Assembly (NCBI RefSeq): GCF_016765695.1
Contig: NZ_JAETGO010000069.1
Span: forward strand, 1 to 64,000
Length of the DNA stretch: 64,000 nt
Origin: Sporosalibacterium faouarense
Lineage (GTDB): Bacteria; Bacillota; Clostridia; Tissierellales; VENL01
Reading direction: 5' to 3'
How positions within the stretch are numbered: position 1 is the first letter of the stretch; each line of letters starts with the position of its first letter. A program made the position numbers and the translations under genes. Below the pieces are notes generated by a model, which worked only from the letters and a program-made list of their open reading frames with translations, had not been told where the DNA came from and ran no database searches. This document shows, piece after piece, positions 1 through 64,000 of the stretch.

Positions 1-63
1 CAGGTGGAGTAGAGTCTCCATCTGAAGCCCCGATGTTCTGCTTTAGCAGAACGAGTTCACTTA
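1..63 (+). mobile_element. Right end of an IS200/IS605-like element with tnpB tail
   Basis: One reading frame from base 3 encodes a Gly-Gly-Val-Glu-Ser-Pro-Ser-Glu-Ala run. This resembles the C-termini of TnpB proteins in clostridial IS605-type elements and is recalled, not searched. It is followed by a small hairpin (TTCTGC, loop TTTA, GCAGAA, bases 36-51) and GAGTTCAC, the layout expected of an IS605 right end. The frame runs on to a stop near base 98. The rest of the element lies outside the window. The last 19 bases (45-63) recur exactly at 42614-42632. Confidence 0.55.
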
Positions 64-85
64 TTATTGTGAGAAATGGTATAAT
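56..85 (+). promoter_or_regulatory. Possible promoter of the first two-component system
   Basis: A perfect TATAAT at 80-85 lies 18 bases after TTCACT at 56-61, which matches the -35 consensus at four of six positions. The -35-like hexamer sits inside the IS-like right end, so the element may have supplied half of the promoter. The downstream regulator starts at 139 behind GGAGG. Confidence 0.45.
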
Positions 86-138
86 TAGGTTGTTATGATT
101 ATTTATATTAAAATGATTTTAGTTTAGGAGGTATTCTT

Positions 139-831
139 ATGTCTAAAATAAATATATTAGTTGTTGAAGATGAAGAAAGGCTTAGAAGATTAGTAGGAGA
201 TTACTTAAAGGTAGAAGGATATAGTGTTATAGAAGCTGAGAATGGAAAAATTGGATTAGAGATTTTTAATAAAGAAAAAATAGATTTAGTTATTTTAGAT
301 ATTATGCTTCCTGAATATGATGGATGGACAGTATGCAGAGAGATAAGAAAAGTGTCAGATGTACCTATTATTATGCTTACCGCAAGAAGTGAAGAGTCCG
401 ACCAATTATTTGGGTTTGAGCTAGGAGCCGATGAATATGTAACTAAACCATTTAGTCCAAAGGTGCTAGTTGCAAGAGTTAAAGCATTATTGAAGCGGCT
501 AAATGAGAATATATCAGATGACCAAAATATATATTTTAATGGATTAAAAATCAATGAAGCGGCCCATAAAGTTTATATTGATGAAGAGCACATAGATTTA
601 AGTCCAAAGGAATATGATATACTTCTATATTTGGTAAAGAATAAAGGACGGGCTTTAAGCAGAGACCAAATTTTAGACTCAGTTTGGGGCTTTGACTATT
701 ATGGAGATGAAAGAACTGTAGATACCCATATTAAGAGACTTAGAATTAAGCTCAAGGAAAAAAGTGATTATATTCAAACAGTAAGGGGCTTAGGTTATAG
801 ATTTGAGGGCAATGAAGAGGTGAATAAATGA
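139..831 (+). CDS. OmpR/PhoB-family response regulator
   Basis: This 230-aa DNA-binding response regulator has an N-terminal receiver (about 1-118) with the acidic pair E10/D11-E12, phosphoacceptor D54, T81 and K103. A C-terminal winged helix (about 130-225) ends in the family signature TVRGLGYRF. The ATG is preceded by GGAGG. Its last bases overlap the start of the kinase gene (ATGA), so the two are translationally coupled. The target may be the secreted protein gene at 2430, whose promoter carries two 11-bp repeats of PhoB type. The signal sensed is not visible. Confidence 0.93.
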   Translation: MSKINILVVEDEERLRRLVGDYLKVEGYSVIEAENGKIGLEIFNKEKIDLVILDIMLPEYDGWTVCREIRKVSDVPIIMLTARSEESDQLFGFELGADEYVTKPFSPKVLVARVKALLKRLNENISDDQNIYFNGLKINEAAHKVYIDEEHIDLSPKEYDILLYLVKNKGRALSRDQILDSVWGFDYYGDERTVDTHIKRLRIKLKEKSDYIQTVRGLGYRFEGNEEVNK

Positions 832-2282
832 GAAAATCAATAAGATATAGATTGTTTTGGGGAATTAGTCTTTTTATAATAATTATAATAGGTTTATCCT
901 GGATATTGAATACCAAATTGCTTGATAAATATTATCTATATAAAGAGAAAGAAATGATTACTGAAAGTGTAAAAGACTTGGATGATTACTATGGAAGTAT
1001 TAATAATGATATCCTAGTTAATAAATTAGAAGAACTAGAAAATAAGTTAAATGCTAATATTTTTATATATTCAAATAATGGAGAAACTAGATATACAACC
1101 TACAATATAAGAGGAAGGGGTATGAATTCTCCCTGGAATATCAGATTAAGCAAACTAGGTGAAGCTAATTTAGCAAATGGTAAGACTGTATTTGAGATTC
1201 AGAAACATACTAAACTACAAACAGAATTTTTAGTTATGGGGTATCAACTTAATAATAGTGACATACTGCTTGTGCAAGTTCCAATGGCTGCCGTGGCAGA
1301 AACGCTAAAGGTTGCCAATGACTTTTATCTGTATATAGCAATATTTTCCATAATAATTGGAGGTATCATCTCTTTTTATTTTTCGAAAAAATTTACTAAA
1401 CCAATTGTTGAGTTAAACCGAATCACAAAGGATATTGCTAACCTTGATTTTAGTAAGAAAAGTGATATTAGGTCAGAAGATGAAATTGGAGAATTGGCAG
1501 AAAACATTAATGTTTTATCCTTTAAGCTAGATAATACAATTAATAACTTGAATTTAGCAAATACTAAATTGCAAGAGGATATAGAAAAAGAAAGAAGAAT
1601 AGATAAAATGAGAAAGGAATTCATATCAAATGTATCCCACGAACTTAAAACTCCTATTTCTCTAATAAAAGGATATTCTGAAGGACTAAAGGATAATGTA
1701 GCTGAAGATAAAGAAAGTAGAGGGTTTTACTGCGATGTAATTATCGATGAGGCTTCTAAAATGGACAATTTAGTTAAAGACCTTTTACACTTATCGAAAA
1801 TAGAGTCTGGTCACTTAGATTTAAAAGAGCAAAGCTTTGATATTTGTAAGTTGACTAATGAAGTCTTAATGAAGTATGAGCCAATATTTCAAGAAAAAGC
1901 CATTAATTTGAAAGCAAATGGATTCAAAGCTGTTAATGTCATGGGAGATAAGGGGAAAATAGAAAGAGTATTGAAAAATTATATAAACAATGCTATTGAC
2001 CATACTATTAATGAAAAGGATATAATTGTTGGTATATACGAAGAAATGGAAGAGGTTAAGGTATCGGTTTTTAATACAGGTAAAACCATACCAGAGGAAG
2101 AAATAGATAATTTATGGGATAGCTTTTACAAATTAGACAAAGCAAGAAGCAGAAAATATGGTGGAACAGGGCTTGGACTAGCCATAGTTAAAGGAATAAT
2201 TAAACTTCATGATGGAAAATTAGGTGTAGATAATAAAAAAAATGGAGTCGAGTTTTGGTTTAAAATAAAAAAAGATAAATAA
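828..2282 (+). CDS. Membrane sensor histidine kinase
   Basis: The 484-aa protein has a membrane segment at about 9-27, an extracellular sensor region of about 140 residues, a second segment at about 166-186, and a HAMP linker (about 187-240). The HisKA box follows with phosphoacceptor H271 in VSHELKTP. The ATP-binding domain shows the N box (NYINNAIDHT) and G box (GTGLGLAIVKG). The ATG overlaps the stop of the regulator upstream, so this is its likely partner. The extracellular part matches no sensor I can name. It ends about 150 bp before the DUF2680-like gene, which the pair may control. Confidence 0.92.
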   Translation: MRKSIRYRLFWGISLFIIIIIGLSWILNTKLLDKYYLYKEKEMITESVKDLDDYYGSINNDILVNKLEELENKLNANIFIYSNNGETRYTTYNIRGRGMNSPWNIRLSKLGEANLANGKTVFEIQKHTKLQTEFLVMGYQLNNSDILLVQVPMAAVAETLKVANDFYLYIAIFSIIIGGIISFYFSKKFTKPIVELNRITKDIANLDFSKKSDIRSEDEIGELAENINVLSFKLDNTINNLNLANTKLQEDIEKERRIDKMRKEFISNVSHELKTPISLIKGYSEGLKDNVAEDKESRGFYCDVIIDEASKMDNLVKDLLHLSKIESGHLDLKEQSFDICKLTNEVLMKYEPIFQEKAINLKANGFKAVNVMGDKGKIERVLKNYINNAIDHTINEKDIIVGIYEEMEEVKVSVFNTGKTIPEEEIDNLWDSFYKLDKARSRKYGGTGLGLAIVKGIIKLHDGKLGVDNKKNGVEFWFKIKKDK

Positions 2283-2301
2283 CACAAATTTTAAAACTCC
2301 T

Positions 2302-2334
2302 TGTCACAAAACTGTCACAAACTCTCCATATAAT
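2302..2334 (+). promoter_or_regulatory. Promoter with tandem PhoB-like boxes
   Basis: Two 11-bp direct repeats, TGTCACAAAAC (2302-2312) and TGTCACAAACT (2313-2323), abut each other and cover the place where a -35 element would sit. TATAAT follows at 2329-2334. OmpR/PhoB-type regulators bind such 11-bp repeats overlapping a weak -35. The kinase-regulator pair directly upstream is the obvious candidate. Confidence 0.7.
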
Positions 2335-2429
2335 AAGGGTGAGGAAATTGAAGAATTACTGTTTCAGTATATTCTATACTGATTATAATATACAATTTCC
2401 TTAACAAAAAATGAAGGGAGAGAATTTTA

Positions 2430-2924
2430 ATGAAAAAATTAATTTCAGTATCATTAGTAGCAGTCGTGCTATTAGCTTTAGGAGGAATAACATTTGCCAG
2501 TGGATTTGATGGTCCTGCAGATACTTATTCTAAATTAGCTGATATCTCTGTAGAAGAGGCATATCAACAAAGGGGAATTGATAAAACCTTTGGACAATTG
2601 GCAGAAGAAAATGGTTTCTTTGAAGAATTTAGAAATGCTAATTTGGAATATAAAAAGGCAATATTGGAAGAAAAGGTTGAAGAAGGTGTTATAACCCAAG
2701 AGCAAGCAGAAGAGATAATAAAGGCAATGGAAGAAGGATGTACTTTAGAGCCTGGGACTAATAGATGGGGACAAGAATATGGACTCTGTTTTGGAACGAA
2801 TTATGGTAACCAGGGAATAGGAATGAATGGAGCAAATGGGCAAGGATTGGGTAAAGGCAGAGGATATGGTCAAAGAAGGGGAAATGGAAGAGGCTTTGGC
2901 TTTTCTAAATGGAATGAACAATAG
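2430..2924 (+). CDS. Secreted DUF2680-like protein with Gly-rich tail
   Basis: The 164-aa product begins with a clear signal peptide (about 1-24, ending in TFASG). A mainly helical segment follows (about 45-105) with the pattern EYKKAILEEKVEEGVITQEQAEEII, split here as EYKKAILEEK and VITQEQAEEII, typical of DUF2680-type proteins. The tail from about 110 is rich in Gly, Arg and Asn (repeated GRG and GQG) and contains two Cys. AGGGAGAG precedes the ATG. It stands alone behind a promoter with PhoB-like repeats and so probably belongs to the regulon of the upstream two-component system. Its function is unknown; a cell-envelope location is inferred. Confidence 0.72.
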   Translation: MKKLISVSLVAVVLLALGGITFASGFDGPADTYSKLADISVEEAYQQRGIDKTFGQLAEENGFFEEFRNANLEYKKAILEEKVEEGVITQEQAEEIIKAMEEGCTLEPGTNRWGQEYGLCFGTNYGNQGIGMNGANGQGLGKGRGYGQRRGNGRGFGFSKWNEQ

Positions 2925-3249
2925 TAATTAAATCAAATAGTTTTTTCAATGATAAAAAGTGTAGTATGCCATAAAATGTAAAGATTAAGGGACTTCTTTT
3001 ATAGCAACAGTTGATTAATATAACTGTTTATTATGAAGGAAGTTTCTTCATTTATATAATAACAAATAACTTTGCATATAGTCAGTAAGAGTAGTATTAT
3101 AGACAGTAATAGGGCTAGAGATATTTTATTCATAATCAAAATTCTTATAAGCATACTAAACAATAAATATAGGACTCAATATGATTCGATTTAGTCATTA
3201 ATAATATAAATTTTTTCAGTGTAGATTATATATGATAGGAGGTAGGAGA
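2925..3249 (+). other. Intergenic region before the aro operon
   Basis: No gene was found. Weak inverted repeats lie near 3008-3030 (AACAGTT/AACTGTT) and 3033-3050 (TGAAG/CTTCA), which may end the preceding transcript. Very AT-rich sequence follows and presumably holds the aro promoter, but no convincing -35/-10 pair could be fixed. Confidence 0.4.
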
Positions 3250-4539
3250 TTGGCAAGAGTTAGAATTGTACCATCTAAATTAAAGGGAGAAATAAAAGCT
3301 CCACCATCGAAAAGTATTACTCATAGAGCTATAATTTGTGGAGGTATAGCTGATGGTATTAGTAATATTGATAATGTAGTTTTTTCAGAAGATATTATAG
3401 CTACATTAAATGGAATGAAGTCCTTTGGAGCTAATGATATTACTAAAGCATATACACATACTAATATAAGAGATAATCTTACTATTAAAGGTAATGGAAA
3501 ATTAGAAGTAATAGAAAATACAATTAATTGTTCGGAATCAGGGTCGACTTTAAGATTCTTAATACCTTTAGGAGCGTTATGTGATAAAGAAATCACATAT
3601 ACAGGGAGAGGAAAACTAATTGAACGACCATTAGAACAGTATTATAAAATCTTTAATGAACAAAATATAGAGTATTCAAATCAAAATAATAAATTGCCTC
3701 TTATAGTTAAAGGACGATTAAATCCAGGAGATTTTAAATTAAAGGGGGATATAAGTTCCCAGTTTATAACAGGACTTATGCTTGCTCTTCCATTATTAGA
3801 AGGTGATTCAAGAATATTGTTAACTACAGAATTAGAATCTAAAGGTTATGTGGACTTAACTATGGATATATTAAAAAGATTCTCAATTGAAATAGAAAAT
3901 AATGATTATAATGAATTTTACATAAAGGGCAATCAAAAATACCAGTCTAATAGTATTAGAGTTGAGGGAGATTTCTCCCAGGCAGCCTTTTGGTTAGTGG
4001 CTGGATTATTAGGTAAGAATATAAAATGTAGAGATATCCATAAAGACTCACTACAAGGAGATAAAGCAATTCTAAATATAATTAAAAGCATGAAAGGTAA
4101 TATAAATATAAAAAATGATTACATACAAACTAAGGAATCTTTAACAAAGGGAGCAACAGTAGACGCTTCTCAATGTCCTGATTTAGTACCAGTAGTGGCA
4201 GCATTGGGGGCGGTGAGCAGAGGGACTACTACAATAATTAATGCTGAAAGATTAAGAATTAAAGAATCAGATAGGCTTAAGGCTATAGCAACTGAACTCA
4301 ATAAGCTGGGAGCAGATATTAAAGAGACAAAGGATGGTTTGAGAATAGAAGGTAAAGACAGATTAAATGGTGGCGAAGTGGATAGCTGGAATGATCATAG
4401 GATTGCTATGGCTTTAGGAATTATATCTATTAAATGTTCTAAAGAAGTAATTATTAATAATAGTGACGTAGTAAAGAAATCCTATCCTCATTTCTGGGAC
4501 GATTTTCAAAAATTAAAAGGGAATATAAAGTATATATAA
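3250..4539 (+). CDS. aroA: 3-phosphoshikimate 1-carboxyvinyltransferase (EPSP synthase)
   Basis: AroA joins shikimate 3-phosphate and phosphoenolpyruvate to give EPSP, the sixth step to chorismate. I chose the TTG at 3250: AGGAGG at 3237-3242 is seven bases upstream, and the product then begins ARVRIVPSKLKG, as is normal for the family. The ATG at 3232 would overlap that ribosome site. Visible signatures are PPSKSITHRA near the N-terminus, SGSTLRFLIPLG, DISSQFITGLMLALP, RLRIKESDRL and WNDHRIAMALG near the C-terminus. The length of 429 aa is normal. It is the first gene of a six-gene aro operon, 21 bp before aroB. Confidence 0.95.
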   Translation: MARVRIVPSKLKGEIKAPPSKSITHRAIICGGIADGISNIDNVVFSEDIIATLNGMKSFGANDITKAYTHTNIRDNLTIKGNGKLEVIENTINCSESGSTLRFLIPLGALCDKEITYTGRGKLIERPLEQYYKIFNEQNIEYSNQNNKLPLIVKGRLNPGDFKLKGDISSQFITGLMLALPLLEGDSRILLTTELESKGYVDLTMDILKRFSIEIENNDYNEFYIKGNQKYQSNSIRVEGDFSQAAFWLVAGLLGKNIKCRDIHKDSLQGDKAILNIIKSMKGNINIKNDYIQTKESLTKGATVDASQCPDLVPVVAALGAVSRGTTTIINAERLRIKESDRLKAIATELNKLGADIKETKDGLRIEGKDRLNGGEVDSWNDHRIAMALGIISIKCSKEVIINNSDVVKKSYPHFWDDFQKLKGNIKYI

Positions 4540-4560
4540 TCTATGAGAGGTGTAAATCTG

Positions 4561-5637
4561 ATGGATGATTTAAAGGTTAGGCTTCCCCATAAAAGCTACG
4601 ATATTTTTATTGGGAGTAATATTTTGAAAGATATAAGAGAACAAATAAATAATACAGTTAATCTAGATAATTCTGTTAAAAAGATTGCGATTATAACAGA
4701 CAGTAATGTAGAAAAAATTTATGGAAGTACTATAGTAGAATTGCTTAGCTATGATAATACCATTGGAATTAAGCTTATTACTATAAGACCAGGGGAGCAA
4801 AGCAAAAACTTAAAAACAGTAGAAAGGCTATATAATGAGCTTTTAGACTTTCATATAACTCGAAGTGATTTAATAATTGCCTTTGGAGGAGGAGTGGTAG
4901 GAGATATTAGTGGATTTGTTGCCGCTACTTTTTTAAGAGGAGTACCATTTATACAGATTCCTACTACATTGTTGGCTCAAGTAGATAGTAGTGTGGGAGG
5001 CAAAGTAGCTATTAATTTGCCAAAAGGGAAAAATCTTGTAGGAAGTTTTTATCATCCTGATGGAGTTTTTATAGATGTAGGTTTATTACAAACATTAAAA
5101 GATAGATATTTTACCGATGGATTATCAGAGATAATAAAATATGGTTGTATAAAAGATAGAGATTTATTTTATCAATTACTTAGGCTAGATGAACTAAATA
5201 AGAATTCTAAGGATATAGCAAATATAATATATAAATGCTGCGATATTAAAAGAAAAATTGTAGAAGAAGATGAAAGAGATATTGGAAATAGAATGATTTT
5301 AAATTTTGGACATACAATCGGTCATGCAATAGAGAAGGCATATAATTACAAAAAATATACCCATGGAGAAGCTGTAGCGATGGGAATGTACCATATAACT
5401 AATAAAAGTGAAGCTCAAGGTTTGACTGAAAGAGGGACTACTAAAATCCTAAAAAAAATTTTAGAAAAATATAATTTACCCTATGAGCTTCCCGATGTAG
5501 TGAGAGATGAAATATTAGACAATGTTAAGCTTGATAAGAAGACTAAAGGAGATACTATAAATCTAATACTTTTAAGTAAAATTGGAGAAGGGTATATAAA
5601 AGAAATTAATATCACTGAAGTTTCAAAATTCATATAA
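4561..5637 (+). CDS. aroB: 3-dehydroquinate synthase
   Basis: AroB is the NAD- and metal-dependent cyclase turning DAHP into 3-dehydroquinate, the second shikimate step. The likely start is the ATG at 4561, with AGAGGTG at 4546-4552 as its ribosome site; an in-frame ATG at 4543 would contain that site. Family features seen are PGEQSKNL, the nucleotide-binding AFGGGVVGDISGFVAATFLRG, and metal-ligand motifs including NFGHTIGHAIEKA and HGEAVAMGM. The length of about 358 aa is normal. A palindromic repeat follows the stop, before aroC. Confidence 0.95.
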   Translation: MDDLKVRLPHKSYDIFIGSNILKDIREQINNTVNLDNSVKKIAIITDSNVEKIYGSTIVELLSYDNTIGIKLITIRPGEQSKNLKTVERLYNELLDFHITRSDLIIAFGGGVVGDISGFVAATFLRGVPFIQIPTTLLAQVDSSVGGKVAINLPKGKNLVGSFYHPDGVFIDVGLLQTLKDRYFTDGLSEIIKYGCIKDRDLFYQLLRLDELNKNSKDIANIIYKCCDIKRKIVEEDERDIGNRMILNFGHTIGHAIEKAYNYKKYTHGEAVAMGMYHITNKSEAQGLTERGTTKILKKILEKYNLPYELPDVVRDEILDNVKLDKKTKGDTINLILLSKIGEGYIKEINITEVSKFI

Positions 5638-5638
5638 G

Positions 5639-5670
5639 GGAAATACATATTAAAACTTTATGTAATTTCC
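5639..5670. repeat. Short palindromic repeat, copy A, with possible internal promoter
   Basis: An imperfect inverted repeat starts with GGAAATACATA and ends with TATGTAATTTCC, with one bulged base. Related copies are seen at 39251-39281, 49739-49808 and, as a half copy, at 10578-10603. TTAAAA (5650-5655) and TATAAT (5673-5678), 17 bases apart, could form a promoter for aroC within and beside it. Confidence 0.5.
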
Positions 5671-5730
5671 GATATAATAAGGTTATTTAAAATATGTAAA
5701 AAATACTTTGTTTATGCTAGGAGGTTAAAA

Positions 5731-6834
5731 ATGGGGGACGTTTTGGGAGATAACATAAAGTTGACTATATTTGGAGAATCCCATGGTAAAGGTGTAGGTA
5801 TTGTAATTGACGGTATTCCTTCTGGGATTAGGCTTGACTTAGAATACATAAATTTTCAAATGCAAAGAAGAGCTCCGGGCAAAAGTAAATTGGTCACAGG
5901 TAGAAAAGAAAAGGATAATTTCGAAATAATAAGTGGTTTTTTTAATGGTAGAACGACAGGAACGCCATTAGCTTCTATGATATGGAATAAGGATAAAAGG
6001 TCTAAGGATTATGAGGAGATAAAAAACATTATGAGACCAGGACATGCTGACTATACTGGACATATAAAATATTCTGGTTTCAATGACTATAGAGGTGGTG
6101 GACATTTCTCAGGTAGATTAACAGCTCCTCTAGTTTTTGCAGGTGCAATAGCCAGACAGATACTAAAGAATAAGTTGAATATTTGTTTTGGGAGCCATAT
6201 TTGTAGTATTGGAGATATAGAGGGAGAAAAGTTTGATGATGTAAGTATCAGTGAAGATTTATTAACTGATTTATCTCAAATAGAGCTGCCAGTGATTGAT
6301 ATTGATAAGAGAAGAGAAATGGAAGAACTTATCTTAGAAGCAAAGAGCAATAGAGATTCTGTTGGTGGTATAGTTGAGACCGCAATATTAAATTTACCGT
6401 CGGGCATAGGAGCACCATTTTTCATGTCTATTGAAAGTAAAATTGCTCAAATGATTTTTTCTATACCTGGAATTAAAGGAATAGAGTTTGGAAAGGGATT
6501 CGATATAACTAAGTTGAGTGGGAGTCAAAGTAATGATAGTTTTTACTTTGATAAAGATACAGTAAAAACCCATACAAATAATAATGGAGGTATCTTAGGT
6601 GGCATAACTAATGGTATGCCCGTAATCTTTAGAGTTGCAATTAAACCTACACCTTCAATAGGAAAGAGACAAAAGACCATTAATATAGAAGATAAGAAGG
6701 AAGTCTTTCTAGAAATCGAGGGAAGACATGATCCTTGTATTGTACCAAGGGTGGTACCAGTTGTAGAAGCAGTGGCTGCTCTGGCTATATTGGATTTAAT
6801 GATTGAAGGGGAGGGTACAAAATGGATGATTTAG
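5731..6834 (+). CDS. aroC: Chorismate synthase
   Basis: AroC converts EPSP to chorismate using reduced flavin, the last step of the common pathway. The N-terminus reads GDNIKLTIFGESHGKGVG, whose GESHG is the family signature. RRAPG, RPGHADYTG and RGGGHFSGRLTA follow, then GGILGGITNGMP and the C-terminal GRHDPCIVPR. The length of 367 aa is typical. AGGAGG precedes the ATG. Its 3' end overlaps the chorismate mutase gene by 13 bp, so the enzyme making chorismate is coupled to one using it. Confidence 0.95.
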   Translation: MGDVLGDNIKLTIFGESHGKGVGIVIDGIPSGIRLDLEYINFQMQRRAPGKSKLVTGRKEKDNFEIISGFFNGRTTGTPLASMIWNKDKRSKDYEEIKNIMRPGHADYTGHIKYSGFNDYRGGGHFSGRLTAPLVFAGAIARQILKNKLNICFGSHICSIGDIEGEKFDDVSISEDLLTDLSQIELPVIDIDKRREMEELILEAKSNRDSVGGIVETAILNLPSGIGAPFFMSIESKIAQMIFSIPGIKGIEFGKGFDITKLSGSQSNDSFYFDKDTVKTHTNNNGGILGGITNGMPVIFRVAIKPTPSIGKRQKTINIEDKKEVFLEIEGRHDPCIVPRVVPVVEAVAALAILDLMIEGEGTKWMI

Positions 6835-7091
6835 AAAAATTAAGAAGAGAAATTGATAAAATAGATGAGGAACTTGTAAAAAACTTTGAAAAAAGAATGG
6901 AAGTTGTATTAAGAATTGGAGAGTACAAAAAGAAAAATGGATTGAGCGTAATTAATAAATCAAGAGAAGATGACGTAATAGAGAAGAATATAAATAGGTT
7001 GAAAAATAAAGAGCTGGAAGAATATTTAAAAGAATTTATAATTGAGTTAATGGATATTAGCAAAAAACTCCAAAGTAAAAAACATAATTAG
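6822..7091 (+). CDS. Chorismate mutase, small monofunctional AroQ type
   Basis: The 89-aa all-helical protein begins MDDLEKLRREIDKIDEELV, the usual first helix of AroQ-class mutases. It contains RMEVVLRIGEYKKKNGL and a late E-rich helix. It would convert chorismate to prephenate, leading to phenylalanine and tyrosine. It stands alone, without the fused prephenate dehydratase or DAHP synthase found in some relatives. The start overlaps aroC by 13 bp, with GGGGAGG-type sequence before the ATG. aroE follows after 46 bp. Confidence 0.87.
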   Translation: MDDLEKLRREIDKIDEELVKNFEKRMEVVLRIGEYKKKNGLSVINKSREDDVIEKNINRLKNKELEEYLKEFIIELMDISKKLQSKKHN

Positions 7092-7137
7092 GCAATTCAC
7101 AAGGTGAGACTAAACATAATATACGAGGTGTGATATA

Positions 7138-7959
7138 TTGAAAAATATTTATGGATTAATAGGAGAGAAGCTTGGACATAGTTTTTCTCCTCAAATACAT
7201 TCACTTATATTTCAACATTTAGGTATTAAGAGCTACTACCATTTATTTGAAGTAAAAAAAGAAGAGCTTCGAACTGCTATTGAGGGGTTAAAGGTATTAG
7301 GAACAAAAGGAGTAAATGTTACTATTCCCTATAAGGTTGATGTTATTGGTTGCATAGATAAATTGGCCAACGAAGCAGCCGAGATTGGAGCAATCAATAC
7401 TATAGTTTTTAACGATAACTATACAAAAGGATATAATACGGATTATTTTGGCTTTATCATGCTATTAGATAAAAATAATGTCTCAATTTTAGATAAAACT
7501 GTAGTTGTATTAGGAACGGGAGGAGCTTCTAGAGCAGCAGTAAAGGCTTTAAAAGATAAAGGAGCTAGTGAGATAATATTGGTAAGTAGAAATCCTGAAA
7601 AAGCTAAAAGAAAATATAATAGCTTGAAAATTATATCCTATGATGAAATATCTAAACTAGAAAACAAAGACATAATTATAAATTGTACACCTGTAGGAAT
7701 GTATCCAGATACAGATAAGTCACCTATAGGTAAAAAAGAGATAGAAGGATGTCGTGTCGTTTTAGATTTGATTTACAATCCTAGAGAAACTTTATTAATA
7801 AAGCAGGCTAGGGAGCTTAATATAAAAGCTGATAATGGACTATATATGTTAGTTGGTCAGGCTATAAAAGCTCAAGAACTATGGCAAGGGACTAAAATCG
7901 ACAGTACAATTACAAATGTGATTTTTAAAGAAATAGAAATATTTTTTAATTGGAGATGA
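7138..7959 (+). CDS. aroE: Shikimate dehydrogenase
   Basis: AroE reduces 3-dehydroshikimate to shikimate with NADPH. The start is a TTG with GAGGTG upstream. The N-terminal substrate domain has GEKLGHSFSPQIH and NVTIPYK (catalytic Lys). The nucleotide fold has VLGTGGASRAAVKAL and VSRNPEKAK. INCTPVGMYP and DLIYNPRETLLIKQAR are also diagnostic. The length of 273 aa is normal. It lies between chorismate mutase and aroQ, only 4 bp from the latter. Confidence 0.94.
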   Translation: MKNIYGLIGEKLGHSFSPQIHSLIFQHLGIKSYYHLFEVKKEELRTAIEGLKVLGTKGVNVTIPYKVDVIGCIDKLANEAAEIGAINTIVFNDNYTKGYNTDYFGFIMLLDKNNVSILDKTVVVLGTGGASRAAVKALKDKGASEIILVSRNPEKAKRKYNSLKIISYDEISKLENKDIIINCTPVGMYPDTDKSPIGKKEIEGCRVVLDLIYNPRETLLIKQARELNIKADNGLYMLVGQAIKAQELWQGTKIDSTITNVIFKEIEIFFNWR

Positions 7960-7963
7960 AAAA

Positions 7964-8395
7964 ATGAAGCTGCTAATATTAAATGGCCCCAATATTAATA
8001 TGCTGGGGAAAAGGGAAAGGGCAATATATGGAGAATCTAGCTATGAAGACTTGTGTGAATATATCAGAGTAAATGGGCAGAATCTATCTATTAATGTAGA
8101 TATATTACAAAGTAATATTGAGGGAGAGTTAGTTACATATATTCAAGATGCTTATGACAAATATGATGGGATTATAATTAATCCAGCTGCTTATACCCAC
8201 TATAGTATAGCAATTTATGATGCTCTTAAAGCAGTAGATATTCCTACTGTGGAGGTTCATATAAGCAATATTTATGCTAGGGAGGAGTATAGAAGAAAGT
8301 CAGTTGTTGCTCCTGCATGTATAGGACAAATTTCTGGATTTGGAATATATAGCTATGTTATGGGTATGATGGCTTTGATAAATAAAGCAAAGTAA
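7964..8395 (+). CDS. aroQ: 3-dehydroquinate dehydratase, type II
   Basis: The 143-aa protein begins with ILNGPNINMLGKRE, the signature of the type II (trans, dodecameric) dehydratase. It then has LQSNIEGELV, the catalytic region NPAAYTHYSIAIYDAL and the VEVHISNIYAREEYR segment. It converts 3-dehydroquinate to 3-dehydroshikimate. It ends the aro gene run; shikimate kinase and DAHP synthase are not in the window. No strong terminator follows. Confidence 0.95.
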   Translation: MKLLILNGPNINMLGKRERAIYGESSYEDLCEYIRVNGQNLSINVDILQSNIEGELVTYIQDAYDKYDGIIINPAAYTHYSIAIYDALKAVDIPTVEVHISNIYAREEYRRKSVVAPACIGQISGFGIYSYVMGMMALINKAK

Positions 8396-8565
8396 AAATA
8401 TGGAACAAAGTTCTAGAAGTTTCGTCTAAAAAGTAGATATGTTATTTAATTTGAGGAAAAAGAGACTAAATAAGTTGCAGTTTAGACGGAGTCTTATGAA
8501 AACATATTCTGTTTGCAAATATGCAATTTGTTAAATTAGGTGAAATAAAAAAAGGGGGGCGTTGT

Positions 8566-9555
8566 ATGTGTCTGAAACTTATATCTCGGCATAAGATTAT
8601 ATTGTTAATTCTTGTAATTACTATTGTATTATCAGTTGTTGGATGTAGTAGTGGAGGAAGAGAAGATTCAAGTACTGATAACTATGATAAATCAAGTGAT
8701 TATGATAGGGGAGCTACAGAATCAAATGATGAAGCAAATGGTGGATTTAATGACAGTGAACAAAGTGAATCTGATTATGGGAATGATAGTAATCAAAGTG
8801 CTGAGGAAAGTAATACATTACAGAATAGGAAAATTATTAAATCTGCAAATATTAGTATTGAAACAAAGACATTTGATAATACGGTTGACGAAATAGCTAG
8901 AAGAACAGATATTGTTGGGGGATACATTGAAAGATCAAATGTTACAGGAAAAAGAATAACATCTACTGGAAATTCAGAGAATAGGCAAGCAAGTTTTAGG
9001 TTAAGAATCCCACAAGATGAATTTGCTAATTTTATTTTAGATTTTGGTAACCTAGGGAATATTATTAACAATAGAACCGACGGACAGGACATTACAAATC
9101 AATACTTTGACACTGAGGCAAGATTAAAGACCTTGGAAATACAAGAGGATAGGTTGCTTGAAATCTTAAAAAAAGCTGAAAAAGTTGAGGATATCATCGA
9201 CTTAGAAAGAGAGCTATCTGATATAAGATATAAGATTGAAAATCTTACTGGGACTATAAAAAAGTGGGATAATTTAGTAAGTTATTCAACTATTGATGTA
9301 ACCGTATATGAGGTGCAAGAGGTTATAGAAGTAAAGGAAACACCAGTAACATTTGGTGAAAAAATTAAAGATGGTTTTAATAATTCTGTTGAAGCTTTGG
9401 TAGACATATTAAAAGGTTTAGTAATCTTTATTATTTCTATAATTCCTTTCTTAATTGTAATTATACCTATAGGATTAATATGTCTTTATATATTTAAAAA
9501 GAGAAAAGATTTAGAGAATAAAAATAAAGAAGATGATAAAAATATTAAAGAATAA
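8566..9555 (+). CDS. DUF4349-type lipoprotein
   Basis: The likely start is the ATG at 8566, five bases after a GGGGGGCG ribosome site; the reading frame is open to 8521 but has no ribosome site there. The protein of about 329 aa has a hydrophobic signal with lipobox ending VVGC. An acidic, Ser/Asn/Asp-rich linker follows, then a folded domain (roughly 90-260) with KIIKSANISIETKTF, DGQDITNQYFDTEARL and a coiled-coil stretch. A membrane segment near the C-terminus (IFIISIIPFLIVIIPIGLI) precedes a Lys-rich tail. This is the DUF4349 plan. It should be an envelope protein; its function is unknown. Confidence 0.8.
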   Translation: MCLKLISRHKIILLILVITIVLSVVGCSSGGREDSSTDNYDKSSDYDRGATESNDEANGGFNDSEQSESDYGNDSNQSAEESNTLQNRKIIKSANISIETKTFDNTVDEIARRTDIVGGYIERSNVTGKRITSTGNSENRQASFRLRIPQDEFANFILDFGNLGNIINNRTDGQDITNQYFDTEARLKTLEIQEDRLLEILKKAEKVEDIIDLERELSDIRYKIENLTGTIKKWDNLVSYSTIDVTVYEVQEVIEVKETPVTFGEKIKDGFNNSVEALVDILKGLVIFIISIIPFLIVIIPIGLICLYIFKKRKDLENKNKEDDKNIKE

Positions 9556-9570
9556 AATTAATCAAAAATA

Positions 9571-9599
9571 CACCTCTAGGTTATACTAACCTAGAGGTG
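9571..9599 (+). terminator. Perfect hairpin that also holds the next ribosome site
   Basis: CACCTCTAGGTTA and TAACCTAGAGGTG form a perfect 13-bp stem with a TAC loop, followed by ATTATTTT. It can end the DUF4349 transcript. Its 3' arm contains AGAGGTG, the only good ribosome site for the TTG at 9606, so read-through RNA would have its ribosome site buried in the stem. Confidence 0.75.
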
Positions 9600-9605
9600 A
9601 TTATT

Positions 9606-10517
9606 TTGAATCAGAAAACAAAAGCATTTAAAATCATATATTATATATTATTAATTATACTACTTTTTACGACTGTAGTTTCTTGTGGAAGTAAACAGCA
9701 AAAACCAGCACCTTCTGACGACAAAAAAGATAAAATTCCTAAAGGATTAGCCTCGATGGAAGAAAAGCTAGAAGGAATTTTTAAGGATATTGAAAAGCTT
9801 CAAGAAGAAAAGGAAAAGCCAGCTGAACCTCCTAAAAAAGAAGAAAATAAGCAGGAAGATAAAGATCAAGAAAAGAAATCTGACGGTGGAGGAAGTGAAA
9901 AGCAAGGTGGCAATGGTCAAGGGGAAAAGGACCAAAGTAATAGTGGGGATCAAAAGAAAAAGGAAGAAAATCTGAGTAAGGAAGAAAAAATAAAGAAAAT
10001 GTGGGAAGATATAACAAAGACAACAGAAGAAATCCATACATCATGGAATGATTATGAGACTCAGACTATAGAAGATGGAGCTACTAGTGAAACTATAAAT
10101 GAGTTTGAGAATTCTCTCAACAAGCTTACTATATCTGTAGAAAATAAAAAAGATATTGAAGCATTGCTTGATATAAATAATATGACTTTATATATGTCGA
10201 AACTCTATGATCTCTATAAGGGAAATCCTGATGGAGAAGTAGTTAGATTAAAATATTATACACGTCAAATTTACTTAGAATCAGCTACAGGTATGTGGGA
10301 AGGTGTAAATGAACTTACGACTAAATTAAAGGAAACTTTTGAAAGACTTAGGCAAAAAATAGATATAAGTAAGGATAAAGAAAAGCTCATAAATAAATTG
10401 AACTTATCTATAGAGGATTTACAAAATTCAATACCTGAAAAAAATGTTAAGTTAATAAAGATAAAAAGAGATATTGTGCTTAAAAACTTAGAAGAAGTAA
10501 GGGGAGAGGCAAAGTAG
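9606..10517 (+). CDS. Lipoprotein with charged low-complexity linker
   Basis: TTG at 9606 is chosen because AGAGGTG lies six bases before it; a GTG at 9597 lies inside that site. The product of about 303 aa has a lipoprotein signal ending VVSCGS. From about residue 25 to 130 it is almost entirely Lys, Glu, Asp, Gly and Gln (KKEEN, EKDQ, GGSEKQ repeats). A predicted helical domain from about 135 to the end contains MWEDITKTTEEIHTSWNDYE. I do not recognise the domain. The gene follows another lipoprotein gene through an unusual hairpin. A surface-anchored role is likely; its substrate is unknown. Confidence 0.72.
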   Translation: MNQKTKAFKIIYYILLIILLFTTVVSCGSKQQKPAPSDDKKDKIPKGLASMEEKLEGIFKDIEKLQEEKEKPAEPPKKEENKQEDKDQEKKSDGGGSEKQGGNGQGEKDQSNSGDQKKKEENLSKEEKIKKMWEDITKTTEEIHTSWNDYETQTIEDGATSETINEFENSLNKLTISVENKKDIEALLDINNMTLYMSKLYDLYKGNPDGEVVRLKYYTRQIYLESATGMWEGVNELTTKLKETFERLRQKIDISKDKEKLINKLNLSIEDLQNSIPEKNVKLIKIKRDIVLKNLEEVRGEAK

Positions 10518-10543
10518 TCAGGGTTATGCTCTGACTATTTTGT
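10516..10543 (+). terminator. Rho-independent terminator
   Basis: AGTCAGGG and CTCTGACT pair (8 bp, one G-U) around a TTATG loop and are followed by ATTTTGTG. The stem begins in the stop codon of the lipoprotein gene. Confidence 0.7.
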
Positions 10544-10577
10544 GTTCTATGATTAAATAATGTATACTAATAAATGG

Positions 10578-10603
10578 GGAAAATACATATTAAAATTTTA
10601 TGG
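10578..10603. repeat. Half copy of the palindromic repeat
   Basis: The segment shares AAATACATATTAAAA and TTTATG with copy A at 5639-5670, differing at one base over 23. It lacks a matching second arm. It lies in a 240-bp AT-rich gap before the aminotransferase gene. Confidence 0.35.
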
Positions 10604-10759
10604 AAAAATATATTTAGTTTGCAAGTATGAAGTCTTTTTTATAATATTTTTGGAAAATGTTAAAAATATTTATAGTTTTTTTATATAGACAAAATTAATA
10701 AATCTTTACTATAGTAGATATATCATTATAGTAATATATTCTCTATGTGGGGTGATATA

Positions 10760-11602
10760 ATGAATAACGAGGCTATACTTGATTATTACATATGCAATGG
10801 TGAATTATTGTCAACAAGTCAAGATATATTTAATAATGTTACAGTTCCATCAATTTATGAAGTTATAAGAATAAAAGATGGAATTCCGATTTTTCAAGAG
10901 GAACATCTAAATCGGATGAGGCATTCGGCGAAGCTTCTAGGATATAGTATCAATAAGGATAATTCGGAGATATTAAATGAAATTAATCGTTTGATTCAAG
11001 CTAATAATTGTGAAAACTTAAACATCAAATTAGTATATAGTAATATAAACAAAGATGAAAGCATTTTTTTGATATATTTTATACATAGTAATTATCCTGA
11101 AGATTATATTTATAGAAAAGGCATACATACTATTCTCTATTACTCGGAAAGGGAGAATCCTAATGTAAAGGTTGTGAATGCAGACTTAAGACAAAAAGTG
11201 AATTTAAGAATTAAAGAAGAAAAAGCCTATGAAGCTATTTTAGTTAATGAAGATGGATTTATGACAGAGGGAAGCAGGTCAAATATTTTCTTTGTACAGG
11301 AAAATAAGATTTATACTGCTCCATCTGGAGATGTTTTATTAGGCATTACTAGAAGCGAAATATTGCAGATATGTAAGGACATCAATATAGATGTAATTGA
11401 AGAAAATGTACATGTTGATAGGCTAAGGGAATTTAACGGAGTATTTATGACAGGTACTTCTGTAGGCGTTTTACCTGTGTCTACAATAAATGATATAAGA
11501 TACCCCTCAGTTAGTAATAAGGTTATAGAAGCCGTATCAAGAGAATATATTATAAAAATAAAAAAATATATATCATCTAGAAAAGGTGGAAGAGTAAAAT
11601 GA
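10760..11602 (+). CDS. Class IV aminotransferase (PLP fold type IV)
   Basis: The ATG at 10760 follows GGGGTG by six bases; an upstream ATG at 10745 overlaps that site. The 280-aa product has family signatures YEVIRIKDGIPIFQEEHLNRM near the start (written here as YEVIRIKDG and FQEEHLNRM), the Lys-containing NADLRQKVNLRIKEEKAYEA region (LRQKVNLRIK), and EGSRSNIFFV then GITRSEIL. Such enzymes include branched-chain aminotransferases, D-amino-acid aminotransferase and aminodeoxychorismate lyase. Position after the aro genes makes a PabC-like role conceivable but unproven. It overlaps the next gene by 4 bp. Confidence 0.85.
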   Translation: MNNEAILDYYICNGELLSTSQDIFNNVTVPSIYEVIRIKDGIPIFQEEHLNRMRHSAKLLGYSINKDNSEILNEINRLIQANNCENLNIKLVYSNINKDESIFLIYFIHSNYPEDYIYRKGIHTILYYSERENPNVKVVNADLRQKVNLRIKEEKAYEAILVNEDGFMTEGSRSNIFFVQENKIYTAPSGDVLLGITRSEILQICKDINIDVIEENVHVDRLREFNGVFMTGTSVGVLPVSTINDIRYPSVSNKVIEAVSREYIIKIKKYISSRKGGRVK

Positions 11603-12027
11603 TGAAAGAATTAATAGAACAAGGATATGGTACAGATCTTAAACTAAACTGTGCAGAAAAAATATTATATAGTGCAAATGAAGTTTACAATTTAGGTCTT
11701 GATAGTGAAGCATTAAAATTAGCCGCTGGATTTGGTGGGGGAATGGCTATTGAGAGTACATGTGGAGCTTTGACTGGTGGAGTCATGGTTTTAGGTAAGC
11801 TTTTCAAGCCTATAAATAAGACTAAGGAAGAAAATGAATACTTCAGAGGAATTATTAAAAGCTTTTTGGATGCTTTTAGAAAGGATATGAATAATATTGA
11901 TTGTGCTCCTCTCAAGAAAGAATATAGAACAGAAGAGAAGGGATGTAATGGAATTATTTTAAAGGCTGCTGAAGTTTTAGAAATGATTATAAATAAAGAA
12001 CTTGAGAAGGCTAAAAAGAAAAGTTAA
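11599..12027 (+). CDS. C_GCAxxG_C_C family redox-type protein
   Basis: The 142-aa protein has the Cys pattern of this family: LNCAEKIL near residue 18, AGFGGGMAIESTCGALTGG at about 45-63 (Cys in STCGALTGG), and later NIDCAPLKKEY and KGCNGIILKAAE. Members are presumed metal- or redox-active but mostly uncharacterised. Its ATG overlaps the aminotransferase stop (ATGA), so both are in one operon. The strong promoter of the microprotein region lies just after its stop. Confidence 0.85.
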   Translation: MMKELIEQGYGTDLKLNCAEKILYSANEVYNLGLDSEALKLAAGFGGGMAIESTCGALTGGVMVLGKLFKPINKTKEENEYFRGIIKSFLDAFRKDMNNIDCAPLKKEYRTEEKGCNGIILKAAEVLEMIINKELEKAKKKS

Positions 12028-12070
12028 AAGTAAAAAATTGATTATTTGGAAATTTTTCTTAAAAAAAGTC

Positions 12071-12099
12071 TTGCTAAAAAAATAGAATGGTGCTATAAT
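12071..12099 (+). promoter_or_regulatory. Strong extended -10 promoter for the microprotein region
   Basis: TTGCTA (12071-12076) and TATAAT (12094-12099) are separated by exactly 17 bases, and TGC before the -10 gives an extended -10. Transcription should start near 12106, about 47 bases before the 28-aa peptide gene. Confidence 0.8.
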
Positions 12100-12152
12100 G
12101 TAAGACGTTGGTAAATAATGAAATAATTTTTAAAAAAGGAGGTCGTATTTTG

Positions 12153-12239
12153 ATGATTATGACTAATAAATTAAAAGGATTAAAGAAAATAGAATACAAA
12201 TTAGAAATATGCGGCCCGGGATTAGGTTTTAAGAATTAG
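12153..12239 (+). CDS. 28-aa peptide with CGPGLGF C-terminus
   Basis: This small reading frame follows a textbook ribosome site (AAGGAGGT, 12136-12143) and a strong promoter. The N-terminal 18 residues are Lys-rich (NKLKGLKKIEYKLE) and the C-terminus is ICGPGLGFKN, with a single Cys at position 20. An in-frame TTG and a second ATG sit next to the chosen start. It lacks the core of the microproteins downstream. It is followed after about 70 bp by a terminator-like hairpin, so it could be a free-standing peptide, a precursor or a leader peptide. I do not recognise it. Confidence 0.65.
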   Translation: MIMTNKLKGLKKIEYKLEICGPGLGFKN

Positions 12240-12306
12240 ATTAATTAATGATTATTATTTTGATTAAATTATTTAAACAAGATATTTTTTATTAAATTTG
12301 AAATCT

Positions 12307-12340
12307 AGTCGCAGGCTGATGTCTGCGACTTTTATATTTT
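12307..12340 (+). terminator. Terminator-like hairpin 1
   Basis: AGTCGCAGGC and GTCTGCGACT pair over 10 bp (one G-U) with a TGAT tetraloop, followed by TTTATATTTT. The 3' arm sequence GTCTGCG is perfectly complementary to CGCAGAC in the 5' arm of hairpin 3. Confidence 0.7.
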
Positions 12341-12461
12341 ATAAGCTTTTTTACATAGATGAGTTAAAATTTGGTTAAGATGAATTTACTTAATGATTGA
12401 GATTATGACTTATTTAGAACTTTATATCTTTGAGGATATATTTAGCTTAAAATTGCAAAAA

Positions 12462-12490
12462 GTCGTGGGAGAAATCCTACGATATTTTTA
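12462..12490 (+). terminator. Terminator-like hairpin 2 with GAAA loop
   Basis: TCGTGGGA and TCCTACGA pair (one G-U) around GAAA, a GNRA-type tetraloop, followed by TATTTTTA. The flanks (AGTCG before, TTTTAT..AAGC after) resemble those of hairpin 1, suggesting duplication. Confidence 0.6.
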
Positions 12491-12493
12491 TGT

Positions 12494-12526
12494 AAAGCGC
12501 AGACGGTATTAGTCTGCGCTTTTTTC
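12494..12526 (+). terminator. Terminator hairpin 3, just before the array
   Basis: AAAGCGCAGAC and GTCTGCGCTTT form a perfect 11-bp stem with a 7-base loop and a T run. It lies 39 bp before the first microprotein start, so transcription from 12106 must pass it or the array must have its own promoter. Confidence 0.75.
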
Positions 12527-12564
12527 ATTATAGTACCAAGAGGAACTTTTAGGAGGTGATAGAT

Positions 12565-12675
12565 ATGATATCAATATTTTTCGATAAGTGTCAGGAGTTA
12601 GATTTAAAAACTCAAAAAAGAGATATTGGATTAGAAGAGTATCAAAAACATGAGTACAGAAAGCTCAAGAAATAA
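12565..12675 (+). CDS. Array microprotein 1 (36 aa)
   Basis: The ATG lies eight bases after AGGAGGTGAT, a complete match to the ribosomal anti-Shine-Dalgarno. Residues 17-33 carry the array core QKRDIGLEEYQKHEYRK. The N-terminal half (ISIFFDKCQELDL) is more hydrophobic than in the other copies and has one Cys. The peptide should be largely helical and basic. No function is recognised. Together with the next five frames it forms a tandem paralogous set, all on one strand and spaced by ribosome sites only. Confidence 0.75.
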   Translation: MISIFFDKCQELDLKTQKRDIGLEEYQKHEYRKLKK

Positions 12676-12702
12676 ATGACTTATAAAAGGAGGCAGAAAA
12701 AT

Positions 12703-12807
12703 ATGAATTATATTATTGAAAACTTAAAGTTGAAATTGAGATATGAGAGTCAGAAGAGAGATTTAGGTTATGAAGAATATAAAAAACATGAGCTTAAAAG
12801 AAAGTAG
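12703..12807 (+). CDS. Array microprotein 2 (34 aa)
   Basis: AAGGAGG (12687-12693) lies nine bases before the ATG. The core at residues 17-33 is QKRDLGYEEYKKHELKR, preceded by LKLKLRYES, which closely matches KHKVKYES in copy 3. Net charge is positive. Codons differ from copy 1 at synonymous positions while the core is kept, which supports translation. Confidence 0.75.
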   Translation: MNYIIENLKLKLRYESQKRDLGYEEYKKHELKRK

Positions 12808-12843
12808 AAGAACAAATAAATTATAAAGAAAGAGGTAATAGAA

Positions 12844-12948
12844 ATGCTAAATTTTCAAGGCTTAAAACATAAAGTTAAATATGAAAGTAAGAAAAAGGAT
12901 ATAGGATTACATGAGTATTTAAAGCACGAATACAAGAAATTAATATAG
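12844..12948 (+). CDS. Array microprotein 3 (34 aa)
   Basis: AGAGGT (12831-12836) precedes the ATG by seven bases. Residues 16-32 read KKKDIGLHEYLKHEYKK, the array core with His in place of the first Glu of EEY. The first half (NFQGLKHKVKYES) is closest to copy 2. Confidence 0.75.
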   Translation: MLNFQGLKHKVKYESKKKDIGLHEYLKHEYKKLI

Positions 12949-12969
12949 TATAGAATTGGGGTGATAAAG

Positions 12970-13071
12970 ATGACTTATACGCGCCAGGAAATGATGGAAA
13001 AGATGGGGCTTAAAGAGCAGAAAAAGGATATAGCAGTTGAGGAATATATCAACAAAGAATTTAGGAGGTGA
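12970..13071 (+). CDS. Array microprotein 4 (33 aa)
   Basis: GGGGTGA lies about six bases before the ATG. The core is QKKDIAVEEYINKEFRR (residues 17-33), with Ala-Val instead of Gly-Leu and Asn-Lys instead of Lys-His. The N-terminal half is Met-rich (QEMMEKMGLKE). Its final AGG AGG TGA codons are themselves the ribosome site of copy 5, so the two are tightly coupled. Confidence 0.72.
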   Translation: MTYTRQEMMEKMGLKEQKKDIAVEEYINKEFRR

Positions 13072-13075
13072 TATG

Positions 13076-13180
13076 ATGTTATATTTATTTGAAGAGAGAG
13101 TTAAAAATATAAAGTTTAAAGGTCAAAAAAATGACAAGGGTCTAGAAGAGTATTTGAAGCATGAATTTAGAAAGAAATAA
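13076..13180 (+). CDS. Array microprotein 5 (34 aa)
   Basis: Of two adjacent in-frame ATGs, 13076 has the better spacing (seven bases) from AGGAGG at 13063-13068. The core is QKNDKGLEEYLKHEFRKK (residues 17-34). The first half is MLYLFEERVKNIKFKG. The ribosome site lies inside the end of copy 4. Confidence 0.74.
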   Translation: MLYLFEERVKNIKFKGQKNDKGLEEYLKHEFRKK

Positions 13181-13211
13181 CAAAAGAAAAGCAAATCTGA
13201 GGAGGATAAAT

Positions 13212-13298
13212 ATGTTAACTATAACGATGAATTGTAAATTTAAGAAAGCATTAGGTCTTAATCAATTTCTAAGCTTAAAATCTGAGCATAACACTTAG
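13212..13298 (+). CDS. Array microprotein 6, divergent (28 aa)
   Basis: GAGGAGG (13199-13205) lies six bases before the ATG. KKALGLNQFLSLKSEH can be aligned with KKDIGLEEYLKHE of the other copies, but the acidic Asp and the KHE are lost. It may be a decaying or specialised member. It has one Cys and is the same length as the 28-aa peptide that opens the region. It ends 18 bp before a closing hairpin. Confidence 0.6.
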   Translation: MLTITMNCKFKKALGLNQFLSLKSEHNT

Positions 13299-13316
13299 CT
13301 ATTATAGAATATTTTG

Positions 13317-13347
13317 CCATAAGGGCTTCGTATTGAAGTCCTTATGG
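13317..13347 (+). terminator. Hairpin closing the microprotein array
   Basis: CCATAAGGGCTTC pairs with GAAGTCCTTATGG over 13 bp (one G-U) around GTATT. The downstream sequence has few T residues, so it may be a weak terminator or an RNA 3'-end stabiliser. Confidence 0.6.
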
Positions 13348-13392
13348 AATTATATATTAGATACATACAACTAATTTAGAGGGGGAGTAAAA

Positions 13393-14514
13393 GTGGCAGA
13401 TTTAAGAATAAAAAAATTAGCGGAACTTTTAGTAAATTATTCATTAAGAATAAAAAAAGGAGATTATCTATTAATTGAAGGATCAGATATAACTCAACCA
13501 TTAGTAAAAGAGGTTTATAGAGAGGCTATTAAAAAAGGGGCTAATGTGGATACAAATATTTTTATAGAGGATTTATTAAAAATTTTCTTTGATAATGCCA
13601 GTGAGGACCAACTGAAATTTGTGAATCCATATACGAAATTTAGCTCAGAACGCTATGATGCTATTTTGACATTATGGGGAGGCTACAATGAAAAAGCGCT
13701 ATCTAATGTGGACCCTAATAAAATGAAAATGAGAAGTGGGGTCATGAAGGATGTATATGTGAAGTTTGGTGAAAGAATTGCAAATGGGGATTTAAAATGG
13801 TGTGGGACTCAATTTCCAACCCATGCCAGTGCTCAAGAAGGTAGCATGAGCTTAGAAGAGTATGAGGACTTTGTTTATGATTCAATGCTTCTTAACGAGG
13901 AAAGCCCTATAGATCAGTGGAAAAGAATATCTAAGGAACAGGAAAGAATTTGCGAATTTTTAAATACTAAAAAAACTCTACATATTAAATCTAAAGATAC
14001 TGATTTAAGAATGAATATAGAAGGAAGAAAGTGGATTAATTGTGATGGTAAGGAGAACTTCCCTGATGGTGAAGTTTTTACAACCCCAGTGGAAGATTCC
14101 GTTGAAGGACATATTAGATTTAGTTTTCCCGCCATATATAACGGTAAAGAGGTAGAAGATGTAAGGTTGGAATTTAAAGAAGGTAAGGTTGTCGATGCAA
14201 CAGCTGTTAAAGGAGAAGATCTTCTATTAGCTTTAATAGATACTGATGAAGGGTCAAAGCGTCTTGGAGAAATCGCAATTGGAACGAACTATGGAATTCA
14301 GAAGTTTACAAAGAATATTTTATTTGATGAAAAAATTGGAGGAACTATCCATGCAGCATTAGGCGATGGACCCAAGGAAACAGGCTCTAAAAACGAATCT
14401 GGAATCCATTGGGATATGATATGTGATATGAAAACAGATAGTGAGATATATGCCGATGGTGAGCTAATATATAAGGATGGAAAGTTTACTGTTGATTTTG
14501 ACTTAAATATTTAA
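13393..14514 (+). CDS. M29 family (thermophilic-type) aminopeptidase
   Basis: The 373-aa product starts at GTG behind GGGGGAG. It shows the M29 pattern: AELLVNYSLRIKKGD at the N-terminus, EEYEDFVYDSM in the middle, then NFPDGEVFTTPVEDSVEG carrying metal-ligand acids, GTNYGIQ, and the C-terminal HAALGDGPKETGSKNESGIHWDMI and DGELIYKDG. These are cytoplasmic, cobalt- or zinc-dependent aminopeptidases that finish peptide breakdown. It follows the microprotein array and is 11 bp before the GNAT-fusion gene. Confidence 0.9.
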   Translation: MADLRIKKLAELLVNYSLRIKKGDYLLIEGSDITQPLVKEVYREAIKKGANVDTNIFIEDLLKIFFDNASEDQLKFVNPYTKFSSERYDAILTLWGGYNEKALSNVDPNKMKMRSGVMKDVYVKFGERIANGDLKWCGTQFPTHASAQEGSMSLEEYEDFVYDSMLLNEESPIDQWKRISKEQERICEFLNTKKTLHIKSKDTDLRMNIEGRKWINCDGKENFPDGEVFTTPVEDSVEGHIRFSFPAIYNGKEVEDVRLEFKEGKVVDATAVKGEDLLLALIDTDEGSKRLGEIAIGTNYGIQKFTKNILFDEKIGGTIHAALGDGPKETGSKNESGIHWDMICDMKTDSEIYADGELIYKDGKFTVDFDLNI

Positions 14515-14525
14515 CAGGGGGAATT

Positions 14526-17500
14526 ATGATGGAGGATATAAAGATTATTGAATACGATCATTCCTATGCCGAGGAAGTAGCACATATGTGGGCAATGAGT
14601 GGAGAGCACTGGGGAGGTTCGAACACAATACCTACTAAAGAAAGTATAATAGAGGAACATGAAAGTTCTGATAATTTAAATACATATATAGCTCTATGTG
14701 GAGATGAGATTGTTGGATATTGCTCCTTTTCTGAGTATAAACAAGACCAAGGAGCAATGTATATTCCATTACTTAATGTAAGACCAGATTATCACGGGAA
14801 AAAGATAGGAAAAAAACTTGTTTTAAAAGCTGTAGAGAGGACTGTTGAATTAGGGTGGCCGAGATTGGATCTATATACATGGCCTGGAAATACCAAGGCA
14901 GTTCCATTATATAAAAAATGCGGTTTCTTTTGGGAAAAGAGGGATGATTCAACTCATCTTATGAATTTTATACCTACAGTATTAACAACTGAGGCTGTTA
15001 AAGATTATTTTCAAGATATAGACTGGTATGTTGATAGTAAAAGAAGAATAGAAATTAAGCCTGATGGTGACGAGAAAAAAGACTTCGGCAATTATGAATA
15101 CATATGGGATAAAGATGGAAAGAGTCTTAGAATTGAATTTGAAAGAAGGAGCAGAGGATTAAGACTAATAGAAACTGACGACTATCTTATAGAAGTAAAG
15201 CTTAAGGACCAGAAGCTTATATTTGCTAATGAGTATGAAGTTACATACCATATTGTAAATAAGACAAGAAAACCTTTACATATTAAAATAGATGGTTTAA
15301 AAGATCGAAATATTAGTTTTAATATGAATAAAGAAGTGAAGGTTGAGTCCGAAGAGTTCATAACGGGAACATTTTATGTTGAAAAAGTCGATGAAGAACA
15401 AAATCATAGGAGAACTCATCCAGCTGTAGCTGCAGAGGTGAGTATTAATGGAAAGAAAGCAATGTTTAAAATGGGTGTAGATACACAATTTCCATGTAAA
15501 ATAGACATGATATCTCCTGATGTAGAAAAACACTTAGGAACCGAGAATAAATGTTATTTACAAATTGAAAGTAATTACAATACCGATGCAACCTTTGAGT
15601 TTAATCTACCCCAATCACAGGATATAAAATTATTAAAGAGAAGTATAAAGGTTGAATTAAAGCCTAAGGAGAGAAAGACAATTTCTATTCCATATATATT
15701 TAATAGACCTGCTATGTATAGTGAAAAAATAGATATAAAAGTCAATACTAAGAATAAGCTTTCTAATTTCTCCAAAAATTTATCAGCAATATTTAAGGGT
15801 AGACTCAACAAATTTGGAGGAGAGACTAAGGATAACTGGATTATATGCAATGGAAAACATACAGTGTTTTTAAGTAAATTTGATAACAGTATTGAAGTTA
15901 AAACATTTAGAAAAAGTATTTTTGAAACATTCATTATGTATCCAAAGTTAGGGCTACCATATTCAGCAGAGTTCTCAAAAAAGAGACCATATGAAGTTAA
16001 GTATTTTCAACAAGAGGATGACATAATTCTTAAAGCATTTTATAAGTCATCGGATTTTGAGAACGTTGAATTAATTTCTATTTTAACTTTATCATCGAAT
16101 GGAATTTTAAGATATAACCATGAAGTACAAAATATCGCAGAATCTCCTACCAAACATGATATAAAGGTTAATATTAATTTTTATCATAGCTTAGCTGATT
16201 CTTATATTCCTTATGGAGATAGGATAGTTTATATTGATGACGCCCATTATATGGATACAGACTATTGGGATAGTAATAAAATAAATGAGAACTGGATTTT
16301 TTCTAAAAGGGAAGACTTAAATAGAGGTATATGTTGGTCAAAGGATAACAATATAAAATCTAACGGTTGGTGCATGGCTATTAATTCTAATCTAGGAATC
16401 ATTGAGGGCAAAGGTAGTAGAACAACTGAGCCAATATGTGTTGCTCTAGATGCCTTTAATGACTGGAAAGAGTTTAGACGATTTGCTTTGAAGGAGAATA
16501 AACCTAAAGAAAATAGAGTAGTGGATAAGTTCGAAGTTATTGTTAATGGTAACAATCCATTCATAAAAGGGGATTTAAATGTTGATTTTAAATATAACTG
16601 TAGGGTTGATTTTGATGGTCAAATAAAGTTAAGTTCAAATAATAAAGCTTTCAATACAGTGACTAAGGAATTTATTAGAGACAATGGAATCAGACAGTCG
16701 AATGTGGAATTGCCAAATACTTTTATGCACCCAATAAATGTCTTAAATTTAAGTGTGGACTTTGAAGATATAGCATTTAATAGAGAACTTACTATTTTTA
16801 ATGTTGGAAAAGAAGAAGTTATTCAAAAACAAATTAAGGATGAAGGAAAAGACTCATATATTATTGATAATGGGTTAATAAAGATGAAGGCTTGTCCTGA
16901 ATTTTCAAATTCTATTTATTCTTTAAAATATAAGGATATAGAGTGGCTAGACACATCCTTTCCTGTAGCAGAACCTAAATCATGGTGGAATCCTTGGACA
17001 GGAGGAATGCTATCAAGACCTGCAGATATGAAAATGATATCAGTATTAGGGGAAGAAAGGAAATGTGAATTTGTAGAATTAGAAGATAATTTTAATAATC
17101 TATGGCAAGGAATTAAAGTTTCCATGAATATTGATAAGCATGAGAGATTTAAAGGATTAAAGTTGAATCAATACTATTTAACCTTACCTCAGCTTCCTTT
17201 ATTACTTACATTTACGGAGGTTCATCAAAATACAGGAACATATTTTGATTCTGTAAAATTCTATACTGATTTGTTTATAAAATCCAATGATAAATTAAAT
17301 GAAAATTGGATTATAACTAAAAACTCCCAAGGTGACTTTATGAAACATAAAGGAGGTACATCCTGTGATATTTGTGATAAACACCTATTAGCACATGGAA
17401 GTATAGACTTGAAAGATCAATTAATGATTTATCATACCGGGGATAAACCTATAGAGGGATTTATAGATAATTTAGTTTTAGGAACCACCATAAAAAACTT

Positions 17501-17618
17501 CATATCTTGTGAGTCAGGAGAGAAAGCTATAACTAAGCCTACTTTTATATTCCTTAACGAAGAATATCTTGAAGAAAAGAAATTGAAGACTCTAAATAAT
17601 ATTAGATTTGAAATTTAA
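14526..17618 (+). CDS. GNAT acetyltransferase fused to a large domain of unknown function
   Basis: The 1030-aa product begins with a GNAT fold (about 1-150): the acetyl-CoA loop is VRPDYHGKKIGKKLV and the end is YTWPGNTKAVPLYKKCGFFWEKR. About 880 residues follow that I cannot assign. They look beta-rich, with KPLHIKIDGLKDR, PKERKTISIPY and, near the C-terminus, SWWNPWTGGMLSRPADMK, somewhat like carbohydrate- or mutarotase-type folds. No signal peptide or membrane segment is visible, so it should be cytoplasmic. Either of two adjacent ATGs (14526, 14529) could be used. It lies between an aminopeptidase and an amidohydrolase. Confidence 0.72.
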   Translation: MMEDIKIIEYDHSYAEEVAHMWAMSGEHWGGSNTIPTKESIIEEHESSDNLNTYIALCGDEIVGYCSFSEYKQDQGAMYIPLLNVRPDYHGKKIGKKLVLKAVERTVELGWPRLDLYTWPGNTKAVPLYKKCGFFWEKRDDSTHLMNFIPTVLTTEAVKDYFQDIDWYVDSKRRIEIKPDGDEKKDFGNYEYIWDKDGKSLRIEFERRSRGLRLIETDDYLIEVKLKDQKLIFANEYEVTYHIVNKTRKPLHIKIDGLKDRNISFNMNKEVKVESEEFITGTFYVEKVDEEQNHRRTHPAVAAEVSINGKKAMFKMGVDTQFPCKIDMISPDVEKHLGTENKCYLQIESNYNTDATFEFNLPQSQDIKLLKRSIKVELKPKERKTISIPYIFNRPAMYSEKIDIKVNTKNKLSNFSKNLSAIFKGRLNKFGGETKDNWIICNGKHTVFLSKFDNSIEVKTFRKSIFETFIMYPKLGLPYSAEFSKKRPYEVKYFQQEDDIILKAFYKSSDFENVELISILTLSSNGILRYNHEVQNIAESPTKHDIKVNINFYHSLADSYIPYGDRIVYIDDAHYMDTDYWDSNKINENWIFSKREDLNRGICWSKDNNIKSNGWCMAINSNLGIIEGKGSRTTEPICVALDAFNDWKEFRRFALKENKPKENRVVDKFEVIVNGNNPFIKGDLNVDFKYNCRVDFDGQIKLSSNNKAFNTVTKEFIRDNGIRQSNVELPNTFMHPINVLNLSVDFEDIAFNRELTIFNVGKEEVIQKQIKDEGKDSYIIDNGLIKMKACPEFSNSIYSLKYKDIEWLDTSFPVAEPKSWWNPWTGGMLSRPADMKMISVLGEERKCEFVELEDNFNNLWQGIKVSMNIDKHERFKGLKLNQYYLTLPQLPLLLTFTEVHQNTGTYFDSVKFYTDLFIKSNDKLNENWIITKNSQGDFMKHKGGTSCDICDKHLLAHGSIDLKDQLMIYHTGDKPIEGFIDNLVLGTTIKNFISCESGEKAITKPTFIFLNEEYLEEKKLKTLNNIRFEI

Positions 17619-17637
17619 AATTGTAATTGGTAAAAAT

Positions 17638-17674
17638 AATATAGTAGAAGGTAGGAATAGCCTTCTACTATATT
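17638..17674 (+). terminator. Rho-independent terminator
   Basis: AATATAGTAGAAGG and CCTTCTACTATATT form a perfect 14-bp stem with a 9-base loop, 20 bp after the GNAT-fusion gene. The T run is short. Confidence 0.7.
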
Positions 17675-17757
17675 AATTAGTTTAAATACGTAGATACAAG
17701 AGATTATGGTTATAATTAAAGCATATATAAAACTTAAATATAAGGAGAAATAGGAAC

Positions 17758-18636
17758 ATGAAAATAATAGATGCACATCTTCATTTTTCAGATATAGCTT
17801 CTTTTCATAAAACAGCACTAGATATATCTAATATAGATTATTCTTCTAAGGGATTAAAAAAGGAGTTTGAAGAGTCTAATATAATTTTAGGAATAGGTAT
17901 GGGTCTAACTGAGAAGGAAAGAGAAGGATTTCCAGATTCTCTTTCAAACAACCCAATGAACCTAGATTTAGAACAGGATATTCCTAAATCTTTAGTTTAT
18001 TGTCTTGGGATTAATCCTGAAAGACTTAAAGGAGAAGAAAAAGAGCTACAAATTCAAGAAATCAAGAATAAACTCGAGGATGAAAGAGTTGTAGGACTCA
18101 AGATATATGCAGGATATTATCCCTATTATGTTTATGATAAAATCTATCATCCTATATATAAACTGGCGGCAGAACATGATCTTCCTGTAGTAATACATAC
18201 TGGCGATACTTATTCTGAGAGAGGATTATTAAAATACTCTCATCCTCTAGCAATAGATGAGTTAGCGGTAAGATTTAGAAATGTTAATTTTGTAATGGCT
18301 CATTTTGGAGATCCTTGGATTATGGATGCGGCAGAAATCATATTAAAGAACTCCAATGTGTATGCCGATCTATCGGGGTTATTAGTTGGTGATGCCAAGC
18401 AAGTAGATAGATTTATGAATGAACCTTTATTTGTTGACCATATTAAAAGAGGATTAGTATATACTGATAATTATTTTAAGTTTATGTTTGGAACGGATTG
18501 GCCGTTAGTGCAGATTAATCCTTATATTGAATTTGTAAAGAAACTCGTGCCAAAAGAGTTTCATGACTATGTATTTTATAAAAATGCAATAAAAATATTT
18601 CCAAGGATTAAAAATATATTACCTTTAGAGAAATAG
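17758..18636 (+). CDS. Amidohydrolase-family TIM-barrel enzyme
   Basis: The 292-aa product opens with IIDAHLHFSD, the HxH metal motif of amidohydrolase-2 type enzymes. VGLKIYAGYYP follows, then VVIHTGDTYSERG, FVMAHFGDPWI and the late GTDWPLV acid. Such enzymes include metal-dependent hydrolases and decarboxylases; the substrate cannot be told. AAGGAGA precedes the ATG. It is separated from the upstream gene by a terminator and probably has its own promoter. Confidence 0.82.
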   Translation: MKIIDAHLHFSDIASFHKTALDISNIDYSSKGLKKEFEESNIILGIGMGLTEKEREGFPDSLSNNPMNLDLEQDIPKSLVYCLGINPERLKGEEKELQIQEIKNKLEDERVVGLKIYAGYYPYYVYDKIYHPIYKLAAEHDLPVVIHTGDTYSERGLLKYSHPLAIDELAVRFRNVNFVMAHFGDPWIMDAAEIILKNSNVYADLSGLLVGDAKQVDRFMNEPLFVDHIKRGLVYTDNYFKFMFGTDWPLVQINPYIEFVKKLVPKEFHDYVFYKNAIKIFPRIKNILPLEK

Positions 18637-18883
18637 GACTCTAGTAGGATTTTTAAAATGCCAACTATTAAAGTTGATATTTTATTCTACAAGTATAGAA
18701 AAAATATATTACTTTAATGCTTGTAAAATAGCCGTATCCATGGTATACTTTTCCTTTTTTTATCATTCTATGAATAAAATTGTCAAATTTTATAAGATAA
18801 TATTAAAAAAAAGTAATTTTATCTACATTTTCTCTTTGGTATAATTAGTAAGGCTTATAGAATCCATAGGGAGGATGGTAGTG

Positions 18884-20941
18884 ATGATAAAGTTTAAATC
18901 AATTAGAAGTAAATTAATGTCAGGCTTTATGCTTGTGGGAATACTACCCGTGCTTATTATAGGAATTATTACAATGACTATGTTTGCAAATTCATCTAAG
19001 GAGTCTCATTTAAATAACCTTCAAAATACTGTAGATAATACAAGTAAGATCATAAATGAGATTTATACAGGTTATGAATTAGCACTTTTTCAGGCGGCTG
19101 AGAATTCAACTATTAAAAGTGCTTTAGATAATGAAGATTCTCAGGCAATTTATAATGAATTATCGGGGATAATTTTGAGCAATGATGCAATAATAAATGT
19201 TTATATAGCTACTGAGAAAGGACAGATATACATATATATGGGGGAAGAAAGTATTACAGATGATTATGACCCTAGAGCCAAGTCTTGGTATAAGGATACA
19301 AAAGAAGCAGGCAATCAGATTATTTGGCAAGATGCATATGAAGATGACACCTCAGGAAAAACTATTGTTACTGCCACAAAACCAGTATATACTAGTGGTG
19401 GTAGTTTTGTTGGAGTGATAGGTATAGACATTGAAGTTTCTAAAGTAGGAGAAATATTTGAAAATATTCAAATAGGTCAAACAGGTGATATCTATCTTCT
19501 AGACAGAACAGGAGTGATTTTAGCAGCTAAAGAAGTTAATTCTATAGGAAAGAATTTAAATCCTAATAGAGTTAGTACAAATGAAGATATAAATGAGGAA
19601 AACATCGAGAGTTTCTTTAGAGATGAAGATAGTGTCGAGTGGATGAACGATATAATGGCAGATAACTCAGATTTACAAGAAGGAAAGTTATTGGGCAAAG
19701 ATAAATATATCTATAATGTTACTAACGAAAAATCGGGATGGAAACTTGTTGGACATATTAATAAAAATGAAGTGTTTAAGCAATCACTTACAACACTTGT
19801 TATTCTAGGCGCAGTATTTTTGTTAATAATGATAATATCAGTACTAATTTCGTTAAAGATATCAAGTGGTTTGATGAAACCAATAAAGAAGCTAAAGGAA
19901 GCTATGAAAAAGGGAGAAAACGGAAATCTCCAATCAGCAACTGATATACATTCTAAAGATGAAATAGAGGATTTAGCTAATAGTTTTAATATCATGATTA
20001 GAAATATTGGTAAACTAATAAAGGAAATAAAGCAATCAACAGAAATAGTATTCGAATCTTCTAATTCTCTTGCCATCATCTCTGAGCAAACATCAATCGC
20101 TACAGATCAAGTAGCTTCAGCTATAGAAGATATAGCTAATAACGCTAGTAGTCAAGCTAATGAGATAGAGAATGGAACTATTCAAATAAAAGAGCTATCG
20201 GATCTTATTGAAAGGGTAACAAAAGCTAGTGTTAAAATGTCTGATATTGCTAATGAGACTGATCAGTTAAGTAGTAAGGGTTCAAAAATAATTACTGGCT
20301 TGAAAGAAAAATCTGATGATAATTACGAATCTACAAAAAAGGTATCCAATATAATAGAAGGCGTAGATAGAAATTCTAAAGAGATAGGTGTTATTATTAG
20401 TACAATAAGTGAAATAGCTGAACAAACAAATCTATTGGCTTTAAATGCAGCAATAGAAGCGGCCAGGGCAGGGGAACAAGGAAAAGGCTTTGCAGTGGTG
20501 GCTGAAGAAATAAGAAAGCTGGCAACGCAATCATCTCAAGCAGCTAATAATATTAAAACATTAATTGAAGGAATTCAAGAGAAGTCACAATTTGCAGTAA
20601 ATTCTATGGAGGAAACAACTAATATTGTAGATAGTCAGAATAACGCAGTTAATGAGACAAGAAACATATTTAAAGAAATATCGAATTCAATTAGTATATT
20701 GATTAATGATGTATATGAGATTAAGGAATACAATGTTAATATGGAGAGTAAGAAAGATAGTATAATTGATGTTATGACAAATCTTTCGGCGGCTTCTGAA
20801 GAAACTTCAGCTACATCAGAAGAGGTTAGTGCATCTACAGAAGAGCAGTTAGCATCCATACAAGAAGTAGCCTCTCACTCTAAGGATTTAAAAGACTTGT
20901 CTAAAAAGTTACAAGAGAATACAAGAAAGTTTAATATATAA
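18884..20941 (+). CDS. Methyl-accepting chemotaxis protein (dCache sensor)
   Basis: The ATG at 18884 is chosen because AGGGAGG directly abuts the ATG at 18875. The 685-aa receptor has a first membrane segment near 12-32 and a double-Cache ligand domain (about 35-285) with the typical [10 protein letters not shown] and [13 protein letters not shown] second membrane segment, HAMP and a long cytoplasmic coil follow, with the hairpin tip [38 protein letters not shown] (tip seen as [16 protein letters not shown]). dCache receptors often bind amino acids. A TATAAT at 18840-18845 is the likely -10. No other chemotaxis gene is in the window. Confidence 0.93.
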
Positions 20942-20977
20942 GAAACATCTAAGGTTAAATTAATATAGATAATATAT

Positions 20978-21004
20978 AGGTAGGTTATTTGTACTAGCCT
21001 ACTT
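20978..21004 (+). terminator. Probable terminator after the chemoreceptor
   Basis: AGGTAGGTTA and TAGCCTACTT pair around TTTGTAC with two G-U pairs. The following bases are only moderately T-rich. Confidence 0.5.
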
Positions 21005-21041
21005 GTATATTATAATATGACTTAAAAATTTAATTATTATT

Positions 21042-21057
21042 TACTGAAAATTCAGTA
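21042..21057. promoter_or_regulatory. Palindrome before the GNAT gene
   Basis: TACTGAA, AA, TTCAGTA is a perfect inverted repeat with two central bases, about 90 bp before the GNAT start. It could be a repressor operator; no known regulator is implied. Confidence 0.35.
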
Positions 21058-21149
21058 TTATAAAGCAAAGGGTTAGATTAATAAGATAGAAGCTTGGAAT
21101 TTTTCTAGATCCTTATGTGAAATCTAATTCTAGTGAAGGGGGAGATATA

Positions 21150-21944
21150 ATGTTTGAATTACATAAGAATGAATACTATAGGATAAATGAAGTATTTCAA
21201 GATATAAGCCATAGTCATCCTATTGTATATTCGGTACTAGAAGGTAATCAGCCTGGGAAAGTATTCATAGATGATATAAAGAATCCTAGAACAGCTCTTT
21301 TATATCCAACCAATTCCTTCTTTTATATAGCTGGAGATGAAAAAAACAATGAATTTTTACAAGAGATAAAGAAATTAATATTTGAAGATTTATTGGTGAA
21401 TAATGAGGATGAACTAGTACTATTTGCTTTTTCAAAAAAGTGGAGGGATAAGTTAGATGAACTGTTAGGAGATAAAGGATTAGTCAAGATAGAAAGAAGG
21501 GATTTTGATTTTATAAAGACTAAATTTAAAGAGAAAAGATTAGATTTAGATAAAGGGCTACCTAAGGGATATAAATTAATTAAGATAAATAAAGAGGTAG
21601 CAAATCAGATAGGAATAATTAAATCGTGGGGAAATATAGAAGGTTTCATGAATAAAGGTATAGGATATTGCATCGTAAAAGGTGATAAAGTAGTTTCATC
21701 ATGTTATTCGATTTATATAGGTAATAAAATGGCAGAAATTGATATACATACCAATGAAAATCATAGAGAAAAGGGACTTGCTACTGCCGTGGTGATATCC
21801 TTTATTGAGGAGTGTTTATCTAGAGGGATAAAACCCAATTGGTCGTGCTGGCCTTTTAAAGAAGCATCATTGAAATTGGCTAAAAAGTTAGGATTTGTTG
21901 AGAAAAAAGATGTTGTTGCTCATTATTGGTCAAGAAACATATGA
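21150..21944 (+). CDS. GNAT acetyltransferase (GNAT_acetyltran / ZmaR-like)
   Basis: The ATG at 21150 lies behind GGGGGAG. The 264-aa product has a poorly conserved N-terminal half and a C-terminal GNAT core (about 140-264): IDIHTNENHREKGLATAVVI carries the acetyl-CoA loop, followed by SCWPFKEASLKLAKKLGF. The arrangement resembles the family that includes the zwittermicin A resistance protein ZmaR. A role in detoxification is possible but not shown. The gene stands alone between a palindrome and a strong terminator. Confidence 0.78.
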   Translation: MFELHKNEYYRINEVFQDISHSHPIVYSVLEGNQPGKVFIDDIKNPRTALLYPTNSFFYIAGDEKNNEFLQEIKKLIFEDLLVNNEDELVLFAFSKKWRDKLDELLGDKGLVKIERRDFDFIKTKFKEKRLDLDKGLPKGYKLIKINKEVANQIGIIKSWGNIEGFMNKGIGYCIVKGDKVVSSCYSIYIGNKMAEIDIHTNENHREKGLATAVVISFIEECLSRGIKPNWSCWPFKEASLKLAKKLGFVEKKDVVAHYWSRNI

Positions 21945-21962
21945 TTTTCTGATAAAAAAATA

Positions 21963-22002
21963 AAAAGAACTTTGGAAGAATAAATTCTTCCAGAGTTCTT
22001 TT
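21963..22002 (+). terminator. Long rho-independent terminator
   Basis: An 18-bp stem with one G-U begins AAAAGAACTTTGG and closes with CCAGAGTTCTTTT around a TAAA loop. It follows the GNAT gene by 18 bp. Confidence 0.85.
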
Positions 22003-22159
22003 AGCATTAAAACAGCTACCGTATTACTAATCTATCGAGAAAACTACAGGATATGCTTTTCAGTAGATGTTTACATATATCAAACGAAGGTGTAAAATGT
22101 TTGTATAAATAAAAACTGAAACATTGTATGTTTGAAATTGAGACTTAGGAGGTGTCAAA

Positions 22160-22960
22160 ATGAAGGATATAGATAAATTATTTTGGGATGGAAGTGTTAA
22201 AGAAGTTAAGCAAGGATATAGATTTGATAAATCAAAAAGTGAATATTTATGTTTAATATGTGGAGAAGTCTATGAAGAAGGAGTGATTTATCCACAAGAG
22301 GACGGCTTGTATAGTGCAAAAAAGGCTATAGAGAACCATATATCAATGCAACATGGTGATATGTTCAACTACTTAATTAGTATGAATAAAAAATTTACTG
22401 GGCTTACAGATACACAAAAGGAGATACTTATGTATTTTTATCAGGGCCTAAGTGATAAGGAAATTGTAAAGGAACAAGGTGGGGGTAGTACATCAACAAT
22501 AAGAAATCATCGCTTTAAACTAAAAGAAAAGCAAAGACAGTCAAAATTATTTTTAGCTCTTATGAATCTACTAGAGGAAAAAAACATAAAGACATCTAAA
22601 GAACCTAATATAAAAGAGACAAAGAGAAATAATAATAAACAGGAATTTGTTGCAATCCATAAAGGTGCTACAATGATAGATGAGAGATTTGCCATTACAA
22701 GAGAAGAAAAGGATAAGATTTTAAATAGATATGTTACTAATGGAAAAATAGAAACCCTTCCTTCGAAGGAAAAGAGAAGGATAATATTACTGCAATATAT
22801 AATTGAAAAGTTTGAATCAAATCAAGAATATACTGAAGACGAAGTAAATGAGGTTATTAAAGGCATTTATGATGATTATGTAACTATCAGAAGGTATTTG
22901 ATTCAATATGGTTTTATGGACAGAAAACGAGATTGTAGTTTATATTGGTTAAAGGTTTAA
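22160..22960 (+). CDS. DUF2087-type regulator with HTH and C2H2-like motif
   Basis: The 266-aa protein has three parts. The first (about 1-75) carries LCLICGEVYEEG and AIENHISMQHGD, a Cys2-His2 arrangement likely to bind zinc. The second is a LuxR-like helix-turn-helix (about 80-125; GLTDTQKEILMYFYQGLSDKEIVKEQ, seen as LTDTQKEILMYFYQG). The C-terminal DUF2087 part (about 185-266) has SKEKRRIILLQYIIEKF and DYVTIRRYLIQYGFMDR. It is most likely a transcription regulator; its targets are unknown. AGGAGGT precedes the ATG. Confidence 0.78.
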   Translation: MKDIDKLFWDGSVKEVKQGYRFDKSKSEYLCLICGEVYEEGVIYPQEDGLYSAKKAIENHISMQHGDMFNYLISMNKKFTGLTDTQKEILMYFYQGLSDKEIVKEQGGGSTSTIRNHRFKLKEKQRQSKLFLALMNLLEEKNIKTSKEPNIKETKRNNNKQEFVAIHKGATMIDERFAITREEKDKILNRYVTNGKIETLPSKEKRRIILLQYIIEKFESNQEYTEDEVNEVIKGIYDDYVTIRRYLIQYGFMDRKRDCSLYWLKV

Positions 22961-23011
22961 GAAAAGTCTTACTTATAATGTTTTAAACTAAATAGAAAAT
23001 ATCTATATCTC

Positions 23012-23048
23012 AAAGAGAGCTAATATTTTTAAGTAGCTCTTTTTTGCT
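23012..23048 (+). terminator. Rho-independent terminator
   Basis: AAAGAGAGCTA and TAGCTCTTTTT pair (one G-U) around an AT-rich 11-base loop, with a T run. Confidence 0.7.
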
Positions 23049-23148
23049 TTTACTAATAATACTTAGAAAACTACACATCATAATCTTATAAAAATTTTTA
23101 CATATTATCATTTAAATATGAAAATAAACGGATACTTAGGAGGAGCCT

Positions 23149-24216
23149 ATGAAAATAGCAATTGTTGGTGCCGGAGTTAGTGGGTTGTCATGCGCTTTAG
23201 AATGTGAGAGGTTAGGAGTAGTTCCTGATATATATGAAAGAGATTCATCCATAGGATGGATATGGCCTTCAGTGATTTTTTGGCCTGGAGTTTTCACAAA
23301 AGAACAGGCGGAGATTAGGAACTATCTATTAAACAAATTCAATATAGATGTTAGGCCATTGTCTAAAACTAAAAGCTTTATAATGAAATCAGCAAATCAG
23401 GAGGTAAAGGTTGAAGGTAAACTTGGATATTTTCTAGCAAGAGGAAAAGCAGAGAATTCGTTTGTGAAGCAAATGCAAAAAGACATTATGAGAACTAGAA
23501 TACAATATAACGTACCAGCAGATTATAAGGAACTGGCAAAAGAATATGACTATGTTGTTGTATCAAGTGGAAAGGTAGATGAGGCCTTGGACTTAGGAGT
23601 ATGGGAATCATTAGGGACGGTATATATGATGGGAGGAGTTGCTCTTGGCAATTTTGACAAAACATCTTCTACAGTATTTTTTAATACTGATTATGCTGGA
23701 ACAGGCTACGCAAGGATTACTCCTTTTAACTCTTATCAAGCTATAGTTGGGATTTATACAATTGGAAAAGAAGAATACGAGGTAGATAAGCTTTTTAAAA
23801 AATTCTTAGAAATGGAGAATTTAAATCATTTAGATTTTATTTATAAACTTACGCCACCATCATTTCAACTAGGGAGGGTCAGGAAATTTCAAGTAGACAA
23901 TGTATTTCTGGCTGGAAGAGCGGCTGGACTAACTGAGCGCCTTCTTGGAGTAGGTGGACCGGAAGCAATTATGAGCGGAGTATATGCAGCAAGGTCTGTT
24001 ATTCAAGGGGAAGATTATACAAAACTAATGAAGCCATTAAAAAAACATGTTGAGAATGTATCAGCCTTTAGAGATATAGTTAACAAGTTTGAGAATAAGG
24101 ATTTTGATAGGATGTTAAGTGTGTTAGGGACTCCAGGAGTCAAGCAAGCTATATATAATACTAATATGAATTTTGTTGACGCCATAGGGAAAGTACTTAA
24201 GTTTTTTAATAAATAA
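23149..24216 (+). CDS. FAD-dependent oxidoreductase (GG-reductase-like)
   Basis: The 355-aa product starts with a dinucleotide-binding motif, IAIVGAGVSGLSCALECERLG (GAGVSG). YDYVVVSSGK and a late VFLAGRAAGLTERLLGVGGPEAIMSGVYAARS (seen as VFLAGRAAGL and GGPEAIMSG) are the second FAD-contact region of geranylgeranyl-reductase/monooxygenase-like flavoproteins. No membrane segment is seen. The substrate is unknown. AGGAGG precedes the ATG. It is a single gene ending at a bidirectional terminator shared with pepF. Confidence 0.78.
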   Translation: MKIAIVGAGVSGLSCALECERLGVVPDIYERDSSIGWIWPSVIFWPGVFTKEQAEIRNYLLNKFNIDVRPLSKTKSFIMKSANQEVKVEGKLGYFLARGKAENSFVKQMQKDIMRTRIQYNVPADYKELAKEYDYVVVSSGKVDEALDLGVWESLGTVYMMGGVALGNFDKTSSTVFFNTDYAGTGYARITPFNSYQAIVGIYTIGKEEYEVDKLFKKFLEMENLNHLDFIYKLTPPSFQLGRVRKFQVDNVFLAGRAAGLTERLLGVGGPEAIMSGVYAARSVIQGEDYTKLMKPLKKHVENVSAFRDIVNKFENKDFDRMLSVLGTPGVKQAIYNTNMNFVDAIGKVLKFFNK

Positions 24217-24221
24217 GGGCA

Positions 24222-24260
24222 AAAAGTAAAAGGCTATTGTGAGAATAGCCTTTTACTTTT
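24222..24260. terminator. Bidirectional terminator between convergent genes
   Basis: A perfect 17-bp stem runs from AAAAGTAAAAGGC to GCCTTTTACTTTT around GTGAG, with A and T runs on either side. It serves the flavoprotein gene and pepF. Confidence 0.88.
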
Positions 24261-24296
24261 GAATATTTAAATCAATAAGAATGCTTTAAATATATG

Positions 24297-26075
24297 CTAT
24301 ATTGATTTACTTAAATCTATAAACTTTTCAATATCTTCTTTAATAAGATTTAGTGAACTTCTCCAAAAATCTACCGAGTGCACATCTATATTCATCATTT
24401 TGCAAACATCATAAATATCGTTTTGTCCTGTAGCTCTCAGTAGTTTATCATACTCTTTAACAAATAAATCTCCTCGTTTTAGGTACTCTGCATAAACTCC
24501 CTTAGCAAACAATAATCCAAAGGCGTATGGGAAGTTATAGAAATTTAATCCTGCATAATAGTAATGAGGCTTATTAGTCCACATATAAGGATGTAGGTAG
24601 TTATGGTCCAGCCCATGACCATATGATTCTTTTTGTGAATTAGTCATGATTTCCTTAAGTTCATTAACGGAAAGAGCATGATCCTTTCTCTCTTCAAACA
24701 GTTTGCTTTCAAATAAAAATCGACTATATATATCCACAATGACTTGACCATAACCTTGAATAGAGGATTCTAAAATACTTAAAGCTTCTTTATCATTTGC
24801 ATCCTTTAATGCAGCATTTTCAACAATAGTCTCACAGAATATAGAGGCAGTTTCTGCTACTGGCATTGTATAAGAGCTGTTAAGAACAGTTTCGTCATTT
24901 AAGCAGTGACCGTGATATCCATGACCAAGCTCATGGGCTAATGTAGTCATATTACTAAAGCTACCATTAAAGTTTGCTAGTATCCTACTTTCTTTTATAG
25001 AATGAAGGTTTGAACAGAAGGCTCCACCTCTTTTACCTTCCCTAGGTTCAGCATCTATCCATCTTTCTTCAAAAGCATTTTTTGCAAAATTAGCTAATTC
25101 ATCACTAAAGCTTCTAAAATTTTTAACAATATAGTTCTTTGCTTCTTCATAAGAAAATTCTATATCTACTTCTCCAATTGGGGCAAACATTTCATAGAAA
25201 GGAAGTCCATTTTCATATCCTAATAATTCAGCTTTTCTATGATAATACCTATGGAATGTAGGGAGACTTTCCTTCATAGCTGTAAGCATAGCATCCAAAG
25301 TTTCTTTATCCATTCTAGATTTAATAAGAGTTTCTTCTAAAGGTGATTCATATCCTCTCATTTCACATATTGTTAATACTTCTCCTTTTATACCATTTAA
25401 AGCAGCAGCCGAAGATTCTTCTATCTTCTTGTAAGCTTTTAATTCAGCTTCATATGCATTTTTTCTAACATTAGGGTCTTTATTATAAGCCATATTTCTA
25501 ACTACAGGCAAAGGAAGCTTTTTCTCTTCGTCATCCACTGTTATATCTACCATCAATGTTGAGGAAACAACATTTTGAAGATTTGCCCAAGCCTTTGAAC
25601 CAGTATTAGACATTTTAGAAATAAGGATTTCTTCTTCATCGCTTAATAGGTATTTAGCCTTACTAGCATTTTCTTTTATGTAGAACTTATGATTTTTTAA
25701 GAAGTCTGATGAAGATATAATATCATCTAAATTATCTAGAGTATTCAGCCATTTCTGAAAAGTAACCTCAGGTTTTGTCAGTTCAGTAGCTTTAGACTGT
25801 AGCTTATCTAAAATTTTCAATGCTTTTTCATTCTTGGCGTCAACTGAAGATGTTAATCTTGCAAATGCAGAAACCTTACTATATAGATTAAGACATTCCA
25901 TCTCTAGCTTAAGGTATTCTTCCATTTTTTTTGCTGCATTATTGGAATCCTCTAGATTGTTCTCTGACCAAGTTTTAATTTTATTGATCATATCAAAGCT
26001 TTTTTCTAAGTCACTATTAAAGTCATCGGATTCGAAAGAAGGGTATAATGCATCTAAACTCCATCTCATATTCAT
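24297..26075 (-). CDS. pepF: Oligoendopeptidase F (M3 family)
   Basis: The 592-aa cytoplasmic zinc metallopeptidase carries HELGH at residues 381-385 in TTLAHELGHGYHGH, with the third ligand expected in the following helix (ETASIFCETI). The N-terminus WSLDALYPSFES and the C-terminal HNYLHPYMWTNKPHYYYAGLNFYNFPYAFG (seen as YYYAGLNFYNFPYAFG) are typical of PepF. It cleaves peptides of about 7-17 residues. The ATG is preceded on the minus strand by TAGGAGG. It is a single gene, convergent with the flavoprotein. Confidence 0.95.
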   Translation of the reverse strand: MNMRWSLDALYPSFESDDFNSDLEKSFDMINKIKTWSENNLEDSNNAAKKMEEYLKLEMECLNLYSKVSAFARLTSSVDAKNEKALKILDKLQSKATELTKPEVTFQKWLNTLDNLDDIISSSDFLKNHKFYIKENASKAKYLLSDEEEILISKMSNTGSKAWANLQNVVSSTLMVDITVDDEEKKLPLPVVRNMAYNKDPNVRKNAYEAELKAYKKIEESSAAALNGIKGEVLTICEMRGYESPLEETLIKSRMDKETLDAMLTAMKESLPTFHRYYHRKAELLGYENGLPFYEMFAPIGEVDIEFSYEEAKNYIVKNFRSFSDELANFAKNAFEERWIDAEPREGKRGGAFCSNLHSIKESRILANFNGSFSNMTTLAHELGHGYHGHCLNDETVLNSSYTMPVAETASIFCETIVENAALKDANDKEALSILESSIQGYGQVIVDIYSRFLFESKLFEERKDHALSVNELKEIMTNSQKESYGHGLDHNYLHPYMWTNKPHYYYAGLNFYNFPYAFGLLFAKGVYAEYLKRGDLFVKEYDKLLRATGQNDIYDVCKMMNIDVHSVDFWRSSLNLIKEDIEKFIDLSKSI

Positions 26076-26373
26076 TAATTTGACCTCCTATTATTTTAAT
26101 TTGGTATATATATATTATAATACCTATTAATGTTAATTATTTCAATTTTTTTTCGAAACACGAAATAAATTTTGTGTAGCTTCTTAAGAAGAATATATCT
26201 ATAATGTGTACATATCAAAGTAACTGGTATATACTTATGATTAGAGTATTAATATGTTAATATAATGTATGAATGAAAAAATTGCATGAAATTTAATACA
26301 ATTTTCTAGAATAAAAAATGGTTTAGGTTGAATTCAATAAATCAACAATAACTAAATAGAGGAGGAGTTGTTT

Positions 26374-27474
26374 ATGAATATATATAAGTTTAGATTAGAT
26401 TATGTAAGGGAGAAAATGAAGAAGGAAGATATTGATGGGATTGTCCTCTTTCCTTCGTCGAATCTTTATTATATGACAGGATTTAAGACATTTCCTGAAG
26501 GAAGACTACTATTAGCTGTTCTACCTGTGGAAGGCGAACCATTCTTTGTTGCTCCTAAGCTATATGAGAGTCAGATAAAGAAAGATTCATATTATCAAGA
26601 AATGATATTATGGAAGGATGAAGAAAATCCTTATGAAGTTTTAAAAAATACAATGGAAGAAAAAGGAATAGATAAAAGTAAGTTGGCTGTAGATGATACT
26701 ATGTGGGCAGAGCAATTATTACATATGGCAGAGGTATTACCAGAACAAGAATTTGTACCATTAGGGAATATGCTTAATGGATTAAGATTAATAAAATCCC
26801 AGGAAGAGATAGAGAAAATACAGAAATCAAGTGATATAGTCGATGGAGTTATAGAGGAATTAAAGAAATATATTAAACCAGGAATGACTGAAATTGAAGT
26901 AGCAGCTTTTATGGAATTTGAAATGAGAAAAAGAGGCTCTGAAGGTCCGTCCTTTGATACCATAGTTGGTTCAGGTATAAATGGGGCATTGCCTCACTAT
27001 AATGCTGGCCAAAAAAAGATTGAATCTGGTGAATTTGTAGTATTGGATTTTGGTGCTACATATGAGGGATATTGCTCTGATACGACTAGAACATTAGCGG
27101 TTGGCGAACCTTCTGAAAAAATGAAAGAGGTATATAATATAGTTAAAGAGGCACAGGAATTAGGAGTAAAGACTGCTAGACCAGGAATAAAGGCAAAAGA
27201 GGTCGATAAAGCAGTTAGAAACTATATAGAGGAGAAGGGCTATGGTGAGTATTTCACCCATAGGACAGGTCATGGATTAGGATTGCAGGTTCACGAAGAT
27301 CCTTATATATCTGGAGTGAGCGAAATAGTGCTAGAAACAGGAATGGTATTTAGTATAGAGCCAGGAATATATTTAGAAGGTGAATTTGGAGTAAGGATTG
27401 AAGATATTGTTGTAGTAACTGAAGATGGTTGTGAAAGGTTTAATAAGACATCTAAAGAGCTTACAATTATATAA
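26374..27474 (+). CDS. M24 family Xaa-Pro aminopeptidase/dipeptidase
   Basis: The ATG at 26374 is eight bases after GAGGAGG; a TTG six bases earlier fits less well. The 366-aa protein has a creatinase-like N-terminal domain (about 1-130) and a pita-bread catalytic domain. The metal ligands are visible in VLDFGATYEGYCSDTTRT, HRTGHGLGLQVHEDP, SIEPGIYLEG and VRIEDIVVVTEDG. It should remove N-terminal residues before proline or split Xaa-Pro dipeptides. About 300 bp upstream, shared with divergent pepF, is AT-rich and must hold both promoters. Confidence 0.92.
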   Translation: MNIYKFRLDYVREKMKKEDIDGIVLFPSSNLYYMTGFKTFPEGRLLLAVLPVEGEPFFVAPKLYESQIKKDSYYQEMILWKDEENPYEVLKNTMEEKGIDKSKLAVDDTMWAEQLLHMAEVLPEQEFVPLGNMLNGLRLIKSQEEIEKIQKSSDIVDGVIEELKKYIKPGMTEIEVAAFMEFEMRKRGSEGPSFDTIVGSGINGALPHYNAGQKKIESGEFVVLDFGATYEGYCSDTTRTLAVGEPSEKMKEVYNIVKEAQELGVKTARPGIKAKEVDKAVRNYIEEKGYGEYFTHRTGHGLGLQVHEDPYISGVSEIVLETGMVFSIEPGIYLEGEFGVRIEDIVVVTEDGCERFNKTSKELTII

Positions 27475-27481
27475 TTACTAT

Positions 27482-27515
27482 TAAAGGTCTTCTCAATAAG
27501 AGGAGACCTTTATTC
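27482..27515 (+). terminator. Rho-independent terminator
   Basis: TAAAGGTCTTCTC pairs with GAGGAGACCTTTA over 13 bp (one G-U) around AATAA. Confidence 0.82.
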
Positions 27516-27651
27516 GTAGTAATATTTGACTGGAATGTAAAAATAAAGATATAATTGAGATTACAAGAGTATAAGAGTATTAAAAATCAGATTATATTGC
27601 GTATAACAGTAGGAATAATAAAAAAACTAGGCAGAAGAAAGAAGGTATGTT

Positions 27652-28212
27652 ATGAAAACAAGATGTGATTGGGTAACAGAAGATCCTTTATATATAGAAT
27701 ACCATGATAAGGAATGGGGAGTTCCTGTCCATGACGATAGGAAACTCTTTGAAATGATTATACTAGAGGGAGCTCAGGCAGGTTTAAGCTGGATAACTAT
27801 ACTAAGAAAAAGAGAAAATTATAGACAGGCTTTTGATAATTTCGATTACAATAAGATAGTTAACTATGATGAAGAAAAGGTAGAAAATCTTTTATCAAAT
27901 AAAGGAATTATTAGAAATAAGAGAAAGGTACATGCGGCTATTACTAATGCTGAAGCATTTATAAAGATACAAGAAGAATTTGGTAGCTTTGATAACTATA
28001 TATGGCAGTTTGTAGGAGGAAGCCCAGTGACTAATAACTGGAAAGACCTCGGAGAAGTTCCTACCATGACAGAAGAGTCAGAAGCCATGAGCAAAGATTT
28101 AAAGAAAAGAGGATTTAAATTTGTTGGGGCAACTATTTGTTACTCATTTATGCAAGCAGTTGGCATGGTTAATGATCATATAACTGATTGTTTTAGATAT
28201 GGGGAAGTATAG
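27652..28212 (+). CDS. tag: DNA-3-methyladenine glycosylase I
   Basis: The 186-aa base-excision repair enzyme removes 3-methyladenine from alkylated DNA. Diagnostic features are RCDWV and YHDKEWGVPVHDD at the N-terminus, LEGAQAGLSWITILRKRENYR, GATICYSFMQAVGMVNDH and the final HITDCF. The Cys and His at both ends form the structural zinc site. No SOS or Ada-type site was seen upstream. It precedes the S9 peptidase gene by 29 bp and could share its transcript. Confidence 0.95.
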   Translation: MKTRCDWVTEDPLYIEYHDKEWGVPVHDDRKLFEMIILEGAQAGLSWITILRKRENYRQAFDNFDYNKIVNYDEEKVENLLSNKGIIRNKRKVHAAITNAEAFIKIQEEFGSFDNYIWQFVGGSPVTNNWKDLGEVPTMTEESEAMSKDLKKRGFKFVGATICYSFMQAVGMVNDHITDCFRYGEV

Positions 28213-28241
28213 ATTAATTTTAAAATAAAGGAGCGATAAAA

Positions 28242-30266
28242 ATGGATAAAGAAAGATATCTAACCATTGAAGAAGTAGTATCTATTCCATTATTTACACA
28301 ACTAAATATTAGTGATGATGGAGAAAGCGTTGCTTTTGTTAAACAGACACCAGATTGGAAGGAAAATAAGTATAGAAATCATATCTGGATTTATGAAAAA
28401 AATAAGGAAAAAACGTATCCTTTAACCTCTGGAGATAATGAAAGTTCATCTCCTATATGGTCAGCTGATTTTAATAAATTAGCTTATTTAGCTAAAGTAG
28501 GAGATAAAGAAAAGGGGAAGAATCAAATATTTATCAAAGATAGAGATGGATACATAGGAATACAGGTTACAAATGAAAAGGAAGGTGTGAATAGCTTTAA
28601 ATGGGCTCCTAATAATAAAGGCTTCTATTATATTACTAAATCTTCAAAAGAGAAAGATATTGAAGATAGAAACGAATTTTATGGAGATTTCACTCATGTA
28701 GATAAAGAATATCATCAAAATTGTATATGTTATATAGATTTAAAAGATGGAATTTCAAAAATAAAAGAAGCTAAGAATACTTTTAAAAAAGTAAAAAGTA
28801 ATCATGAGGAAAGTAGTAAGGAAAATGATGACCATAGAGAAGAGTTATTTGGACAAAAGCTAATTGGAGAAAGAGATTTTTTCATTAAGAATTTTGATAT
28901 TTCTCCTATGGAAGACAAAATAATTTATTCCATAGCACCATCATCTGATATGAAGGATCTAGATGAAATTGAAATATACATATATGATATAGAGACTGGA
29001 GATAGTGATGCAATAGAAGTTGATGCAGTTCTAGGGAGTAAGGTGCTCTTCTCACCATGTGGAGAAAAGATATGCTATTTAAGGTCCAGAAGAGAAAAGG
29101 ATTATTATAAAAACAATATAACTGATAGCTTATTAGAAATACTTGATTTAAACTCCAAGGAAACTTCCCATCCTTTGAATGGAATAGATATAGATATCAC
29201 TTTAATTCAGTGGATAGATAAGGGAATTTTAATCAATTGGCAAGAAAGAACCAATTATCTTATCGGACTAGTTGATACGGATGGAAGAATAGAAATAATA
29301 GAAGATAGGGATGATTGTTTGGCGTGGGAGCCAACTATAACTAAGAGTGGTGACAATATTGCTTATACTAAGGCTAATTCAAAGGAAATATTTGAAGTAT
29401 ATCTAGATGGTAAAAAAGTAACAAGTGAGAACGAGCTACTTAGTGGAAAAGCAATTAGTAGTAAAGAAGTAATCTCTTGGGAAAGTAGTGATGGATTAGA
29501 GGTTGAGGGGGTATTGTCCCTTCCATCAAATTATGATGCTAGCAAAAAATATCCATTATTACTTGTAGTACATGGAGGACCAACATGGGCATCATTCCCA
29601 ATCCCTGCATTTAATAAGTATTATCCTATTGAGGAATTTGTAGAAAAAGGTTTTATAGTCCTGGAGCCTAATTATAGAGGAAGTTCAGGTTATGGAGATG
29701 AATTTAAGAAGGCTAATTATAGGAATCTAGGGTTGGGGGATTATGATGATATTATTTCAGGTGTAGATATATTAATTAAAAAAGGTATGGTAGATAAAGA
29801 AAAAGTAGGCATCATGGGATGGAGTCAAGGAGGATACATCTCAGCATTTTGCTCAACCTACAGTGATAGATTTAAAGCGATTTCTGTGGGAGCAGGTATA
29901 AGTAATTGGATCACCTATTACGTAAATACTGATATACATCAGTTTACTAGACAATATCTTGGAGAAAACCCATGGATTGATAAAGAAATTTATGAAAAAA
30001 CATCTCCAATGACATATATAAAGTCAGCATGTACACCAACTTTGATACAGCATGGAGAAAAGGATGCAAGAGTTCCTACTCCAAACGCATATGAGCTATA
30101 TCAGGGACTGCAGGATGTAGGAGTTGATACTGAACTTGTAATATTTAAGGGGATGGGACATGGATCGGACAAACCGGGATTTAATAGAGCTATAATGAAA
30201 CAAAATCTTATATGGTTCTGTCATCATATATTAGGTGAGAGTATAGATGACTTTAGAAAACTATAA
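28242..30266 (+). CDS. S9 family prolyl-oligopeptidase-like peptidase
   Basis: The 674-aa protein has an N-terminal beta-propeller (about 1-410) with repeating SxDGxxVAF-like blades and a C-terminal alpha/beta-hydrolase. The nucleophile is in GWSQGGYISAF, the acid in GEKDARVPTPNAYELY and the histidine in GMGHGS. HGGPTWASFP forms the oxyanion region. No signal peptide is present, so it is cytoplasmic. It resembles acylaminoacyl-peptidase or dipeptidyl-peptidase types; exact specificity cannot be read. It adds to a large set of intracellular peptidases here. Confidence 0.92.
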   Translation: MDKERYLTIEEVVSIPLFTQLNISDDGESVAFVKQTPDWKENKYRNHIWIYEKNKEKTYPLTSGDNESSSPIWSADFNKLAYLAKVGDKEKGKNQIFIKDRDGYIGIQVTNEKEGVNSFKWAPNNKGFYYITKSSKEKDIEDRNEFYGDFTHVDKEYHQNCICYIDLKDGISKIKEAKNTFKKVKSNHEESSKENDDHREELFGQKLIGERDFFIKNFDISPMEDKIIYSIAPSSDMKDLDEIEIYIYDIETGDSDAIEVDAVLGSKVLFSPCGEKICYLRSRREKDYYKNNITDSLLEILDLNSKETSHPLNGIDIDITLIQWIDKGILINWQERTNYLIGLVDTDGRIEIIEDRDDCLAWEPTITKSGDNIAYTKANSKEIFEVYLDGKKVTSENELLSGKAISSKEVISWESSDGLEVEGVLSLPSNYDASKKYPLLLVVHGGPTWASFPIPAFNKYYPIEEFVEKGFIVLEPNYRGSSGYGDEFKKANYRNLGLGDYDDIISGVDILIKKGMVDKEKVGIMGWSQGGYISAFCSTYSDRFKAISVGAGISNWITYYVNTDIHQFTRQYLGENPWIDKEIYEKTSPMTYIKSACTPTLIQHGEKDARVPTPNAYELYQGLQDVGVDTELVIFKGMGHGSDKPGFNRAIMKQNLIWFCHHILGESIDDFRKL

Positions 30267-30273
30267 AGAATAA

Positions 30274-30305
30274 AATAATCCAGCTAAATTTTTAGCTGGA
30301 TTATT
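30274..30305. terminator. Bidirectional terminator
   Basis: AATAATCCAGCTAA and TTAGCTGGATTATT form a perfect 14-bp stem with loop ATTT between the S9 peptidase gene and the convergent membrane protein gene. Confidence 0.82.
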
Positions 30306-30321
30306 AAATATGTGATTGTAT

Positions 30322-30909
30322 CTACAATTCTTTCTTTTTAGATTGATAATATGTTTCAAAGCATCTAAAAATTATTAGTAGTAATTCACAGAATAATTTC
30401 CAAATTATAATCCATAGTAAGTAAACTAGAATAAAAGAAATGAATCCACTAAAATTCATTAATGGTCTATATAGTGACTGACTATAGTGATTTAAATATT
30501 GACTTATAGAGATTCCTGGTATTGAAAATATTAAGACTCCAGAATAAAATAATATGTTTATTACTTTAGTGGCAGTTAATTTACCTATTGAAAACATTTG
30601 TGAAAACAATATACCATCTTGAACATTATTATCAAAGAATAGCTTCTGATTAAGCTTTCTCCAAAGTATCATTAATAAAACTAAAACTATAAATCCAATT
30701 ACAATACCAAGGAAAAGATTTGGTGAATTTGTTTTTCGTCCAATTATTTGATTATTACCATTGTATATTAACCTAGTTGTAGTAAATATTGTAGATACTT
30801 CACCTGCAATAATATATGCTAAATATATTATCATAGCACAACCAGCATAGAAGACTGCCTTCACTTTTCTTGATATATCATTATTAATCATAAAAAAATC
30901 TTTAAACAT
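30322..30909 (-). CDS. Membrane protein, DUF4282-like C-terminus
   Basis: The frame is open to 30972, but the ribosome site (GGGGGAGG) directs initiation at the ATG ending at 30909, giving about 195 aa. Four hydrophobic segments are seen: about 20-40, 70-90, 115-135 and 155-185. The end, WKLFCELLLIIFRCFETYYQ, resembles the last helix of DUF4282 proteins. Function unknown. It is a single gene, convergent with the S9 peptidase. Confidence 0.6.
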   Translation of the reverse strand: MFKDFFMINNDISRKVKAVFYAGCAMIIYLAYIIAGEVSTIFTTTRLIYNGNNQIIGRKTNSPNLFLGIVIGFIVLVLLMILWRKLNQKLFFDNNVQDGILFSQMFSIGKLTATKVINILFYSGVLIFSIPGISISQYLNHYSQSLYRPLMNFSGFISFILVYLLWIIIWKLFCELLLIIFRCFETYYQSKKKEL

Positions 30910-31096
30910 TCTATATCCTCCCCCATTTTTAAACACACTATATGTTAAATTATAGCAAATAAATATAGGCATAGAAAGTATAATATTAGAATATTGAATT
31001 TAAATAATTTTTCAACCTTCTAAGTATATATTTTAAATATCTTGAAAAACTTAAATAGAGAAATGATTTCACTAGAAAATAATAAAGGGTGATATG

Positions 31097-31600
31097 ATGA
31101 AAAATGCTATTTTTTTAGACAGAGATGGAGTTATTAGCGATAATACTAGACATGTAAATAAACCTAAGGACTTAATTATTTATGAAGAATCAAAAAAAGG
31201 AATGAAAAAGCTTTATGAAGCTGGCTATGATCTTTTTGTTGTAACTAATCAAGGGGGAATAGAGTTAGGCTATATGACCCATGAAGAATTAAATAAAATA
31301 CATGAACAAATGATAAAACACCTAAAGTCATATTGTAAGATAAAGGATATAAGATACTGTCCAGACTTTAAAAAGAAATCTACATGTAGAAAGCCTGAGC
31401 CAGGAATGATATTGGAACTGGCAGAAAAATACAACATAGATCTCTTGCATAGTTGGATGGTAGGAGATATGGATACCGATATTGAAGCTGGAAGAAGAGC
31501 AGGATGTAGAACTGCTAAAATAGGAAGAGTAAATAAGGAAGCTGATGTTAATGGTAAGGATTTGGAAGATATTGCTGATAGAATACTAAGCTATAGTTAA
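31097..31600 (+). CDS. HAD-IIIA phosphatase (GmhB/HisB-N-like)
   Basis: The 167-aa product has HAD motif I FLDRDGVI with the nucleophile Asp, then motif II VVTNQGGI. A Cys/His-containing insert (RYCPDFKKKSTCRKPEPGM) holds the motif III Lys and resembles the zinc loop of GmhB-type enzymes. Motif IV is WMVGDMDTDIEAGRRAG. It probably dephosphorylates a sugar or histidinol-type phosphate. Two adjacent ATGs (31094, 31097) follow AAAGGGTGAT. No heptose genes are nearby, so the substrate is open. Confidence 0.85.
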   Translation: MKNAIFLDRDGVISDNTRHVNKPKDLIIYEESKKGMKKLYEAGYDLFVVTNQGGIELGYMTHEELNKIHEQMIKHLKSYCKIKDIRYCPDFKKKSTCRKPEPGMILELAEKYNIDLLHSWMVGDMDTDIEAGRRAGCRTAKIGRVNKEADVNGKDLEDIADRILSYS

Positions 31601-31624
31601 AGGATTTATAAATATAAAAAGAGG

Positions 31625-31661
31625 AGCAGTGGTGATATATAGTATCACTGCTTTTTAAAGT
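31625..31661 (+). terminator. Probable terminator
   Basis: AGCAG and TGATA pair with TATCA and CTGCT, leaving a three-base bulge, and TTTTT follows. Confidence 0.65.
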
Positions 31662-31780
31662 TTAAGATAAAATATTTACTATTGGGATTTTTTACAAAGA
31701 AAAATCAGTAAACATTTGAAGGATTATGACGAGAATATGCAGAATCAGTAAATAAGATATAAAAACAGGAGGAAAGACCT

Positions 31781-34006
31781 ATGTTTATTCCCTTTTTTCA
31801 TAATCTATCAACAATTACGATTTTTGTTTTTTTAGCAATCCAGTTCAGGAGTTATATGTTTAAGAATTCCATAAGCAATAGGATACGAATAATTGCTTAT
31901 TCACTATTGGGCAGTGCATTATCTGTTTTAACTATTATTGATAATTTTACTTATAGAGAAATGATATTTGATTTAAGAACAGTACCAATTTTCTTAGTAT
32001 CATACTTTTTAGGATGGAGAGGAGCACTAATATCATGGATTTTACCTACTGTATATCGTTTTCACATTGGAGGACCCACCTCACTTCAAGGAGTATTAAA
32101 TGGAATAATTGTGCCTGCAATCATAGGTTCCATTTTGTGCGAAGTATATAATCCTGTAAATAACAAATCTATTTGTGATATTAAGAGAATAATAAAAGCA
32201 CTTCTACTTAGTAGGATAATAAATGCTGTGTTAATTTGGTTTACAGTAGATATTGAATTTATACCATGGCTTCAAATAAATATTATGATAACCATTTTTT
32301 CTATATTTGCTACGGTACTTATATTCCTAATAGTTAGTGATTATAATAAAAAGAAAGTTTTACAGGAAGAACAAAAACAAGAGCATGAGAGCATGAGGCT
32401 AATGGCTAATGAATTAGATAAAGCTAATAGCACACTGAATACAATAATTGATGTTATGCCTGTAGGGGTAGTTTGTTGTGATATGGCAGAAAATGTAATT
32501 TTGCATAACAGTACAGCTGAGACTATTATTGGGAGAGTAGGACATAAAATTCAGGAATCATACGATGATTATAGTGTTCATAAGCTTGATGGAACTCTAT
32601 TTTCTCAAGAGGAAATGCCAATAATAAAATCCATTAGACAGGAGTTATGTAGTAAAGATATAGAGATGCTTATAAAAAAGAAAAGTGATAGAGATGTTAT
32701 CATTTCTGTTTCAAGTAGTGTTATTAAAGATGAAGAGAACAACAACATAGGTGCAGTAGCAGTATTTCAAGATATTACTGAAATGAAGCAATCACAAAAA
32801 AAACTCAAGAGTGAAAAGGAAATAAATCAAGCTATATTTAATGCTATTACTGAATCATTATTATTAATTAATAATGAAGGGAAAATTCTTACGATTAATC
32901 CAACAGGGGCTAAAAGGTTAGACAAAGAAATTAAAAAAATAGTTGGTAAATCGATAGATGATATCGTATCTGATAGTATTAAAAGTAAGACAAAAAATAT
33001 TGTGGAAGAACTTAGAAAAGGTAAGAAATCAGTACAATTCCAAAGTTGTTTTAGTGATAGATGGTTTAAGAATGTTATTTATCCAGTTGTTAATGACTTA
33101 AATGAAATAACTAAGTTTGCAGTATTTTCTCAAGATATAACAGAAGCAAAAGAATCAGAAAAAGCTAATAGAGAATTAATTAATGACTTAAAAATAGAAC
33201 GTGAAATCCTTAAACAAAAGAATGAAGAACTATTTAAATTATATAAGAATCACTCCGTAGCTTTAAAAATATTAGAGCAAAATAATCAAGAGTTAAATAT
33301 TGCAGGTCATTCTGAAAAGAATTTAATTGCCAATGTTAGTCATGAGTTAAGAACCCCATTAAATATTATAATGGCTTATCTAGAATACTTTTTAGAAGAA
33401 AATGAGAGTATATTAGACGAAGAAGGCAAAGAAACCCTTGTTATTGTATATAATAATGCCAATAGATTAGTTAATATGATAAGGGACATGTTAAATATAT
33501 CAATATTAGAATCTGATAAAATGGAATTTGATTTTAATAGTGCCTGTATTAACTCTCTCATAAGTGAATTGGTTGAAGAAAGAAGAATGATAGCTGATAG
33601 TAAAGATATTAAAATTCATCTGAATGCTTTAAAAGATAATATAGAAATAATAACAGATAGTGATAGACTTAGACAAGTCGTGGGTAATATATTAGATAAC
33701 GCAATTAAATTTACTAATAATGGAGATATAAATGTAAATCTAGAAAATACTGATGAAAAGATAAAAATATATATTAAGGATAATGGGATAGGAATAGATG
33801 AAGAGCATATTAATAAGATTTTCGACTCTTTTTATCAAGTAGATAATTCATCTAAAAAAGAATATAAAGGAGTAGGACTAGGGTTAAGTATTGCAAAGCT
33901 TTTTGTAGAGAACTTGGGAGGTGAAATTGAAGTAAGAAATAATATTGATAAAGGTGCAACTTTTATTATTATAATTCCTGTGGAATGTTCTAATAATGAG
34001 AAATAA
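31781..34006 (+). CDS. Sensor kinase with LytS-type 5TM domain and two PAS domains
   Basis: The 741-aa kinase has five or six membrane segments in the first 190 residues with the 5TM-5TMR_LYT pattern (TIIDNFTYREMIFDLRTVP, RGALISWILPTVYRFHIGG). Two PAS-like domains (about 215-335 and 345-455) and a coiled coil come next. The HisKA box has H521 in VSHELRTP, and the ATPase has DNAIKFT and GVGLGLSIAKL. It lies 40 bp before the NtrC-type regulator and is its likely partner. The pairing is unusual, since this input domain is best known with LytTR regulators. AGGAGG precedes the ATG. Confidence 0.88.
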   Translation: MFIPFFHNLSTITIFVFLAIQFRSYMFKNSISNRIRIIAYSLLGSALSVLTIIDNFTYREMIFDLRTVPIFLVSYFLGWRGALISWILPTVYRFHIGGPTSLQGVLNGIIVPAIIGSILCEVYNPVNNKSICDIKRIIKALLLSRIINAVLIWFTVDIEFIPWLQINIMITIFSIFATVLIFLIVSDYNKKKVLQEEQKQEHESMRLMANELDKANSTLNTIIDVMPVGVVCCDMAENVILHNSTAETIIGRVGHKIQESYDDYSVHKLDGTLFSQEEMPIIKSIRQELCSKDIEMLIKKKSDRDVIISVSSSVIKDEENNNIGAVAVFQDITEMKQSQKKLKSEKEINQAIFNAITESLLLINNEGKILTINPTGAKRLDKEIKKIVGKSIDDIVSDSIKSKTKNIVEELRKGKKSVQFQSCFSDRWFKNVIYPVVNDLNEITKFAVFSQDITEAKESEKANRELINDLKIEREILKQKNEELFKLYKNHSVALKILEQNNQELNIAGHSEKNLIANVSHELRTPLNIIMAYLEYFLEENESILDEEGKETLVIVYNNANRLVNMIRDMLNISILESDKMEFDFNSACINSLISELVEERRMIADSKDIKIHLNALKDNIEIITDSDRLRQVVGNILDNAIKFTNNGDINVNLENTDEKIKIYIKDNGIGIDEEHINKIFDSFYQVDNSSKKEYKGVGLGLSIAKLFVENLGGEIEVRNNIDKGATFIIIIPVECSNNEK

Positions 34007-34046
34007 TATTTTTAATAATGATTTATCTTGATAAGGGAGGAATTGC

Positions 34047-35366
34047 ATGAAACTAATATATATTATTGATGATCAAAAAGAAGTAACAGATTTACTAAAG
34101 AAAATACTTATCAAAGAAAACTATAAAGCAGTATCTTTTTATGACGGTAAATCGGCTATTAATGCAATAAAAGACCAACCTCCTAACCTTGTAATGCTAG
34201 ATGTTCAAATGCCAAAGGTAGATGGATTTGAAGTGTTTAATCAACTTAAAAGCTTGAGTCCAAAAAGTAAAATAATAATTATGACCGCCTATGCAGATGC
34301 AGAAAAATCAAAATTCTTTTTAGAAAATGGAGCTGATGATTTCATTGCAAAACCATTTAAATTAAAGGATATAAGGGTTATTATCTCAAGACTTTTGTCT
34401 AAAGATGTTTTAAGCTCTAGTGTCAAAGAAAATAGATTCAATATAGTAGGACAAAGTGATCAGATAAAAAAATGTGTTGATATGGCACTTAAAATTTCAA
34501 ATAGTGATTCATCGGCATTAGTATTAGGAGAAAGTGGCACTGGAAAGGAACTAATTGTAGATACTATACATTATAATAGTGTTAGAAAACACGAAAAACT
34601 AGTCAAGATAAACTGTGCTGCAATACCGAAGAACTTAATTGAAAGTGAGCTTTTTGGATATGAAAAAGGGGCTTTTACAAATGCCGATTCTACCAAAATT
34701 GGCAAGATAGAAGAAGCTAATAATGGGACTTTATTTTTAGATGAAATTTGTGAGATAAAAGAAGAACTACAGACTAAGCTTTTAAGAATTCTTGAAAATA
34801 AGTCTTTTGAAAGACTAGGAAGTAACAAGCAGATATATTCTGATTTTAGGCTTATATGTGCAACAAATAAAAATATTGAAGAAGAAATAGAAAAGGGTAA
34901 CTTTAGAAAAGATCTATTTTATCGAATTAGTTCTTTTCAAATTGAAACACCAGCACTTAGAGAGAGGAAAGAAGATATACCTTTACTAGCACAGCACTTT
35001 ATAAACATATTTAAAGCAGATTATATAACTCCTGTAAATGGAATGTCAGATGAAGTATTAAAAATGCTTCAAAGATATAGATGGCCAGGGAATGTCAGAG
35101 AGCTTAAGAACGTAGTTCAAAGAGTAATTTCAGTTTCTTCTAACAAGGAGGTTACAGTTAGTGACCTTCCAACATATATAATTGAAAGGATAGAAAATCA
35201 AATAAATAGTGATACTTTAAATTCTATATATAGTTTAGAAGAACTGGAAAAAGAGCATATAATTAATGTATTAAAGAGTGTAAATTACAATAAAGAAAAA
35301 GCTAGTAATATATTAGGGATTAGTAAGAAAACATTATATAATAAAATAAAGAAGTATAGATTATAG
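34047..35366 (+). CDS. NtrC-type sigma-54-dependent response regulator
   Basis: The 439-aa activator has a receiver (D8/D9, D52, T80, K102), an AAA+ domain (about 132-370) with Walker A GESGTGKE (161-168) and Walker B LFLDEI (229-234), and a Fis-type HTH at the C-terminus (YNKEKASNILGISKKTLYNKIKKY, seen as KASNILGISKKTLY). The sigma-54 contact loop reads GAFTNA (208-213) rather than GAFTGA. It should open the sigma-54 promoter found 248 bp after its stop, which drives the GGDEF-EAL gene. A strong terminator lies between. Confidence 0.93.
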   Translation: MKLIYIIDDQKEVTDLLKKILIKENYKAVSFYDGKSAINAIKDQPPNLVMLDVQMPKVDGFEVFNQLKSLSPKSKIIIMTAYADAEKSKFFLENGADDFIAKPFKLKDIRVIISRLLSKDVLSSSVKENRFNIVGQSDQIKKCVDMALKISNSDSSALVLGESGTGKELIVDTIHYNSVRKHEKLVKINCAAIPKNLIESELFGYEKGAFTNADSTKIGKIEEANNGTLFLDEICEIKEELQTKLLRILENKSFERLGSNKQIYSDFRLICATNKNIEEEIEKGNFRKDLFYRISSFQIETPALRERKEDIPLLAQHFINIFKADYITPVNGMSDEVLKMLQRYRWPGNVRELKNVVQRVISVSSNKEVTVSDLPTYIIERIENQINSDTLNSIYSLEELEKEHIINVLKSVNYNKEKASNILGISKKTLYNKIKKYRL

Positions 35367-35410
35367 ATAGATATTTTATAAAAAACATTTTGGGAGAAAA
35401 TTAGAGTATG

Positions 35411-35444
35411 ACTAAGGTATGATTTAATACCTTAGTTTTTTTAA
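35411..35444 (+). terminator. Rho-independent terminator
   Basis: ACTAAGGTAT and ATACCTTAGT form a perfect 10-bp stem around GATTTA with an eight-base T run. It separates the regulator gene from the sigma-54 promoter region. Confidence 0.9.
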
Positions 35445-35472
35445 GTTTTTGTTCAAATAGTTATGAATAAGA

Positions 35473-35517
35473 GTGTAATAATTACACGAAGAAAGTAGAA
35501 AAATGTAAAGATTACTT
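35473..35517 (+). promoter_or_regulatory. Paired upstream activator sites
   Basis: Site 1 is a perfect palindrome, GTGTAATAATTACAC (35473-35487). Site 2, ATGTAAAGATTACTT (35503-35517), keeps TGTAA and ATTAC at the same spacing. Their centres are 30 bp apart, about three helix turns, and 104-134 bp from the -24 element. This is the geometry expected for an NtrC-type activator. Confidence 0.7.
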
Positions 35518-35613
35518 AGAATTCCAATAGAAATAGAGTAAAGTGCCAATAACAAATAGAATAAAATGCAAGCCATTATGCCTATCTAAAATAAATAAAA
35601 TATTTTTTGGAAA

Positions 35614-35629
35614 TGGCACAAAAATTGCA
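35614..35629 (+). promoter_or_regulatory. Sigma-54 promoter
   Basis: TGGCAC, five bases, TTGCA matches the -24/-12 consensus completely. The start of transcription would fall near 35641, about 30 bases before the ATG of the GGDEF-EAL gene. Confidence 0.9.
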
Positions 35630-35671
35630 ACAATATATTGTAAAGAAAGACTGAGGAGAGGAGGTAAATAT

Positions 35672-37708
35672 ATGGTGATTAAGAAAAACTACATTAATTT
35701 TTTCGAAAACAATCATGCAATAATGCTAATTATTGATGCTAAAAATCAAAATATAGTAGATGCAAATAATGCTGCTTGTACTTATTATGGATATACAAAA
35801 CATCAGTTCTCTGAAATGAAAATATCAGATATAAATACTTTATCTGCAGATTCAATTAATATAGAAATTAATAACGTGAGATTAGAAGAAAAAACAGAAT
35901 CGTATTTTAAACATAGGCTTGCAAATGGGGACATAAGAGATGTGGTGGTGTACAGTGCTCCCTTAGGCAAAAGTGACAGATTTTTATTATCAATAATTCA
36001 TGATATGACAGAAAAACAAAATCTTGAAAAGGAGCTTGTATTACATAAGGCTTATCTAGAGCAACTTTTTAATAATACACCTAATGCTATAGCTATGTTA
36101 AATATGAATTTTAGAATTATAAATATTAATAAGAAATTTCAAAAACTTTTTGGTTATAGATTAGATGAGATTAAAGGACAAAGTATCTCAGAGGTACTTT
36201 GTAGTGGAAAAAAATTAAATGAGTCCATAGATTTTATTAAGAAAATAAAAGCTGGGAAAGTAATAAGAGAAAATTCCATTAGGAAAACAAAAAAAGGGAA
36301 GCTTGTAGATGTCTCCATAGTTGCATATCCAATCGTTAATGATGGCAAAGCTATAGGTGTGTATGTAATATATGTTGAAATGACTAGTAAAGAAGAAAGA
36401 CTATCTCTTAAAATTAAAGATGAGCTTACAGGATTTTATAATAGAAGTTATTTTATAAATAAATTCGATGATAAATTAAAGAATATACAAGAGAAAGAAA
36501 TGGATAAGAATAAGATTTTCCTTATGCTTATAAACTTAAATGGTCTAAATAGGGTTAATGATAATTTAGGCTATAGGATTAGAGATATGATAATAAAAAT
36601 TGCATCGGAAAGGATAGAAGAATGTATTTCCAATAAAGATATTCTTGCGAGGATTGGAGAAACTGAATTTGCTTTACTGATATCAAACATAGAAGATAAA
36701 ATGAAAATTATTTATAAAGCGAATAATATTCTAGGTAAATTTAACGATCCATTTGTAATAGGAGATAATGATATATATATTTCCACAAGTATTGGAATAT
36801 CAAATTACCCCAATGATGGTGTAGAGATTAATTCACTAATGAGGCGAGCACATATATCTATGTATAAAGCTAAAGAAACAAGTGGAAATCAATTTCAAAT
36901 ATTTGCTCCTGAATTTCAAAATAAAGTACGTGAGGATTTTATAATTGAAAACAATCTAAGGCATGCTATATTAAATGATGAAATGCTCCTCAACTACCAA
37001 CCAATTGTTAATGCGGTGAACGGTGAAATTATTGGAGCTGAAGTACTTATTAGATGGAGAAATAAAGAACTGGGTTTGGTGCCGCCCAATAAATTTATTT
37101 GTATTGCTGAAAGGATGGGGACAATAGTATCCATAGGGGAATGGGTTTTAAAAACGGCATGTAAACAGCTTAAGAGCTGGCATGACAAAGGATATAAGAA
37201 GATTTTTATGGCTATTAATATTTCCATAAAACAATTAGAGGAGGTAAACTTTCCACTGATTGTAAAAGAGATTTTAGATAAAACTGGTTTAAATTCAAAA
37301 TATATAGAATTTGAAATAACAGAAACGCAATATATGAAAAACATAAATAGGATTATCGAATCACTTAAGGAAATTAGTAAACTAGGTATAAATATTTCTA
37401 TTGATGATTTCGGTACAGGCTATTCATCCCTCAGTCAACTTAGCAAACTTAGGATTAATAAGTTGAAAATAGATAGAGCATTTATTAAAGATATAAAAGT
37501 GGATATTACAAACACTAAGATAGTTGAGACAATTATTTTAATGGCAAGAATCCTTAATATTAAGACAGTAGCAGAAGGGGTAGAGACTATAGAACAGTCA
37601 AACTTTCTAAAAGAAAATAAATGTGATATGCTACAGGGATATTTATATGGCAAACCTGTCGGCAGCAATCTTTTTCAAAAGATGATTGATGAAAGGTTAT
37701 TTAAATAA
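35672..37708 (+). CDS. PAS-PAS-GGDEF-EAL protein, probable c-di-GMP phosphodiesterase
   Basis: The ATG at 35672 follows GAGGAGG and lies downstream of the sigma-54 promoter; the frame is open further upstream, but that part includes the promoter. The 678-aa cytoplasmic protein has two PAS domains (about 8-115 and 125-240). A GGDEF domain (about 245-405) is degenerate: the active-site loop reads GETEF (329-333) and the metal Asp of the first strand is Asn in LINLNGLN. The EAL domain is intact, with EVLIRW, AINISIKQLE, FEITET, IDDFGTGYSSL, KIDRAFI and AEGVET. It should hydrolyse c-di-GMP, perhaps with GTP as effector. Confidence 0.92.
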   Translation: MVIKKNYINFFENNHAIMLIIDAKNQNIVDANNAACTYYGYTKHQFSEMKISDINTLSADSINIEINNVRLEEKTESYFKHRLANGDIRDVVVYSAPLGKSDRFLLSIIHDMTEKQNLEKELVLHKAYLEQLFNNTPNAIAMLNMNFRIININKKFQKLFGYRLDEIKGQSISEVLCSGKKLNESIDFIKKIKAGKVIRENSIRKTKKGKLVDVSIVAYPIVNDGKAIGVYVIYVEMTSKEERLSLKIKDELTGFYNRSYFINKFDDKLKNIQEKEMDKNKIFLMLINLNGLNRVNDNLGYRIRDMIIKIASERIEECISNKDILARIGETEFALLISNIEDKMKIIYKANNILGKFNDPFVIGDNDIYISTSIGISNYPNDGVEINSLMRRAHISMYKAKETSGNQFQIFAPEFQNKVREDFIIENNLRHAILNDEMLLNYQPIVNAVNGEIIGAEVLIRWRNKELGLVPPNKFICIAERMGTIVSIGEWVLKTACKQLKSWHDKGYKKIFMAINISIKQLEEVNFPLIVKEILDKTGLNSKYIEFEITETQYMKNINRIIESLKEISKLGINISIDDFGTGYSSLSQLSKLRINKLKIDRAFIKDIKVDITNTKIVETIILMARILNIKTVAEGVETIEQSNFLKENKCDMLQGYLYGKPVGSNLFQKMIDERLFK

Positions 37709-37797
37709 CACTGTAATAAAGATTTATATGTTAAATAATATTGTGATTAACAGAAGTCTATCATTATTAAGTAAATACTTGTAATGGGGGGAATATA

Positions 37798-38490
37798 ATG
37801 AATAAAAAAACTATATTAATTATTGAAAATGATGTTACAACAAGGAGGATGGTCCAATTAATTTTAGAAGAACATCGTTTTCATACCATTGCGATTGAAG
37901 ATGGAGAGAAAACTTTTGATATATTGAATAAAGGATATATTGATGCAATAATACTAGATTTATATTTGCCTGATAGCAATGGGTTTGAAATAATTAGGAC
38001 AATAAGAGAACATAATCTATATTATAGCATCCCCATAATAATGTTAACATCAAACACCGACAAAATGGATGCTGTATTAGCTTTAGAATTAGGAGCTGAC
38101 GATTATATAACCAGGCCTTTTTATAAGAGAGAACTTGTAGCTAGATTAAATGCATCTTTGCGTAGGGTTAGAGTAAATCATAGGAATAAGAGGGACGTTG
38201 TAGAGTTTGATGATTTTAAATTGAATTTAAAGAATAGAAAGCTGAGAAAAAATGTAGAAGATATACACTTGACCTATGGAGAGTTTGAGATACTATCATT
38301 GTTAGCGTCTAATCCTGAAATGGTATTCAGTCGTGATGATATGTTAAACAGGTTGTGGGGAGAAAATTATACAACTGAGACTAGAGTAATAGATATGCAT
38401 ATATCTTCTATAAGAAAAAAAATAAGCAGCTCTAAAAATAAATGGATAGAAACAGTTAGAGGAGTAGGGTATAGGTTTAAGAGCTGTTAA
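37798..38490 (+). CDS. OmpR-family response regulator with altered receiver
   Basis: The 230-aa protein has an OmpR-type layout: a receiver with E10, D12, D54 and T84, and a winged helix ending in TVRGVGYRF. The invariant receiver Lys is Arg (R106 in YITRPF). No histidine kinase gene adjoins it; it follows the GGDEF-EAL gene by 89 bp and may be co-transcribed from the sigma-54 promoter. It could be driven by the kinase at 31781 or act independently of phosphorylation. AGGGGGGAA-type sequence precedes the ATG. Confidence 0.9.
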   Translation: MNKKTILIIENDVTTRRMVQLILEEHRFHTIAIEDGEKTFDILNKGYIDAIILDLYLPDSNGFEIIRTIREHNLYYSIPIIMLTSNTDKMDAVLALELGADDYITRPFYKRELVARLNASLRRVRVNHRNKRDVVEFDDFKLNLKNRKLRKNVEDIHLTYGEFEILSLLASNPEMVFSRDDMLNRLWGENYTTETRVIDMHISSIRKKISSSKNKWIETVRGVGYRFKSC

Positions 38491-38554
38491 CTTAATTAAG
38501 TTAGTTAACAGTTTGAGTATTTTGGGAAATTACAGTAGTATAATAGATATTTTA

Positions 38555-38613
38555 AGTAAAAAATAACCTAAAGAACATTAAATTACCTCATGTTCTTTAG
38601 GTTATTTTTTACT
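38555..38613. terminator. Perfect 24-bp hairpin terminator
   Basis: The left arm starts AGTAAAAAATAACC and the right arm ends GGTTATTTTTTACT; all 24 pairs match around an 11-base loop. It lies between convergent genes, and its right edge touches the stop codon of the minus-strand gene. Confidence 0.88.
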
Positions 38614-39088
38614 AATTATTTCCGTTATATCCTTTAAGCTTATTGTTGATTTTATTCTTGATTTCTTCTTCCATTTCGTTCTTTGCATTTTCAACCTTTT
38701 CATTTACCTTATTAGTGATTTCTGATTTAGATTGATTTAATGCCGCGTCGAATTCAGACTGAATTTCTGCTTTAGCCTGACTTATATAGGCTTGTAAATC
38801 TTGGCCAGCACGATTAACTTCATTGGCTTTATGATTTTTAAGGTTTTCTATAAATTCATTAGCCTTATTGTCAATATATTGTTCTACCTCATTATCATAC
38901 TGGTTTTTAAGGTTGTCCACATCGTTTTCAGCTTCGCTAACATAAAAGCTTTTAACGTCATTAATACCTTCCTTTAGTAAAGTAATTACATCGGTACCTA
39001 ATGTAGCTGCATATACTTGGGCTGAAGATATAAGTACAAATATAGCTACAAAGGAGATAATAAGTTTCTTTTTGTTTTTCATTTTCAC
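38612..39088 (-). CDS. Secreted coiled-coil protein
   Basis: The 158-aa product has a signal peptide (about 1-28, ending in QVYA). From about residue 40 on it is an almost unbroken charged helix rich in Lys, Glu, Asn and Gln (ENDVDNLKNQYDNEVEQYI, SEITNKVNEKVENAKNEME), probably a coiled coil. No Cys, no anchor and no known domain are seen. GGAGGG lies five bases before the first ATG; a second ATG two codons later is also possible. It may be an extracellular structural or surface-binding protein; the role is unknown. Confidence 0.7.
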   Translation of the reverse strand: MKMKNKKKLIISFVAIFVLISSAQVYAATLGTDVITLLKEGINDVKSFYVSEAENDVDNLKNQYDNEVEQYIDNKANEFIENLKNHKANEVNRAGQDLQAYISQAKAEIQSEFDAALNQSKSEITNKVNEKVENAKNEMEEEIKNKINNKLKGYNGNN

Positions 39089-39250
39089 CCTCCATCTATA
39101 TTATGATTGATATTGTATTATAGTTTAATTTTATAAATAATAAGATGTTATGTCAACTAGAATATTATGTAAACAAAGACTATTTATATTATTAAATTAC
39201 TTTTTTACTGAATTGATTTAAAGTAGAAATAGGGTAAAATACGTAATCGA

Positions 39251-39281
39251 GGAAATGGCATATTAGAATTCTATGCTTTCC
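39251..39281. repeat. Short palindromic repeat, copy E
   Basis: The sequence opens with GGAAATGGCATATTA and closes with TATGCTTTCC. The central CATATTA and TATG, with GGAAA and TTTCC ends, match copy A at 5639-5670. Confidence 0.5.
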
Positions 39282-39423
39282 TAAATCAAATAATATAGAG
39301 TGTTTTAATAAAAGGATAGAGAGAAAATAAAGATCATAAAATTGACTAGAGTGTGAAGATAGAAGTTAAAGAACTTAAAATGAGCACAAAAAAAAGAAAT
39401 ATCAAAGAAGACGGATATTTCTA

Positions 39424-39452
39424 TTGACAAATATATTCATACGTGGTATTCT
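39424..39452 (+). promoter_or_regulatory. Sigma-A promoter of helD
   Basis: TTGACA (39424-39429), 17 bases, TATTCT (39447-39452). The -35 is perfect. Transcription would begin near 39459, leaving a leader of about 190 bases before the TTG start. Confidence 0.75.
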
Positions 39453-39651
39453 AAAAATGCGCATAAAAATCCAATATAATTAAAAGTTTCTCTATAATAA
39501 TTATATAACACTAAAAACAGAATGTCAACACTTTTTTTAAAAAATTTCATGAAAATCAAATAAGGAATTTGGTGCTAGAGATATAAATAATAAAAAAGAT
39601 TTGACAGATCTAGCATTTAACTCCTAAAACTACTTAATTGGAGGGATTTAT

Positions 39652-41934
39652 TTGATAAAAAAAATAGTATGGCAAAGGGAAGAAAGAAGACTACAAATAG
39701 TTTGTGATGAAATAGAAGAGCAATTGAAAGTAAAAAGAGAGGATAACGATGCATATAAAGAAAACATTGTAGAGATAAGGAGATCGATGTGGGATGAAGC
39801 CCCTCATACGGCTATTGACTTTGATGGTGTTAATTTTGAAGATGTAAACACTATTCAGCAGCATCTTGAAAATTTGAGACAAGAAGAAAATAAACATTTA
39901 TTTTTCCATAAACAAATTAAAATCTTAGAAAAGCTATTAGATAAACCTTACTTTGCTAGGGTAGATTTTCAGGAAACAGGGGAAGAAGTTGAGAAAATCT
40001 ATATAGGACTATCAACTTTATTTGATGATGATACTAAAGATATTTTAATTTATGATTGGAGATCACCTATATGTAGTATTTTTTATGATTATGAGTTGGG
40101 ACCAGCTAAATATAATGCTGTCAATGATGATGTGTACGGCGATATTAAGTTGAAAAGGCAATTTGGTATATCAAATAGGAAAATACACTATATGTTTGAT
40201 AGTAGTATTAAAATAGATGATGAAATACTTCAAAGAGTATTAAGTCAGAGTTCCAACGATAAGATGAAGAATATTATTATGACTATTCAGAAAGAACAGA
40301 ATAAGATTATAAGAGATGATAAGAATAATTTACTTATAGTGCAAGGAGCTGCAGGAAGTGGGAAGACATCAATAGCTCTTCATAGAATTGCTTATTTAAT
40401 GTATAAATATAGAGATAAAAATATTGGGTCAGAAAATATTATAATTTTTTCTCCAAATGAAATCTTTAATGACTATATATCAGAAGTGCTTCCAGAGTTA
40501 GGAGAAGAAAATTCTCAACAAACAACCTTTTATGATTATGCTAAAAAATCTATTGGCTCAAATTATAAAGTAGAGAGTATGATGACTCAGATGGAGTATT
40601 TACTAAATTATAAAGAAGACTCGGAATATAGTGATAAGATAAAGGCAATTAGATACAAAACCTCTAAAAAATTTCTAAATGTGATAAACAAATATATAAG
40701 GTATATTGAAGAACATCTTATTGAATTCCATGATATTGAGTATAATGATAGAATTTTAATATCTAAGGAAGAACTTGAAGATCAGTTTTATAATGGATTT
40801 AAAATGTGGCCAATGGCAGTTAGACTTAGAAAGATAAGAGAAAGAATATGGAAGATATTAAGACCTATCCAAAAAACAAGACTAAAAGAAATTGAAAAAG
40901 AAATGAAATTTAAGGTTGACTTTGAACATGAGATTAAACCGTTTAGTAGATTAAAGAGAATGGAGGAATTTAGACCAATTATACATGATGTTGAGGATAT
41001 GACTTCTATAGATATTATGGATTTATACAAAAAGCTATTTTCTAATGAGGTGATATTCTTTAAAATAATTGAAGAAGATGGCTTAGAAGATTATTTAATT
41101 AATATAAAAGATATAACGGTTACAAGCCTTAATAATAAGTTTATACCATATGAAGATATAGCTCCCATTCTATTGTTAAAGGCTGAGCTTGAAGGAACAC
41201 TTAATCTTGCTCATATTAGGCATGTAGTGATAGATGAGTCTCAAGATTATACGTTATTTCAGTATGAAATATTTAAAAGATTATTTAAGAAGAGCAATCT
41301 AACAGTTCTTGGAGATCTAAGTCAATCTATCCATCCATATATTAGTCCAGTTAGTCACAAAGATATAATGGAAACTTTTAATTTGAAAAACACAGCTTTA
41401 ATGAAGCTGACTAAAAGCTATCGTTCAACTAAAGAAATATTTGACTTTTCCAAGGGAATATTAACTGAAGAGACCAATATAGAAAGCATAGATAGAAGAG
41501 GAGAAAAGCCTAAACTGACAAAAGTGTCCAGCTATAAGCAGATGGCTAAGTATATATCTGAAGATATCCTTAATCTAGAAAAACAAGGAGCAAAATCCAT
41601 TGCAGTAATTTGTAAAACTGCTAAAGAAAGTGAAAGAGTATATGAAATGTTAGGAAACATCGATGATATAAGGCTTATAAATAGTGAGGATACTAAATAC
41701 AAGAGTGGCAAGGTAGTAATCCCTTCATATCTAGCTAAGGGATTAGAATTTGATGCTGTATTGGTTTATGATGCTGGTATTAATAGCTATGGCTACGAGG
41801 AAGAAAGAGGGTTATTTTATACCATATGTACGAGGGCCCTTCATAATTTACATTTATATTGCAAAGGAGAACCTTCTTCTTTTATACAACAAATAGATAC
41901 TGAATTGTATGAAGTGTATAATAAACATAACTAA
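39652..41934 (+). CDS. helD: HelD-type UvrD-like helicase (RNA polymerase recycling factor)
   Basis: The 760-aa SF1 ATPase starts at TTG behind GGAGGG. An N-terminal coiled coil (about 1-100) comes before the first RecA lobe. Walker A GAAGSGKTS is at 232-240, VIDESQDYT is Walker B, and TKSYRST and the final PSYLAKGLEFDAVLVYDA are further SF1 motifs. The coiled coil, a long insert between motifs and the DWRSPICSIFYDYE segment fit HelD, which removes stalled RNA polymerase from DNA, rather than UvrD or PcrA. It is monocistronic. Confidence 0.88.
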   Translation: MIKKIVWQREERRLQIVCDEIEEQLKVKREDNDAYKENIVEIRRSMWDEAPHTAIDFDGVNFEDVNTIQQHLENLRQEENKHLFFHKQIKILEKLLDKPYFARVDFQETGEEVEKIYIGLSTLFDDDTKDILIYDWRSPICSIFYDYELGPAKYNAVNDDVYGDIKLKRQFGISNRKIHYMFDSSIKIDDEILQRVLSQSSNDKMKNIIMTIQKEQNKIIRDDKNNLLIVQGAAGSGKTSIALHRIAYLMYKYRDKNIGSENIIIFSPNEIFNDYISEVLPELGEENSQQTTFYDYAKKSIGSNYKVESMMTQMEYLLNYKEDSEYSDKIKAIRYKTSKKFLNVINKYIRYIEEHLIEFHDIEYNDRILISKEELEDQFYNGFKMWPMAVRLRKIRERIWKILRPIQKTRLKEIEKEMKFKVDFEHEIKPFSRLKRMEEFRPIIHDVEDMTSIDIMDLYKKLFSNEVIFFKIIEEDGLEDYLINIKDITVTSLNNKFIPYEDIAPILLLKAELEGTLNLAHIRHVVIDESQDYTLFQYEIFKRLFKKSNLTVLGDLSQSIHPYISPVSHKDIMETFNLKNTALMKLTKSYRSTKEIFDFSKGILTEETNIESIDRRGEKPKLTKVSSYKQMAKYISEDILNLEKQGAKSIAVICKTAKESERVYEMLGNIDDIRLINSEDTKYKSGKVVIPSYLAKGLEFDAVLVYDAGINSYGYEEERGLFYTICTRALHNLHLYCKGEPSSFIQQIDTELYEVYNKHN

Positions 41935-42114
41935 TGTTTATTGTATTATTATTAATTTACAGGAATGGCTATTATACTTGGATGCCAAGGAATATAATTG
42001 AATTTAATATTTGAGAAAATGGAATATTAAAATCTCAAGGGAAATTATAGTTTCGTGATTTCAGTATTTAGATATCCTATTGTTTGATTTGTAAATATGT
42101 AATTCGTTTATTTA

Positions 42115-42150
42115 TTAAACCAGTGCTATACAAATATAGCACTGGTTTAA
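42115..42150. terminator. Perfect 16-bp terminator
   Basis: TTAAACCAGTGCTATA and TATAGCACTGGTTTAA pair perfectly around CAAA. It can serve both helD (180 bp upstream) and the convergent small membrane protein gene. Confidence 0.83.
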
Positions 42151-42177
42151 TGTTTTTATATAGTATTTTATTTAGAT

Positions 42178-42447
42178 TTAAGTAAGATAAAGAAATAGTA
42201 GAAATACAATTAACAATATAATTTTTACATATTTATTATTTGGATACTTTTTCTGCAATGTATTTTTCATAATAATATTGAAAACACCATATAGTATACC
42301 CACAATAATAAAATAGCTTAAAAACTCAATTATAGGACTTTTTATATAGGACTTTATGTAACTTGAAACTATAACATCGTAAGCCCTAAGAATAAATAAG
42401 AATGCTATTAAATTATAATAATCCCTATCTTTGATATATTTTTTCAT
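42178..42447 (-). CDS. Small membrane protein of unknown function
   Basis: The frame is open to 42561, but GGGAGGAG seven bases before the ATG ending at 42447 fixes the start, giving 89 aa. It has two or three hydrophobic helices (about 15-30, 37-55, 70-88) separated by Lys-rich turns (SYIKSYIKSP, LQKKYPNNKYVK). It is not recognised. It lies between helD and pepT in an AT-rich region. Confidence 0.55.
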   Translation of the reverse strand: MKKYIKDRDYYNLIAFLFILRAYDVIVSSYIKSYIKSPIIEFLSYFIIVGILYGVFNIIMKNTLQKKYPNNKYVKIILLIVFLLFLYLT

Positions 42448-42613
42448 AATATCTCCTCCCATAACATATTTAAATGCCATAAATACATTATAACAAATAG
42501 AAGATATTAACAAAAATATATAAATGAGGAAATAACACAGATTACAATGTGTATTCCCCATTTATGTTAACCAATAAAAATCAAATATTACTCTTTATAT
42601 TGGTAATTTATTG

Positions 42614-42632
42614 AGCAGAACGAGTTCACTTA
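42614..42632 (+). repeat. 19-bp copy of the IS right end at the pepT stop
   Basis: AGCAGAACGAGTTCACTTA is identical to bases 45-63 at the IS200/IS605-like right end. On the minus strand it supplies the last bases and the TGA stop of pepT. No hairpin or tnpB remains here. Confidence 0.6.
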
Positions 42633-43852
42633 GTTCCATACAACTCAACAATCTTAACAATTGTTTCAACAGCCTTTTCCATTGCAAAAATAGGAATATA
42701 TTCAAATTTACCGTGGAAATTATGACCTCCAGTGAAAATATTAGGACAGGGTAATCCCATATATGATAATCTTGCTCCATCAGTACCACCGCGTACTGGT
42801 TGAATATTAGCTTCAACACCAACTTCACCCATGGCTATCTTAGCATTTTCTATTATATCCATAACTGGTTCAATTTTTTCCTTCATATTATAGTAGGAAT
42901 CTTTTATCTCAAGAGATACAGTTTCTTCACCATACTTAGTGTTTAGTAAATTAACAATATTCTCTAATAAAGATTTCTTTTCTTCAAACTCATCTTTATT
43001 ATGATCTCGAATTATATAATGAAGATTAGTTTCTTCCACCTCGCCCTTTATACCTACTAAATGATAGAATCCTTCGTATTTTTCAGTATACTCTGGTTTC
43101 TGTTCAACTGGAAGTAGAGAATTTAACTCCATAGCTATAGTCATTGAATTAATCATCTTATTTTTAGCACTACCTGGATGTACGTTTCTTCCCTTTACAA
43201 TAATCTTAGCACCAGCTGCATTAAAATTTTCGTACTGTAGCTCACCAATTGGTCCACCGTCAATAGTATAAGCAAAGTCAGCGCCAAATTTCTTTACATC
43301 AAAATGATTTGCTCCTTTGCCTACCTCTTCATCAGGAGTAAAACCAATCTTAATATCTCCGTGGGATATTTCTGGATTACTAATTAAATATTCAATAGCA
43401 GTAATAATTTCTGCAACTCCTGCTTTATCATCAGCTCCTAGAAGAGTAGTACCATCAGTAGTTATTAATGATTTACCTATGTAATCTTTTAAATCAGGAA
43501 AATCCTTTGGAGAAAGGATTATGTTTTTTTCAGAATTAAGAATTATATTTCCACCATCGTAATTTTCAACTATTTGAGGAGTAACATTTTTACCTGACAT
43601 ATCTGGACTAGTATCTACATGGGCTATAAAACCTATAGTAGGAACATCCTTATCAATATTGCTAGGAAGGGTGGCCATAACATATCCATTTTCATCTACT
43701 GAAACATTTTTCATACCAAGGTTTTCTAATTCCTTAGCAATATCCTTTGACAAAATTAATTGTCCTGATGTAGTAGGCACAGTATTAGAGCTACCATCGG
43801 ATTTAGTATCGTACTTTACATATTTAAGAAATCTTTCAACAACCTTACTCAT
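42626..43852 (-). CDS. pepT: Peptidase T (tripeptide aminopeptidase, M20)
   Basis: The 408-aa zinc enzyme removes the N-terminal residue of tripeptides. Features are [29 protein letters not shown] (first metal ligand and catalytic Asp), [46 protein letters not shown], and [15 protein letters not shown] and [11 protein letters not shown] near the end. The length equals that of E. coli PepT, so the C-terminus is not truncated even though the stop codon lies in an IS-like sequence. GAGGAAAA precedes the ATG. Confidence 0.95.
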
Positions 43853-44244
43853 AATTTTTCCTCCTCATATTTTAATTATTAAACGAGAATACTTTAATAT
43901 ATAATTTTCTCGAGTATATATTTATTATTAATATCCACATCCACATATATTATATACCTCTGCTCAATAGAAAGAAAGCTAAAAGGTAGAGGTGAAAAAA
44001 ATAAGTTATATATTTTAGTTTTTAACCATTCACAATCATTAGATACTATGAATAAGTTTATGGAATAAATGTGGGGGTAATTAGTATAAATAGTATGAGT
44101 ACATCAAAGATAGTCAATTTTTACATACTTAATCTGTCAAATAAAACATACTAATTATAATATAGCATTAATAATTTATAATTAGGCTATATTTTTGCTG
44201 ATGATGGACAATACTCATATAAAGCTTTGATTGGGGGGATTAGA
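43853..44244. other. Intergenic region between divergent pepT and hydrolase genes
   Basis: No gene is supported. AATATAGC (44159-44166) and GCTATATT (44186-44193) form an 8-bp inverted repeat about 50 bp before the hydrolase gene. A 19-codon frame near 44093 lacks a ribosome site. Promoters for both genes must lie here but were not fixed. Confidence 0.4.
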
Positions 44245-45381
44245 ATGCTACAAAGGCTAAGGAGTAAGACTGCTAGCTTTGAAAATTATATTTATAAACT
44301 ACAGAAGGATAAAAGAATAGTTGGTTTATCTATAGCAATTGTTTATGATGATAATATTGTATATAAAAATGGATTTGGAAAAACAGATATCAAATCTAGC
44401 AAGAATGTGGATGAGAATACAATTTTGAGCATTCAAAGTATTACCAAAAGTTTTGCTGCCACAAGCATTATGAGGTTAGTTGAAAAAGGACTAATTAATA
44501 TTGATAATCCATTAATAGAGTATCTTCCTTACTTTAGAACAAAGAACAAATCTCAAAGTGATAAAATTACTGTTAAGCAGCTTTTAAGCCACACGGCAGG
44601 ATTTCCAAAGGATATTCATATCGCTAATATAATTTCTCCTAATATCTCTGAATTTAAAGGAATAGATAGTTTATATGAAAAATCCCAAGAGTACTCCAAG
44701 ATTATTGAAAGTATAAATACCTTCGAAGATATAACAAGATATTTTGAAAATATTAATTTAAGTTATGAACCTGGTAGAGGATGGAGTTATTGTACTGATG
44801 CTTACGCTATAGTAGGAGATTTGTTTGAAAAAGTTAGTGAAACTTCATGGGATGAATATGTTGAAAATGAAATATTTAAGTCGATAGGGATGGAGAGAAC
44901 AACACTTGATCCTATACAAGCTCAAAATGATTTTAATAGTTGTAAGTATTATATAGAAAAGAATAATAATCTAATAGAAGTGCCATTTCCAACAAATCCA
45001 ATTGTTGCTCCTATAGGATTTATATATTCTACTGCCCATGATATGGCTAAATATTTAGCTGCTCACATGAAGTATGGCTACTCTCCTATTTTGACTTCTA
45101 AAGGTATTGGTAGGATGCAGATTCCAGTGAGCGAGATATGTAACAACACAAATGATAATTTTAAATGGTTAAAGGATGCTGGGTATGGATTGGGATGGTT
45201 TATAGGACATTATAAAGGGCAAAGGATAGTAGGTCATAGTGGAGGATATCCAGGGGTAAGGGCTAGTGTGGTTATGGTACCAGGCAAGAAACTGGGAGTT
45301 GTAGCATTATCTAATTTTGAAAGGACAGATTCAGGGGTAATTTGTCAAAGAGCTATAGATATAATGTTAAATGATGAGTAG
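44245..45381 (+). CDS. Serine hydrolase of the beta-lactamase/S12 family
   Basis: The ATG at 44245 follows GGGGGG. The 378-aa product has the nucleophile motif SITK (residues 65-68), YCT in WSYCTDAYAIVG at the place of the usual YxN, and GHSGG near the end in the position of KTG/HxG. No signal peptide is present, so the enzyme is cytoplasmic. An esterase or D-amino-peptidase role is as likely as beta-lactam hydrolysis; resistance should not be inferred. It is a single gene. Confidence 0.83.
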   Translation: MLQRLRSKTASFENYIYKLQKDKRIVGLSIAIVYDDNIVYKNGFGKTDIKSSKNVDENTILSIQSITKSFAATSIMRLVEKGLINIDNPLIEYLPYFRTKNKSQSDKITVKQLLSHTAGFPKDIHIANIISPNISEFKGIDSLYEKSQEYSKIIESINTFEDITRYFENINLSYEPGRGWSYCTDAYAIVGDLFEKVSETSWDEYVENEIFKSIGMERTTLDPIQAQNDFNSCKYYIEKNNNLIEVPFPTNPIVAPIGFIYSTAHDMAKYLAAHMKYGYSPILTSKGIGRMQIPVSEICNNTNDNFKWLKDAGYGLGWFIGHYKGQRIVGHSGGYPGVRASVVMVPGKKLGVVALSNFERTDSGVICQRAIDIMLNDE

Positions 45382-45515
45382 AGTTTACTCAATAATAACA
45401 GTAATAAAATCTATAGTTAACAAATTAATTTAGGAAATATGTTTATATATAGGTAGAGCATAAAATATATTTTATAGACATTGAGAGTATTAACTTCCCA
45501 TAATACACTTATAAA

Positions 45516-45545
45516 AAAGGCTGTTTAGGCAGTCTTTATTTTTTT
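45516..45545 (+). terminator. Rho-independent terminator
   Basis: AAAGGCTG pairs with CAGTCTTT (one G-U) around TTTAGG, then ATTTTTTTTG. It lies 135 bp after the hydrolase gene. Confidence 0.75.
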
Positions 45546-45610
45546 GAAAAGTTTTTCTGAAAAATGTTTATTGAAGAAAATGGTGGGGTAATATAAGAAT
45601 ACAAAGGAAA

Positions 45611-45625
45611 TGAAAATCATTATCA
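45611..45625 (+). promoter_or_regulatory. Fur-like box
   Basis: TGAAAATCATTATCA matches the Fur 7-1-7 consensus TGATAATNATTATCA at all but one position. Over the 19-bp classical box it matches 16 positions. It lies between a weak -10 (TAATAT, 45589-45594) and the ribosome site of the 33-aa peptide gene, where bound repressor would block transcription. Confidence 0.72.
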
Positions 45626-45642
45626 ATTAAGGAGGAATTGAA

Positions 45643-45744
45643 ATGTTACTATATTTAAGTATTGAGAATAGAAAAGCTTATAAAAGTTTGAAGAAGCAAA
45701 ATAAATTATATGCAGCGGAAAAACCATACTTATATGGAATCTAA
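45643..45744 (+). CDS. 33-aa basic peptide behind a Fur-like box
   Basis: AAGGAGG lies seven bases before the ATG. The peptide has a short hydrophobic start (LLYLSIEN), a Lys-rich centre (RKAYKSLKKQNKLY) and an aromatic end (KPYLYGI). It has six Lys and one Arg against two Glu. A Fur-like box immediately upstream and a perfect terminator after the stop make an isolated single-gene unit. Its size, charge and control recall the Fur-regulated basic proteins FbpA-C of Bacillus, but I see no sequence match to them. A role in iron sparing is inferred only. Confidence 0.68.
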   Translation: MLLYLSIENRKAYKSLKKQNKLYAAEKPYLYGI

Positions 45745-45787
45745 CACAATTAATATAGATTTCAAATAAATCCCAAAGTTTTCCCCC

Positions 45788-45820
45788 TTAAAAGACCAGT
45801 TCCCCCAACTGGTCTTTTAA
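45788..45820 (+). terminator. Perfect 14-bp terminator with CCCCC loop
   Basis: TTAAAAGACCAGTT and AACTGGTCTTTTAA pair without mismatch around five C residues, 43 bp after the basic peptide gene. Confidence 0.85.
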
Positions 45821-45989
45821 TATTTGATTGGTTCAATTATTTAACAAATGAATTTACATATAAATAACAAAATATAAACCTATTATTAACCATATGAAAA
45901 TCTATATATGATTTAATGAAAATAGAAGATAACAATGCTAATGCTAATAAATAAGGCTAAACTTCAGGTTAATTTCCCTTAATTATCCT

Positions 45990-46022
45990 AAAAAACTGGT
46001 GTCATCCCTACACCAGTTTTTT
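45990..46022 (+). terminator. Perfect 13-bp terminator
   Basis: AAAAAACTGGTGT and ACACCAGTTTTTT pair around CATCCCT. No gene lies directly upstream, so it may end a small RNA. Confidence 0.75.
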
Positions 46023-46171
46023 TATTAAGAAATATTTATAAGTTAAGGTACTATCAGACTACTCACTTAGTGGTTAGTTTTAATTTCGTGGAAAGACTAC
46101 TTGGGTAATGATATAATTATTATAAAAAGCCTATAGAAAAATTATAAGTAGTAGAAGAGCGGGGGATAGTG

Positions 46172-48010
46172 ATGAAAAGCAAATTCAATGGAGTTTCTTG
46201 GAAATGGGTTTCTTTAATAATATTAATTGCTATATTGGGATTTATATTGATATCAGGTCTAGATAAATTTGACACACCAGACCAAAAAAATTCTGATGAT
46301 ATATCTAAAAAAAGTAAAATAACAACAGATACGAATAAAAGTAATGGAGAAATTTTAGAATTTATAAAAAACAATATAGAATTAGGAATGTCAAAGGAAG
46401 AGCTAAAGGAAATAATAGGGGAAGTAACAGTGATAAATCCTAGTGAATCTATTATTCCAGGTTATGGAACAACGGAAGTTTGGAGATATGATTTTACCAA
46501 AGATGATTATATAATGAATTATGATGAAGAAATCAAAGATAAAATGATAATTGATAAACTGGGCATAGAAAAAGGAGATATGAAAACTCAATTATTTATT
46601 GAGTGGTCAAAGGGAGAGAACATAGAAATAAATAATATTTCTGTTTTTTACTATAAAAAAGGTGAAATATATGAATATAATAATAAAGTAAATTATGTAG
46701 GAGATTATGCTTTGGTTTGCGATGCCGTTAAACCATATTTTGTTTATAAGGATGCTAGGGCAAAAATAAAAGAGGTAGTTGAGTTAAGTTTTAATTCGGT
46801 TCCTATTCAAAATCTAGAGCAGGAAGAACCTAAAGAGGGATATACAGAGGCAAAGGTTATTCAATTGGATTCTCTCAATGTAAAAATACATCTATTTGTT
46901 CAGAAAAATCAAGAAGATGAGTCAAATAATGATGTTTTTGCATTTTTAGAATCTAAAGGAAATATGTACTCTATTGGTCAGGTTAGTTACCTTGGATTAG
47001 ATAATATATCTGTGAAAGCTGTTGACAGAACATTAGATGGAGATAGGGAAATAGAGATTATCGGAGATATGGGAGCGTCATACTCTCAAATTAAACTTAT
47101 AAAATATAACAATGATAAAGGAATATGGAAAGATGTATTAACTATGGGGAATCCTAGAATAATAGATTTAGATTCAGATGGCAAAGATGATTTAATAGGA
47201 GTTTCGATGGGAAGCACACCATCCTATTTAGAAATATATTTTTGGAATGAAGATCATTTTGAGAAGTGTAATGTAAATCAGGCTACAGATAGTATAAGTT
47301 CATACCTTTATGAGGATGAAGAAGGTTGGATAATTAAAACTGTGAAAAAAGCAAAAAATGAAGCAATAGAGAATGAGCGTTATACGAATAATTATTATAG
47401 CTATAAAGATAGAAATCTATTAAGGTTAAATTATAACCCAGAAATATGGATAACTAAGCCAATAGTCATACCTAAATTTAATGGAGAAACTTCTAAAGTT
47501 GAAAAAGATGAAATATCTAAGATAAAAATACCAGAGGGTAAATGGCAGGAAGTAATTCAAAGCATAGTAAACAGATATGAAGATATAGAAATTAAGAAGA
47601 GATTTAGTAACATTACAGTAAAAGATTTCTATTTTGTAGAGTCTTGGATAGGAGAGCTAGAGAAAACAGACTTTCAATTAGATGTATATTCTCTTGATGC
47701 TTCTTTCATTCTTGTAGTAGAAAAATATGGAGATGAGATAAGGACAAATATAATATCTAGTCAACCTATGACTCCATTCCTGTTTTATGGAGATAGTGTT
47801 AATCTCATGATGGTATCTAAAGGAACGAATAGGTCATTTAATATTAAAACAGGGAATTTTGAAAGTGAGTATCCCTCATCTTTATTTGAAGTATTTTTGG
47901 GAGAAATCAGTAGATATAATCAACAATTGAAGAAAATGGAATTCTATCGAGGTTTTAATATACTAGGTAATTATATAAAACCATATAAATCAGCTTATAT
48001 AGTTCAATAA
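46172..48010 (+). CDS. Large membrane-anchored extracellular protein, FG-GAP-like
   Basis: The ATG at 46172 follows GGGGGA; a GTG is directly before it. The 612-aa product has a single N-terminal membrane anchor (VSLIILIAILGFILISGL) and a Ser/Lys-rich linker. A first region contains IELGMSKEELKEIIGEV, as in SmpA/BamE-like domains. A middle region has RTLDGDREIEIIGDMGAS and PRIIDLDSDGKDDLIGVS, which look like FG-GAP or VCBS-type calcium-binding blades. The C-terminal 200 residues are not recognised. It should lie outside the membrane; function unknown. Confidence 0.62.
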   Translation: MKSKFNGVSWKWVSLIILIAILGFILISGLDKFDTPDQKNSDDISKKSKITTDTNKSNGEILEFIKNNIELGMSKEELKEIIGEVTVINPSESIIPGYGTTEVWRYDFTKDDYIMNYDEEIKDKMIIDKLGIEKGDMKTQLFIEWSKGENIEINNISVFYYKKGEIYEYNNKVNYVGDYALVCDAVKPYFVYKDARAKIKEVVELSFNSVPIQNLEQEEPKEGYTEAKVIQLDSLNVKIHLFVQKNQEDESNNDVFAFLESKGNMYSIGQVSYLGLDNISVKAVDRTLDGDREIEIIGDMGASYSQIKLIKYNNDKGIWKDVLTMGNPRIIDLDSDGKDDLIGVSMGSTPSYLEIYFWNEDHFEKCNVNQATDSISSYLYEDEEGWIIKTVKKAKNEAIENERYTNNYYSYKDRNLLRLNYNPEIWITKPIVIPKFNGETSKVEKDEISKIKIPEGKWQEVIQSIVNRYEDIEIKKRFSNITVKDFYFVESWIGELEKTDFQLDVYSLDASFILVVEKYGDEIRTNIISSQPMTPFLFYGDSVNLMMVSKGTNRSFNIKTGNFESEYPSSLFEVFLGEISRYNQQLKKMEFYRGFNILGNYIKPYKSAYIVQ

Positions 48011-48104
48011 AACTATTGGTGCTAACGGTTATCCGTTAGCATTTTTTATGAGAAAAAAATTATTAAAAATTATAATTTTACTTCTAAAAATTAGTAAATG
48101 GTGA

Positions 48105-48132
48105 TATAATACTATATACGAACATATGTTCT
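48105..48132 (+). promoter_or_regulatory. SOS-controlled promoter of the Y-family polymerase
   Basis: CGAACATATGTTCT at 48119-48132 fits the Bacillus-type LexA box CGAAC-N4-GTTC. It lies directly after TATAAT (48105-48110), covering the expected start of transcription, so LexA would block initiation. Confidence 0.88.
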
Positions 48133-48151
48133 TAAAATGGAGGATAGAATT

Positions 48152-49414
48152 ATGGAAAAGAAATATTCAAAAACTATAATGCATATTGATGTAAACTCTG
48201 CTTTTTTATCATGGCAAGCTGCCTATAATAAACAAATAGGGATTGAAGGTGATATTAGAGAGATACCGGCTGTTATAGGAGGAAGCGAAGAGCGAAGACA
48301 TGGTATAGTTCTAGCCAAATCTATTTTAGCTAAAAAAGAAGGCATAAAAACCGGTGAGAGTCTGATGGAAGCACGAACAAAATGTAGAAACTTAACAGTT
48401 ATTCCACCAAACTATGATTTATATATTAAGAGTAGTAAAGCATTACTCAACTTATTGAAAGAATATTCTTATAAAATTAGCGTTTTTAGTATTGATGAAT
48501 GTTTTTTAGATTACACAGGAATGGAAATACATTTTGGTAATCCTATAGAAGCTGCTTATAAGATTAAGGATAGAATACAAAAAGAATTGGGATTCACAGT
48601 AAACATAGGTATTTCAACAAATAAATTATTAGCTAAACAGGCTAGTGAATTAGAAAAACCAAACAAAGTCCATACCATATATCCCCATGAAATAAAGACG
48701 AAGCTATGGCCTTTAGATATAGGAGAACTCCTTATGGTAGGTAGGAAAACTAAACCTAAGTTAAATAAAATAGGAATATATACCATAGGGGATTTGGCAA
48801 ATAGTGATTATAAACTAATTTCTAACAAGTTTAAATCCCATGGAAGACTAATATACAATTATGCTTGGGGTAGGGATGATTCCCGGTTTACAAGTAAGGA
48901 ATATATACCTTTTAAAAGCGTGGGGAATGGTAGCACGATACACTTTGATGTGGAAGATAAAGAAACAGCATATAAGATTTTGCTAAGTCTTGTAGAAACA
49001 ACATCAAGAAGGCTCAGGCAGGCTAATGTTCAAAGTAGAGTTATAGGTATTTCTATTAAAGATACTAATCTTTCAAGGAGTGGACATCAAAGAAAACTAT
49101 TGGCATCAACTAATTCTACTAAGGAAATTTACGAGATAACAAAAGAGCTATTTAATGAATTATGGGATGGAATTCCTATTAGACAGTTTAATGTTAGATT
49201 GAGTGAGTTGGTTTCGGAAGAAATGACTCAATTAACAGTATTTGATAGAGAGGATCAAGAAAAAATTGAGAAAATGGATAAAGTTGTAGACTCCATAAGA
49301 GATAAATATGGAAAGGGGGCTATCATGAGGGCAACTTTCATAAATAGTGGACTAAAAAGTATGTTAGGAGGTTTTGCAGCAGAAGATTATCCTGTAATGT
49401 CCAGTATTTTGTAA
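48152..49414 (+). CDS. dinB: DNA polymerase IV-like Y-family polymerase
   Basis: The ATG at 48152 has GGAGG eight bases upstream; the earlier ATG at 48137 lies across that site. The 420-aa translesion polymerase shows HIDVNSAFLSWQAA (first catalytic Asp), GGSEERRHGIVLAKS, FSIDECFLDYTG (second catalytic acids), the finger-thumb region INIGISTNKLLAKQASE-like NIGISTNKLLAKQAS, and a little-finger domain. No C-terminal beta-clamp motif was assigned. It is under a LexA box, so it should be DNA-damage-induced. An 80-aa protein gene follows after 21 bp. Confidence 0.92.
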   Translation: MEKKYSKTIMHIDVNSAFLSWQAAYNKQIGIEGDIREIPAVIGGSEERRHGIVLAKSILAKKEGIKTGESLMEARTKCRNLTVIPPNYDLYIKSSKALLNLLKEYSYKISVFSIDECFLDYTGMEIHFGNPIEAAYKIKDRIQKELGFTVNIGISTNKLLAKQASELEKPNKVHTIYPHEIKTKLWPLDIGELLMVGRKTKPKLNKIGIYTIGDLANSDYKLISNKFKSHGRLIYNYAWGRDDSRFTSKEYIPFKSVGNGSTIHFDVEDKETAYKILLSLVETTSRRLRQANVQSRVIGISIKDTNLSRSGHQRKLLASTNSTKEIYEITKELFNELWDGIPIRQFNVRLSELVSEEMTQLTVFDREDQEKIEKMDKVVDSIRDKYGKGAIMRATFINSGLKSMLGGFAAEDYPVMSSIL

Positions 49415-49435
49415 AAAAGAAAGGATGTTGAGTAT

Positions 49436-49678
49436 ATGAAAATAATAAACGAGTCAATTGATATGATAGCTGTGTTCCAGAAAGAGACAGGAAAGATAAC
49501 TCCATTTAAATTTAAATATAGAGATAAGCCTATAAAGGTTCAAAGGATATCAAAAATATATGAAGAAAAATTAGCAGGTAATAGAAGATTAGTATTTGTC
49601 TGTATACATAATGAACGGGATGTTTATGAAATAAAATATGAGTTAGATACATGCAAATGGTATTTATTTAAAAAGTAA
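49436..49678 (+). CDS. Small protein co-transcribed with dinB
   Basis: The 80-aa product is soluble and basic and looks beta-rich: IDMIAVFQKETGKITPFKFKY, IKVQRISKIYEEKLAG, RLVFVCIHNERDVYEIKYE. I recall similar small proteins beside Y-family polymerases in other Gram-positives, but no function is known to me. AAAGGATG precedes the ATG. The 21-bp gap puts it in the SOS operon, so it may assist the polymerase. Confidence 0.7.
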   Translation: MKIINESIDMIAVFQKETGKITPFKFKYRDKPIKVQRISKIYEEKLAGNRRLVFVCIHNERDVYEIKYELDTCKWYLFKK

Positions 49679-49738
49679 ATTTAAAATGTACTATGGAGAA
49701 AAGAAATTTTAGTATGAAGGTAAATATTATTGAATATA

Positions 49739-49808
49739 GAAGTTACATATTAATGAGGGGATTGCATAATAGACATTTAACTTTATAAATAACACTATAT
49801 GTAACTTC
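49739..49808. repeat. 70-bp element with 12-bp inverted ends (palindromic family, copy H)
   Basis: GAAGTTACATAT and ATATGTAACTTC are perfect inverted repeats bounding 46 bp with no gene. The ends match those of copy A (GAAATACATATTAA and TATGTAATTTCC), so this looks like a longer version of the same element. No T run follows, which argues against a simple terminator. Confidence 0.55.
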
Positions 49809-49840
49809 CCTAAACTAATTAGAGAAGGAGTTAGATTCAT

Positions 49841-50200
49841 ATGAAACAAATATTTAAAAGAATTGATACCATATTTTTAAGGGTGAAAAATATTGAAGAA
49901 TCATTAAAATGGTATGAAGAAATTATGGACTTAGAAATAAGATGGAAAAGTGAAAATTACGCTGCATTTAATCTTGGAGAAACAGCCTTTACAATATACG
50001 AGCCTGAGAATATAACAGAATTTAAGCCATCAGAATATGCTACATTTAATTTCTATGTATCTAATATAACAGAAGCTTACGATAATCTTAAATCTAAAGG
50101 AGTAGAATTAGGGAGTATAGAAGATGGTGGCGGTGTTCAATGGTTCTGGTTTAAGGATATTAGTGGAAATAGACTGGAAGTATGTTACTTTAGAGAATAA
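49841..50200 (+). CDS. VOC (glyoxalase/bleomycin-resistance fold) protein
   Basis: The 119-aa product has two beta-alpha-beta-beta-beta modules. The first has DTIFLRVKNIEESLKWYEEIM and the second YATFNFYVSNITEAYDNLKSKG, ending FWFKDISGNRLEVCYF, where the last Glu is a usual metal ligand. The substrate is open; lactoylglutathione lyase, dioxygenase and resistance types share the fold. AGAAGGAG precedes the ATG. Confidence 0.82.
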   Translation: MKQIFKRIDTIFLRVKNIEESLKWYEEIMDLEIRWKSENYAAFNLGETAFTIYEPENITEFKPSEYATFNFYVSNITEAYDNLKSKGVELGSIEDGGGVQWFWFKDISGNRLEVCYFRE

Positions 50201-50506
50201 CAATTAAATATTAGAATTAGTATTAAATTCTATAATTAGTAAAATGCGTCTTTTTTCCCAATGTAAATACTCTTTAATCTTGTTATAATATGAGTAAATA
50301 GAGAAATACAATTTGAGTTTAACTTTGTATGAAATTTCATAAATGAATAGCTTGGAATATATTGTAATGCAACATTAACTTTATAGTTACGTCTAAATAA
50401 CTGATAGCAAAGTCAAGTTTGATAAATATTAGTAATCATACTTTTACATTTATATAGACTTGTAGAATCATAAATTTTACAAAGGATAAAGAGGGGGATA
50501 AATAGA
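50201..50506 (+). other. Intergenic region before the GH18 gene
   Basis: No gene was seen. TATAAT at 50284-50289 is a possible -10 without a clear -35; if used it leaves a leader of about 210 bases. No stable hairpin stood out. Confidence 0.4.
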
Positions 50507-52198
50507 ATGAAGAAAGTATTATTATTAGCCTTAGTCATAGCTATACTGACAACAGTAGGGGTTTTGGGTATGTTATTTTACAAGTCTATAAGCCCTTATG
50601 AAGCAGTATCGGCCTTTTCTAGAAATGAAATTAATCTTGTGATAGAGGATAATCCTATAAGAACAGAAAGCTCGCCAATTATAGATAAAGACAGGACACT
50701 TATTCCAGTTAATATAATAGCAGATCATATCTACGAAAATATTGAAGTAAATGACAAGAGCAATAGGTTATATGTTAATATTAAGGAACCTCAATTTAAA
50801 CTCGAGACTGAAGAGTTAGATAATAGACTAGATAAAGAACTGAGATTAAATTTCCTAACAGAAGATATTATGGGAACGGAATATATTGATATAAGCGGAA
50901 TGGAGAATATCTTTGGAATTACCTTTGAATATCATCAAGATTCCAATATATTAATTATTGATAAATTAAAGGAAAAAGTGACAACAGGGATTATAACTAG
51001 TGAGGTAAGATTAAGACCTAAGAAAAGCTCTTTTAGCTTTTCCTTGGACAAGCTAGAAAAGGGAGATAATATGACCATTTATGAAGAAGGGGATAAGTGG
51101 TTAAAAGTTAGAACAAATAAAGGATATATCGGATATGTATTAAAGAAAAAAGTAGAGATTAAAGAGCAGGAATATAATATAAATAGTCAACTAAATGTAG
51201 TGAGAGGAGATTGGAATCCTCAGGAGAAAATAAGTCTAGTTTGGAATCATATATCTAAGTATTCACCTAATTTATCTGTCGAAGGAACTATAGAAGGGCT
51301 AGACGTTATATCACCTACTTGGTTCTCTGTAGTAAATAGTGATGGATTTGTAATAAATAATGGAGACATAAAATATGCTAGAGATGCCCATGACAAGGGT
51401 TATAAGGTATGGGGATTAATAAATAATAGCTTCGATAAAGATTTAACCAGAGAATTACTAGCTAGTGAAGAGGCACAGAAAAAAGTCATAGATCAAGTTC
51501 TTATATACTCGAGTCTATATAATTTGGATGGAATAAATATAGATTTTGAAAATGTATATTATGAGGATAAGGATAGACTAACTAATTTTGTAGATAATCT
51601 TACAGAAGCATTAAAGAAACAGAATTTAATAGTATCTATAGATACTACAGTTCCTTCTTCGAGTCCTACATGGTCTAAATTCTATGATAGAGAAAGTCTA
51701 AGTGAAATAGTAGATTACTGTGTAGTTATGACTTATGATGAGCACTGGGCAGCAAGTCCTAAAAGTGGGTCTGTTGCATCTATAGACTGGGTGGATTGGA
51801 GTATTCGCAGAACTTTAGAATATATCCCTAAAGAAAAACTATTAATGGGCATACCATTTTATACTAGAGAGTGGGAAGAAACAAAAATCGAGGATGGCAA
51901 GGTAAAGGTTAAGTCTAAAGCCTTATCTATGGGAACGGTAAAAGAAAGAATAGAAGAGTATAACTCTGAAGTTGTATGGCTTGATGATACAGGACAATAC
52001 TATACCGAATATGAAAAGGAAGGTAAAAGATATAGAATTTGGATTGAGAATAGTGAATCTATTAAACTCAAAGCAAATTTAGTTCATAAGTATGACTTAG
52101 CAGGAGCTGCTTCTTGGCGTAAAGGATTTGAAGAGGGAGACGTATGGGAAGTATTGAATAAAGTACTGAAGGGCGATAAACAAATAGTTGAAAAATAA
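50507..52198 (+). CDS. GH18-family glycosidase with Cu-amine-oxidase-N and SH3 domains
   Basis: The 563-aa product has an N-terminal membrane anchor (about 4-25). A copper-amine-oxidase-like N domain (about 40-155, INLVIEDNPIRTESSPII) and a bacterial SH3 domain (about 160-215) come before the GH18 barrel (about 230-550). The catalytic motif is DGINIDFENV with acid E348; YDEHWAASPKSGS and GIPFYTREW are also typical. It should act on peptidoglycan or spore-cortex glycans in the manner of SleL/YaaH-type proteins; chitin is less likely. AGAGGGGG precedes the ATG. Confidence 0.88.
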   Translation: MKKVLLLALVIAILTTVGVLGMLFYKSISPYEAVSAFSRNEINLVIEDNPIRTESSPIIDKDRTLIPVNIIADHIYENIEVNDKSNRLYVNIKEPQFKLETEELDNRLDKELRLNFLTEDIMGTEYIDISGMENIFGITFEYHQDSNILIIDKLKEKVTTGIITSEVRLRPKKSSFSFSLDKLEKGDNMTIYEEGDKWLKVRTNKGYIGYVLKKKVEIKEQEYNINSQLNVVRGDWNPQEKISLVWNHISKYSPNLSVEGTIEGLDVISPTWFSVVNSDGFVINNGDIKYARDAHDKGYKVWGLINNSFDKDLTRELLASEEAQKKVIDQVLIYSSLYNLDGINIDFENVYYEDKDRLTNFVDNLTEALKKQNLIVSIDTTVPSSSPTWSKFYDRESLSEIVDYCVVMTYDEHWAASPKSGSVASIDWVDWSIRRTLEYIPKEKLLMGIPFYTREWEETKIEDGKVKVKSKALSMGTVKERIEEYNSEVVWLDDTGQYYTEYEKEGKRYRIWIENSESIKLKANLVHKYDLAGAASWRKGFEEGDVWEVLNKVLKGDKQIVEK

Positions 52199-52220
52199 TA
52201 GAAAATATCAAAAAGTTATT

Positions 52221-52256
52221 AAAGGCTGACATATAGAAGTGTCAGTCTTTATTTTT
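52221..52256 (+). terminator. Rho-independent terminator
   Basis: AAAGGCTGACA and TGTCAGTCTTT pair (one G-U) around TATAGAAG and are followed by ATTTTTT. Confidence 0.82.
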
Positions 52257-52360
52257 TCAAAAAGAAAGATATTACAAAATATTAAAAATATACCAATGGT
52301 TTTTAATACCATTGTAACAACTTTGAGGTAAATATTCTGATAGAATTAAATTAATAACAA

Positions 52361-52375
52361 AAAATTCTGAAAATT
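52361..52375 (+). promoter_or_regulatory. CodY-like box before the MoxR operon
   Basis: AAAATTCTGAAAATT matches the CodY consensus AATTTTCWGAAAATT at 13 of 15 positions. A weaker copy, AATATTCTGATAGAA, starts at 52331. No codY gene is in the window to confirm the regulator. Confidence 0.5.
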
Positions 52376-52414
52376 ATTGTTGGTAGAGATAAGTAATAGG
52401 AGGTGAGAAAACAT

Positions 52415-53827
52415 TTGTATGGGAAAGCTGATTTTGCTGCGGAGTTTATAACAAAAACAGCTAGTCAAGTTATATGGGCTTTTCTAATAACCATTAACTT
52501 TCTAACACTATTTCGATTAATGCTTCTAGAAACAAATGCTCCCTATAATGCAGATATAATTTTTGTCTTAAGTCTTATTAATTATATACTAAGTCATATC
52601 TTAGCTTATCTTATTAATAGAAATAAAAAGAAATATCCCAAGATCATTATTTTAGTTCCTATATTAGCATCTTTCATTTCATTGTTCACATGTATCTATG
52701 TTATGGAAGATTTCCCCAATCATATTAGAGTAGGGTTATTTTTTTATTATTTAATTTTGTGGAAAAAGGGAGTAGATTTTTCAGTTGACGAAATTGACAT
52801 AAGCACATACAAGAAGGGGTTTTGGGTATCATTTGTAATAGTTTTTTCATGGTTTATATTTTTAATTTTGCTAATGGGAATAAGACAAAACTTTTTTTAT
52901 AAATGGTTATTTATGAGGTACATTCCCATATACCTAATTATTTCACTAATTACTATGTTTAGGTTAACCTTTGTAGATGCCTACGATAATAGGTTTAAAA
53001 ATACAATAAACTCAGAAAAAAATGTATTTAAGGTAAACATTGCATCATTAATTATTGTTTTATTTGCATTAACTTTGATTTTAACAAATTATTTGGGAAC
53101 TGGGGTTCATGGAGTTAATTTTATTTATCTAGTAATTAAGAAGATTATTGATATTGCCATATTAGGATTTAGTTATATAGTTATTGCTATAGATGGGATA
53201 TTTAAAAGAATCATTGGAATAAATTTTTTCACTCTTTTTATGATTATTATAAGCTTTGTAGTGAAATTTATAAACTTTGTAACTAAGTATGGAAGGGACT
53301 CTAATCCACAGAAAGTCAAGATTAGTGATGAAATGGCAGAAAGCATAGCAAATATCGGTAGAAATGTTGCTTTTGCAATAGTATTTACAGTAATAATACT
53401 ACTAATAATCTATAGACTTATGAAGGCAATTGAAATAAAGAAGAGGCAAATAATTATTGATGGAGAAAGCAAAGAATTTGTTATAAGGGAAGAAATCTCA
53501 AATAGATTGCTTGTAAACAGATTTAGGAATATGATAGGTAAAGGTAATCGGCTATATAGAAGACGAAATAACTTCAAGGACTTGCCTATTATAAGACAAT
53601 TATACATAAAGGCTGTAATGAAAGCAGGAAATTCTGGTTATATATTTAAAAAACAATATACTCCCAATGAATTTCTATCAAAGGGACTAAAAGGAAGTGA
53701 TTTTGAAGGAGAAGGCTTTAATAAATTAACGGAATACTATAATAAGGTCAGATATGGCGGAGAAGAATTAGAAGATAAAGTCATTGAAGAAGCAATATTA
53801 ATTGAAAGTACATTGGATAAAAAATAA
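52415..53827 (+). CDS. Polytopic membrane protein with DUF4129-like tail
   Basis: TTG at 52415 is preferred; GTG at 52403 lies within the AGGAGGTG ribosome site, though the spacing to the TTG is long. The product of about 470 aa has roughly eight membrane helices. Its cytoplasmic tail carries IKAVMKAGNSGYIFKKQYTPNEF and KLTEYYNKVRYG (tail read as YTPNEF...TEYYNKVRYG), as in the DUF4129 end of transglutaminase-type proteins of MoxR operons. The transglutaminase core itself is missing. A full paralogue lies at 56326 and a decayed one at 53802. Confidence 0.72.
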   Translation: MYGKADFAAEFITKTASQVIWAFLITINFLTLFRLMLLETNAPYNADIIFVLSLINYILSHILAYLINRNKKKYPKIIILVPILASFISLFTCIYVMEDFPNHIRVGLFFYYLILWKKGVDFSVDEIDISTYKKGFWVSFVIVFSWFIFLILLMGIRQNFFYKWLFMRYIPIYLIISLITMFRLTFVDAYDNRFKNTINSEKNVFKVNIASLIIVLFALTLILTNYLGTGVHGVNFIYLVIKKIIDIAILGFSYIVIAIDGIFKRIIGINFFTLFMIIISFVVKFINFVTKYGRDSNPQKVKISDEMAESIANIGRNVAFAIVFTVIILLIIYRLMKAIEIKKRQIIIDGESKEFVIREEISNRLLVNRFRNMIGKGNRLYRRRNNFKDLPIIRQLYIKAVMKAGNSGYIFKKQYTPNEFLSKGLKGSDFEGEGFNKLTEYYNKVRYGGEELEDKVIEEAILIESTLDKK

Positions 53828-54173
53828 CTTTTTAGTAGTCTTCATAGTAACCTTGTCTAGATTAGCATTTATAAACGCATATGATAATAAATTTAAGAAT
53901 ACAGTTAATGCTGCGAAGAATATCTTGAAAGTTAACATCTTTTCAATTATAGTAGTAATAACAACTCTTGTCCTAATTCTTACTGACTATTTTGAATCTC
54001 ACTACACTCCTAATGAGTATTTGAAGCATGGAATTAATGAGCAGTATAGGGAAGCAGGATTTGAAAAATTAACTGAATATTATAATAAAGTGATATATGG
54101 GAGAAAGAAACTCACAAAAGAAGATATAAAAGATGCCATATATATTGAAGCTAAAATGAGTGAGATTAAATAA
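53802..54173 (+). pseudogene. Internally deleted remnant of the DUF4129-like membrane protein
   Basis: The translated segment from about 53850 matches residues 181-231 of the preceding protein (LAFINAYDNKFKNTV against LTFVDAYDNRFKNTI). It then jumps at about 54000 to the tail motif HYTPNEYLKHG, matching from residue 419. About 187 residues and the whole N-terminus are missing. No ribosome site stands at the overlapping ATG at 53802. It is best read as the relic of a tandem duplicate. It is still in frame, so expression of a short membrane peptide cannot be excluded. Confidence 0.8.
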
Positions 54174-54197
54174 TAATAAAAATTTGGAGGGGTCTAT

Positions 54198-55163
54198 ATG
54201 ATTTTAAAGGTTAATGATATCCAAGAAATGGCTGGAAAAATAAAAAGAAATATTCAACAAGTAATCGTTGGTAAGGATAAAGTAATTGATTTAATGTTAA
54301 CTTCAATTTTATGTTCAGGACATGTATTACTTGAAGACGTACCAGGACTAGGAAAAACCATGTTAGCTAAATCCTTATCAAAATCAGTAAATAGCACATT
54401 TAAGAGAATTCAATTTACTCCTGATTTATTACCCAGTGATGTAACAGGAATAAATGTATATAATCAAAAAACAGGTGAATTCAATTTCAAAAAGGGACCT
54501 TTAATGAGTCAAATAGTATTGGCTGATGAAATTAACAGGGCAACTCCAAGAACTCAATCAAGCTTATTAGAGGCTATGGAAGAGCATCAAGTTTCTGTAG
54601 ATGGTATAACATATAAACTTGATGAACCTTTCTTTGTTATAGCTACACAGAACCCAGTAGAAACGGGAGGAACTTTCCCGTTACCAGAGGCCCAATTAGA
54701 TAGATTCTTTATGCAATTATCTATGGAGTATCCGGACTTTAATGAAGAAATGGAGATATTAAGAAGATTTAGAGAAAACAACCCATTTGAGGATTTGAAG
54801 CCAGTTGTAAATTCTGAGGATATAGTTGAAGCAAGAAAATGCTTTACAGATGTTTTCGTAGATGAAGAAATTATGAAATATTTGCTTGAAATTGTTAGAG
54901 CTACTAGAGAACATGAGGAAATAGAGCTAGGAATAAGTCCAAGGGGAAGTATGGCACTATTTAGAGGAATTCAGGCTTATGCAGCCATTCAAGGAAGAGA
55001 TTATGTGCTTCCAGATGATGTTAAAGAACTTGTAAGGCCAATCTTTATTCACAGAATAATTTTAAATGGTCAAGCAGCTGTTAAGGGAAGAAATACTATA
55101 GAGGTGTTAGACGATATAATAAATAGTATATCTACTCCTGTTGAAAATTTACAGGCTATTTAG
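54198..55163 (+). CDS. MoxR-family AAA+ ATPase
   Basis: The 321-aa ATPase has Walker A VPGLGKTM (48-55), FTPDLLPSDVTG, Walker B IVLADEINRA, the arginine-rich TPRTQSSLLEAMEEHQV, sensor 1 FVIATQNPVE, and the lid region SPRGSMALFRGIQAYA. MoxR ATPases act as chaperones or metal-insertion helpers with DUF58/VWA partners, and the DUF58 gene follows directly. GGAGGGG precedes the ATG. Confidence 0.95.
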   Translation: MILKVNDIQEMAGKIKRNIQQVIVGKDKVIDLMLTSILCSGHVLLEDVPGLGKTMLAKSLSKSVNSTFKRIQFTPDLLPSDVTGINVYNQKTGEFNFKKGPLMSQIVLADEINRATPRTQSSLLEAMEEHQVSVDGITYKLDEPFFVIATQNPVETGGTFPLPEAQLDRFFMQLSMEYPDFNEEMEILRRFRENNPFEDLKPVVNSEDIVEARKCFTDVFVDEEIMKYLLEIVRATREHEEIELGISPRGSMALFRGIQAYAAIQGRDYVLPDDVKELVRPIFIHRIILNGQAAVKGRNTIEVLDDIINSISTPVENLQAI

Positions 55164-55175
55164 GAGTTGAGTGAT

Positions 55176-56315
55176 ATGGGAAGTATAGTAGCTATAGTAG
55201 TAGCAATTACTATTGGAAGTTTGGTAATGTTGAAATGGGATAAGTGGGCTGTAAGAAAAATTGAATATAAGAGATATTTAGATAAAGATAGAATTTTCCC
55301 TGGTGAACAGGTGATAATGACTACTGAAATAGTAAATAGGAAACTTTTACCCCTACCTTGGATAGAAGTTGCTACAGAGGTCCCTAACTCCTTTAGTTTT
55401 AATGACCAAAAGACAGTAAAGTACTCTAAGGAAGGGAATAAGATTTATAGGGTAGTTACTTCTCTTATAAGCTATCAAAGAGTTAGAAGGCGTAATTCAT
55501 TGATATGTGAAGCAAGAGGGTATTTTAATATTTACGATTTGGATTTGAGTATTGGAGATTTCTTTGGAGTTAAAACTGCAGAAATGAAAGTAACATATCC
55601 AATGAAGTTGATAGTTTATCCGAAAATTAAGCCTTTAGAAGAGCTTATTGTACCTTATAAGGAGCCACAGGGAGAGATTTCAGTTAAAAGATGGATAATG
55701 CCCGATCCAATACAGGTAATTGGAGCTAGGGAATATACAAGTAGAGATAGCTATAATACAATTGATTGGAAGACAACTGCAAGAATGGGAGAAATGTATG
55801 TAAAAAAGTTCGATTTTACTGCAAATCCCTCATTAATGATGTTTTTAGATGTACAAACATCTAAGGTTTATTGGCAGGACGTTAATACAGACTTCATTGA
55901 AAATGGCATAGAAATCATAGCTGCAATGACAGAAAGGGCAATTAAAGAAGGCGTTCCAGTGGGCTATACATCAAATGGTTACTTCAACGGTGAAAACCCA
56001 AGCGTTTTCATCAATCCTGAGCTTAGAAGAAGTCAACGAGTGGCAATATTAGAGGCATTAGCCAAAACATCTTATTCTAGAAGGTTGCCATTAGACAAAT
56101 TAATAAATATGAGATCTAAGCAGCTAGATCGAGGAAGCTGCATTGTAATAGCAACAGCTCATGTATCCGATGGCTTAAGAAATGAAATAAATTATTTAGC
56201 CAAGCAAGGGTATATGGTTAAGGTAATTTTACTAGATAATGATGCAAGAGCAGCTGGGCTAAAGAAAGAAGTGGAATTGATATACAGTAAAAATTCAGGA
56301 TTATTAGCAGGGTAG
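55176..56315 (+). CDS. DUF58 protein, MoxR partner
   Basis: ATG at 55176 lies nine bases after AGGAG; a TTG nearer the site gives three more residues. The 379-aa protein has one N-terminal membrane helix and a beta-rich region with FPGEQVIMTTEIVNR and LPLPWIEV. The DUF58 core is GAREYTSRDSYNTIDWKTTAR, seen here as EYTSRDSYNTIDWKTTA, then a VWA-like segment starting LMMFLDVQTS. Such proteins work with MoxR ATPases in envelope-related assembly. It is 12 bp from moxR and 10 bp from the next gene. Confidence 0.92.
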   Translation: MGSIVAIVVAITIGSLVMLKWDKWAVRKIEYKRYLDKDRIFPGEQVIMTTEIVNRKLLPLPWIEVATEVPNSFSFNDQKTVKYSKEGNKIYRVVTSLISYQRVRRRNSLICEARGYFNIYDLDLSIGDFFGVKTAEMKVTYPMKLIVYPKIKPLEELIVPYKEPQGEISVKRWIMPDPIQVIGAREYTSRDSYNTIDWKTTARMGEMYVKKFDFTANPSLMMFLDVQTSKVYWQDVNTDFIENGIEIIAAMTERAIKEGVPVGYTSNGYFNGENPSVFINPELRRSQRVAILEALAKTSYSRRLPLDKLINMRSKQLDRGSCIVIATAHVSDGLRNEINYLAKQGYMVKVILLDNDARAAGLKKEVELIYSKNSGLLAG

Positions 56316-56325
56316 GTGACGTAAA

Positions 56326-57684
56326 GTGATCAATAGACTTAACAATATATCAGGATTTCTATTAAAGGCAGTCAGTGAAACTTTAAGATACGTTTTAATT
56401 GCAATTACTGCTTTAACTTTAATCTTTAGTAATTATATAGATACTATAAATGTTAATGCAATATTTATGATAGGAATAGCCAATTATGGAATAAGTTATC
56501 TTTTATCTAGTTATGCGGCCAACAGGAGTTATGAGGGGGCTAGGCTTCGTTTTATAATACCTATATTAGCTTTAACATCTTGCTTGATATCTGTATTTTA
56601 TCTACAAGAGCTAAAAACTTCGATATTAAAAATATCAATACTAATTGTTTATGCTTTTATCTGGAAAAGAGGGATGGATAGCAGAATTGATAATGACTAT
56701 ATATACACCATGAAAAGAGTAATGCTTACTAGTGTAGTTTTAGTAGCGTTATTATCACTATTAATAACTGTAATACCAGCATTTGATTGGTATTTAAAGG
56801 TTTTTAAAACCTATGTGCCTATTTACTTAATAATTACACTCCTATATATGGCAAGAGTAAGTATATTAAATGCTTATTCTAAATATCATACAAATACTGT
56901 GGATAAGGAAAAAAATATAAATAGATTTAATATAATATCTACTGTAGTGGTTGCTCTGTGTTTACTTTTTGGGATAGGAGATTATTCACCAGTAGTATCT
57001 AAGGTTTTTAATTGGGTTGAGAGGGTAATAGAGATAATATTATATCCAATTGGTGCATTAGGAGCTAAAATAACGATGTGGCTTAGTCCTTTATTTAAGC
57101 ATGCCCTAAGTGATGAAATTAAAGGTGAAGGGATAAGTGAACAGGCTCAGCAGGAGCTTAGTAATGCTATGGCAGATATTCAGCCTGATAAATACAGTCA
57201 TATTGTATTACAAGTTATAGAAGTTGCTAAATGGATAATATTTGTTCTTATTTTCTCAATAATAGCATATATGCTATATAAGAACTTTAAAGAGTTATTC
57301 TACTCATCAAGGAGCAAAAATCTTGAAGCTGAAGAAAAAAACTTTGTAAAACCATCAGGGGATATGCTAAAAAGAATTAGAAATACTTTTAATAACCTTG
57401 GGAATATATTTAATAAAGATTCTTATAATTTAGATGGGTTACATGCTATAAGAAAAATATATATTCAAGCTATAAGAAAGTTAAAGAGTAAAGGATACAA
57501 CTATGAAAACAGTCATACTCCAAATGAATTTCTTGCTAATGTGAGCAAAAGAGAAGATTATAATGAGGAAGACTTCGATGTTCTAACGGAATATTATAAT
57601 GAAGTAAGATATGGGAAGAAAGAGTTGGATAAGGATAAGGTTGAAAAGGCGATTAAGATTAAAGACCAAATAAATAGAGCATAA
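56326..57684 (+). CDS. Polytopic membrane protein with DUF4129-like tail (second paralogue)
   Basis: The 452-aa product starts at GTG behind AGGTGA, 10 bp after DUF58. Its membrane region and tail follow the plan of the protein at 52415: ARVSILNAYSKYHTNTV against RLTFVDAYDNRFKNTI, and HTPNEFLANV with LTEYYNEVRYGKKEL at the end. In typical operons this place holds a transglutaminase with a DUF4129 tail; here no Cys-His-Asp core is present. It probably forms a membrane complex with MoxR and DUF58. A clean terminator follows. Confidence 0.75.
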   Translation: MINRLNNISGFLLKAVSETLRYVLIAITALTLIFSNYIDTINVNAIFMIGIANYGISYLLSSYAANRSYEGARLRFIIPILALTSCLISVFYLQELKTSILKISILIVYAFIWKRGMDSRIDNDYIYTMKRVMLTSVVLVALLSLLITVIPAFDWYLKVFKTYVPIYLIITLLYMARVSILNAYSKYHTNTVDKEKNINRFNIISTVVVALCLLFGIGDYSPVVSKVFNWVERVIEIILYPIGALGAKITMWLSPLFKHALSDEIKGEGISEQAQQELSNAMADIQPDKYSHIVLQVIEVAKWIIFVLIFSIIAYMLYKNFKELFYSSRSKNLEAEEKNFVKPSGDMLKRIRNTFNNLGNIFNKDSYNLDGLHAIRKIYIQAIRKLKSKGYNYENSHTPNEFLANVSKREDYNEEDFDVLTEYYNEVRYGKKELDKDKVEKAIKIKDQINRA

Positions 57685-57713
57685 CAAAAGACTGAGTTTC
57701 CTCAGTCTTTTGT
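57684..57713. terminator. Rho-independent terminator between convergent operons
   Basis: ACAAAAGACTGAG and CTCAGTCTTTTGT pair perfectly around TTTC, between the MoxR operon and the convergent pyrBI. Confidence 0.88.
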
Positions 57714-57740
57714 CTATATACTAAATACTGATTTTTTTAA

Positions 57741-58169
57741 TTATATTTTATACTTAGTAAAATCATCACAGAATTCACATTTGTATTTTACATTATTCTT
57801 ATCTACTAAAGTAAATTCTGGAGTAGCGTAGATATCGTTGTTACTCACACATCTAGGATTATCACATTTAAATAACCCCTTTACTCTTTGAGGTAGCTCG
57901 ACTTTTTTCTTTTCTACAATCTCATTATTTTCTATTATATTAATTGAGATATTTGGATCTATTAATCCTAGCATAGTGAAATCTATATCTATTTTGTCTT
58001 GGATTTTTATTATGTCCTTCTTGCCCAGGGCTTTACTTGGCACATTCATAAGAAGAACCACTGGAAAGTCTACCTTTGATAAATTCATCTTATCGAAAAT
58101 CTTAAGTCCATTTCCTGATTTGATATGGTCTATAACTATCCCTTTTTCAATGCTATTAACAGTTAACAT
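57741..58169 (-). CDS. pyrI: Aspartate carbamoyltransferase regulatory chain
   Basis: The 142-aa subunit has the allosteric nucleotide-binding half (NSIEKGIVIDHIKSGNGLKIF, MNVPSKALGKKDIIKI) and a C-terminal zinc domain with four Cys (CDNPRCVSN and CEFCDD). It binds the PyrB trimer and mediates nucleotide feedback. Its ribosome site GGGGGTGAT lies inside the end of pyrB, one base separates the frames, and the two are coupled. Confidence 0.96.
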   Translation of the reverse strand: MLTVNSIEKGIVIDHIKSGNGLKIFDKMNLSKVDFPVVLLMNVPSKALGKKDIIKIQDKIDIDFTMLGLIDPNISINIIENNEIVEKKKVELPQRVKGLFKCDNPRCVSNNDIYATPEFTLVDKNNVKYKCEFCDDFTKYKI

Positions 58170-58170
58170 A

Positions 58171-59097
58171 TTAAATCACCCCCAAAAGATGTGCCATAAG
58201 TGACATTCTTACATACACACCATACTTAGCTTGCTTAAAATAAACTGCTCTCTGATCATCGTCAACACTATAATCAATTTCATTTACCCTTGGTAGGGGA
58301 TGCATTATAAGCATGTCTGATCTAGAGTCCTTTATCTTATCTCTAGTTAGGATATAACTGTTTTTGAGCTTAAGATAATCTTCCTCATTAAAGAATCTTT
58401 CTTTTTGTATTCTAGTCATATACAGAATATCAACCTCGTTTATTACATCCTCAAGGTTTTCAGTTTCTACTATTTCAACATTATATTCATTAGCAACATA
58501 TTCTTTGATATAACTAGGCATCTTTAGTTGAGGAGGAGATATTAAGCAGAAGGACATACCTTCATATCTAGAAAGAGTTTTGATTAAGGAGTGAACAGTT
58601 CTACCGTATTTTAAATCACCACATAAGGCCACTCTAAGGTTTTTTATTTCTCCCTTGAGATTTTTGATAGTCAATAGATCTGTTAGGGTTTGGGTTGGAT
58701 GTTGGTGACCACCATCGCCACCATTAATTACTGGAACTGCAGAAAAATTTGAAGCAAGCTTTGGAGCACCTTCACGAGGATGTCGAATTACTGCAATGTC
58801 AGAGTAGCCATCTAAGACTCTGATTGTGTCTGAGATACTTTCACCTTTTCTAACTGAACTGGTATTGGCGTCGGCAAATCCTAGAATATTGCCTCCCATT
58901 CTCAACATTGCTGATTCAAAGCTTAGTCGAGTCCTAGTACTGGGCTCATAGAAAAGAGTTGCTAAGATTTTTCCACTACATAAATTCTCATACTTAGCAG
59001 GCTCTTTTTCCATATCTTGAGCAAGAGTGAAAACACTATCAAGCTCTTCCAGTGTCAAATCGTTTGGGTCAATAAGATGTTTACCTTTTAAATTCAT
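58171..59097 (-). CDS. pyrB: Aspartate carbamoyltransferase catalytic chain
   Basis: PyrB condenses carbamoyl phosphate and aspartate, the committed step of pyrimidine synthesis. The 308-aa protein shows [13 protein letters not shown] (carbamoyl-phosphate site), [43 protein letters not shown] and [11 protein letters not shown]. It is first in pyrBI behind a leader with two PyrR-type loops. AAGGGGGAA precedes the ATG. Other pyr genes are outside the window. Confidence 0.97.
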
Positions 59098-59099
59098 TA

Positions 59100-59391
59100 A
59101 AATTCCCCCTTATAGTTTTGGTGGGGAGACTAATCTCCCTTTTTAGTCTCACAGGACTAAATTAAAGGTAACAAAAAACCTTCTTACCTGAGGGCAAGAA
59201 GGTATAATTAGCATAGAAAAATGTATGCATACTTTTTAAATGATTTTATACAGATATATAGTAAGATATAGCAAAACTAACTAATCAAATTTATGACTGT
59301 TAATAATACTATCTAAAGGCAAATACCTGTATTGTATGAACGCAAATTCTATACCTTCTCAGCCTCACAGGACTAATTTAAAGGTTATATT
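59100..59391 (-). promoter_or_regulatory. pyrBI leader with two PyrR-type binding loops
   Basis: Read on the minus strand, loop 1 is AGTCCTGTGAGGCT (59361-59374) and loop 2 AGTCCTGTGAGACT (59145-59158). Both fit the PyrR-binding consensus ARUCCNGNGAGGYU or differ by one base. After loop 1, AGAAGGTAT can pair with ATACCTTCT, the left arm of the terminator at 59179-59202, to form an antiterminator. After loop 2, GAGACTAA can pair with TTAGTCTC, competing with a GGGAGA/TCTCCC hairpin just before the pyrB ribosome site. Confidence 0.85.
59179..59202 (-). terminator. Attenuator terminator of pyrBI
   Basis: On the minus strand CCTTCTTGCC and GGTAAGAAGG pair over 10 bp (one G-U) around CTCA and are followed by TTTTTTG. 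Confidence 0.88.
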
Positions 59392-59397
59392 TAGTCT

Positions 59398-59426
59398 AAA
59401 GTATCATATTCATAAAGAAATGTCAA
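59398..59426 (-). promoter_or_regulatory. pyrBI promoter
   Basis: On the minus strand TTGACA (59421-59426) is followed after 17 bases by TACTTT (59398-59403), with TGA before the -10. Transcription would start near 59391, just before PyrR loop 1. Confidence 0.75.
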
Positions 59427-59549
59427 TGACAAAAAAATGTAATAACAGTGTTAAAAAAAATAAAAATTTAGCAAATTATCTTGAATTAATACCTAAAAAA
59501 TGGTAATATGATTTGGAGTGAAAATTATCAAATTTAGAGGGGAGAAATC

Positions 59550-59744
59550 ATGAAACTAAAGAAAGGAATAAATAATAAGAATATTAGAGACAAGCAGTAT
59601 GAATTGAATGAACTTTTATCTGAAGTTAAATTCGACAATAAAATAGTTGATAATAAAACATTAAAAATGAGTCAGGATTTGGACAAGTTAATTGTAAACT
59701 ATTATAAAAATAAATATAAGAACTTAAATGAGGCAAGTATATAA
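59550..59744 (+). CDS. Spo0E-like aspartyl-phosphate phosphatase
   Basis: The 64-aa helical protein carries the Spo0E signature MSQDLDKLIVNYYKN (about 43-57). Family members remove phosphate from Spo0A~P and so delay sporulation. The N-terminal stretch KKGINNKNIRDKQ is longer and more basic than in the shortest members. GAGGGGAG precedes the ATG. The unit stands alone, with a terminator directly after the stop. Another, more divergent copy lies at 62187. Confidence 0.85.
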   Translation: MKLKKGINNKNIRDKQYELNELLSEVKFDNKIVDNKTLKMSQDLDKLIVNYYKNKYKNLNEASI

Positions 59745-59748
59745 CACT

Positions 59749-59780
59749 AGAAGGGTAATGAACTCTTCTTTTTTTATTTT
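59749..59780 (+). terminator. Rho-independent terminator
   Basis: AGAAGGGT pairs with ACTCTTCT (one G-U) around AATGA and is followed by a long T run. Confidence 0.8.
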
Positions 59781-59948
59781 TATATATTGGGAATTAAATA
59801 CTAAAGTGATTGGATGTTGAAGCACTAAATATTTAATTTCACATGAGAATTTATTGTTCAACTTCCTCACATAATAATTTTATGGATTTAATTATTATTA
59901 ATTTTTTGTTAGAATTAGAATAAGTAAATAAACATGTGGAGTGATAAT

Positions 59949-60653
59949 ATGGTTATCGAAAATATGGATAAAATTCTAGTAGTTGATGATGATGTAGAAA
60001 TATGTAATATGGTAGAAATATTCTTAGAAAAAGAACAATTTAAGGTTATAAAAGCCCACGACGGAGAAGATGCAGTTAAGAAATTTAAGGAAGAAACACC
60101 AAAATTAGTGATATTAGATATAATGCTACCTAAGATGGATGGATATGATGTATGTAGAGAAATAAAGAGAATTAGTAACGTACCTATAATAATGCTAACT
60201 GCAAAGGGCGAGACCTTTGATAAAGTATTGGGACTAAGACTTGGTGCTGATGACTATATAGTAAAACCCTTTGACCCAGAGGAGTTGATAGCTAGAATAA
60301 GGGCAGTATTGAGAAGAGTATCTCCTGATGAGAATAAAGATTCAGACCAAATAATATTTCCTAATTTAGCTATAAATATGTCTAATTTTACAATTAAGAT
60401 AAAAGATGAGATATTACAACTTCCAAGAAAAGAAATGGAATTATTATATTTTTTGGCATCTAATCCAGAAAAGGTTTTCACCAGGGAGCAGTTAATAGAG
60501 CAAATTTGGGGCTATGATTTTATTGGAGATACAAGAACTGTAGATGTACATATTAAACGATTGAGAGCTAAACTTCAAGATGTAGAGGATAATTATGAAA
60601 TTAAGACAGTTTGGGGTGTAGGGTATAAATTTGAGGTGAAAAAAGGTGCTTAA
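59949..60653 (+). CDS. OmpR/PhoB-family response regulator
   Basis: The ATG at 59949 follows GGAGTGAT; the ATG at 59934 lies across that site. The 234-aa regulator has a receiver with VVDDDVEI, VILDIMLPKMDG (phosphoacceptor Asp), IIMLTAKGE and DDYIVKPFDPEEL, and a winged helix with EQIWGYDFIGDTRTVDVHIKRLR (seen as GDTRTVDVHIKRLR) and a final VWGVGYKFE. Its end overlaps the kinase gene by 8 bp. Target genes are not evident; the HtrA gene downstream is a candidate by position. Confidence 0.93.
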   Translation: MVIENMDKILVVDDDVEICNMVEIFLEKEQFKVIKAHDGEDAVKKFKEETPKLVILDIMLPKMDGYDVCREIKRISNVPIIMLTAKGETFDKVLGLRLGADDYIVKPFDPEELIARIRAVLRRVSPDENKDSDQIIFPNLAINMSNFTIKIKDEILQLPRKEMELLYFLASNPEKVFTREQLIEQIWGYDFIGDTRTVDVHIKRLRAKLQDVEDNYEIKTVWGVGYKFEVKKGA

Positions 60654-62073
60654 TTCTGTATTTAGAAAAATGACCTTAGTTTACCTAATTGTAATTTTGA
60701 TTAGTTTTGCTATTCTAGGGGTTTCTATGATAAAAATGTTCGAAAATTACTATTTTGAAAAGAGAAGTGAGGCTCTGATAGAATCCGGAGAAAAATTAAA
60801 CAAAACAGTAATACAATATTTGAATAACACTATAAGCTATGAGCGATTAAGCGTAGAGTTAGAATCTATTGAAAGATTTTTAAATGCTAAGATTTGGGTT
60901 ATTGATAAATCAGGCAGGATATATGGGATTTCAAGTGTATCTGAACAGGAATGGATTGGAAAACAGATTTCAAACGAAGACAAAGTTAGAGTATTGCAAG
61001 GGAAAATAATTAGTAAAATGGGAGAATATGATGAGGTGTTTGGGGTACCAGTTCTCACAGTTGGTATGCCTATATATATAAATAATGTTGTTATAAATGC
61101 AGTATTTATGCATACTCCAGTTTATGAAATTGATGAAACCTTGCATGAGGTTTATAAAATTATTTTAACATCAATGGCAGTAGCTTTGATTATAGCTACT
61201 TTATTAATATACTATACATCCCAAAGAATCTCTAAACCGTTAACAGAAATTAATAGTATTACTAAAAAAATCGCTTCAGGAGAATTTCATAAACGATTAA
61301 ATATAAAAAGTAATGATGAAATAGGACAACTATCTCAGTCTTTTAACAATATGGCAAAGGATCTAGAGAAGCTAGAAGAGATGAGAAAGGGTTTTATAGC
61401 CGATGTATCCCATGAGCTAAGATCACCATTAACATTAATTAAGGGATATATTAAGGGACTTATGGATGAGAATCTGTCTGATGAAAAAAGAAATCAGTAT
61501 GTAAAAATAATATATGGAGAAACTGAGCGATTAACGGAGTTAATTAATAACCTATTAGACCTATCGAGAATGGAATCGGGAAATTATCCTTTAAATATTG
61601 TAAGCTTTGATATTAATGAATTACTTAGAAGAAATATTATTAAATTTGGAAATAAATTAGAAGAAAAGAATATTGATGTTGATGTAGATTTCCAAGAAGA
61701 TCCTTTAAAAGTAAGAGGAGAAATGGAAAGCATATCTCAGGTTATTTCTAATATAATAGATAATGCAATTAAATTTATGAATAATGATAGTGAAGATAAA
61801 CTGATGATAACTTCATGTATTAAGAATGAAAAAGCGTATATTTCTATAGCAGATACTGGATTAGGAATACCGAATAATGAAAAGGAAAATATATGGAAAA
61901 GATTCTATAAAGGAGATAAGTCTAGATCAAGACAAATAAAAGGAACTGGATTAGGACTTTCCATAGTGAAGGAAATTATTAAAAATCACGGTGAAGATAT
62001 ATGGATAGAGAGCGAAGTTAATAAAGGGACAAAATTTACATTTACATTAGATGCGATAAAAAATGAGCAATAG
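60646..62073 (+). CDS. Membrane sensor histidine kinase
   Basis: The 475-aa kinase starts at GTG, seven bases after GAGGTG. Membrane segments lie at about 10-30 and 170-190, flanking an extracellular sensor of about 140 residues with a PAS/Cache-like KIWVIDKSGRIYGIS. HAMP (about 191-243), HisKA with H256 in DVSHELRSP, and an ATPase with NIIDNAIKFM and GTGLGLSIVKEI follow. The gene is coupled to the regulator upstream. The layout resembles envelope-stress sensors. Confidence 0.93.
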   Translation: MLNSVFRKMTLVYLIVILISFAILGVSMIKMFENYYFEKRSEALIESGEKLNKTVIQYLNNTISYERLSVELESIERFLNAKIWVIDKSGRIYGISSVSEQEWIGKQISNEDKVRVLQGKIISKMGEYDEVFGVPVLTVGMPIYINNVVINAVFMHTPVYEIDETLHEVYKIILTSMAVALIIATLLIYYTSQRISKPLTEINSITKKIASGEFHKRLNIKSNDEIGQLSQSFNNMAKDLEKLEEMRKGFIADVSHELRSPLTLIKGYIKGLMDENLSDEKRNQYVKIIYGETERLTELINNLLDLSRMESGNYPLNIVSFDINELLRRNIIKFGNKLEEKNIDVDVDFQEDPLKVRGEMESISQVISNIIDNAIKFMNNDSEDKLMITSCIKNEKAYISIADTGLGIPNNEKENIWKRFYKGDKSRSRQIKGTGLGLSIVKEIIKNHGEDIWIESEVNKGTKFTFTLDAIKNEQ

Positions 62074-62089
62074 ATATTGCTCATTTTTT
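62058..62089 (+). terminator. Rho-independent terminator
   Basis: AAAAAATGAGCAAT and ATTGCTCATTTTTT pair perfectly around AGAT. The stem contains the stop codon of the kinase gene. Confidence 0.85.
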
Positions 62090-62186
62090 AATACAAGTCG
62101 AAACTGCATAATTAACAATCTAGGGTCTTGCATGGATACTAGAGTTTTATGCAAGCTTGTATTTTAAATAAATATATATTTACAAA

Positions 62187-62366
62187 TTACATTATGCTCT
62201 CTATAAGTTTTTGATATTTATTTAAAGCATCATCTAAATCTTTACTTGCACGAATTACTTCAGGATGCCGTAAATTTCCTTTTCTAAGGATTAAAGAGTT
62301 GAGATTACTTCTTAATTCTTCGATGGTTTTTATTAAAGTCTGTAATTCTAGAGAAATAATAATCAC
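62187..62366 (-). CDS. Spo0E-like protein with probable non-standard start
   Basis: The frame (up to 59 codons) encodes LQTLIKTIEELRSNLNSLI followed by EVIRASKDLDDALNKYQKLI, the helix pair and S-x-x-LD signature of Spo0E-like phosphatases. The only ATG or GTG codon, GTG at 62366-62364, overlaps the ribosome site AAAGGAG itself. The next suitably spaced codons are ATT (62360 or 62357), so AUU initiation is likely, as in infC. An inverted repeat (CTTGCAT/ATGCAAG, 62127-62155) lies downstream. It is convergent with the kinase gene and divergent from htrA. Confidence 0.7.
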   Translation of the reverse strand: MIIISLELQTLIKTIEELRSNLNSLILRKGNLRHPEVIRASKDLDDALNKYQKLIESIM

Positions 62367-62478
62367 TCCTTTATGAATAGATAAAAAGAATAAATTTACA
62401 ATTTATTCATAATTTATTAAATATTATACCCTATAATAAAGATATACAAAACATATATTTTGTAAAGGAGGATTTTTT

Positions 62479-63597
62479 ATGAGTGATATGCAAATAGATT
62501 ATCAAAAAAAATATAAAAGAACTAAGATAATAAACATGGTCTTGGTTTCAGTAGTCATTGGAATACTTATAGGAAGCGCTTTTACTTATGGTTTAATAGG
62601 AAATCAAGGGATTATTGAAGGAAGTAAGGTAAGTGCAGATAGTGTCAAAGCCATAAACACTTCTTACACTAGTCCTGTGGTAGAAGTAGCAGATGAAGTT
62701 TTGCCTTCTATAGTGATGATAAAAAATAAACAGCAACTCAGTAGTGGATTCATGTCTCAATCAGTTGATAGTGGCACAGGCTCAGGTATTATATATAAAA
62801 GTGACGGTTATATAATTACCAATCAACACGTAATTAATGGAGCTAGTGAGATAGAAGTTATACTTCATGATGGAAGAAGCTTTGATGCTAGAATATTAGG
62901 AGAAGATGAAAAAACAGATTTGGCAGTTATTAAGATTGAAGGGAACAATTTTCCAGCAGCCAAGCTTGGAAATTCTGATAACATAAAGGTTGGTCAATTA
63001 GCAGTAGCCATTGGAAATCCAATGGGAGAAGAGTTTTCAGGCAGTGTTACAGCAGGAATAATTAGTGCCATGGACCGTACTTTAAATATGGGAACAAATA
63101 AGATAAAGCTTATCCAAACAGATGCTGCAATAAACCCTGGAAATAGTGGCGGAGCATTAGTGAATAAGAATGGTGAAGTAATAGGAATTAATAGTATAAA
63201 ACTTTCAGCTACAGATGTAGAAGGGATGGGATTTTCTATTCCAATTAATGATGCATTACCAATAATTGAAGAATTAGTTGAAAATGGATACATTAAGAGA
63301 CCTTGGATTGGAGTTACAATAGGTAATGTAACTGAAGCTTTATCACAAAGATATAATGTGCCTATAGGAGTGTTTATTAGTCAAGTTGATCCTTCAGGAC
63401 CAGCTGCAAAAGTAGGCTTAAGAACAAACGATATAATAACTGAAATTGAGGGAGATAAAGTAGAAACAGTATCAGAATTATCCAAGATAATGGAAGAATA
63501 TGAACCAAATGATAATATAACCTTAAAGATATATAGAGGAGATAAATACATTGACATCAATCTTCAACTAGGAGTTATGCCTTCTAGGTTGAGTTAA
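62479..63597 (+). CDS. HtrA/DegP-like membrane-anchored serine protease
   Basis: The 372-aa protease has one N-terminal membrane anchor (about 18-40) and a trypsin-like S1C domain with the triad H117 (ITNQHVI), D147 (KTDLAVI) and S223 (NPGNSGGAL). A PDZ domain follows (about 270-365; RPWIGVTIGN, GPAAKVGLRTNDIITEIEG seen as AAKVGLRTNDIITEI). It should degrade misfolded proteins outside the membrane. AAGGAGG precedes the ATG. The two-component system upstream may control it, as CssRS does in Bacillus, but no site was identified. Confidence 0.94.
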   Translation: MSDMQIDYQKKYKRTKIINMVLVSVVIGILIGSAFTYGLIGNQGIIEGSKVSADSVKAINTSYTSPVVEVADEVLPSIVMIKNKQQLSSGFMSQSVDSGTGSGIIYKSDGYIITNQHVINGASEIEVILHDGRSFDARILGEDEKTDLAVIKIEGNNFPAAKLGNSDNIKVGQLAVAIGNPMGEEFSGSVTAGIISAMDRTLNMGTNKIKLIQTDAAINPGNSGGALVNKNGEVIGINSIKLSATDVEGMGFSIPINDALPIIEELVENGYIKRPWIGVTIGNVTEALSQRYNVPIGVFISQVDPSGPAAKVGLRTNDIITEIEGDKVETVSELSKIMEEYEPNDNITLKIYRGDKYIDINLQLGVMPSRLS

Positions 63598-63649
63598 TAT
63601 AGATAGTTAGGATGTTTAGTTTAACACAAATTTTTAAGAATTATAATAT

Positions 63650-63687
63650 AAAAAAGCTTGGCTCCCCCCTGTGCCAAGCTTTTTTAC
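63650..63687 (+). terminator. Rho-independent terminator
   Basis: AAAAAAGCTTGGC and GCCAAGCTTTTTT pair perfectly around a C-rich 10-base loop. Confidence 0.88.
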
Positions 63688-64000
63688 GTTACATATATAA
63701 TAACATTATGAATATTTAAATTTTCTGACTTCAGAGAAGACTATGGGGTAAAGAGGAATAGAGAAATAATATTAAAGTAAAAATATTTAGAAAAATCAGA
63801 AAAATCATCGCAAATTAGACAATAGCTTCCAAACTTAAATAGATAATATTAGTTTTACTCCTCTAAACTAGTATGCGATTATCAAAAGTGGTTATTGGGC
63901 TTAGGAGCATGTCCTAAAAACAAATGAATGTTTTAGTCCATTATTATTTGTCTTTTCTAAACAAATAGAGACATATTCTAAGATATAATCGCACATCTGG
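63686..64000. other. Intergenic region at the window end
   Basis: No gene was seen on either strand. TGCGATTAT (63871-63879) and ATAATCGCA (63986-63994) are an inverted repeat about 107 bp apart. The region may be the upstream part of a gene beyond the window. Confidence 0.35.

What the first reader, a model, noticed from the sequence alone, without database searches (positions are those of the whole stretch)
12307..12526. Three related hairpins with mutually complementary arms between promoter and array
Each hairpin looks like a terminator and they appear to be diverged repeats. GTCTGCG in the right arm of hairpin 1 is perfectly complementary to CGCAGAC in the left arm of hairpin 3, so a long-range pairing would break both terminators. 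This could be a switch that lets transcription into the array, or simply duplicated terminators.
Basis: partly seen in the sequence, partly recalled or inferred. Interest (0 to 1): 0.68.

Follow-up and report, generated by a model that had tools for sequence, protein, structure and literature searches.

The report
Translation-sensing RNA switch before micro-gene array
The three hairpins are the off-gates of a conserved RNA switch that probably opens when ribosomes stall on a tiny upstream gene; in related Clostridia the same switch sits in front of multidrug pumps, so the unknown string of ~34-residue mini-proteins behind it here is probably part of a drug or translation-stress response.

Summary
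The hairpins are real (12307-12330, 12462-12483, 12494-12522). GTCTGCG (12321-12327) is exactly complementary to CGCAGAC (12498-12504). But that pairing is not the switch. The conserved partner lies outside the reported interval. A short leader ORF (12153-12239) has a Shine-Dalgarno strand (region 1, 12140-12147) that pairs with region 2 at the ORF's end (12207-12223). Region 2 can instead pair with hairpin 1's left arm (region 3), which otherwise pairs with its right arm (region 4) as a terminator.

I found this leader at 53 places in the order and at six more in other Clostridia; ten loci tested match nothing in Rfam. Helices 1:2, 2:3 and 3:4 each covary; mismatched controls do not. In ensemble folding, a ribosome placed on the leader start converts hairpin 1 to 2:3, and one at the stop codon restores it. 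The same leader precedes exporters (ABC, MFS, EamA), GNAT acetyltransferases and arrays of unknown ~34-aa ORFs. The closest known system is bmrB-bmrCD-type ribosome-mediated attenuation.

Complementarity among the hairpins is no more than their mutual resemblance explains (directional tests P about 0.06). How polymerase passes hairpins 2 and 3 is unresolved. Ribosome sensing and drug induction are inferred, not shown. New attenuator family, known principle.

The parts
12071..12099 (+). promoter-like site, TTGCTA-17-TATAAT with TG before the -10
   Evidence: best-scoring site of the region (10 of 12, with TG); a -35/-10-like block is kept in L015 and L016
12140..12147 (+). region 1: Shine-Dalgarno strand AGGTCGTA of the leader ORF (GGAGG at 12138-12142)
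   Evidence: covarying helix with region 2; swap test
12153..12239 (+). leader ORF, 28 codons, MIMTNKLKGLKKIEYKLEICGPGLGFKN
   Evidence: an ORF with Shine-Dalgarno reading through region 2 in all 29 non-redundant loci, stop usually 11-26 nt after the CC of region 2
12207..12223 (+). region 2: ATATGCGGCCCGGGATT, pairs either with region 1 or with hairpin 1 left arm
12307..12330 (+). hairpin 1 (regions 3 and 4), terminator and the main gate
12462..12483 (+). hairpin 2, second terminator-like stem
   Evidence: tandem terminators in 28 of 29 non-redundant loci
12494..12522 (+). hairpin 3, third terminator, strongest U-tract
12565..12675 (+). micro-ORF 1 (36 aa) of the array
12703..12807 (+). micro-ORF 2 (34 aa)
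12844..12948 (+). micro-ORF 3 (34 aa)
12970..13071 (+). micro-ORF 4 (33 aa)
13076..13180 (+). micro-ORF 5 (34 aa)
13212..13298 (+). micro-ORF 6 (28 aa), diverged last member
   Evidence: profile hit E 9.8e-8; the sequence was itself in the profile
13317..13347 (+). terminator-like stem at the end of the array, weak U-tract
13393..14514 (+). M29 aminopeptidase, likely read-through cargo
   Evidence: PF02073, 1.3e-95; M29 gene also beside arrays in L015 and, by its N-terminal sequence, in L082 and L083
14526..17618 (+). 1030-aa protein with N-terminal GNAT acetyltransferase domain
   Evidence: homologue lies directly behind the same leader in L016 and L143

Best explanation
A ribosome-mediated transcription attenuator controls the micro-ORF array (and perhaps the M29 and GNAT genes behind it). 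Shown from sequence: three mutually exclusive helices, namely 1:2 (Shine-Dalgarno strand with anti-Shine-Dalgarno strand), 2:3 (region 2 with the left arm and loop of hairpin 1) and 3:4 (hairpin 1, a terminator). Inferred: with no ribosome on the leader ORF, 1:2 and 3:4 form and transcription ends at hairpin 1. When a ribosome runs freely to the stop codon it covers region 2, so hairpin 1 again forms. When ribosomes are held at or near the leader start (for example by a ribosome-targeting drug or another translation block), region 1 is masked, region 2 captures region 3, hairpin 1 cannot form, and polymerase reads on. Hairpins 2 and 3 are further off-gates. Region 4, once freed, could delay hairpin 2 by pairing with its left arm, but this step is only weakly supported.
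For: Homologous leaders at 53 places in the order were collected, mostly with a covariance model seeded from nine loci, eight of them array loci; 52 with usable hairpins reduce to 29 non-redundant ones. Own-against-swapped duplex energies: 1:2 -14.6 against -11.4 (P 2e-4); 2:3 -13.0 against -9.9 (P 2e-4; also within array-like loci P 0.001 and within the other loci P 2e-4); 3:4 -13.8 against -8.0 (P 2e-4). Controls region 1:4, region 1:3 and region 2:4 show no excess (P 0.51-0.68). Column covariation on 25 loci: 1:2 has 4 pairs and 15 cells with both sides changed, 2:3 has 4 pairs and 21 cells, 3:4 has 6 pairs and 34 cells; 0 of 500 shuffles reach the covariation score in each. Region 2 falls in all three codon phases (12/11/6), so the RNA and not the peptide is conserved; the commonest stop position is 15 nt after its CC. 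Ensemble folding of the window: ribosome on Shine-Dalgarno and start gives 2:3 about 9-10 pairs and 3:4 about 1; ribosome at stop gives 3:4 9.8 pairs and 2:3 0. Cargo: multidrug-type ABC exporters at 30 of 53 places, others MFS, EamA, GNAT, DJ-1/PfpI, as expected of a drug-responsive attenuator (B. subtilis bmrCD, PMC4191407; Listeria hflXr, PMC6310831).
Against: No RNA, ribosome or drug data. With a free leader the window's ensemble is balanced rather than clearly off (1:2 about 4.4 pairs, 2:3 5.2, 3:4 5.1 at hairpin 1 end). With the ribosome on the start, only about 11 of 29 loci switch to 2:3 at equilibrium; in most of the others 2:3 wins only before region 4 is made. The window's own 2:3 helix has two internal mismatches. 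Four divergent loci (G057, G133, G068b, G031) lack the AGG anchor or have weak 2:3 pairing. Nothing found explains passage through hairpins 2 and 3. The tests are not corrected for phylogeny, and for 2:3 the hairpin alignment was anchored on the AGG that pairs with CCT.
Confidence: 0.76

Rival explanations
1. One reading: hairpin 1 right arm pairs with hairpin 3 left arm, breaking both terminators.
For: Perfect 7-nt complementarity; own pairs stronger than swapped ones, P 0.0014 over 9 loci and 0.014 over 10 loci.
Against: Forms 0.0-0.2 pairs in the ensemble of the window; the reverse arm combination shows the same excess; forward against reverse P 0.065; most exporter loci have only two hairpins.
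Confidence: 0.05
2. Relay variant: once region 2 captures hairpin 1's left arm, the freed right arm pairs with hairpin 2's left arm, and so on, so one event opens several terminators in turn. This is an extension of the best explanation rather than an exclusive alternative.
For: Before hairpin 2's right arm is made, the freed arm pairs with hairpin 2's left arm in 25 of 28 loci; in 8 of 28 it still wins when hairpin 2 is complete; forward pairing is slightly better than reverse (-10.3 against -9.1, P 0.059).
Against: Not significant; similar hairpins alone would give it; in the window hairpin 2 mostly re-forms and hairpin 3 is untouched.
Confidence: 0.2
3. Plain tandem terminators, duplicated, that insulate the array from upstream transcription; no switch.
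For: Hairpins are intrinsic-terminator-like and resemble one another.
Against: A promoter lies upstream of them and none directly between hairpin 3 and the array; 2:3 coevolution and the conserved leader ORF are unexplained.
Confidence: 0.08
4. A trans-acting factor (RNA-binding antiterminator protein, small RNA or metabolite) recognises the repeated CGCAG or CATAGG stems or the 1:2 helix, and the leader ORF is incidental.
For: Conserved stem core shared by all hairpins of a locus.
Against: Stem cores change together with region 2 between loci; loop sequences vary; the ORF with Shine-Dalgarno and stop is kept in all loci; no Rfam riboswitch match.
Confidence: 0.12

Closest known systems
bmrB-bmrCD attenuator of Bacillus subtilis (Reilman et al. 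2014, PMC4191407)
   Same: Short translated leader ORF, alternative anti-anti-terminator/antiterminator/terminator stems, cargo often a multidrug ABC exporter; there shown to be induced by ribosome-targeted antibiotics and to need leader translation.
   Different: There the alternative stems are encoded within bmrB itself (162 nt) and a single terminator is described; here the ORF is usually 22-35 codons, region 1 is the leader's own Shine-Dalgarno strand, terminators lie downstream of the ORF and are in tandem, and cargo includes micro-ORF arrays. Homology of the two RNAs was not tested.
rli80-hflXr attenuator of Listeria (PMC6310831)
   Same: Small leader ORF overlapping the anti-anti-terminator region; antiterminator against terminator; start-codon mutation blocks induction by lincomycin.
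   Different: 14-aa ORF with an RLR stall motif; no tandem terminators described in the passages read; different cargo.
trp-type leader-peptide attenuators
   Same: 1:2 / 2:3 / 3:4 logic.
   Different: No run of codons for one scarce amino acid is seen in the leaders.
T-box and riboswitch leaders
   Same: Conserved 5' leader with terminator.
   Different: No Rfam match above threshold; switching strand overlaps a translated ORF.

Membership tests
leader-peptide (ribosome-mediated) transcription attenuator | short leader ORF with Shine-Dalgarno upstream of a terminator | tested here: met
   present in all 29 non-redundant loci
leader-peptide (ribosome-mediated) transcription attenuator | mutually exclusive anti-anti-terminator, antiterminator and terminator helices | tested here: met
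   with negative controls
leader-peptide (ribosome-mediated) transcription attenuator | ribosome position changes the outcome | tested here: inconclusive
   ensemble folding only: clear for the window, equilibrium switch in about 11 of 29 loci; no experiment
leader-peptide (ribosome-mediated) transcription attenuator | induced read-through depends on leader translation | not testable with these tools
   needs reporter or RNA-seq data
bmrB-bmrCD attenuator (same RNA family) | two-gene multidrug ABC exporter as cargo | tested here: inconclusive
   two adjacent ABC exporter genes in the exporter loci read at 4 kb; the window's own locus has none; best PDB hits are ABCB1-type, BmrD (7m33) further down
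bmrB-bmrCD attenuator (same RNA family) | homologous leader sequence | not tested
Rfam families (riboswitches, T-box, known leaders) | match at gathering score | tested here: not met
   no match in ten leader loci at gathering; only sub-threshold matches in the window

The most novel reading that the evidence does not exclude
Tandem arrays of ~30-36-aa peptides (motif K-D-x-G-L-x-E-Y-x-K-L-E-[YFL]-[RK]) are a new class of effectors of an antibiotic or translation-stress response, switched on by the same attenuator family that controls multidrug exporters; in addition, the serial terminators with interchangeable arms open as a strand-exchange relay.
Probability: 0.2. Interest if true: 0.82.

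Novelty: new variant of a known kind. Interest (0 to 1): 0.64.

Why it matters
It adds an attenuator family absent from Rfam, with three covarying, mutually exclusive helices, found across the order (probably Tissierellales) and sporadically elsewhere in the class. It links multidrug exporters, GNAT acetyltransferases and otherwise featureless micro-ORF arrays into one putative regulon. That gives the arrays, which match no Pfam or NCBIfam family and no solved structure, a first testable function: a response to blocked translation.

Tried and rejected
(1) Rfam on the window and on ten leader loci: nothing above threshold. (2) The second own-genome hit of the leader DNA (C78) is an AT-rich chance match. 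(3) The stem core CGCAG..CTGCG is not a genome-wide terminator repeat: four places in 4.1 Mb against one in the reversed-pattern control; besides the two in the leader there are one at C1:653 (not examined) and one upstream of what looks like a glutaminyl-tRNA synthetase gene. (4) Hairpin-to-hairpin pairing as the main switch: rejected by the reverse-direction control and ensemble folding. (5) Leader peptide sequence as the sensor: region 2 is read in all three frames, so a stall peptide conserved at that place is unlikely. (6) Naming organisms through the genome-contig scan gave only three records, including Thermohalobacteraceae CSMAG_120. (7) A phylum-wide covariance-model search gave one hit outside the class, a false positive at what looks like an alanine dehydrogenase start, so hits below about 38 bits need inspection. 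(8) Literature searches found no description of the element or the arrays; Dar et al. 2016 was not held.

Full report
OBSERVATION. The window has three terminator-like stem-loops at 12307-12330, 12462-12483 and 12494-12522 (4 found in 4 kb against 0.8 expected). They lie between a promoter-like site at 12071-12099 and five homologous ORFs of 33-36 aa plus a diverged sixth. The stated 7-nt complementarity (12321-12327 with 12498-12504) is exact. The leader folds with z -4.7.

WHAT WAS MISSED. Between promoter and hairpin 1 lies a 28-codon ORF (12153-12239) with a strong Shine-Dalgarno. Its Shine-Dalgarno strand (AGGTCGTA, region 1) is complementary to a strand near its 3' end (TGCGGCCC, within region 2). 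Two relatives of the same family carry the same arrangement with compensating changes: GGCTGTA/TACAGCC and GGTCGCT/AGCGACC. In the other (L016) hairpin 3 runs straight into a homologue of the window's 1030-aa GNAT gene. The helix is strongly supported: 97% of cells paired, 5 of 8 pairs with both sides changed, 0 of 500 shuffles.

DISTRIBUTION. A covariance model of this helix and leader, seeded from nine loci of which eight carry arrays, found matches in 46 of 249 genomes of the order. I assembled 53 places from these hits and from the array loci and read them. By cargo: 17 have one to seven micro-ORFs of the same family; 30 have a multidrug-type ABC exporter as the first gene, with a second exporter gene next to it where 4 kb was read (Pfam-tested on examples; the rest by their matching N-termini); two have a GNAT protein, one a DJ-1/PfpI protein and one an MFS transporter; two could not be judged. 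Elsewhere in the class the leader precedes ABC exporters (L140, L145), EamA transporters (L141, L142) and the GNAT protein (L143). A phylum-wide sample gave no true hit outside the class. The order is probably Tissierellales, judged from the one named relative and the genome sizes; this is an inference.

SWITCH ARCHITECTURE. At nearly every locus region 2 has the form (anti-SD)-CCT-NNN and hairpin 1's left arm NNN-AGG. Array loci mostly have CCTGCGA with TCGCAGG. Exporter loci mostly have CCTATG with CATAGG. Variants change on both sides: CCTGCAA with TTGCAGG in G018, and CCTACA with TGTAGG in G043b. Over 29 non-redundant loci the own 2:3 duplex averages -13.0 kcal/mol against -9.9 when partners are swapped between loci (P 2e-4). 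This holds within the array-like loci (P 0.001) and within the others (P 2e-4). 1:2 and 3:4 behave likewise, while the combinations region 1:4, 1:3 and 2:4 show no excess. Column counts agree. Mutually exclusive helices that all covary are the signature of an attenuator.

ROLE OF TRANSLATION. Region 2 lies within the ORF and is read in all three codon phases (12/11/6), so the RNA is what is kept. The stop usually follows its CC by 11-26 nt, most often 15, so a terminating ribosome would cover region 2. In the window, masking the Shine-Dalgarno and start gives about 9-10 pairs of 2:3 and about 1 of 3:4; masking the stop region gives 9.8 pairs of 3:4 and none of 2:3. That is the trp/bmrB logic. 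In B. subtilis, bmrCD is induced by ribosome-targeted antibiotics through such a leader (PMC4191407), and Listeria hflXr likewise (PMC6310831). Drug induction here is an inference from this logic and from the cargo, not a result.

THE CROSS-PAIRING IN THE FINDING. Hairpins of one locus resemble each other, so arms of different hairpins match better than swapped arms (hp1R:hp2L -10.3 against -7.7). But the reverse control hp2R:hp1L shows the same excess, and forward against reverse gives P 0.059 for hairpins 1 to 2 and 0.065 for 1 to 3. In the window's ensemble the 1-to-3 pairing is absent, while the freed right arm of hairpin 1 competes modestly for hairpin 2 (2.8 pairs when hairpin 2 is just complete). 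Before hairpin 2's right arm is made, such pairing is possible in 25 of 28 loci. A relay is therefore possible but unproven. Tandem terminators in 28 of 29 loci may simply tighten the off state.

CARGO. The micro-ORFs match nothing in Pfam, NCBIfam or the PDB. They also occur beside what reads as an M29 aminopeptidase gene without this leader (L082, L083) and in G440, where the upstream divergent reading frame looks like an XRE-type regulator. They are therefore an independent module that this switch has adopted. Their function is unknown; joint control with exporters and acetyltransferases points to drug or translation stress.

LIMITS. No expression data. E-values of the model are rough. The covariation tests are not phylogeny-corrected. 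How polymerase passes hairpins 2 and 3 is open. Names of most genomes are unknown.

Noticed in passing
window:12565-13298; L029, L030, L031, L033, L034, L071, L072, L074: Family of tandem 28-36-aa ORFs with C-terminal motif KDxGLEEYxKLE[YFL]RK, up to seven detected per array (near-identical copies spaced 223 bp in L029), no Pfam, NCBIfam or PDB match; the last ORF of several arrays ends in a threonine.
   Followed up: partly
L082:2860-3400, L083:2790-3300: Micro-ORF array followed by an M29 aminopeptidase-like gene without the leader; upstream carries repeated TTAGAAAGATATCT-like words, possibly operators.
   Followed up: no
L081 (G440) and L032 (G010): Micro-ORF arrays with a shared promoter word GTTGAATTATAGTTTAC; in G440 the divergent upstream frame looks like an XRE/TPR-type regulator.
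   Followed up: no
L033, L034, L085, L086: Micro-ORF, terminator, then a complete new leader-hairpins-array cassette: units repeated in tandem at one place.
   Followed up: no
L104:1700-1800 (G008): The ABC exporter frame behind hairpin 2 appears to have lost its ribosome-binding site and start by a deletion compared with G048.
   Followed up: no
G089:C124:23620 and 50229: Two copies of the leader with identical model score in opposite orientation about 27 kb apart, both before an ABC exporter gene.
   Followed up: no
L080 minus strand, about 2600-2690: Hairpin cluster with the same CGCAG/CCTGCGG core (GGGAGAAATCCTACACGCAG..CCTGCGGAGTC..) upstream of what looks like a glutaminyl-tRNA synthetase gene; possibly a T-box, not tested.
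   Followed up: no
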